A DNA stretch of 28,372 nucleotides from positions 1 through 28,372 of IMG/VR virus record IMGVR_UViG_3300020465_000070. One strand, 5' to 3'. The position numbers were made by a program, and so were the translations under genes. The notes under the pieces were generated by a model. It was not told the origin of the DNA and searched no databases. It worked only from the letters and a program-made list of their open reading frames with translations. Shown here piece after piece: positions 1 through 28,372 of this stretch (the stretch's first letter is position 1; every line of letters starts with the position of its first letter). This DNA is from a virus.

Positions 1-3000
1 ACTGTTGGTGGAAATTTAGATGTAGATGGAACTACAGAATTAGATGTACTAAATGTTGCCGAGACTGCTACATTTACTGGTGCAATTGATGCCAATGGAA
101 ATTTAGATGTTGATGGTCATACTGAATTAGATAACTTAAATGTTTCTGGTGTAGCAACTGTCGCATCTCTTTCAGTCACTGGTAATGTTTCTATTGCAGG
201 AACTATTACTTATGAAGATGTAACCAATGTTGATTCTGTAGGTCTTATAACAGCAAGATCAGGTATTCATATAGATGATAGTATTGTTCATATTGGAGAT
301 ACTGATACTAAAATAAGATTCCCTGCTGCCGATACAATTACTGCAGAAACTGGTGGAACAGAAAGACTTCGTATAACTTCTGCTGGTAATGTTGGTATTA
401 AAACTACAGCACCAAACAATACTTTAACAGTTGGTGATGGTGTTCAAACTTCATATGCACCATCCACTGCTGGAAATTACCTTGAAATTGCTAGAACAAA
501 TGGTGCTGATGCTGGTCTTTTGATTAATAAAAATACAGGTCAGTGGTTAGTTGGTATTGATAACTCTGATGGGGCAAATGCTCCACTTAGATTTGAATAT
601 GGTGCAGCAGGTTCAGCACATCCAGGATTTGGTGCTGGAACTCTTGGAATGATTATAAAGCATGATGGTAAAGTTGGTATCGGAACTGATAATCCTAACT
701 ATAAATTAGTTGTTGCAAAACAAGACAATGTAGTGATGATTAGAGAGGGTGCTGGAACTCTCTCCGGAATGACCAATAATACATCACAGAAACTTTGGTT
801 CCAGGGAGGAAACGCTGAACTTGGATTGTTTAAGGATAGTAGTGGTAATTACGAATATATTCTCGGAACTTGGCAAAGTGCAACTCACATTCCTCTAGTA
901 TTCAGAACTGGAAACCGTGCTGAAAGGATGCGTGTAACTTTTGATGGTAAAGTTGGTATAGGAACCACTAATCCATCTGCAAAATTAGAGGTTAGTGGTG
1001 ATGCAAGAGTTACTGGTATTCTGACTGTTGGTACAAGTTCAGTCACAATAAATGGTAACACAGGTAAAGTTACAGGTGTAAGTGATACACAACTTGCTGC
1101 CATCAGTTCTTCTATCTCTGATACTGCCGTTGATGTATTTGTATATGATACTTCAAAGGATAGTGATGGTGGTGCCTGGAGAAAGAGAACACAGAATACT
1201 TCCTGGTATAATGAGACATTAGGAACAGCAACTAGAGGAACCAGAAAAGAGTTTCCTGCTGTTGCTGTATTTGTTGCAGAATCAAATCCAAATAGAATAA
1301 CAATTTATGATGGTGATGATCCAGACCTCCCAATGTGGATGGTGTTCACGGCGTCAACTAGTACTAACTCAAATTTTTTAGCAGTTGCAGGACAAACGCT
1401 TTCGTCTGTTGCTATGCTAAATGGTGATTTATGTATTGGATTTCCATCCACTAATGGATGGGGAGTCAATCGTGTTAGTTTTGTAGAAGACTCTCAAAAA
1501 TGGTACTGGATTAGTACCTCGCTTTATCATCAAGTTAATAATACAGTTGCTCGAAGAAATGTTGAGGGTGGTTATTATATAGGAAAGGCGTTTAATGGAT
1601 TAGTTAATGCCCTAGTAAATGATGTAGCAATGACCGTACTACCAAATGCACCAATTAGTCCTTCTACTGGACTTCCTATTCCTACTATTGCCGTTGGGAC
1701 TGAAGGTGGTGTGAGTGTGGTTAGGGATGATGGGAATGTTGTTGATTTAACTGGATCTGATACTTATGTAGAATGTAATAATGTATTTTTCAGTGATTAT
1801 GGAAAACTTTTATATGATAATGAAGACACTTCGGTAGTGTATGAAGTAGATATTCCCTCATCTGATATTAACTATGGAGTATATAATAGTATATCAAATG
1901 GCAGAGTAATTTATCCAACAGGAACTCATGGTGGATTTTCTAGTGGTGAAATTAGATTACTAGGAAGAAATATGAGCGAGGGAGGAAAATTAATCACAAA
2001 GGGTGCATTTGCGTTTGATGCGAACGGTGCCAGTGAGACTATTAATGGATTGACATTATTTGATAGGGAAGAATCTGATCCTGCAAAAAACAGTTTAATT
2101 GCTTTTGCCTCCACATCTTATAACACAGGATGGATGCACGGAGATGTCAAAGGTGCTTTCCTGTCTGATACCGATACTACGAATATGACTGGTGGAAATT
2201 TAATTAGTAATGGTGATGCCTGGTCTGGCGCATTATCATCAACATCATCTACACCACCCACTGGATGGACTGGTGGAAATGGTGCAAAATTTAGAACAAA
2301 TAGTGGTGGTGATGGTACATATATTAACCTTGTTAATGCAGGTAGTGCCCAAGGTGGACCAAACTCATATATGTATCAGGCAATTACAACTGTTGCTGGT
2401 AGAAAATATAAAATATCTTTAACTCAAATTCATCATGCAACTATTACAGTATTTTTTGCAGCAGCAGAGACTACTGGTGGATCTCAGTTATTATATAACA
2501 GTTTTACTTCATCATCAGGTAACACTCCAAGAGAATTGTTTGGTACATTTACAGCAACTGGAACTACAACTTATATTAGATTGGGTATTGTTTCAGGAAC
2601 AAATGATTATTGGACTGGTTGGGATAATGTAGTAGTTACAGAAGTTGATGAAGATCGTAGTGTAAATGCAAATGGTCTCCATTCGTTTGGAACAATTACC
2701 AAGAGTGCCGTTGCGACTGGTGCAGAGTTGGTTGCTTATAGTGGGTTTAGTGCTAGCAACTATTTACAACAACCTTATAATTCTGATTTAGCACCAGGAA
2801 CAGCAGCATACAGTGTGTCTTGTTGGTTTAAAACTGGTACATCAAGTACTGATCAATACATATTTGATCGCAATGGTGGTGGTAGTAACAACAGTAGAAA
2901 TCTTTTACTAATTATGAGTAGTGGTGCTTCTGGCAGCTCTGCTAATAAATTTCAATTCTGGCATAGAGATGGCAGCGGAAATGTTTCTGATATACATGTA

Positions 3001-3474
3001 ACAGATAAGGTAGTTACAGATAATATTTGGCATCAAGTTGTTGCAGTAAATGATGGTTCAACTTATAGGGTGTATGTTGATGGAGAAGTATCATCAGTTA
3101 CCAATTCAGTTATACGAAATGTTGGTAATGATAATAGTCCTCCAATGTTTATTGGTATCAGACATAGTGCGGGATCAACATTTATAACAGGAAGTATGGC
3201 ATTGTTTAGATATTCTAAGTCAGCACCTTCACCAGAACAAATCAAGAAGATGTATGAGGATGAGAAACATCTCTTCCAAGAGAACGCTAAAGCAACCTTA
3301 TATGGTTCTTCTGATGCTGTAACTGCACTTGCATTTGATGATGACACTAATCTATTACATGTCGGAACATCAGCAGGACGCAGTGAATTCCAGGGACTAC
3401 GCCGAATAAATAATACAACGGATGCAGTTACTACCGCTATATCAGCATCCAATGGACTTGTAGCGGAGCAATAA
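1..3474 (+). CDS. Tail fibre / adhesion protein with LamG-like domain (5' end outside window)
   Basis: The frame is open from the first base, so this is the 3' part (1157 residues visible) of a larger gene; an internal Met at 520 is not the start. The N-terminal visible part is a run of short beta-repeats (TELDVLNV, TELDNLNV), then a TYEDVTNVDSVGLITAR module, ERLRITSAGN near residue 121 and VGIGT.NP modules near 226 and 319, as in many cyanophage fibres. A central part contains a GGAWRKRT / DPDLPMWMVFT stretch. Near residues 735-880 is a jelly-roll-like region starting NLISNGDAWSG that resembles a carbohydrate-binding module. Residues about 930-1070 look like a concanavalin A/LamG fold (YSVSCWFKTG, WHQVVAVNDG, YRVYVDGE, GSMALFRYSKSAPS). 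Inferred role: receptor-binding or decorating fibre on the virion. The next gene starts 3 nt downstream. The exact virion position is unknown. Confidence 0.85.
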   Translation, partial: TVGGNLDVDGTTELDVLNVAETATFTGAIDANGNLDVDGHTELDNLNVSGVATVASLSVTGNVSIAGTITYEDVTNVDSVGLITARSGIHIDDSIVHIGDTDTKIRFPAADTITAETGGTERLRITSAGNVGIKTTAPNNTLTVGDGVQTSYAPSTAGNYLEIARTNGADAGLLINKNTGQWLVGIDNSDGANAPLRFEYGAAGSAHPGFGAGTLGMIIKHDGKVGIGTDNPNYKLVVAKQDNVVMIREGAGTLSGMTNNTSQKLWFQGGNAELGLFKDSSGNYEYILGTWQSATHIPLVFRTGNRAERMRVTFDGKVGIGTTNPSAKLEVSGDARVTGILTVGTSSVTINGNTGKVTGVSDTQLAAISSSISDTAVDVFVYDTSKDSDGGAWRKRTQNTSWYNETLGTATRGTRKEFPAVAVFVAESNPNRITIYDGDDPDLPMWMVFTASTSTNSNFLAVAGQTLSSVAMLNGDLCIGFPSTNGWGVNRVSFVEDSQKWYWISTSLYHQVNNTVARRNVEGGYYIGKAFNGLVNALVNDVAMTVLPNAPISPSTGLPIPTIAVGTEGGVSVVRDDGNVVDLTGSDTYVECNNVFFSDYGKLLYDNEDTSVVYEVDIPSSDINYGVYNSISNGRVIYPTGTHGGFSSGEIRLLGRNMSEGGKLITKGAFAFDANGASETINGLTLFDREESDPAKNSLIAFASTSYNTGWMHGDVKGAFLSDTDTTNMTGGNLISNGDAWSGALSSTSSTPPTGWTGGNGAKFRTNSGGDGTYINLVNAGSAQGGPNSYMYQAITTVAGRKYKISLTQIHHATITVFFAAAETTGGSQLLYNSFTSSSGNTPRELFGTFTATGTTTYIRLGIVSGTNDYWTGWDNVVVTEVDEDRSVNANGLHSFGTITKSAVATGAELVAYSGFSASNYLQQPYNSDLAPGTAAYSVSCWFKTGTSSTDQYIFDRNGGGSNNSRNLLLIMSSGASGSSANKFQFWHRDGSGNVSDIHVTDKVVTDNIWHQVVAVNDGSTYRVYVDGEVSSVTNSVIRNVGNDNSPPMFIGIRHSAGSTFITGSMALFRYSKSAPSPEQIKKMYEDEKHLFQENAKATLYGSSDAVTALAFDDDTNLLHVGTSAGRSEFQGLRRINNTTDAVTTAISASNGLVAEQ
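230..258 (+). repeat. 29-bp fibre-module repeat, copy 1
   Basis: These 29 bases are identical to 11474-11502 in the 846-aa fibre gene. Both encode DSVGLITAR in the same frame, so the match covers synonymous positions too. Confidence 0.85.
316..390 (+). repeat. 75-bp exact repeat shared with the 581-aa fibre gene, copy 1
   Basis: Base-for-base comparison shows 75 identical bases here and at 5909-5983. They encode the FPAADTITAETGG and ERLRITSAGN modules in frame in both genes. The flanks diverge immediately on both sides. This suggests recent recombination or gene conversion between fibre paralogues. Confidence 0.92.
945..975 (+). repeat. 31-bp fibre-module repeat, copy 1
   Basis: Identical to 6655-6685 in the 581-aa fibre gene. 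It encodes GKVGIGTTNP in both. Confidence 0.88.
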
Positions 3475-3477
3475 TCA

Positions 3478-4617
3478 ATGACAGTCAGAGTTAATAAAGA
3501 TAGTTTTAATCTGAGAGAGAAACTCTCAGAACTTGAAAGACCTATTGGGTTAAAAGGTTCTGATTTGATGAGTGCTGATACGGCACAAGAGGCACGAGAC
3601 TTTATTAGTGCTGGTCGTAAGAATTTGATGATTAATGGAAGTATGGCAGTAGCACAAAGGGGAACCTCTTTTACAATCACAAGTGATTCACCGGCAATTT
3701 ATCCTGCTGATAGATATAGATTTCATTTGGGTGGTCTCGGACTTAGTGCCACTGTGACTGCAACAAGAGAAACTAGTTCTGGTGTGCCCGGATTCCCAAA
3801 TAGTATTAAAATTAGTAATGCTGGAAATAACGCAGGAGCAAGTAATACTGATTCCTGGATCAGGTATATAATGGAAGTCGCAGACTACAATTTTATTGAT
3901 TGGGTTAATACTAAAAAAAGTTTAACTTTATCTTTTTATGCAAGAACAAATAAACCAGGTCAGAGAAGTGTTTCAATTGTTTCTGGCAATTTTGGACAAA
4001 ATCATTATGTTGCCACCTTTACTTTAGATACCGTAGATGTCTGGAAAAAAATAGAAATTACTGTTCCACCACCACCTGCTTTCCCAACATCTGGGGATTT
4101 GGGGATGAGACTTTATTGGCCTATGTCGATTGGGAGTACTTATAGCACCACTACTACAAATCAATGGATTACTGCTCCACCACCACCTTCTAGCGGTACT
4201 CCTTTTGCTGCTACTGGAGATCAGAAAATCACTGGTGTTGATGGAGCAACATATGAAATGACTGGTGTTCAATTAGAAGTAGGCAAAAATGCCACTGACT
4301 TTGAACATCGTTCTATTGGTGAAGAACTTGCATTGTGTCAGAGGTATTATACTCAGGCTAATACATCGGGTGCTGGAAATCCACTATTGTATTTTATGCA
4401 ATATAGTAATAGTTATAGAATGCTTGTAGCTGATTTTCCAACTACAATGCGTGCCGCACCAAGTTTTCAAGTAACCATGGGAACTGGTGCTGATGGTACT
4501 GGATTGACTCAAAGTTATAATACTTCTCCTCACCAAGGTAAGGCATATGTGAATGTGGCATCCACTTCTGCTAACGCTAGTTGGATTTGGAAATACACAG
4601 CAGATGCGGAACTATAA
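3478..4617 (+). CDS. Tail-fibre-like structural protein, 379 aa
   Basis: Likely virion fibre or tip protein. The N-terminal 45 residues (LREKLSELERPIG, TAQEARDFIS) are helical and may attach to the neighbouring fibre. From residue 48 there is an NLMINGSMAVAQRG motif that I associate with the start of jelly-roll, carbohydrate-binding-like modules in phage fibres. The module continues to about residue 280 (LSFYARTNKPG, VWKKIEITV, GVQLEVGKNATDFEHRS). Two PPPP runs (197-200, 234-237) sit in exposed-looking loops. The gene starts 3 nt after the preceding stop and is followed 2 nt later by a probable fibre-assembly chaperone gene, which supports a fibre role. Ligand unknown; the carbohydrate-binding role is inference. 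Confidence 0.75.
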   Translation: MTVRVNKDSFNLREKLSELERPIGLKGSDLMSADTAQEARDFISAGRKNLMINGSMAVAQRGTSFTITSDSPAIYPADRYRFHLGGLGLSATVTATRETSSGVPGFPNSIKISNAGNNAGASNTDSWIRYIMEVADYNFIDWVNTKKSLTLSFYARTNKPGQRSVSIVSGNFGQNHYVATFTLDTVDVWKKIEITVPPPPAFPTSGDLGMRLYWPMSIGSTYSTTTTNQWITAPPPPSSGTPFAATGDQKITGVDGATYEMTGVQLEVGKNATDFEHRSIGEELALCQRYYTQANTSGAGNPLLYFMQYSNSYRMLVADFPTTMRAAPSFQVTMGTGADGTGLTQSYNTSPHQGKAYVNVASTSANASWIWKYTADAEL

Positions 4618-4619
4618 AA

Positions 4620-5120
4620 ATGTACAAATTAACTACTTTGCCAGAACTTGAATTAGTATCTGGAATATCTAAAGGAAATACTTTTATTCCTATAGATGAA
4701 GGAAACAGAGACTACCAACAATTCATTCAAGATGTTGCCGAACAAGGCATTGGGATTGTAGAAGGTCCAGATGTAGTTGAACCTTCTTATGCAGAACTTA
4801 GAATGAAAGAGTATCCATCTCGTGAAGAACAATTTGATATGATGTACTGGGATAAAGTCAATGGAACCACAGTATGGGAAGATACTATTCAGGCAGTTAA
4901 AGATAAGTATCCCAAAACAATCACAGGTGGAACTACTATTGCATCGGTTCCCACTTGGGTTCAAGAAGCAGCAGACAATTGGACCTATAATAAACAACTT
5001 AGAGAATATGTTAATGCTGTTGTAACACTTGAATCAGATCCGGATGAAGAAACTCGTGCGGCAGCGCAGGCAATAATTGATTCCACACCAAATTCAATAG
5101 TTGATTCGATAAATAACTAA
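4620..5120 (+). CDS. Probable tail-fibre assembly chaperone-like protein, 166 aa
   Basis: The ATG at 4620, 2 nt after the upstream stop, is the sensible start; the frame is open upstream only through a TTG inside the previous gene. The protein has an N-terminal NTFIPIDEGNRDYQQF segment resembling the 'IP.d..N.dYq.f' pattern of small proteins encoded beside tail fibres (XkdW-like and related). In the middle, REEQFDMMYWDKVNG and VKDKYPK resemble segments frequent in such proteins. No membrane segment or signal peptide is seen. Its place between two fibre genes fits a chaperone or small accessory fibre protein. The family assignment rests on pattern recall, not a search. Confidence 0.6.
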   Translation: MYKLTTLPELELVSGISKGNTFIPIDEGNRDYQQFIQDVAEQGIGIVEGPDVVEPSYAELRMKEYPSREEQFDMMYWDKVNGTTVWEDTIQAVKDKYPKTITGGTTIASVPTWVQEAADNWTYNKQLREYVNAVVTLESDPDEETRAAAQAIIDSTPNSIVDSINN

Positions 5121-5134
5121 TAAAGAACTGAGAA

Positions 5135-6880
5135 ATGGCAGTAGGCAATCCAATATCACTTACAGATAATGTTGCATCGAGAATTGTTTCTCAGACTGCG
5201 ACGGCATCTCAAACGGATTTTACTATCTCTGGTGGATATAGACTCAATGCAATAAGTGTATATCGTAATGGTGTCAGACTTGTAAGTGGTAGAGATTATA
5301 GTGCCGCTGATGGTTCGACTGTAGTATTGCTGTCTCCGGCAACTGTATCTGATTCTCTTGAGTTCCATATTTTTGATGACTTTCGTGTTGCTGATGCTAT
5401 TGTATCAAATGCATCTCAACAAAATATTGAAGGAAATATAACGATTACTGGTAATATTGATGCAACTAATGCACAATTACAATCATTAACAGTCACCAAT
5501 GATGTAAGTATTGGTGGAACACTAACATATGAGGATGTAAAAAATATTGATTCTGTCGGAGTTATTACTGCAAGAACCGATGTTCATGTCGGTGCAGGTT
5601 TATCCGTAGTAGGAATATCTACTTTAGGATCTTTGCAAGTTATTGGAACATGTACATTTAATGGTAATATAGATCTTGGTAATGCTTCTAGTGATACAAT
5701 TACTGCCACGGGTAGATTTGATAGTGATTTAATTCCATCTGCCGATGATGAAAAAGATCTTGGAAGTTCCGCTCTTGAATGGAGAAATTTATATCTAGAT
5801 GGAACGGCAAATATTGATACTCTATCCATATCTGGTATCTCTACATTTACTGGCGATGTATTCATAGCAGACAAAATTGTTCATACTGGTGATACAAATA
5901 CTGCCATTAGATTCCCTGCTGCCGATACAATTACTGCAGAAACTGGTGGAACAGAAAGACTTCGTATAACTTCTGCTGGTAATACTGGTATCGGAACTGC
6001 TAATCCAGTAGGAAATCTTGAGGTTAGAGATAGTAAAGCAAACTTAATCGTTGCAAAAGATGGTTTAACAGTCAAATCAAACTCTGATTTGCACACCACA
6101 TACGATATGTTGCAAATTGGTGCTGGTGGTGCATTAGCAAGTTATAGCACCGCAACTGCAACAGCAGATACTCAACTTGTACATAATGCTTACAGACATT
6201 CTGGAGGCACTTTTAAGTATAGGTATGCAGATACTGCTATGAGACTCAGGATGAATAGTCCTGGCGGTACATTTATATTTGAGAGTGCAGCAAGTGGTAG
6301 TGCAAATGCAGATATAACTTTTTCAGAAAAACTTCGTATAACTTCTGCAGGTCTGGTTGGTATCGGAACTAATAATCCAGAAGAAATTTTACATATTTTA
6401 GGTCCAACTGAAACAATTTCTAGCCGTGATGGTGTTACTTTACAACACTCTACTGCAACAGCAGATGCTGATAATGGACTACCTCTTGTTTGGTCTGGAT
6501 ACGTAGGTTCTGGTTCAGGACTTCAAAACTATGGTCTTGCGTCAATTTGTGGAAGAAAAGAAAACTCAAATGCCGATGATGGTGCTGCATATTTACAATT
6601 TGGAATTGGCAGAGCTTCTGGTGCAATTATAGAAAGACTTCGTATCAATTCAGGTGGTAAAGTTGGTATAGGAACCACTAATCCAGCAGTATCACTTGAC
6701 TTAGCAAGTAACACTGATGCTCTTTCACTTCCAACGGGTACAACTGCTCAAAGACCATCTGGCACCGACGCATATATAAGAAAGAATAGTACCAATAATG
6801 CCTTAGAGTTTTATAATGGTACGGAATGGGTAGAAATCATTACTGATTACTTCCCAACTGGTTCCACTACGTTAGGTTGA
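5135..6880 (+). CDS. Tail fibre protein with anchor domain and repeated beta modules, 581 aa
   Basis: The start ATG at 5135 follows the upstream stop by 14 nt. Residues about 10-85 (FTISGGYRLNAISVYRNG, FHIFDDFRVADAI) resemble the N-terminal virion-anchor region of marine phage fibres. Then come stacked short beta-repeats (GNITITGNID, LTVTNDVSIGGTLTYEDV, VGISTLGSLQVIGT), followed by ERLRITSAG and VGIGT.NP modules repeated three times (about residues 274-290, 399-415, 499-517). The C-terminal 45 residues (RPSGTDAYIRKN, ALEFYNGTEWVEI) match a common fibre ending. Shares exact DNA blocks with the fibre at 1-3474. Inferred role: trimeric fibre or whisker-type appendage. Confidence 0.8.
   Translation: MAVGNPISLTDNVASRIVSQTATASQTDFTISGGYRLNAISVYRNGVRLVSGRDYSAADGSTVVLLSPATVSDSLEFHIFDDFRVADAIVSNASQQNIEGNITITGNIDATNAQLQSLTVTNDVSIGGTLTYEDVKNIDSVGVITARTDVHVGAGLSVVGISTLGSLQVIGTCTFNGNIDLGNASSDTITATGRFDSDLIPSADDEKDLGSSALEWRNLYLDGTANIDTLSISGISTFTGDVFIADKIVHTGDTNTAIRFPAADTITAETGGTERLRITSAGNTGIGTANPVGNLEVRDSKANLIVAKDGLTVKSNSDLHTTYDMLQIGAGGALASYSTATATADTQLVHNAYRHSGGTFKYRYADTAMRLRMNSPGGTFIFESAASGSANADITFSEKLRITSAGLVGIGTNNPEEILHILGPTETISSRDGVTLQHSTATADADNGLPLVWSGYVGSGSGLQNYGLASICGRKENSNADDGAAYLQFGIGRASGAIIERLRINSGGKVGIGTTNPAVSLDLASNTDALSLPTGTTAQRPSGTDAYIRKNSTNNALEFYNGTEWVEIITDYFPTGSTTLG
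5909..5983 (+). repeat. 75-bp exact repeat shared between fibre genes, copy 2
   Basis: Identical to 316-390 over all 75 bases, in the same reading frame, with divergent flanks. Confidence 0.92.
5954..5975 (+). repeat. 22-nt ERLRITS repeat family (representative copy)
   Basis: The 22 nt encoding ERLRITS occur identically at 361-382, 5954-5975, 11602-11623, 12031-12052, 12217-12238 and 12517-12538, and with one mismatch at 6326-6347. The copies lie in three different fibre genes. Confidence 0.9.
6655..6685 (+). repeat. 31-bp fibre-module repeat, copy 2
   Basis: Identical to 945-975 in the first fibre gene, encoding GKVGIGTTNP. Confidence 0.88.
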
Positions 6881-6891
6881 GGTAAGAAATA

Positions 6892-9800
6892 ATGGCAAAC
6901 GAATATTTAAAGAGAACTCCTACCAGTAGTGGTAATCGTAGTGTATTTACTTGGAGTGGATGGGTAAAAAGAAATAACATCAATCAAGATTACTATCTTT
7001 TTTCAAGTGGAGATGATGCGAATAATATTTTTTATGTATCTATAAGAAGAGATGCTAACAATAACAATCTTACAGTGTTGTTTAGGGATGGTGATACAAC
7101 CTCACACACATTAGTTTTCAACAACAATTCATTTAGAGATCCTGCATCTTGGATGCATCTTTTTGTTGCTGTAGACACTACAATTGTTGATTCAAAATCC
7201 GATAGATGTAAAGTTTATATAAACGGAAAAAGACTTACTGGATGGACAACTGATCAACTAGCTAATATAACTCAAAATGGTGCTACACCAACTAATGCAC
7301 AAGGAGAACTACACACGATTGGAGAATATAGTGTAACTAGTGGATCGTATTCAGATATGCAAATATTTGATTACTTTCTTATAGACGGTCAAGCACTCAC
7401 ACCAGATGTGTTTGGTTTCTATAAAGACGGAGACGGTTATATGTCTTCTGGAACTGCAAACGCAACTGATTTCAAACCAGGTCAGTGGATGCCACATGCA
7501 CCAAGGGTCATCAAAAAATCTATTGAGAGAAGTGGTGGATTTGGTGTCAATGGTTTCTATCTGCCTATGAATGATAGTTCCAATCCTGGTGCTGACTTCC
7601 ACTGTGATCCTAATAGTATTATCAAACTGAAAGGAGAAGACTTACCACAACCACGTAATGGTGCTCCTACAACTTCTGATGCTTTTGTTAGTCAGTTGAG
7701 ACAAGAAACAGGAGAACTTGGTTTTGATGGTGTTGTTAAATTTGATGGAAGTGGGGATTACTTAGAAATTCCTGATAGTGATGATTTTGATTTTGGATCT
7801 GGTGATTTTACTGTAGAAGCATTTGTAGAGGGCGCTAGAGGTGGAGGCCGAACAGGAAGTGTGGTTCTCAGTCAATCTATTGGTGGTGCTGCATCCAATT
7901 CTGCTTTTTATTTTGGTGCAGGAACTGACGGAACATCTTTGTATCTTTCTACTTCTGGAAGTAGTTGGACTAATTTTGTTGAATGTAGCACCTCTTCTAC
8001 ACTCCATAATAATGGATTTCATCATGTAGTATGGCAGAGAAGAAGTAATACTCTAGAAATATATGTTGATGGAATTCTACAACCAGTAACGGGTGGAAAT
8101 GCTTCTTTTACTGGAACTATATTTAATTCTTCAAGAGTAGTGGATGTTGGTAGACAATCAACATCTGGAAGTAATTTTAATGGTTTTATCTCCAATCTCC
8201 GTGTTGTCAAAGGTACAGCAGTATATACTGGAAACTTTACACCACCAACAGAACCACTCACAAATGTAACCAACACAAAACTCCTGTGCTGTAACTCATC
8301 AACTTCTGCAACAGCAGCAACAGTTACACCTGGAACAATTACTGCGAATGGTGATGTCTTTGCAACCAGAAATGAACTGACTGGTTCTATTGTTCTTGCT
8401 GTTCCTGGTATATTAGATGAGACAAATAACCTTATAACTAATGGATCTTTCGATTCAAATACTTCTGGGTGGACCGTTATTGGAGGAGCATCTGCTACTG
8501 TTAATTCTGGTCAAGGTCAATTAACAAACAATGGAACTAATAATAGTTCCTTAGACCAAACTATAACAACTGTAGTAGGTCGCAATTATCTAGTAACTGC
8601 TCTTATAACCCCACAGGGTGGTGGTCCACTTCCACGTTTGTATGCTGCTGGTACTTTTAGTTCAGTAGCATCTAATGCTAATGTCCAACAATTTGTATCT
8701 GTAGTACGTACTGCAACTTCAACATCAACAACCATTTCAATTAATGCTAATACAAATGTAAATAATGCAGTAACATTAATTGATGATGTAAAAGTATTTG
8801 ATCTTAACCCAGTAGATTACTCTGCTGATATCAGAGGAAGTGGAACTAATAAAACAGTTCAAGCATCACTTGGGTCAGGTGGTGTGGATCGTGAACTTGG
8901 TGGATATTATGGAAGTGCTATCAATGCTAATGATAATAACTGTGGTCACGCATTTTCTGGAGCCGATGGTGCTTTTATTTGTCCAGGTGATTTTACAGTT
9001 GAATTCTGGTTAGATCCAGTAGTAGCAACGCAACCAATAGGAAACCCAAGAATACTTGGGCAAACAAATAATAGTGGTGGTAAGTGGGATATCTATATTG
9101 ATAGCACTACCTCAACCAATCGAATTTATACAATGGGAGGGGCAGTTGCTCTTACGGGAGGAAATGGTCCAGGTTTTGGAAACTTTGTTCCAGGACAATG
9201 GAATCATTTTTGTCTTGAAAGATCTGGAAGCATAATGACAACTTACATGAATGGAGTTGCTGTCTATACTCAAACATATACTAATACTATTGGCACCACT
9301 GATTTTCTATATCTTGGTTCTTATGGAGATCAAACTAATGCTCCTGGTTATGGTATTACAGGTAAAATTATGGACTTCCGTTTCTACAAAGGTCTAGCAA
9401 AATACAAGGGTGGTTTTGATGTTCCCAAACCTTACACACCAGTAGGTATTGAGGCATTTAGAACAACTGCTGATACTTGTAAGAATAACTTTGCTACTTT
9501 AAATCCACTGGTTGGTGCAGGGATTGCAGCAAACGATAATGCTGCTGTTTTGAAGGATGGAAATTTATATTATGATAATGCTAACCAATCTTGGACAACT
9601 TCAACTATTGGAGTTTCTTCTGGAAAATATTATGCAGAATTTATGGTGGTTGGTGGGACTCTAGGTGGTAATCTTGGTGTCTGTGGTGATAATCGCCATG
9701 GCAGAAACAATCAACAATATCATGCTGCTAGTGGAATTTCTTATATAAGATTGGCATCTACTTCTGTTACTAAAGATTACAATGCTACTAGTGTTACAGA

Positions 9801-11190
9801 GACAGCAGGAGATGCCCCTTTGTCTTTTGAGAGTGGTGCTATTGTAGGTATTACAATTGATTATGATAATAAACAAATTAAATATTATAAAAATGGGACT
9901 TTGATTCGTACTGATAGCACCCCAGCATCATATACTCCTGTGGATTTTGCTTTCTATTTTCTTGCATTTAGAACAAATGATGGTGCCAGTGGAGCAAACT
10001 GGTCTGATGTAATAGCAAACTTCGGTCAAAACCCAACCTTCTCTGGAACTACAACAGCAGGAACCAATGCAGATAGTAATGGTAAGGGACTGTTTAAGTA
10101 TGCTGTGCCATCCGGTTTCCTAGCATTATGTGAGGACAACTTACCTGCTCCTGCTATTGCTGATCCTGGTGATAATTTTAAGTGTGTGCTTTGGACTGGT
10201 GATGGTAATAGTGGTAGAGGTATTACTGGTGTTGGATTCAAACCAGATTTTGTTTGGATTAAACGAAGAGATGGTTCATCTGATTATGTGCTCCAAGATT
10301 CTGTAAGAGGATTTGGTTCAGGAACTAAATTAGCATCTTCATCTACCAACACAGAAAGTTTAGTTAATAATGGTGCCACAGATCCAAAATGGGGATATGT
10401 AAATTCTACAAGTAATAATGGATTTAGTTTGGCAGTATCGACAAATGGAGATCAAGTTAATTTATCAGGAAGTCCTTATGTTGCCTGGTGTTGGAAAGCA
10501 GGTGGTGCCGCAGTAACAAACCATAATGGTAGTATCACATCACAGGTGAGTGCTAATCAAGATGCTGGGTTTAGTATTGCTACTTATTCTGGTAGCACGG
10601 GAAATTACACCTTTGGGCATGGTTTGGGAATTGCTCCAAAATTTGTTATAATTAAGAATAGATCTGTTTCTTCTACTCCTTGGTTTATAATCACAAACGC
10701 AACGGGTAGTTGGCAATATGGAAATATGTCCTCAACTTGGGGAGGATCTGCTGCTCAATCAACCAATTCTAGTGTTATTAATCTTGCCAACAATGCATAT
10801 AACTGGTTCAACCAAAGTGGTAATGATTATGTCGCTTATTCTTGGGCAGAAGTAGAAGGATATAGTAAGATTGGATCTTATGTTGGAAATGCGAGTGCTG
10901 ATGGACCATTTGTATATTGTGGATTCAAACCGGCATGGATATTAATTAAATGGATAGATGGATCAGCTTCTTGGGTGCTACATGATTCTTCAAGAACATC
11001 TACAAACCCATCTTCATTAGCATTAGTACCAGATGGTAATGGTGCTGAATTAGATGCTTCATCTCTACATATTGATTTTCTAAGTAATGGATTTAAAATT
11101 AGAAATACAAATGCTTCGTATAATAATGCATCAACTTACGTCTTTATGGCATTTGCTGAGTCACCATTCCAGACTGCTAATGCTAAATAA
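6892..11190 (+). CDS. Giant multidomain adhesion protein: three LamG-like domains plus SPRY-like domain, 1432 aa
   Basis: Domains read by eye, in order: LamG-like at about 15-165 (FTWSGWVKRNN, CKVYINGKRL, YSDMQIFDYFLIDG); LamG-like at about 282-440 (YLEIPDSDDF, FTVEAFVEG, HHVVWQRRS, EIYVDGILQP, ISNLRVVKGTAVY); a carbohydrate-binding-like jelly roll at about 516-633 (NLITNGSFDSNTSGW); LamG-like at about 686-836 (DFTVEFWLDP, WNHFCLERSG, KIMDFRFYKGLAKY); and a SPRY/B30.2-like domain at about 886-1050 (SGKYYAEFMV, IDYDNKQIKYYKNGTLI). The C-terminal region (1091-1432) has three related 'GF.P.fv.IK' segments and a YVAWCWKAGG motif. Such modules bind glycans or proteins in other systems, so cell-surface recognition or virion decoration is inferred. 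No catalytic motif or signal peptide is visible. The 11-nt and 30-nt gaps to its neighbours suggest co-expression with the fibres. Confidence 0.78.
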   Translation: MANEYLKRTPTSSGNRSVFTWSGWVKRNNINQDYYLFSSGDDANNIFYVSIRRDANNNNLTVLFRDGDTTSHTLVFNNNSFRDPASWMHLFVAVDTTIVDSKSDRCKVYINGKRLTGWTTDQLANITQNGATPTNAQGELHTIGEYSVTSGSYSDMQIFDYFLIDGQALTPDVFGFYKDGDGYMSSGTANATDFKPGQWMPHAPRVIKKSIERSGGFGVNGFYLPMNDSSNPGADFHCDPNSIIKLKGEDLPQPRNGAPTTSDAFVSQLRQETGELGFDGVVKFDGSGDYLEIPDSDDFDFGSGDFTVEAFVEGARGGGRTGSVVLSQSIGGAASNSAFYFGAGTDGTSLYLSTSGSSWTNFVECSTSSTLHNNGFHHVVWQRRSNTLEIYVDGILQPVTGGNASFTGTIFNSSRVVDVGRQSTSGSNFNGFISNLRVVKGTAVYTGNFTPPTEPLTNVTNTKLLCCNSSTSATAATVTPGTITANGDVFATRNELTGSIVLAVPGILDETNNLITNGSFDSNTSGWTVIGGASATVNSGQGQLTNNGTNNSSLDQTITTVVGRNYLVTALITPQGGGPLPRLYAAGTFSSVASNANVQQFVSVVRTATSTSTTISINANTNVNNAVTLIDDVKVFDLNPVDYSADIRGSGTNKTVQASLGSGGVDRELGGYYGSAINANDNNCGHAFSGADGAFICPGDFTVEFWLDPVVATQPIGNPRILGQTNNSGGKWDIYIDSTTSTNRIYTMGGAVALTGGNGPGFGNFVPGQWNHFCLERSGSIMTTYMNGVAVYTQTYTNTIGTTDFLYLGSYGDQTNAPGYGITGKIMDFRFYKGLAKYKGGFDVPKPYTPVGIEAFRTTADTCKNNFATLNPLVGAGIAANDNAAVLKDGNLYYDNANQSWTTSTIGVSSGKYYAEFMVVGGTLGGNLGVCGDNRHGRNNQQYHAASGISYIRLASTSVTKDYNATSVTETAGDAPLSFESGAIVGITIDYDNKQIKYYKNGTLIRTDSTPASYTPVDFAFYFLAFRTNDGASGANWSDVIANFGQNPTFSGTTTAGTNADSNGKGLFKYAVPSGFLALCEDNLPAPAIADPGDNFKCVLWTGDGNSGRGITGVGFKPDFVWIKRRDGSSDYVLQDSVRGFGSGTKLASSSTNTESLVNNGATDPKWGYVNSTSNNGFSLAVSTNGDQVNLSGSPYVAWCWKAGGAAVTNHNGSITSQVSANQDAGFSIATYSGSTGNYTFGHGLGIAPKFVIIKNRSVSSTPWFIITNATGSWQYGNMSSTWGGSAAQSTNSSVINLANNAYNWFNQSGNDYVAYSWAEVEGYSKIGSYVGNASADGPFVYCGFKPAWILIKWIDGSASWVLHDSSRTSTNPSSLALVPDGNGAELDASSLHIDFLSNGFKIRNTNASYNNASTYVFMAFAESPFQTANAK

Positions 11191-11220
11191 TTAGAAAGTT
11201 ATAGTATAAAGATATAGGAA

Positions 11221-13761
11221 ATGGCAGTTACCCAATCTACGAATCTTGCAGATTTTTCCAGTGGTGTAGACACTAGTGGTAATACAATCAACGTTGGAAC
11301 TGCTCTCACATTAGGTCATACTCAAGGAGTACAGTTTCATACTCAACATTTACATGCAACAGGTTTTGAAGTTAATAATATTAATGCCTCTGGTATTATT
11401 ACTGCCTCTTCTGCAAACTTCAATGGTAATGTCTCTATTGCTGGAACATTGACCTATGAAGACGTAACTAATATTGATTCTGTAGGTCTTATAACAGCAA
11501 GAACAGGAATAAAAGTTCTTAATTCTGGTGGAGTTCAAGTAGCAACTGGTGCAACAATTAATGGAACAACAAATACAATTACAGCACTGACAAATGGTAG
11601 TGAAAGACTTCGTATAACTTCTGCTGGGAATTTTGGGATTGGTGACACAAACCCTGACTTTAATCTTGTAGTCAAAAGTAGTACAAATACAAACGCTAAC
11701 ATTCTTGCCGTTAAAGATTCTGACGGAATAAAAATGGTATCAGTTGAGCAAGACTCCAACGGCAATGGAAGGTTGTTCGTACGAGATACATCCGGCAATC
11801 CAGATGTATTACTACATACCAATGGCAATAGTTACTTTAATGGTGGAAATGTTGGTGTAGGAACTGATAATCCTGCTCTTAAACTTCACGTTGAAGATTC
11901 TGGTTCTCAAATAATTAGATTTGCAAGAACAGGTATTGGAGCTGGAAGTCTTGATATTGATGGAGATGGTAATGCTGTATTCAATTCTCATACAACTAAT
12001 GCCGATGTAATATTCCACACACAAACAAACGAAAGACTTCGTATAACTTCTGGTGGTGAATTGGTATCAACTAATGGCACACTAAGAAGAAATGTAAGTG
12101 ATAGTTCATTTACAGTTAGTGGTGATAGTGCATCTAATACTGGAGCAAATATCAATCTCTATGGTGCTAGTCATAGCAGTCTTGCAAGTGTATTCAGAGT
12201 AAGAACAGGATCAACAGAAAGACTTCGTATAACTTCTGATGGTACAATTCTTGCCGGTGGTCAATCTAGTAGTTATGACGGTGGATTTGTAAACCTTGAG
12301 TTAAGAAAAGATTCAAATACTGTTGGCGGCAGTATGACTCTTATCAATGACACAGCATCACAAGCAGGTGCAACTTGTGAAATTGATTGTTACCAAAACT
12401 TTAGAGGTGCTGGTAAGATTGTCTTTGGTAGAGAGAATGCCAACAACTGGCAATCATCTGCTGGTGGTGCTGCTTCTTTCCTTGCATTCCATACAAATAA
12501 TGCAGGAACAATTGCAGAAAGACTTCGTATAACTTCTGCTGGTTCAGTCGGTATCGGACTAACTAATCCATCTCATAAACTTCATGTTAATGGAGGACTT
12601 AAGGGAGATTATATAGAAACAAGTGCTCATGCTGTTTGGACTCAATCCGTTGATACAGGGACCGGAGGAGAGTCGGGAGGAGTCATACTTAAAACAAATC
12701 CGGATCAAACTAGTTCTAATTTAAGTGGAGCATTTATATACAGAGTCAGGGCAGTTGTAAAAGGCACCGGTACAGATACGGGGGCTGCGTGGTTAGTCTA
12801 TTACAATGAAGCAGCTGCTCAGTATGTAGTAAGATTTGTCTCTAGGAGCGGAACCAGTTCAAACCATCCTCGACTAAGGATTGTTAATACCAATCAAATG
12901 GAGCTCTATACAACTCATAACAGCAATTATCCTGTAAGAGTCGTCACAGAGAGATTCTATACAGAAGAACCTGATTCTACACTACATGCAATGGGTAGTG
13001 ATTACCATTGGCAAAGAAATGCTAACAATTTAAGTTACACTGATGGTAATATTACTACCAATGCTTTAACCGCGAATCCCCTCAATCTAACGTCAACTAA
13101 TGGTTGGGTAAGGTCTGCATACGGCGCAATTTCTAATAGTACAGTATCAACTCTAAACAATTTATTAATTGGTCAGAATATGAGGGGATACCTCTCTGGA
13201 ATTGACGGAAGTAGTTCTAATAATAATTTCTATCATACTGTAACTCACGGGGCCATGGGGTATAATGGAATTGAATTTTGTTACAATGGAGTAATGAAGT
13301 TCTTCGCCGGTACTGGTGGAACAACTGCTAACAACTCATTCACTCCAGGATTAAGATTCCAAATACAGAACACGATGGCATCATTCATGGATGGCACTTC
13401 TGTATCTCAGGGTGATTCAGTTGCTTTCCATAACGGAATGCGTAGTTACAGCAATAGAGGTTATGTTGCAGGAAACGGCACAGTATCATGTACTCTTAAT
13501 GTTGCTAATTCACAGACTACATATCTTGTAATAGCTGGTTTCAATCACTACGGTCTCTTAAGTTACGGATGTACATACATGGCATTTACTGCAACGGGCA
13601 CATCCGGAGAAACTACAAATATTATTAATGATACTCCCACCAGTCTGGGTGGTGGTTGGTCTGTAAATCAAGGATCCACAACACAACTTGTAGTTAGTAA
13701 ATCTGCGGGTTCCTATGTAGGTGGTGGATACTGGTTTGTCCACATTATGGCGGCGTCTTAA
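11221..13761 (+). CDS. Tail fibre protein, 846 aa
   Basis: The start ATG lies 30 nt after the previous stop, just after a GATATAGGAA leader that gives weak ribosome-binding complementarity. Residues 1-110 are short beta repeats ending in LTYEDVTNIDSVGLITAR. Four ERLRITS modules follow (about residues 128, 271, 333, 433), with linked 'VGVGTDNP.LKLHV' and 'VGIGLTNPSHKLHV' units. From about residue 460 to the end is a unique region (TQSVDTGTGGESGG, NHYGLLSYGCTYMAF, GGGYWFVHIM) that is likely the receptor-binding tip. Followed 12 nt later by a tail-fibre assembly chaperone candidate, which supports a fibre role. Confidence 0.8.
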   Translation: MAVTQSTNLADFSSGVDTSGNTINVGTALTLGHTQGVQFHTQHLHATGFEVNNINASGIITASSANFNGNVSIAGTLTYEDVTNIDSVGLITARTGIKVLNSGGVQVATGATINGTTNTITALTNGSERLRITSAGNFGIGDTNPDFNLVVKSSTNTNANILAVKDSDGIKMVSVEQDSNGNGRLFVRDTSGNPDVLLHTNGNSYFNGGNVGVGTDNPALKLHVEDSGSQIIRFARTGIGAGSLDIDGDGNAVFNSHTTNADVIFHTQTNERLRITSGGELVSTNGTLRRNVSDSSFTVSGDSASNTGANINLYGASHSSLASVFRVRTGSTERLRITSDGTILAGGQSSSYDGGFVNLELRKDSNTVGGSMTLINDTASQAGATCEIDCYQNFRGAGKIVFGRENANNWQSSAGGAASFLAFHTNNAGTIAERLRITSAGSVGIGLTNPSHKLHVNGGLKGDYIETSAHAVWTQSVDTGTGGESGGVILKTNPDQTSSNLSGAFIYRVRAVVKGTGTDTGAAWLVYYNEAAAQYVVRFVSRSGTSSNHPRLRIVNTNQMELYTTHNSNYPVRVVTERFYTEEPDSTLHAMGSDYHWQRNANNLSYTDGNITTNALTANPLNLTSTNGWVRSAYGAISNSTVSTLNNLLIGQNMRGYLSGIDGSSSNNNFYHTVTHGAMGYNGIEFCYNGVMKFFAGTGGTTANNSFTPGLRFQIQNTMASFMDGTSVSQGDSVAFHNGMRSYSNRGYVAGNGTVSCTLNVANSQTTYLVIAGFNHYGLLSYGCTYMAFTATGTSGETTNIINDTPTSLGGGWSVNQGSTTQLVVSKSAGSYVGGGYWFVHIMAAS
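11474..11502 (+). repeat. 29-bp fibre-module repeat, copy 2
   Basis: Identical to 230-258; encodes DSVGLITAR. Confidence 0.85.
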
Positions 13762-13773
13762 TTTTTAACTATT

Positions 13774-14187
13774 ATGGAAAATACATTTAAAGTACCAACA
13801 GAAACTACAAAAACAAATTTTGTTTTTAACCAGGACGGGTCTATTAGATTAGCCGCAGAAAATCTTGCGGGAATCATTGTAGAGGAAACTGATATAGTTG
13901 TAGAATCAGATATTCAGATCGAATACAATAAGATATACAAATTAGTAAATGGTGAGATTATTGCCGAGAACTATGAGATGCCTTTAGAATTAATAAATGC
14001 TTCTCTCTGGGATGAAGTCAGGAAGAAAAGAAATAAACTCTTGAAAGAGACTGACTGGATTGTAACAGTCTCTAATGAGAATGGCACAAGTGTTCCTGAT
14101 AATTGGAAAGAATATAGGCAAGCTCTTAGAGATATTACAACTCAGGATGATCCTAAGAACGTCACTTGGCCGATTAAACCATCTTAA
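13774..14187 (+). CDS. Probable tail-fibre assembly chaperone (Phage_tail_APC-like), 137 aa
   Basis: The C-terminal half carries the recognisable pattern of phage tail assembly chaperone-like proteins: RNKLLKETDWIV, then WKEYRQALRDITTQ, then a final VTWPIKPS. This is the 'R..LL..TDW ... YRqaLRDiT ... WP.kP' signature of proteins encoded beside fibres. The N-terminal half (1-70) looks like a small beta domain (IYKLVNGEIIAENYEMP). The gene starts 12 nt after the 846-aa fibre and is last in the fibre cluster. Inferred role: folding or trimerisation helper for that fibre, or a component attached to it. Confidence 0.75.
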   Translation: MENTFKVPTETTKTNFVFNQDGSIRLAAENLAGIIVEETDIVVESDIQIEYNKIYKLVNGEIIAENYEMPLELINASLWDEVRKKRNKLLKETDWIVTVSNENGTSVPDNWKEYRQALRDITTQDDPKNVTWPIKPS

Positions 14188-14202
14188 AAATTTTTTAAAT
14201 AA

Positions 14203-14231
14203 TTGACTTTTAAATTTAACTAAGATATAAT
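14203..14231 (+). promoter_or_regulatory. Sigma70-type promoter for the glutaredoxin gene
   Basis: TTGACT (14203-14208), a 17-nt spacer and TATAAT (14226-14231) lie between the last fibre-cluster gene and the glutaredoxin start at 14256. The boxes are near-consensus with optimal spacing in an AT-rich gap. Predicted start of transcription is about 14238. This fits host-polymerase (early) expression. Confidence 0.75.
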
Positions 14232-14255
14232 ATAAAGTATTTAATTTTTGTTGTC

Positions 14256-14492
14256 ATGACTTATATCATTTATTCCAAAACCAATTGTCCTTATTGCACA
14301 AAGGTTAAGAGTGTGTTAGAATTGACAGAGCAAAGACATGTGGTTTATGTTTTAGATAGAGATTTTACACGAGAGGAGTTCTATCAAAAATTTGGTGTAG
14401 GATCTACATTTCCACAAGTTATTTGTGATGATAAACAATTGGGAGGTTGCGTTGACACTATCAAATTCCTCAGAGAACAACGAATCATATAA
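14256..14492 (+). CDS. Glutaredoxin, 78 aa
   Basis: Short monocluster glutaredoxin with a CPYC active site at residues 11-14, the cis-proline TFPQV at 51-55 and the glutathione-site LGGCVDT at 62-68. Its length is normal for phage and bacterial Grx. It is known as an electron donor for ribonucleotide reductase and for reduction of protein or glutathione disulphides in the cytoplasm. T4 carries the related nrdC, and small glutaredoxins are common in cyanophages. It has its own sigma70-like promoter just upstream, suggesting early expression. An overlapping reading frame starts inside its 3' end. Confidence 0.92.
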   Translation: MTYIIYSKTNCPYCTKVKSVLELTEQRHVVYVLDRDFTREEFYQKFGVGSTFPQVICDDKQLGGCVDTIKFLREQRII

Positions 14493-14700
14493 ACCTGTAA
14501 TAAATAAAAATAATATTAATGTAAATCGTGGTGTTGAACTCTTTCTTAATGGAGGTAAAAAGAAGCAAAATCAATTTCATATTATCTTTGATAAGATGGT
14601 TTGCTTTTTAAATAGGGAAGTTACCATCCATTTTGAATTTTCTTTTAATCTTAAAAAGAAAAAGGTAGTTCCCAGGAGGAAAAACAATGTTAGCAGTTAG
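14452..14700 (+). CDS. Possible small basic protein overlapping glutaredoxin (start uncertain)
   Basis: A frame overlapping the glutaredoxin 3' end fills the 194-nt gap to the next gene. GGGAGG at 14441-14446 sits 5 nt before a TTG at 14452 that would give 82 residues; an ATG at 14428 is the alternative. The body reads like a real protein (VNRGVELFLNGG, FHIIFDKMVCFLNREV, IHFEFSF) and ends in a basic tail (KKKKVVPRRKNN). It ends by overlapping the next gene by 14 nt, as many genes here do. No family recognised. The unusual start and AT-richness mean it could be non-coding. Confidence 0.45.
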   Translation: MTLSNSSENNESYKPVINKNNINVNRGVELFLNGGKKKQNQFHIIFDKMVCFLNREVTIHFEFSFNLKKKKVVPRRKNNVSS

Positions 14701-14917
14701 TTTAGTTTTTGGTTCATTTATAACAGTACTTTTTTTAATTGTAGGACTTATTGGTGGATGGACTGCTAGAGAATACATGATGAATTATCGGGAAGTACCA
14801 AGACCTCACCCCGAAATGTTTGATAACCAAGGAAATCTTATTCCTGATGAGGTCATAGCATTTAATTTTGAAAACTATTATGACGACAACGAAGAAAGCA
14901 ACGACGAAGAAAACTAA
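14687..14917 (+). CDS. Small membrane protein conserved in cyanophages, 76 aa
   Basis: One predicted membrane helix spans residues about 3-25 (VSLVFGSFITVLFLIVGLIG), followed by GWTAREYMMNY and an acidic cytoplasmic-type tail (PRPHPEMFDNQGNLIPDEV ... DDNEESNDEEN). The start has a strong ribosome-binding site (AGGAGG at 14674-14679). The 3' end overlaps the next gene by 38 nt. From memory it resembles a small gene kept in many T4-like cyanophages; no function is known to me. It may act at the host inner or thylakoid membrane, but that is inference. Confidence 0.75.
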   Translation: MLAVSLVFGSFITVLFLIVGLIGGWTAREYMMNYREVPRPHPEMFDNQGNLIPDEVIAFNFENYYDDNEESNDEEN

Positions 14918-15485
14918 GACGGTTACTGTGACGGCAAAATCCTCTACTAATTTAAATCTTCCAAAAAATCCTTTTATGTTTGAGGTTTTGGATTTAGTTT
15001 CCAGACAAAGATCTAAGGCAAAAAAGATTGAAGTTCTCAAAAAATATGAAGAACTTTGCCTTAAGGGAATTCTTATTTGGAACTATGATGAATCTATTGT
15101 AACTCTTCTTCCTGAAGGTGAAGTTCCATATGCAGATCCTGAGGATCAAGTCACTTATAGTGGAACTCTTTCTACAAAAATTGATGAAACAATTCGTAAG
15201 TTGCACGAGAATGGTTCATTTTCACTAGGAGCCGGTGATTCTCAAGGTAGAACAACTATTCGTAGAGAATTTAAAAACTTCTATCAATTCGTAAAAGGTG
15301 GTAATCCAGGTTTAAATAGCATTCGTCGTGAGACGATGTTTATTAACATTCTTCAAGGTCTTCATCCATTAGAAGCAGAAATCCTATGTTTGGTAAAGGA
15401 TGGAAATTTAGAAGACAAATACAAAATTACAAAGGAAATTATATCGGAAGCATATTCGGACATTAAATGGGGAGGACGTTCTTAA
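14880..15485 (+). CDS. Conserved T4-like phage protein of unknown function, 201 aa
   Basis: The first ATG is at 14880; an upstream in-frame TTG is less likely. The N-terminal 22 residues are Lys/Thr-rich low complexity (TTTKKATTKKTKTV), probably disordered. The body has FMFEVLDLVSRQRSKAKK, IWNYDESIVTLLPEGEVPY and HPLEAEILCLVKD, which I recognise as a conserved cyanophage family without assigned function. No catalytic motif or membrane segment is seen. It overlaps the membrane-peptide gene upstream and joins the next gene by a TAATG stop/start, so translation is probably coupled. Confidence 0.75.
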   Translation: MTTTKKATTKKTKTVTVTAKSSTNLNLPKNPFMFEVLDLVSRQRSKAKKIEVLKKYEELCLKGILIWNYDESIVTLLPEGEVPYADPEDQVTYSGTLSTKIDETIRKLHENGSFSLGAGDSQGRTTIRREFKNFYQFVKGGNPGLNSIRRETMFINILQGLHPLEAEILCLVKDGNLEDKYKITKEIISEAYSDIKWGGRS

Positions 15486-15841
15486 TGGCAAATCAATTGG
15501 GTGATGCACCCGTTCGTAAAAAAGATGAAGAAATGGAACAATCAAATACAGATAGTGGAGCAGTTAATCCTTTAAAATATGGTTGTGAAATTATTCTAGA
15601 AAAAACAACAATGGAAAAAGTAAAGGATAAATCTTTTCCTACTGATGCTAGAATTGTAAGGTATGTTGAAAATGGTGTGGAACATATAGATCTTACCAGA
15701 GGTAAGAAAATGGTAAACATTTTTGATATGTACTATGATAGATACGGAAAAAATTCCGTAAAGGCAATCGACTTTGGATATGGTTCAGTCAATCCAAAGA
15801 TGTGGGGTTACAAGTCACCCGAAAAGAAAAAGCGGAAGTGA
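15485..15841 (+). CDS. Conserved cyanophage protein of unknown function, 118 aa
   Basis: The ATG at 15485 shares its A with the previous stop (TAATG). The sequence contains PTDARIVRYVENG, HIDLTRGKKMVNIFDMYYD and VNPKMWGYKSPEKKKRK, a pattern I recall as widely shared among marine T4-like cyanophages. It is basic and soluble with no recognised catalytic motif; the Lys-rich C-terminus could contact nucleic acid, but this is conjecture. A 7-bp AT-rich hairpin lies inside the gene at 15743-15760. Confidence 0.7.
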   Translation: MANQLGDAPVRKKDEEMEQSNTDSGAVNPLKYGCEIILEKTTMEKVKDKSFPTDARIVRYVENGVEHIDLTRGKKMVNIFDMYYDRYGKNSVKAIDFGYGSVNPKMWGYKSPEKKKRK

Positions 15842-15901
15842 ATTCCTAGATATCGGAAAAAAAATTCCGGAAAATTTTTGGTCTGTAGGGTTTTTTAAAA
15901 A

Positions 15902-16090
15902 ATGAGCAAAGGATTTGATATAGATTCTGTCGATATTGAAATGTCGAAAGAAGATATGAAACAATTAATTAAAAAATACAAAAAATTAAAAAAATATCAA
16001 AATTCTAATTTTCATGCCATTCGTAAATTGAACGGTGAGAATACGATTATTGATGAACTAATTAAAGAATCGGAAGATTACAAAATGTAG
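15902..16090 (+). CDS. Hypothetical small Lys-rich protein, 62 aa
   Basis: Encodes a short, helical-looking, charged peptide (SKEDMKQLIKKYKKLKKYQ, ENTIIDELIKESEDYKM). No family recognised. It fills the gap between the 118-aa gene and the next promoter, and its codons match those of its neighbours. No clear Shine-Dalgarno sequence precedes it; upstream is a T/A-rich run. It could be real or a chance frame in AT-rich DNA. Confidence 0.5.
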   Translation: MSKGFDIDSVDIEMSKEDMKQLIKKYKKLKKYQNSNFHAIRKLNGENTIIDELIKESEDYKM

Positions 16091-16108
16091 CACATAATAC
16101 AAAACTAC

Positions 16109-16137
16109 TTGACTATATAATAGAGAGGGTTTATAAT
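16109..16137 (+). promoter_or_regulatory. Sigma70-type promoter for the small-ORF operon
   Basis: TTGACT (16109-16114), a 17-nt spacer and consensus TATAAT (16132-16137). The predicted transcript starts near 16144, exactly where the first 14-bp repeat begins, and would cover the ORFs at 16200 and 16409 to the terminator at 16581-16608. Confidence 0.75.
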
Positions 16138-16143
16138 AGACCC

Positions 16144-16201
16144 ATCGTTCATCCCATTATGTGGGACGCAAGTAAGTCGTGGAACGGATCGTTCATCCCA
16201 T
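16144..16201 (+). repeat. 14-bp direct repeat in the leader of the small-ORF operon
   Basis: The 14-mer ATCGTTCATCCCAT occurs at 16144-16157 and 16188-16201. The second copy ends in the ATG start of the 55-aa ORF. Between them TCCCA (16152-16156) can pair with TGGGA (16162-16166) across a 5-nt loop, and TGGGA could alternatively pair with TCCCA at 16196-16200. Confidence 0.7.
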
Positions 16202-16206
16202 GTTAA
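16159..16206 (+). CDS. Possible 15-codon leader micro-ORF
   Basis: An ATG at 16159 opens a 15-residue frame (MWDASKSWNGSFIPC) whose stop overlaps the ATG of the 55-aa ORF at 16200 (ATGTTAA). Placed about 15 nt after the predicted transcription start, it could act as a leader peptide coupled to the next ORF. No ribosome-binding site is clear. It is too short to judge by coding statistics. Confidence 0.3.
   Translation: MWDASKSWNGSFIPC
16162..16188 (+). repeat. 27-bp interrupted repeat, copy 1
   Basis: TGGGACGCAA + 9 nt + GGAACGGA, with the same layout at 16350-16376. The outer 18 bases are identical and the central 9 differ. Part of the centre (AGTCGT) is the reverse complement of the other copy's (ACGACT). 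Confidence 0.7.
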
Positions 16207-16367
16207 TAGAAGTACTTCTATCTACAGCACTTACATGTCAAGAATCCGATACTTTATTGTTGAGGATTGAAAAACATGAAAACTTACCAGAAATGGTAAA
16301 GAATGAACTGGTTGAAACTGTAAAGGACTCAACTAATTCTAAGTGTATATGGGACGCAAACGACTAA
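16200..16367 (+). CDS. Small cyanophage protein, 55 aa
   Basis: Starts at an ATG embedded in the second 14-bp repeat. The sequence has EVLLSTALTCQESDTLLLRI, a helical middle (MVKNELVETVKD) and ends CIWDAND. I recall similar small proteins with a WDAND-type end in cyanophages, but no function is known to me. It shares the promoter at 16109-16137 with the DUF4278 gene 41 nt downstream. An upstream GTG at 16179 could extend it by 7 residues; ATG is preferred. Confidence 0.6.
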   Translation: MLIEVLLSTALTCQESDTLLLRIEKHENLPEMVKNELVETVKDSTNSKCIWDAND

Positions 16368-16376
16368 AGGAACGGA
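16350..16376 (+). repeat. 27-bp interrupted repeat, copy 2
   Basis: Same layout as 16162-16188 (18 of 27 bases identical in the flanking blocks). It spans the last codons and stop of the 55-aa ORF (WDAND). Confidence 0.7.
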
Positions 16377-16408
16377 CCTAAAAATCCAATTACTTTAGGA
16401 GTAACAAA

Positions 16409-16573
16409 ATGAACACACTAAACATCATCAAAAGACAAATCGATAAGCAGGCAGCCCTGCACGATGCACAAATCAGAGTCACCAAATATCGTGGTGTCTC
16501 CTGTGAAGTGCATCAGGCAAATGAGGAAACTCACGGCACTTTCTGCTACCGTGGTCGTACTTACACCAAATGA
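16409..16573 (+). CDS. DUF4278-like small protein, 54 aa
   Basis: Preceded by a clear ribosome-binding site (TTAGGAG at 16394-16400). The core VTKYRGVSCEV and TFCYRGRTYTK repeats the 'YRGv.Y' pattern of DUF4278, a cyanobacterial and cyanophage family of unknown function. The upstream helix (LNIIKRQIDKQAALHDAQ) is basic. Its codon use is less AT-rich than its neighbours, hinting at a different origin or high expression. It is the last gene before a strong intrinsic terminator at 16581-16608. Confidence 0.75.
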   Translation: MNTLNIIKRQIDKQAALHDAQIRVTKYRGVSCEVHQANEETHGTFCYRGRTYTK

Positions 16574-16580
16574 TTGATAT

Positions 16581-16608
16581 GAGAGGGTTAAGAACCCTCT
16601 CTTTTTTT
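16581..16608 (+). terminator. Intrinsic terminator after the DUF4278 gene
   Basis: GAGAGGGTT (16581-16589), a 3-nt loop, AACCCTCTC (16593-16601) and seven T (16602-16608). The 9-bp stem is perfect. Confidence 0.92.
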
Positions 16609-16642
16609 ATACTTATATGAAAAAGAAACAAATGTTAGTGAA

Positions 16643-16671
16643 TTAACACAAACGAGTCTATATAATATAGA
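16643..16671 (+). promoter_or_regulatory. Weak sigma70-like promoter upstream of the 59-aa ORF
   Basis: TTAACA (16643-16648), 17 nt, TATAGA (16666-16671). A TATAAT at 16661-16666 has no good partner box. It lies just after the terminator and ahead of the ORF at 16745, so some promoter is expected here. Confidence 0.4.
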
Positions 16672-16744
16672 ATTAAGGAATAATCTTATGAATTGAAATT
16701 CATGACTTTGTTATGATAAAAAAAATTTACTTACGGGAGATTAA

Positions 16745-16924
16745 ATGCACAATAGACTATCTCGTAATCAATTAGCAGAATGGAATCATTTTGAAAAGTT
16801 ATCAAATAGGTATAATGAAGAATTAGATTTGATAAATGATTATTTTGACTGTTTAATTGAGTGTGATGACGACCAAGGAACTTGTAAAAGAATTTGTAAA
16901 AATTTGCTTAATGTGGGGGGTTGA
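16745..16924 (+). CDS. Hypothetical acidic protein with four cysteines, 59 aa
   Basis: ATG preceded by GGGAG (16736-16740). The protein is helical and charged (LSRNQLAEWNHFEKLSNRYNEEL), then DCLIECDDDQGTCKRICK, with four cysteines (residues 36, 40, 47, 51) spaced C-x3-C-x6-C-x3-C. This could be a helical-hairpin disulphide (CX3C-type) or a metal site; I cannot tell which. The last codons (GTG GGG GGT TGA) form the 5' arm and loop of the terminator, so translation through the stop should affect the hairpin. Confidence 0.6.
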   Translation: MHNRLSRNQLAEWNHFEKLSNRYNEELDLINDYFDCLIECDDDQGTCKRICKNLLNVGG

Positions 16925-16940
16925 CTACCCTCCTTTTTTT
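16915..16940 (+). terminator. Intrinsic terminator overlapping the stop codon
   Basis: GGGGGGT (16915-16921), loop TGACT, ACCCTCC (16927-16933; one G-U pair), then seven T (16934-16940). The stop codon TGA of the preceding ORF is at 16922-16924, in the loop. Confidence 0.85.
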
Positions 16941-16949
16941 GTGTAAAAT
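16921..16949 (+). promoter_or_regulatory. Sigma70-type promoter nested in the terminator
   Basis: TTGACT (16921-16926) lies in the terminator loop. After 17 nt comes TAAAAT (16944-16949). The predicted start near 16956 is just upstream of the ORF at 16973. The spacer is the terminator's 3' arm plus T-tract. Confidence 0.6.
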
Positions 16950-16972
16950 GATAAGGTTATATTCTATTTCTT

Positions 16973-17152
16973 ATGGAAAAGGAAAGACTCAAATTAATAG
17001 TTAAAAATTTAGAACTATTAGTTGATTCTCTCAAGGCAGAAATATTTTCTGATGAAGAAGCTTATCTTGATAAGAGAGAAAATTTTGATGATCCTCCACA
17101 CTACTATGGAGATTACGATGAACTTTATGACGATGCTGGTTACTCCGACTAA
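16973..17152 (+). CDS. Small conserved cyanophage protein, 59 aa
   Basis: Two-part peptide: an N-terminal amphipathic helix (MEKERLKLIVKNLELLVDSL) and a Tyr/Asp-rich acidic tail (PHYYGDYDELYDDAGYSD). I recall similar MEKERLKLIV-type small proteins in other T4-like cyanophages; function unknown. It ends 6 nt before thyX and follows the nested promoter, so it probably heads the thyX transcript. Confidence 0.65.
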   Translation: MEKERLKLIVKNLELLVDSLKAEIFSDEEAYLDKRENFDDPPHYYGDYDELYDDAGYSD

Positions 17153-17158
17153 AAACTT

Positions 17159-17794
17159 ATGACAGTAAAACTTGTTAGTATTACTCCCGATGCGGAGAAA
17201 ATGATGGCATATGTTGCTCGGGTGAGCAATCCATCAAATCAGGATAATGAAAAATATTCTGGTCTTCTAAAATACTGTATTAAGCACAATCACTGGAGTG
17301 TGTTTGAACAGAGTTACATGACTCTAGAAATTGAAACTACAAGAGCGATTGCATCTCAAATACTGCGCCATCGTAGTTTTACATATCAAGAATTTTCACA
17401 ACGATATGCAGATTCTTCACTTTTAGGTGAAAAAATCAAACTTCCAGAATTAAGAAGACAGGATACTAAAAATCGTCAAAATAGTATTGATGACCTTGAT
17501 CCATTTACCGTTCAGAATCTAGAACTGCAGATGCAGACTCTGTTTGATTCTTCCATGGCACTGTATCAGCAGATGTTGGAACGAGGAGTGGCAAAGGAAT
17601 GTGCAAGAAATGTGCTTCCACTCTGTGTAGGCACTAAAATTTACATGACCGGTTCATGTCGATCATGGATCCATTACATAAATTTGAGGTCCGCAAACGG
17701 CACTCAGAAGGAGCACATGGATGTCGCACTCGCATGTAAGGAAGTGTTCACAGAGCAGTTCCCTGCCGTTTCTGAGGCACTAGAGTGGATCTAA
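17159..17794 (+). CDS. thyX: Flavin-dependent thymidylate synthase ThyX, 211 aa
   Basis: ThyX makes dTMP from dUMP using FAD, NADPH and methylene-tetrahydrofolate, supplying phage DNA synthesis. The signature RHRx7S is present (RHR at 70-72, Ser at 80) within RHRSFTYQEFSQRY. Relative to the usual RHR.aS.NE.S.RY, Ser and Asn are replaced by Thr and Gln. HNHWSVFE (43-50) is the FAD/substrate-side motif. SCRSWIHYINLRSANGTQ near the C-terminus matches the ThyX 'N.R...Hf..lR...aQ.EI' segment. Length is normal for the family. The stop codon overlaps a CTAAATA late-promoter-like box. Confidence 0.95.
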   Translation: MTVKLVSITPDAEKMMAYVARVSNPSNQDNEKYSGLLKYCIKHNHWSVFEQSYMTLEIETTRAIASQILRHRSFTYQEFSQRYADSSLLGEKIKLPELRRQDTKNRQNSIDDLDPFTVQNLELQMQTLFDSSMALYQQMLERGVAKECARNVLPLCVGTKIYMTGSCRSWIHYINLRSANGTQKEHMDVALACKEVFTEQFPAVSEALEWI

Positions 17795-17797
17795 ATA
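17791..17797 (+). promoter_or_regulatory. T4-type late promoter candidate (CTAAATA)
   Basis: CTAAATAC at the thyX stop resembles the T4 late box TATAAATA. It lies 22 nt before the start of the 81-aa gene. The motif can occur by chance in this AT-rich DNA. Confidence 0.4.
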
Positions 17798-17819
17798 CGT
17801 TTATATTGAATTCATAACA

Positions 17820-18065
17820 ATGGCAACATATCCTGTAAAGCATAAAGAGACTGGTGAAACGAAAGATGTTGTAATGAGCATTCATGACTGGGATCAGTGG
17901 AGAGAAAACAATCCCGAATGGGAAAGATACTATACTCCTGAAAATGCACCATCCTTTGGTGAAGTTGGTGAATGGAAGGATAAACTTCGTAAGAAAAATC
18001 CTGGTTGGAATGATGTATTATCAAAGGTTAAAAAAATGCCCGGTTCATCCATAAACAAAATTTGA
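17820..18065 (+). CDS. Conserved T4-like phage protein upstream of phoH, 81 aa
   Basis: Small soluble protein with MATYPVKHKETGETKDV, a WDQWRENNPEWERYY segment and an ending NPGWNDVLSKVKKMPGSS. I recall this family as widespread in marine T4-like phages, usually without an assigned function and in some relatives described as similar to FmdB-type zinc-ribbon proteins. No cysteines are present here, so no zinc ribbon can form. It ends 1 nt before phoH and is probably co-transcribed with it. Confidence 0.7.
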   Translation: MATYPVKHKETGETKDVVMSIHDWDQWRENNPEWERYYTPENAPSFGEVGEWKDKLRKKNPGWNDVLSKVKKMPGSSINKI

Positions 18066-18066
18066 T

Positions 18067-18825
18067 ATGGCACGAAGAAAAAGAGCATCTGCAGAACAAC
18101 CCATTGGGGTTGGATTAACTGCAAAGCAGATGAAAAGGAAAAAACCTCTCAGTCAGGAATATTTGGTCGATATTGAACCACTCTCCGAGAATCAAAAAGT
18201 ACTTTTTGATTCTTATAGGAATGGAAAACAAATTGTCGCCTATGGATGTGCAGGAACAGGTAAAACCTTTATTACTCTGTATAATGCATTGATGGATGTT
18301 CTCTCTGAGAATACTCCATATGAAAGAATCTATCTTGTCCGTTCTCTTGTGGCAACCAGGGAAATTGGTTTTCTTCCTGGAGATCATGAAGACAAGGCGG
18401 ATATTTACCAAATTCCTTATAAGAATATGGTGAAATATATGTTCCAAATGCCATCTGATGCTGATTTTGAGATGCTTTATGGTAATCTTAAATCACAGGA
18501 TACGATTAAATTTTGGAGCACATCATTTCTTCGTGGAACAACTCTTGATAATTCTATTGTCATTGTCGATGAGTTCCAAAATCTCAACTTTCATGAATTA
18601 GATTCTATTATCACTCGTGTTGGTGAAAATACCAAAATTTGTTTCTGTGGTGATGCCAGTCAATCGGATCTGACAAAATCAAATGATAGAAATGGTATTG
18701 TTGACTTCATGAACATCTTGAGAAAAATGCAATCTTTTGATATAATAGAGTTTGGTGTCGATGATATTGTTCGTTCTGGACTTGTCAAGGAATACATTAT
18801 TGCAAAAATGGAATCAGGTTTTTAA
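18067..18825 (+). CDS. phoH: PhoH-like P-loop ATPase, 252 aa
   Basis: Walker A GCAGTGKT at 60-67, Walker B IVIVDEFQN at 164-172 and the sensor-like ICFCGDASQSD at 191-201 identify a PhoH-type (helicase superfamily 1-like) ATPase. Length matches phage PhoH. It is among the commonest cyanophage auxiliary genes; its role is unsettled (linked to phosphate stress and RNA metabolism in bacteria). The N-terminal 30 residues are basic. The gene joins the downstream oxygenase by TAATG. I saw no clear Pho box upstream, but did not search systematically. Confidence 0.95.
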   Translation: MARRKRASAEQPIGVGLTAKQMKRKKPLSQEYLVDIEPLSENQKVLFDSYRNGKQIVAYGCAGTGKTFITLYNALMDVLSENTPYERIYLVRSLVATREIGFLPGDHEDKADIYQIPYKNMVKYMFQMPSDADFEMLYGNLKSQDTIKFWSTSFLRGTTLDNSIVIVDEFQNLNFHELDSIITRVGENTKICFCGDASQSDLTKSNDRNGIVDFMNILRKMQSFDIIEFGVDDIVRSGLVKEYIIAKMESGF

Positions 18826-19553
18826 TGGAAATATTCAGAGATTATGAATTGGGTAAGAAACTTAATTTTCAATATTCAAATTCAAATCCTTTCCCTCACA
18901 TAGTTTTAGATAATTTTATTGATTCTACTGTTGCTATGCAATGTTTCAATGAATTAAAAACTACAGACTATTGGGCAAATGAATCATCCAATAATGCATA
19001 TATGTCACCACATCAAGTGAGTAAGTTTTTTACTCCTTGGGATACTAATAGCTTAGAGCAACTTAAGTACATAACACCTACTGTTTACCACTCTCTTAAA
19101 TATTTTAATTCTAATATATTCCTCTCATATCTTGAGGATTTGACCGGTATTAAAGGATTGATGGGTGATCCAGGTTTTTCTGGTGGTGGTGCTCATCAGA
19201 TAAGAACTGATGGTAAGTTATCATTACATGTTGACTTCAATATTCATTCTAAAACAAGATATTTTAGAGTTCTTAATCTTCTTATCTATCTGAATCCTGA
19301 ATGGGATAAAGAATGGGAAGGTGCATTGGAGTTGTGGGATTTGGATAATAAGAAACTTGCTCATAAGATATATCCTATCTTTAATAGAGCAGTTATCTTT
19401 ACTTTGTCTGACAAGTCAGTTCACGGGCATCCTATTCCACTAAAGACACCAGAAGGAATTGAAAGATATTCTTTAGCACTTTATTATTATATTGAGGAAC
19501 CAAATCAAGATTATTATGAAAGAACTTCGGTAGTTTGGCATGATTTCAATTGA
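18825..19553 (+). CDS. 2-oxoglutarate/Fe(II)-dependent oxygenase, 242 aa
   Basis: The double-stranded beta-helix oxygenase signature is visible: HxD iron ligands at His135 and Asp137 (LHVDFNIH), a distal His at 200 or 202 (SVHGHP), and Arg214 (ERYSLALYYY) for 2-oxoglutarate. The segment GGGAHQIRTDGKLSLHVDF is typical of small-substrate or prolyl-hydroxylase-like phage oxygenases. The substrate is unknown; protein, nucleobase or glycan are all possible. It is translationally coupled to phoH (TAATG) and followed closely by a methyltransferase, so the two may act on the same target. Such oxygenases are common in cyanophages. Confidence 0.88.
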   Translation: MEIFRDYELGKKLNFQYSNSNPFPHIVLDNFIDSTVAMQCFNELKTTDYWANESSNNAYMSPHQVSKFFTPWDTNSLEQLKYITPTVYHSLKYFNSNIFLSYLEDLTGIKGLMGDPGFSGGGAHQIRTDGKLSLHVDFNIHSKTRYFRVLNLLIYLNPEWDKEWEGALELWDLDNKKLAHKIYPIFNRAVIFTLSDKSVHGHPIPLKTPEGIERYSLALYYYIEEPNQDYYERTSVVWHDFN

Positions 19554-19564
19554 CGAGATTTAAT

Positions 19565-20107
19565 ATGCACGATTCAGCAATGTGGTGGGGAAAACAATTT
19601 CTTAATAATTATTCTATAAAAGGAAAAATTTTAGAAGTTGGATCCTGTAGACAGATAAGACAATATGAATCTTATCAGAGTAAATCTACAGTTTATGAGG
19701 AAGCGTTGAGAGATCAACAACCTAAAGATTCTGAATGGATTGGTGCTGATATTTCACCAGGACCAGGAGTAGATGTAGTTTTAAAGGATCCTCATATATT
19801 ACCTTTCCCTGACGGACATTTTGACGCATCAATAAGTTCAAGTGTTTACGAACATGTATTATTCCCTTGGGAATTATTTAAAGAACAGTGTAGATGTGTT
19901 AAAGTGGGAGGACATATCTATATTAATGCTCCTTCGTCTGGAGATTATCATCCATATCCAATTGATGCTTGGAGATTTTATTTAGATTCTGCTCGTTCAC
20001 TTCAAGGTTGGGCAGCAAAGGCAGGATATCCAGTCTTTTGTCATCATGCAAGTACAGATGCTGGTACACATTGGAATGATTTTGTTGCTGTCTACATTAG
20101 AGAATAA
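19565..20107 (+). CDS. Class I SAM-dependent methyltransferase, 180 aa
   Basis: The ATG at 19565 is preferred over the TTG at 19550. Rossmann motif I is KILEVGSC (21-28), an acidic end of strand 2 is at GADIS (60-64), motif IV-like FDASISSSVYEHV at 86-98, and a strand-5 VKVGGHIYINAP at 112-123. The fold is of the Methyltransf_11 type. There is no DNA-methylase motif (no DPPY/NPPY), so a small-molecule, glycan or protein target is more likely than DNA. It lies 11 nt after the 2OG oxygenase and before the nuclease. Together the pair looks like a cassette inserted between phoH and the replication block. Confidence 0.8.
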   Translation: MHDSAMWWGKQFLNNYSIKGKILEVGSCRQIRQYESYQSKSTVYEEALRDQQPKDSEWIGADISPGPGVDVVLKDPHILPFPDGHFDASISSSVYEHVLFPWELFKEQCRCVKVGGHIYINAPSSGDYHPYPIDAWRFYLDSARSLQGWAAKAGYPVFCHHASTDAGTHWNDFVAVYIRE

Positions 20108-20118
20108 TTTTTAATGAC

Positions 20119-20799
20119 ATGAATTTTAAACACGTTGATATTGAACTTCCAAATCTTGAACGGGAGACAATTGATGGGGTACGATATTATAAAGTCCCCG
20201 ATGAGGAAGAATTACTGCGATTGGTTTCCATTACTTCTGTAACTAGTCACTTTAATAAAGAAATCTTTGTAAAATGGCGTAAAAAAGTTGGTAATGAAGA
20301 GGCAGATCGTGTCACAAAAGCGGCAACTGGTCGTGGTACTGACATGCATACTCTTACGGAGCATCATTTAAAAAATGAAGATTTACCTAAAGTTCGTCCT
20401 ATTTCAGAGTTCTTATTTAAGATTGCTAAACCAGACTTGAATAAAATTGATAATATTCATGCTCTGGAAAGTTCCCTATATAGTAAACAACTTGGTATTG
20501 CCGGGACGGTTGATTGTATTGCCGAATATGAAGGCGAACTAGCAATAATTGATTTCAAAACATCCAAGAAACCAAAACCACGAGAGTGGATCGACCATTA
20601 TTTTGTACAGTGCATGGCATATGGTTGTATGCTGTACGAACTGACAGGAATTTCTGTCAAAAAACTTGTAATTATTATGGCTTGCGAAAATGGAGAATGC
20701 ATCGTCTATGAAGAACGAGACAAATCAAAATACATCAAACTTCTTACCCAATACATTAGAAAGTTTGTTGCAGATAAACTGGAACTCTATGGAACCTAA
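20119..20799 (+). CDS. PD-(D/E)XK exonuclease, MGME1/RecB-like, 226 aa
   Basis: The conserved nuclease pattern is Glu117 (ALESSLYS), Asp132 (GIAGTVDCIAEYEG), Asp145-x-Lys147 (IIDFKTSKKPKP) and the Gln/Tyr motif QCMAYG at 164-169. This arrangement, including DFKTSKKPKP, closely resembles mitochondrial genome maintenance exonuclease 1 (MGME1) and RecB-family nucleases, which cut single-stranded or flap DNA. It stands directly upstream of gp33-gp59-gp32, near the place T4 has RNase H (rnh). A role in primer or flap removal, or in recombination and host DNA breakdown, is therefore reasonable inference. Its end overlaps gp33 by 11 nt. Confidence 0.85.
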   Translation: MNFKHVDIELPNLERETIDGVRYYKVPDEEELLRLVSITSVTSHFNKEIFVKWRKKVGNEEADRVTKAATGRGTDMHTLTEHHLKNEDLPKVRPISEFLFKIAKPDLNKIDNIHALESSLYSKQLGIAGTVDCIAEYEGELAIIDFKTSKKPKPREWIDHYFVQCMAYGCMLYELTGISVKKLVIIMACENGECIVYEERDKSKYIKLLTQYIRKFVADKLELYGT

Positions 20800-21049
20800 T
20801 AAAGAATTAGAAAAAGAAATTGAGAAAAAGTTTTTAACACCTGCAAAGTTTGCTATAGAAATAGAAAACATTGTTGCCGAAGAAAAACTCAATTATATTG
20901 ATGCGATTGTTCATTATTGCGAAATCAATGAACTTGAAATAGAATCTGTGACTAAGTTAGTATCTAAACCACTGAAAGAAAAACTGAAGTGGGATGCGAC
21001 TCAACTTAACTTTATGAAAAAAACATCAAGAGCAAAACTTCCTTTATGA
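20789..21049 (+). CDS. 33: gp33-like late transcription co-activator, 86 aa
   Basis: The ATG at 20789, overlapping the nuclease gene by 11 nt, is chosen; an in-frame ATG at 20690 lies deep inside that gene. The body FAIEIENIVAEEKLNYIDAI, HYCEINELEIE and VSKPLKEKLKWDA follows T4 gp33 (an IIEKMVEEFGMSYLEA-like segment, then EENSIPE, then a GIIEKIQ stretch), and the C-terminus ends in a hydrophobic Leu-Pro-Leu. In T4, gp33 bridges RNA polymerase and the gp45 sliding clamp, whose binding needs the hydrophobic C-terminus. It is coupled to gp59 by ATGA. The order gp33-gp59-gp32 is the same as in T4. Confidence 0.8.
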   Translation: MEPNKELEKEIEKKFLTPAKFAIEIENIVAEEKLNYIDAIVHYCEINELEIESVTKLVSKPLKEKLKWDATQLNFMKKTSRAKLPL

Positions 21050-21642
21050 CCGTGACTCCTTTTGAAACTTATCAACATTATCTGTCACTTAAAAATCATT
21101 TTACAAATCCTAAATATGACTTCTTTCGTTATGGTGCTAAAACACGAGCTACTGTAACTTCTTTTAATAAAAGAAAGGATAAATATTGGTTTGAAAAAAC
21201 TTCCCGAAAATATTCGGATCAAGAAGTTGTTCAATTTCTTGTATCTAACTTTATTTCATCTGATAACCCACAAAACTTATGGATTGGAGAAATTATCAAT
21301 TCTGGAGAAAGAAACTACGCCGAGTGGATGAAACGACAGCAGAGTTTAACTTACTTGTTCAAAGAACAAATGAACACATTGTTGTCGGAAAACGAATTAG
21401 AGAATGTCTTCAATTGCTCCAAAGGACATCCAGTAATTCTAAAAAAATATTTGGCAGGAGAAGTAAGTATTGAGAATGTCGTTATTTGTGAGAAAATTTT
21501 TTCTTTTCGTGAAAAGTTTGATAAAAAATTAGATGATCCTGTGTGGGAAACCGTCAGTCTAAAAATACAGAAGTATTTGCCATTTCTAAATATTGATGTG
21601 TTCCACTACAAAAAAATTCTGAGGAAAATAGTAGATGAGTGA
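21046..21642 (+). CDS. 59: gp59 loader of gp41 DNA helicase, 198 aa
   Basis: In T4, gp59 loads the replicative helicase gp41 onto gp32-coated fork DNA. The sequence starts TPFETYQHYLSLKNHFTNPKYDFFRYG, the typical opening of gp59-family proteins. It continues with FLVSNFISSDNPQNLWIGEI and ends in a helical C-terminal domain (IFSFREKFDKKL, KKILRKIVDE). At 198 aa it is close to T4's 217. Its position between gp33 and gp32 supports the call. The start overlaps the gp33 stop (ATGA) and its end overlaps the DUF1825 gene by 8 nt. Confidence 0.92.
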   Translation: MTVTPFETYQHYLSLKNHFTNPKYDFFRYGAKTRATVTSFNKRKDKYWFEKTSRKYSDQEVVQFLVSNFISSDNPQNLWIGEIINSGERNYAEWMKRQQSLTYLFKEQMNTLLSENELENVFNCSKGHPVILKKYLAGEVSIENVVICEKIFSFREKFDKKLDDPVWETVSLKIQKYLPFLNIDVFHYKKILRKIVDE

Positions 21643-21967
21643 GTTTTTTAATTCTGAAATTATTCAGGAAGAATTAAATAAAATTAATAATATTCAGGAA
21701 GAACTATATTCTGATGCAACATCTTTTGGTATGATGTCTCGTAAAGAGAAATTAGAACATATTGAGATGATGGTTGAACTTCTTGAAAAACAAAAAGTTA
21801 TGTATACAAGATTATCACTTTCTGAAGATCCTGAAGCTGTTGAAATGAAAGAAAATTTAAAAAAATCTGTGGTTCTGATGGGTTTTCCACCAGGAACCGA
21901 TATGAATGTCTTATTTTCCACCATGGAACAAACCGTAAAATCTCTCAGGGACTATATTGACGCCTGA
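21635..21967 (+). CDS. DUF1825-family protein (cyanobacterial type), 110 aa
   Basis: The opening FFNSEIIQEEL and the segments MMVELLEKQKVMYTRLSLSED and VLFSTMEQTVKSLRDYI match the recalled pattern of DUF1825 (FFdSEIVq.E, ME.L...Y..F..R.eLSED, MfeqMn.TL..Mk). DUF1825 is a roughly 105-aa helical family found in cyanobacteria, with no established function. This gene is inserted between gp59 and gp32 and overlaps gp59, so it is expressed with the replication / late-transcription genes. The -35 box of the gp32 promoter lies in its last codons. A host origin is inferred. It should not be confused with gp33, which is the gene at 20789. Confidence 0.75.
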   Translation: MSEFFNSEIIQEELNKINNIQEELYSDATSFGMMSRKEKLEHIEMMVELLEKQKVMYTRLSLSEDPEAVEMKENLKKSVVLMGFPPGTDMNVLFSTMEQTVKSLRDYIDA

Positions 21968-21985
21968 GGGCAACGTTGCTATAAT
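21957..21985 (+). promoter_or_regulatory. Sigma70-type promoter for gp32
   Basis: TTGACG (21957-21962), 17 nt, TATAAT (21980-21985). The predicted start near 21992 gives a roughly 40-nt leader before gp32, with GAGGTAAT (22019-22026) as ribosome-binding site. The gene would thus have its own strong promoter. Confidence 0.75.
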
Positions 21986-22030
21986 ATCCAAGTCAACCAA
22001 ACTAATCCGACAAAATCCGAGGTAATCCTA

Positions 22031-22954
22031 ATGTCTTTTGCTGATCTTAAAAAGCAATCTAAACTTGGCTCCCTGACTGCCAAACTGGTCAAGGAAGTCG
22101 AAAAGATGAACACCACCAACTCAGGTGATGATCGTCTCTGGAAACTGGACGTTGACAAAAGCGGCAATGGTTATGCCGTAATCCGTTTCCTCCCTGCTCC
22201 TAACGGTGAAGATCTGCCGTTTGTGAAGCTTTACTCCCATGCCTTCCAAGGTCCTGGTGGTTGGTATATCGAGAACTCTTTGACCACTCTGGGTCAGAAA
22301 GATCCCGTGTCCGAATATAACACCATGTTGTGGAACAATGGTACAGATCTTGGTAAGGAGACTGCACGTAAGCAGAAACGTAAACTGACTTATATTAGTA
22401 ACATCTATGTGGTCAAGGATCCTGCCAATCCTGAGAATGAAGGCAAAGTGTTCCTGTATAAGTATGGTAAGAAAATCTTTGACAAACTGACTGCAGCAAT
22501 GCAACCTGAGTTTGAAGATGAAGAGGCAATTGATCCATTTGATTTCTGGCAAGGTGCCAACTTCAAACTGAAGGCAAAAAATGTTGCCGGTTATCGTAAC
22601 TATGACTCTTCTGAGTTTGCACGTCAAGAACCACTTCTTGATGATGATGATGCCATGGAAGCAATCTGGAAAGGTCAGTATTCTCTACAAGAGTTTGTTG
22701 CCGCAGACCAGTTCAAAGACTATGATGCTCTGAAGAAACGTATGGACTATGTTCTTGGTAACAAGGGCACTTCTAGTTTCCAAGATCGAGAAACTGTCGA
22801 AGAAGAAGAAAACTTCCGTCGTGAGAGTCGTGGTGAAGATTTAAATGATCTGAGTGAAGGTCGTGGTAATTCATTCAACTCTCCGGACATCACACCTTCA
22901 AATACTGAAGACGATGACGATGCACTGAGTTACTTTGCCAAACTTGCCGAGTAA
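22031..22954 (+). CDS. 32: gp32 single-stranded DNA-binding protein, 307 aa
   Basis: In T4, gp32 coats ssDNA in replication and recombination and recruits gp59, gp43 and UvsY. The match is clear: N-terminal LKKQSKLGSLTAKL (the Lys/Ser/Thr 'LAST'-like cooperativity region), YAVIRFLPAPNGEDLPFV, GGWYIENSLTTLG, NIYVVKDPANPENEGKVFLY, KYGKKIFDKL, FWQGANFKLK, and an acidic C-terminal tail (NTEDDDDALSYFAKLAE). The T4 zinc site (His64, Cys77, Cys87, Cys90) is not conserved: His70 remains but the whole protein has no cysteine. Codon use is richer in CTG/GTC/CGT than in neighbours, as expected for a highly expressed gene. A promoter precedes it and a terminator follows. Confidence 0.97.
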   Translation: MSFADLKKQSKLGSLTAKLVKEVEKMNTTNSGDDRLWKLDVDKSGNGYAVIRFLPAPNGEDLPFVKLYSHAFQGPGGWYIENSLTTLGQKDPVSEYNTMLWNNGTDLGKETARKQKRKLTYISNIYVVKDPANPENEGKVFLYKYGKKIFDKLTAAMQPEFEDEEAIDPFDFWQGANFKLKAKNVAGYRNYDSSEFARQEPLLDDDDAMEAIWKGQYSLQEFVAADQFKDYDALKKRMDYVLGNKGTSSFQDRETVEEEENFRRESRGEDLNDLSEGRGNSFNSPDITPSNTEDDDDALSYFAKLAE

Positions 22955-22959
22955 TAGAG

Positions 22960-22985
22960 AAGGAGGGTTAATACCCTCCTTTTTT
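22960..22985 (+). terminator. Intrinsic terminator of gp32
   Basis: AAGGAGGG (22960-22967), loop TTAATA, CCCTCCTT (22974-22981) and further T. Lies between the convergent gp32 (+) and gp53 (-) and overlaps the gp53 stop region. Confidence 0.92.
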
Positions 22986-23640
22986 ATGTGACTCTAGTAT
23001 TTTCTGTTTTAATTAAAGATTTATTAATAAACTGAGAAGACTCAGTATAAACCATTTCGTTTCTCATATCATTCAAGAATTGTTGTAGATATGATGGTTT
23101 CAAAAGATAAATGGTTTCTTTCTTTTGATTTTCTCTTGTTTCATAGACATAATTAGAAATTGTAGATATAATATCTGGTCCTGACCTTTCAATATATGTT
23201 TCTCCAGTTCTAAATCTAATAGAATAATCTTCATCAACAACTAAACCTTTTGGCAATACTATATTGCCATCAGAATTTTTAATTTCTTTAGTTTCATAAT
23301 GATGAACTCTATTAATATTTTCTAGACCATATTTACTTACGGTGTATTCATATAAGTCTCTACTTGATAATGGCCACTGGTCTCTAACATTAATAATATT
23401 TGCAGAAAGTAAGACAACCCAATCTAAATTTGATTTTCCATAGATTTCTTCTGCTATTGTATCAGGTCTTGCACCCTCTCTAATTTCGTATTTGTTGAAA
23501 AGAGTGAAGATGTTTTGAAGATCATCTCGAATCTTCATTCTACGAAAAATATTTTTTGCCTTGACATAACTAGAACTTGATATCCTAGTGGCAAATGGTG
23601 ACTGATATTCTACGTCTGGAAGTTCTCTAAAATAACCCAT
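22984..23640 (-). CDS. 53: gp53 baseplate wedge protein, 218 aa
   Basis: Baseplate wedge component that, in T4, joins wedges to each other and to the hub and carries a LysM-like fold. Diagnostic segments are YEIREGARPDTIAEEIYGKSN (about 51-71), DWVVLLSANIINVRDQWPLS (about 73-92) and a 'YL..FlndMr.EM' C-terminal segment (PSYLQQFLNDMRNEMVYT). Size is close to T4 gp53 (196 aa). It is the last gene of the minus-strand group and starts by a TAATG overlap with the gp48 stop. Confidence 0.9.
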   Translation of the reverse strand: MGYFRELPDVEYQSPFATRISSSSYVKAKNIFRRMKIRDDLQNIFTLFNKYEIREGARPDTIAEEIYGKSNLDWVVLLSANIINVRDQWPLSSRDLYEYTVSKYGLENINRVHHYETKEIKNSDGNIVLPKGLVVDEDYSIRFRTGETYIERSGPDIISTISNYVYETRENQKKETIYLLKPSYLQQFLNDMRNEMVYTESSQFINKSLIKTENTRVT

Positions 23641-24575
23641 TAGAATCCTACTCCGTCTTCTTCTGTTAATGTATTATAATCTTCGGCATATATAGGGTTC
23701 AGTTCTTGGAACTGAAGTGAAAGTTGCATATGAACTGGTGTTGTATCATCATATGTTGCATAAGTTCCGGAACCTGTATAATTCACTGCCATATTCAGTA
23801 ATGCCATAGGTTTAAATTTATTCAAAAACTTATGATCATTACCTCCTGTCTTATATGAAAGTTGGAATACATCTGGAGATGATATGAATAATCCTCTAGA
23901 TTCATCTTCGATATTGGAACTGCCAGTTCCGTTCTTTTTAGCATTCATACTTCTCTTAAAAATTCGTATAATATTTTTAATCACTATACTTTCAGTTTTA
24001 TCTCTCGGTGCCAAATCAAATTGAAAGTTAAAAGATCTTAAAGTCACATTATTGAATAATAATTCCATATTTGGGTTCACTATTTGTCCGGTTTGTCTTG
24101 TGACAACTCCCTGTGCATTGACATTGGTAAATTGACCAACTGCCTTTGCCGCAATAAATGAATTTCTTATTCCTGCACTTATTCCTGTCAAATCTTCAGC
24201 GAAAGCTCCTGCCCCAGTCAAAAAACCTGCGGCAGTTTCTACAAAACCCTCGTTACTACCAATAGCTGCAGCTGAAAGACCAATACCTCTGGCGGCAAGT
24301 CCATTCAGACTATCTTCACCCCAATTAACTGCATTGCTATCCTGAATATTTTCAGGAATTGGAAGAAAAATAGTTGCTATTGGTGTCTCTATGTTTTCTG
24401 CTACAGTATTTGAAGATGTTGGTTGCTCAAATTGACTTCCCTCAAATCCAGGCGCCTGATACTTTACAACTTTTATTTGCAAAAAATCGGTATCCTCTTC
24501 TATTTGAGAAACTGGATATCTGAGTGGATCAACTTTTTTTTCCTGAAAGTAAGAGGTGATGGTGAGATCTGGCAT
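23640..24575 (-). CDS. 48: gp48-like baseplate tail-tube cap protein, 311 aa
   Basis: In T4, gp48 sits on the baseplate hub and, with gp54, starts tail-tube polymerisation. This protein has a 'Ri..P..'-type N-terminus (YFQEKKVDPLRYPVSQ), a Gly/Ala-rich middle (GLAARGIGLSAAAIGSNEG, AAGFLTGAGAFAEDLTG) and a well-preserved C-terminal half: NPNMELLFNNVTLRSFNFQF, SIVIKNIIRIFKRSMNAK, LNKFKPMALLNMAVNYTG. The latter segments match the gp48/tube-like fold. Size is near T4's 364. An AATAAATA late-type box lies 14 nt upstream on the minus strand. Confidence 0.85.
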   Translation of the reverse strand: MPDLTITSYFQEKKVDPLRYPVSQIEEDTDFLQIKVVKYQAPGFEGSQFEQPTSSNTVAENIETPIATIFLPIPENIQDSNAVNWGEDSLNGLAARGIGLSAAAIGSNEGFVETAAGFLTGAGAFAEDLTGISAGIRNSFIAAKAVGQFTNVNAQGVVTRQTGQIVNPNMELLFNNVTLRSFNFQFDLAPRDKTESIVIKNIIRIFKRSMNAKKNGTGSSNIEDESRGLFISSPDVFQLSYKTGGNDHKFLNKFKPMALLNMAVNYTGSGTYATYDDTTPVHMQLSLQFQELNPIYAEDYNTLTEEDGVGF

Positions 24576-24588
24576 TATTGTTTTTAGT

Positions 24589-24595
24589 TATTTAT
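24589..24595 (-). promoter_or_regulatory. T4-type late promoter candidate for gp48
   Basis: On the minus strand ATAAATA, preceded by CA (CAATAAATA), lies 14 nt before the gp48 ATG and overlaps the stop of the upstream gene. It matches the T4 late core box except at position 1. Confidence 0.5.
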
Positions 24596-24969
24596 TGGAA
24601 ATTGTTGGTTTTTTTACCAAAAGGTATTTCACGAACATCTGCAAGTTCATCTGGATAGATTTCATACAAGTTTCCTTGAAGTTCTTCCCATGTATATTGA
24701 CGAACTTGTCCCCAGTGATAATTAAACCCACGAAATCCCCAACGAAAAATATCTGTCACCGCGACAAGAGGATTCTGATCATATTGTATGTTTGGTGTTT
24801 TAGGTATGTATATAAAAATATAATATTTTCCGACCTCAGGAATAGTTTCGTAAGAATCACTTACGGCATTCATTAATTCAATCATTAAATCATCAGGATC
24901 TTCACCACCTATTAGACCATTTATGACACCTCTAACACGATTACTATTATCATCGGTTGGATAAATCAT
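24592..24969 (-). CDS. Conserved T4-like phage protein of unknown function, 125 aa
   Basis: Contains GKYYIFIYIPKTPNIQYDQNP, VAVTDIFRWGFRGFNYHWGQ and RQYTWEELQGNLYEIYPDEL, a strongly aromatic pattern that I recall in a family shared by marine T4-like phages, usually beside gp4 and gp48. No function known to me. It starts by ATGA overlap with the gp4 stop and is followed after 16 nt by gp48, so it is likely a late structural or assembly protein by position. Confidence 0.7.
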   Translation of the reverse strand: MIYPTDDNSNRVRGVINGLIGGEDPDDLMIELMNAVSDSYETIPEVGKYYIFIYIPKTPNIQYDQNPLVAVTDIFRWGFRGFNYHWGQVRQYTWEELQGNLYEIYPDELADVREIPFGKKTNNFQ

Positions 24970-25403
24970 TGACGAATACCCAAATCATCCTCTGTCATAA
25001 TTTTAAATTTCCACTGACGATCTTCACAAAACTCTTGTGCAGATTTCCACTTTGCTTGATTCTTTACATACTCTTTCACTTCATAGATATAACCTTTAGT
25101 TTTTCGTTTCGGAACTTTTGGTTCTGAAACTTGTCTTTTGGGTTTAATCTCGACCAAATACTTTTGTATTTTGTTTCCTTCTTTGACCTTTATATAAAAG
25201 TCTGGGAAGTAACGATGTATTCTATTATCAAGAGGTGATTTATATGGAAGAGCAATTTCTTCACTACTCCATTCCAGGATATTTTCATTTTTATCACAGT
25301 AAACCATAAACTTTCTTTCCCATAAAGAACGATAAATTACGTTCGTTGGGTCACCTTTATATTTCTGAGGATAAGAAGGTTTATATTTTCCTTTATATGA
25401 CAT
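24966..25403 (-). CDS. 4: gp4 head completion protein, 145 aa
   Basis: In T4, gp4 (also called gp50/65) is needed to complete the head before tail joining. The family has a nuclease-like TnsA/PD-(D/E)XK pattern visible here: Glu29 in SLWERKF, Asp68 in RYFPDFYIK, and Glu85-x-Lys87 in YLVEIKPK. Length fits T4 gp4 (150 aa). The N-terminal 'YKGKYKP..P.KYkGDPTNV.YRSlWE' is characteristic. The gene is divergent from gp54 and leads the minus-strand operon. A CTAAATA box on the minus strand precedes it. Confidence 0.92.
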   Translation of the reverse strand: MSYKGKYKPSYPQKYKGDPTNVIYRSLWERKFMVYCDKNENILEWSSEEIALPYKSPLDNRIHRYFPDFYIKVKEGNKIQKYLVEIKPKRQVSEPKVPKRKTKGYIYEVKEYVKNQAKWKSAQEFCEDRQWKFKIMTEDDLGIRQ

Positions 25404-25410
25404 CTAAATA
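25404..25410 (+). promoter_or_regulatory. Late promoter candidate for gp54 (plus strand)
   Basis: CTAAATA directly adjoins the gp4 start codon (CAT at 25401-25403 on the plus strand). It lies 32 nt before the gp54 ATG and is mirrored at 25436-25442. Confidence 0.6.
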
Positions 25411-25435
25411 CTTAATAATCTAAGTCAGCATAATT

Positions 25436-25442
25436 TATTTAG
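25436..25442 (-). promoter_or_regulatory. Late promoter candidate for gp4 (minus strand)
   Basis: Minus-strand CTAAATA directly adjoins the gp54 ATG. With 25401-25410 it forms a perfect 10-bp inverted repeat (CATCTAAATA / TATTTAGATG, the latter at 25436-25445) separated by 25 nt. Confidence 0.6.
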
Positions 25443-26174
25443 ATGACGGTATCAAAGAAGAGAATAACTGATTATGTTTCAACGATTGCACATGTTGCTC
25501 AGACATCTCACTATCAAGTATTTTTTAGTGGATTAACTGGTGGACTGACAAATTTTTTGGAAACTAAAGAAGTAAATAATAGATTTATTCTTGAAGAATC
25601 TGGTCTTCGTTGTAGTAGTGCCTCTATTCCTGGTAGTTCTCTTGCCACTGCAAGTATTAATGGTAATTATATGGGTGTCCAGGAAAAAATGGTACATTCT
25701 AGAATTTTTACAGAAATGAATCTAGAATTCTTTGTTGATCGAGACTATAAAATAATTAAATTTTTTGAATTTTGGATGGATTATATTACTAATGGATCAG
25801 AAATTGGAAACGTAAGAAAATCTGATGCCGGATATTTTTATAGAATGAGATATCCTAGAGATCGTGATAATGGATATAAGTGTGATAAAATTAAAATTAT
25901 AAAATTTGAACCAAGTCATGGAAAAGAATTAGAATATACATTTTATGGTGCATTTCCTATAAATTTTTCATCCACACCTGTTCAGTATGGTAGTTCTGAT
26001 GTTTTGAGAGCAAATGTGACTTTTAATTATGAAAGATATATTGCCGGGAAAGAAAAAAGTATTGATGTTGCCAAACAAGAACAAATTGAATCAGTAGTTG
26101 ATGATTATGGAAGAACTCTGGAAGAAGCTAGAAGAATCGTTGATGGTGGTAATGAAGTTTTAATTGGATTTTAA
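25443..26174 (+). CDS. 54: gp54-like baseplate tail-tube initiator, 243 aa
   Basis: In T4, gp54 caps the baseplate hub and primes tail-tube (gp19) assembly. This protein shows a tube-protein-like beta fold by pattern: SHYQVFFSGL, EESGLRCSSASIPGSSLA, GVQEKMVHSRIFTEMNLEFFVDRDYKIIKFFEFWMDYI, and YTFYGAFPINFSSTPVQYGSSDVLRANVTFNYERYI near the C-terminus. It is shorter than T4 gp54 (320 aa). Other tube-fold proteins (gp19, gp48) look similar, but gp48 is already assigned nearby and position beside gp4 and gp26 fits. Driven by the divergent late box at 25404-25410. Confidence 0.72.
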   Translation: MTVSKKRITDYVSTIAHVAQTSHYQVFFSGLTGGLTNFLETKEVNNRFILEESGLRCSSASIPGSSLATASINGNYMGVQEKMVHSRIFTEMNLEFFVDRDYKIIKFFEFWMDYITNGSEIGNVRKSDAGYFYRMRYPRDRDNGYKCDKIKIIKFEPSHGKELEYTFYGAFPINFSSTPVQYGSSDVLRANVTFNYERYIAGKEKSIDVAKQEQIESVVDDYGRTLEEARRIVDGGNEVLIGF

Positions 26175-26191
26175 TAATCTTGTTTATCAAA

Positions 26192-26198
26192 CTAAATA
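26192..26198 (+). promoter_or_regulatory. T4-type late promoter candidate for gp26
   Basis: CTAAATA in the 51-nt gap between gp54 and gp26, 27 nt before the gp26 ATG. TAGGAT (26217-26222) serves as a weak ribosome-binding site. Confidence 0.55.
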
Positions 26199-26225
26199 AA
26201 AATACTGAACTTGTCATAGGATATT

Positions 26226-26948
26226 ATGCCTTTACCAAAGATTGCGACACCGACATATGAGTTGGAATTACCATCAACCGGAAAGAAAATTAGATATAGA
26301 CCTTTTCTAGTTAAAGAAGAAAAGGTTCTTATTATTGCAATGGAATCTGAAGATCAAAAACAAATTACAAATGCAATTAAAACAGTAATTTCTAATTGTA
26401 TTTCATCCCGTGGTGTAAAGGTAGATCAGTTATCTACTTTTGATATTGAATATCTTTTCTTAAACATCAGAGGTAAATCTGTAGGTGAACAAGTCGATGT
26501 TCTTATTACATGTCCTGATGATGAAGAAACACAAGTTCCGGTGACAATCCCTCTTGATGATATCAAAGTTCAGAAAGATCCCGAGCATAATAAAGATATT
26601 AAACTTGATGATAAATTAATCATGAGGATGAGATATCCTTCTATGGCAGAATTTATTAAATCTAATTTTAGTATTTCTGATGGATCTCTTGGTGTATCCG
26701 AATCATTTGATTTGATAGCATCTTGTATTGAACAAGTTTATAGTGAAGAGGAGTCATGGAGTGCTTCTGATTGTACCAAAAAAGAACTTGTGGACTTTAT
26801 TGAGCAATTAAGTTCTAAACAATTTAAAGAAATTGAAAAATTTTTTGAAACAATGCCGAAGTTGTCTCATACAATTATTGTTATGAATCCTAAGACAAAA
26901 GTCGAAAATGAAATTGTTCTGGAAGGGTTATCATCTTTTTTCGCGTGA
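26226..26948 (+). CDS. 26: gp26 baseplate hub assembly protein, 240 aa
   Basis: Matches the T4-like baseplate hub gp26 family: ELPSTGKKIRYRPFLVKEEK, IKTVISNCI, FDIEYLFLNIRGKSVGE, RMRYPSMAEFI and a C-terminal KKELVDFIEQLSSKQFKEIEKFFETMP. T4 gp26 (208 aa) is required for hub assembly. The last codons TCT TTT TTC GCG TGA include a slippery heptamer followed by a hairpin, so a fraction of ribosomes may shift to -1 and read on into gp51, giving a 301-residue fusion. A late-type promoter precedes it. Confidence 0.9.
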   Translation: MPLPKIATPTYELELPSTGKKIRYRPFLVKEEKVLIIAMESEDQKQITNAIKTVISNCISSRGVKVDQLSTFDIEYLFLNIRGKSVGEQVDVLITCPDDEETQVPVTIPLDDIKVQKDPEHNKDIKLDDKLIMRMRYPSMAEFIKSNFSISDGSLGVSESFDLIASCIEQVYSEEESWSASDCTKKELVDFIEQLSSKQFKEIEKFFETMPKLSHTIIVMNPKTKVENEIVLEGLSSFFA

Positions 26949-26978
26949 GTATGGCACATATTGATCTTGTGTCATACT
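26936..26978 (+). promoter_or_regulatory. Predicted -1 programmed ribosomal frameshift signal (gp26/gp51)
   Basis: Slippery heptamer T TTT TTC at 26936-26942, with TTT and TTC as zero-frame gp26 codons. A 5-nt spacer (26943-26947) is followed by an 11-bp hairpin, 26948-26958 pairing with 26968-26978 (one G-U pair, 9-nt loop). A -1 shift continues CGC GTG AGT ATG into the gp51 frame with no stop. The gp26 stop TGA is 26946-26948 and the gp51 ATG (26951) lies in the stem. Elements and spacing are those of known -1 frameshift sites; usage is unproven. Confidence 0.7.
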
Positions 26979-27130
26979 ATAAAATTAATTTTTCCTTGAT
27001 GCAGCACCATAAATACTCATTAACGGAAATAGAAAATATGATTCCGTGGGAAAAAGATGTGTATGTGGCACTTCTTCAACAATATATTGAAGAAGAAAAT
27101 CTAAAACATCAGCAGCAGAATGGTATTTAA
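26951..27130 (+). CDS. 51: gp51-like baseplate hub assembly protein, 59 aa
   Basis: The ATG at 26951 is 2 nt after the gp26 stop; a GTG at 26945 overlapping that stop is an alternative start. The pattern LVSYYKINFSLMQHHKYSLT, EIENMIPWEKDVYVALLQQY, IEEENLKHQ matches the short gp51-like ORF of cyanophages and resembles C-terminal extensions of tail assembly chaperones (hydrophobic-acidic helix followed by 'Y..LL.q.ieee'). Much smaller than T4 gp51 (249 aa). It may be made alone, as a -1 frameshift fusion to gp26, or both. Its stop overlaps the next gene by 11 nt. The ATAAATA at 27009-27015 could be a late promoter for that gene. Confidence 0.75.
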   Translation: MAHIDLVSYYKINFSLMQHHKYSLTEIENMIPWEKDVYVALLQQYIEEENLKHQQQNGI

Positions 27131-28372
27131 TAGTCAGGCATTTAAAGCACCACAATTAGGAAGAAAAAGAGTTTCTATGAAGAAAACTCTGGGTGATGCC
27201 GCTCAGTCTGGAGTAAATCCTGCTACAGGAGAATATCTTAGTTCTGGTGAAAGAAAAGCACTATTTAAAAAAAGAACTGTAAGTGCAGAAAAAGTTTTTG
27301 GAAAACCTGGAGCTCTTGTAAAAATAAACAATCTTGAGTCGATTGTAAAAACAAGTAAAGATGAAGAAAAAAAAGGTGAATCATCAACAGACACAGAATC
27401 ATTAGGAACTAGAGTTTCTTCTCTTGAAAAATCTATTGTTACTATACAAGAATCGATAAAGAAACTATCAGAATTTTTAGTTGATGATGCAAAGAAAGAA
27501 CAGCAGTTATTATTAAAAGGACAGAAGACAGAAGATATTACAAAAGAAAAGGAAAAAAGAAAAAGAAAAGAATTTGGATTAGAATCTGTTGCCAAAGGAA
27601 TTGGTAATACTCTTCTGGCACCAATCAAAGCAATTGGTGGTAAAGTAAAAGGTATTTTGTCTAGAGTATTAGAATTTCTTAAAATTCTTTTTATTGGTTG
27701 GTTGACTGATAAAGGAATAAAAGCTTTTAGATCTTATATGGACGGCAACAAAGAAGAATTTGAAAAAATTAGAAATAATATATTAGGAGCACTTGGTATT
27801 GTTGGGGGCATTATTGCCGGTGTTAGTGGTGGTCTGGCAGTAATTCCGGGATTAGTTTTAGGTATTATTCCTATCATTGCCAAAATTGGTGCGGCAATAG
27901 TAGGATTTTTATTATCTCCAGCCGGATTGATTGCATTGGCAGTCGCAGCAGGTGCTTTTGCAGTTAATAAAATAGATACAATAGTTCGAGGAGGTGCTGC
28001 TGGAGCAGAATATGATGATAAAGCAAAGAAAGAAGCAGCTGAGAGTGGAATAATGATAGGAAGTGGTGGTACTGGTGTATCTCTTTTAAATAAAGATGGC
28101 ACTCTGAGAGAAGTAAATGCATATGATCTTCCGGAAGGTGATCCACAAAAACTTCCAGGTCCAAGTTTAACGGGAAGAAAAGCAATTCCTGGTAAAGAAA
28201 ATAGAAATGCCAGAATTAAGTTAAATTTAAAGAATCCAGCACATAGAGAATATATTAAAAAGGTTGATGGACTAGAGGCTTTTAAACGATATGATGCTGC
28301 CGAAAAATTTTATAGAACACGAATTGCGGAAAAAGATAAAGTAAGAGCAAGCAAAAAAGAAGAGTTAGAAAA
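27120..28372 (+). CDS. Large virion protein, candidate tape measure / baseplate hub protein (3' end outside window)
   Basis: An ATG at 27120 opens a frame that runs to the window end (417 codons, no stop). Residues 1-60 are basic (APQLGRKRVSMKKTLGDA, SGERKALFKKRTVS). About 100-145 is coiled-coil-like (SLEKSIVTIQESIKKLSEFL, KEQQLLLKGQK). A hydrophobic stretch at about 220-285 (LGALGIVGGIIAGVSGGLAV, IPIIAKIGAAIVGFLLS, GLIALAVAAGAFAV) could form two or three membrane helices. The rest is Lys-rich. Basic plus coiled coil plus hydrophobic helices is usual for tape measure proteins, and gp26/gp51-type assembly genes lie directly upstream. Overlaps gp51 by 11 nt. No T4 gp29 motif was recognised for certain, so the identity is inference. 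Confidence 0.65.
   Translation, partial: MVFNSQAFKAPQLGRKRVSMKKTLGDAAQSGVNPATGEYLSSGERKALFKKRTVSAEKVFGKPGALVKINNLESIVKTSKDEEKKGESSTDTESLGTRVSSLEKSIVTIQESIKKLSEFLVDDAKKEQQLLLKGQKTEDITKEKEKRKRKEFGLESVAKGIGNTLLAPIKAIGGKVKGILSRVLEFLKILFIGWLTDKGIKAFRSYMDGNKEEFEKIRNNILGALGIVGGIIAGVSGGLAVIPGLVLGIIPIIAKIGAAIVGFLLSPAGLIALAVAAGAFAVNKIDTIVRGGAAGAEYDDKAKKEAAESGIMIGSGGTGVSLLNKDGTLREVNAYDLPEGDPQKLPGPSLTGRKAIPGKENRNARIKLNLKNPAHREYIKKVDGLEAFKRYDAAEKFYRTRIAEKDKVRASKKEELE

Follow-up and report, generated by a model that had tools for sequence, protein, structure and literature searches.

Does a −1 ribosomal frameshift join gp26 to gp51 in this T4-like cyanophage, so that one locus makes both a short and a long tail assembly chaperone? 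The window, meaning the whole stretch of DNA analyzed, is a 28,372-base virus record whose content is that of a T4-like cyanophage; the features of its gp26/gp51 junction are collected in Table 1. Many tailed phages depend on short and long chaperones of this sort; phage lambda has a comparable pair, a short protein (G) and a −1 frameshift-extended long one (GT), encoded before the tape measure gene. The original prediction proposed gp26/gp51 as the T4-like counterpart of G/GT and knew of no such site described in T4-like phages.

Vladimirov, Gautam and Davidson (2022, Virology 566:9-15) are said to have identified the tail assembly chaperone genes of T4-like phages, and their abstract reportedly states that frameshifting is conserved in several T4-like groups and that T4 uses genes 26 and 51. 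Passages of later papers citing Vladimirov et al. 2022 mention poly-T frameshift signals in T4-like chaperone genes (PMC12846349) and, in some T4-like phages, a short gene with a separate long fusion gene instead of a frameshift (PMC10885494). To judge from these passages, the genes belong to the same family as gp26, with the short/long pair made through a poly-T site or from two genes, and the supposed lack of a described site had been overtaken by publication in 2022. A 2016 review, which cites Levin 1993 and Xu 2013 for lambda G and GT, calls G-GT frameshifting conserved in long-tailed phages "except T4" (PMC5009743). The T4-like frameshift and chaperone arrangement, our main claim, is already known and of an established kind; what may be new is the covariation of the hairpin, the Shine-Dalgarno-like GAG bias and the existence of lineages without a gp51 start.

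Layout of the gp26/gp51 junction

Read directly from the sequence, the 3′ end of gp26 is TCT TTT TTC GCG TGA, which sets the heptamer T TTT TTC in the X XXY YYZ phase of gp26, as had been predicted. Phe238-Phe239 are decoded at the slip site, and only Ala240 remains before the stop; the predicted position, four codons before the end, includes the stop in its count. After the slip the −1 frame reads FF-R-V-S-M-A-H into gp51 without a stop, and the joined product has the 301 residues first proposed (239+3+59). The expected spacer and hairpin are also present, the latter with 11 pairs including one G.U (−14.6 kcal/mol, z −4.1), and the gp51 ATG at 26951 does lie inside its 5′ arm. The window therefore carries a heptamer-plus-hairpin −1 signal: the X XXY YYZ heptamer is in phase, and the structure follows after 5 nt, inside the usual 5-9 nt range. 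At the level of sequence signals, the locus also pairs a short gene with an overlapping frame that stays open and would be entered by a −1 shift at the conserved slippery site.

Table 1. Positions of the features at and around the gp26/gp51 junction in the window.
Feature	Coordinates	Strand	Basis or remark
gp26, short tail assembly chaperone (TAC-N), 240 aa	26226..26948	+	PF12322, phrog_150, AlphaFold model resembles 2ob9
Shine-Dalgarno-like GGAAGGG, 8 nt before heptamer	26921..26927	+	GAG bias at Glu codon
Slippery heptamer T TTT TTC	26936..26942	+	same codon in 130/131 distinct junctions
−1 frame C-terminal extension, R-V-S + gp51 (59 aa), TAC-C domain	26942..27130	+	open frame; phrog_634, phrog_150
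Spacer GCGTG, 5 nt	26943..26947	+	5 nt is the commonest gap to the first paired base
Hairpin, probable frameshift stimulator	26948..26978 (arms 26948-26958 / 26968-26978)	+	folding, covariation
Next gene, tape measure candidate by position only, hydrophobic stretch	27120..28370	+	open at window end

Family searches assign both parts of the joined product. gp26 matches Pfam PF12322, the T4 gp26 family (E 5.5e-77, 258.8 bits against a curated cut-off of 24.5) and phrog_150 (E 1.3e-84), the −1 frame extension matches phrog_634 (E 4.8e-28), and phrog_150, the gp26 family, itself stretches over gp51 (family positions 241-278).

For gp26 of the window, an AlphaFold model (pLDDT 85.7) has as its best solved-structure matches 3fgx (Z 8.2), 2ob9 (Z 7.8), 3klu/YqbN (Z 7.0) and 5ir0 (Z 5.0), and each of these falls inside residues 1-96. 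The second-ranked match, 2ob9, is the HK97 tail assembly chaperone; it aligns over 84 residues at 3.7 Å and 11% identity, with a middling Z and within residues 1-92 only, so that it resembles the N-terminal part of a gp26 model that has an extra domain of about 150 residues. 3fgx and YqbN are presumably prophage tail chaperone-type proteins too. A Foldseek comparison of the gp26 model with solved structures returned nothing at E <0.001 (2ob9 ranked 7th, probability 0.72), and a sequence search of solved structures gave no useful match. For a T4-type gp51 model no informative fold match was found, and the chaperone likeness was not reproduced there. We regard the modeled fold match of gp26 to the HK97 chaperone as support rather than proof.

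Unlike in lambda G/GT, the tape measure neighbor is a candidate by position only. The window's next gene gave no convincing match in Pfam or phrog family searches, and in other cyanophages the gene at the corresponding place matches families that carry an endolysin label; only phiM12 yielded anything nearby, with weak matches of the large gene two places on to the tape measure families phrog_305 and phrog_4200. We therefore do not name the adjoining gene a tape measure gene, as the original prediction had been inclined to do. Elsewhere in the window, the motif ERLRITSAG..GIGT, or a near variant of it, recurs in three separate large ORFs (1-3474, 5135-6880 and 11221-13761), a pattern that would fit repeat exchange or duplication in tail fibre-like genes.

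Conservation of the heptamer, stem and upstream element

The bare heptamer is common in the AT-rich window (17 found, 16.2 expected), which is not above chance; we dropped its count as an argument and relied on where the heptamer lies and how well it is conserved. Scanning viral contigs twice, we obtained 160 gp26/gp51 loci with 131 distinct junctions among them. The gp51 frame is −1 relative to gp26 in all 160 loci, and comparison of the junctions, along the lines first suggested for this site, places TTTTTTC at the identical codon in 130 of the 131. The sole junction without the heptamer (L084, upstream of 1902) apparently lacks the usual gp26 end, which could reflect a deletion, damage to this copy or faulty assembly.

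From the heptamer-bearing junctions we picked 98 representatives less than 90% identical to one another. In codon counts that ignore shared descent, Phe-Phe at the site is written TTT TTC in 98/98 representatives, compared with 5/97 Phe-Phe pairs elsewhere in gp26. The preceding codon specifies Ser, Ala, Asn or Asp, yet its third base is always T, and an in-phase TTTTTTC occurs at just 2 of 21,006 other gp26 codon positions. Because the gp26 proteins of the relatives are so diverged from that of the window (about 55-81% identity), neutral retention of the heptamer is implausible.

The stem is conserved less strictly. At least 9 of its 11 pairs are kept in 76/98 representatives. Arms taken from the same sequence pair at 0.843, whereas arms permuted among sequences give 0.797 (sd 0.005), with 0.812 as the highest of 1000; the 45-nt stretch past the heptamer has a mean folding z of −3.2. 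The pair 26956/26970 appears in relatives as T-A (54), G-C (12) and A-T (10), with 29 changes by parsimony on the gp26 tree. Conservation of spacer and stem across relatives was thus borne out in part: a distance of 5 nt from heptamer to first paired base is the commonest value (48/98) and the stem pairs covary, but roughly one in five cyanophage lineages has no hairpin of this form; such lineages show other hairpins at a greater distance or no hairpin at all. The hairpin of S-PM2 is a different one of 14 bp, and no good hairpin was found after the site in P-SSM7 and HTVC008M. Because of these other lineages, the stem seems to stimulate the slip without being indispensable.

Upstream of the heptamer, most relatives carry GGAGGG where the window has the weaker GAA GGG form. 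The Glu codon of a conserved E-G-L is GAG in 83/98 representatives, compared with 28% of other gp26 Glu codons, which places GAGG about 10 nt before the heptamer. The −1 signal of E. coli dnaX consists of a Shine-Dalgarno-like stretch upstream at a similar spacing, a heptamer, and a hairpin after about 5 nt. The window has the same three-part layout, with two differences: the slippery sequence is another one, and the frameshift product is here longer, not shorter, than the zero-frame product. The heptamer of lambda G/GT likewise differs from T TTT TTC.

One gene or two in T4-like phages

We counted PF12322 genes in 18 complete phage genomes and found one in 15 and two in the remaining 3 (T4, RB43-type and RB49-type). 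The single-copy phages infect or belong to Synechococcus, Prochlorococcus, Pelagibacter, Vibrio (including KVP40), Aeromonas (Ah1), Stenotrophomonas, Sinorhizobium (two phages) and Pseudoalteromonas. Fourteen of the 15 have an in-phase T6-C, T6-T, T6-G or T6-A 6-12 nt before the stop together with an open −1 frame; no T6-N site with an open −1 frame was found in the two-copy T4, RB49-type and RB43-type phages (3/3). The remaining single-copy phage, Vibrio phage K364 (L194), has no canonical heptamer in its gp26-type gene and reads ACG CTT TTT GCG TAA TG; slippage there could use the lone TTT codon, or the long form could be made another way.

In T4, gp26 is the short form, and gp51 consists of PF12322 (residues 1-201) plus the gp51 domain, colinear with the cyanophage frameshift product. 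Judged by sequence, T4 gp51 is the frameshift product fixed as one gene. T4 genes 26 and 51 are divergent, and the RB43-type phage has its pair in tandem, as expected after a duplication. In Citrobacter phage Xman (L176:2001-3294) the long (51) and short (26) genes follow each other in tandem with an 8-base overlap, in contrast to the divergent T4 pair; this order is a possible trace of the duplication. In T4, baseplate assembly requires gp51, although the particle does not contain it, and both gp26 and gp51 have been classed as hub assembly chaperones (PMC3004832).

Free gene, fused domain and the proposed mechanism

Whether gp51 is a gene in its own right turns on its start codon. An ATG stands at the fourth −1 codon past the slip, 2 nt after the gp26 stop, in 88/98 representatives. 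It is missing in the other 10, although these have lost neither the heptamer nor the open −1 frame; six of these have an ATG three codons further on, and one has no ATG, GTG or TTG nearby. No stop was found in the −1 path from the slip into gp51 in any of the 98, and no Shine-Dalgarno sequence before the gp51 ATG of the window. In the public records of P-SSM7 (L171:5709-5896), S-WAM2 (L172:3715-3892) and Aeromonas phage Ah1 (L166:4718-4883), gp51 is omitted or cut to 31 residues; the frame reached by a −1 shift is open in all three and has no usual start codon.

These data bear on a reading in which gp51 stands as a normal gene of its own, its translation coupled to the gp26 stop beside its ATG, and the slippery run is incidental. 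The ATG next to the stop in most representatives agrees with coupling, as do the start codons touching or near the stop in the distant phages KVP40 and phiM12, but the lineages that lack this ATG while keeping heptamer and open frame do not, nor does a heptamer held at the nucleotide level against strong codon bias. An independent gp51 gene is weakened further by the fused, two-domain T4 gp51, and we consider coupling alone very unlikely. Because of the missing ATGs and the T4 fusion, gp51 looks better described, on the sequence evidence, as the C-terminal domain of a long chaperone than as a gene; the missing ATGs, the lack of a Shine-Dalgarno sequence, the annotation gaps and the span of phrog_150 all fit a domain reached by frameshifting.

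A mixed outcome, in which the frameshifted long chaperone is accompanied by some free gp51 and the hairpin tunes initiation at the ATG, is somewhat less improbable, though we still think it unlikely. Most relatives retain the ATG, which forms part of the stem; since ATG and stem overlap, keeping the one may simply follow from keeping the other, and the ATG has no Shine-Dalgarno sequence before it. We know of no role for a free T-type domain. The earlier suggestion that the hairpin also represses free gp51 initiation gained no positive support, given that absence of a Shine-Dalgarno sequence. We give little credence to a cyanophage hairpin with two jobs, stimulating the slip and hiding the ATG so that no free C-terminal domain is made; if it were so, one element would set the balance of short and long chaperone. 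Six-T runs are slippery for some polymerases, so the poly-T run could instead work by transcriptional slippage, but six T is short, a stem after the site would be unneeded, and the heptamer phase, 5-nt spacer and covarying stem fit ribosomal slippage; we rate this the least probable of the alternatives.

Our preferred reading, to which we assign a probability of roughly 0.93 from the sequence evidence, is that a −1 frameshift joins gp26 to gp51 and that gp26 and gp26-gp51 are the short and long tail assembly chaperones. The proposed correspondence to G/GT is supported by the conserved signals, the domain make-up, the copy pattern and precedent. We infer that slipping happens, how often it does, and the chaperone action. 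Most ribosomes would stop at 26946 and release the 240-residue short chaperone; a minority would slip back one base on T TTT TTC and read gp51, giving the 301-residue long chaperone. The hairpin would help the slip, and the Shine-Dalgarno-like stretch upstream perhaps would too. By analogy with lambda G/GT, the tape measure protein may be coated by both forms, and the long form may use its additional C-terminal domain to recruit the tail tube or hub protein.

The products of T4 genes 26 and 51 have long been described as baseplate hub proteins without a clear role; the finding supports the idea that they are the two forms of one tail assembly chaperone. It also accounts for the absence or truncation of gp51 in some phage annotations. 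Marine T4-like phages would make both chaperone forms from one gene by frameshifting, and one-gene and two-gene phages offer a natural comparison for why both forms are needed.
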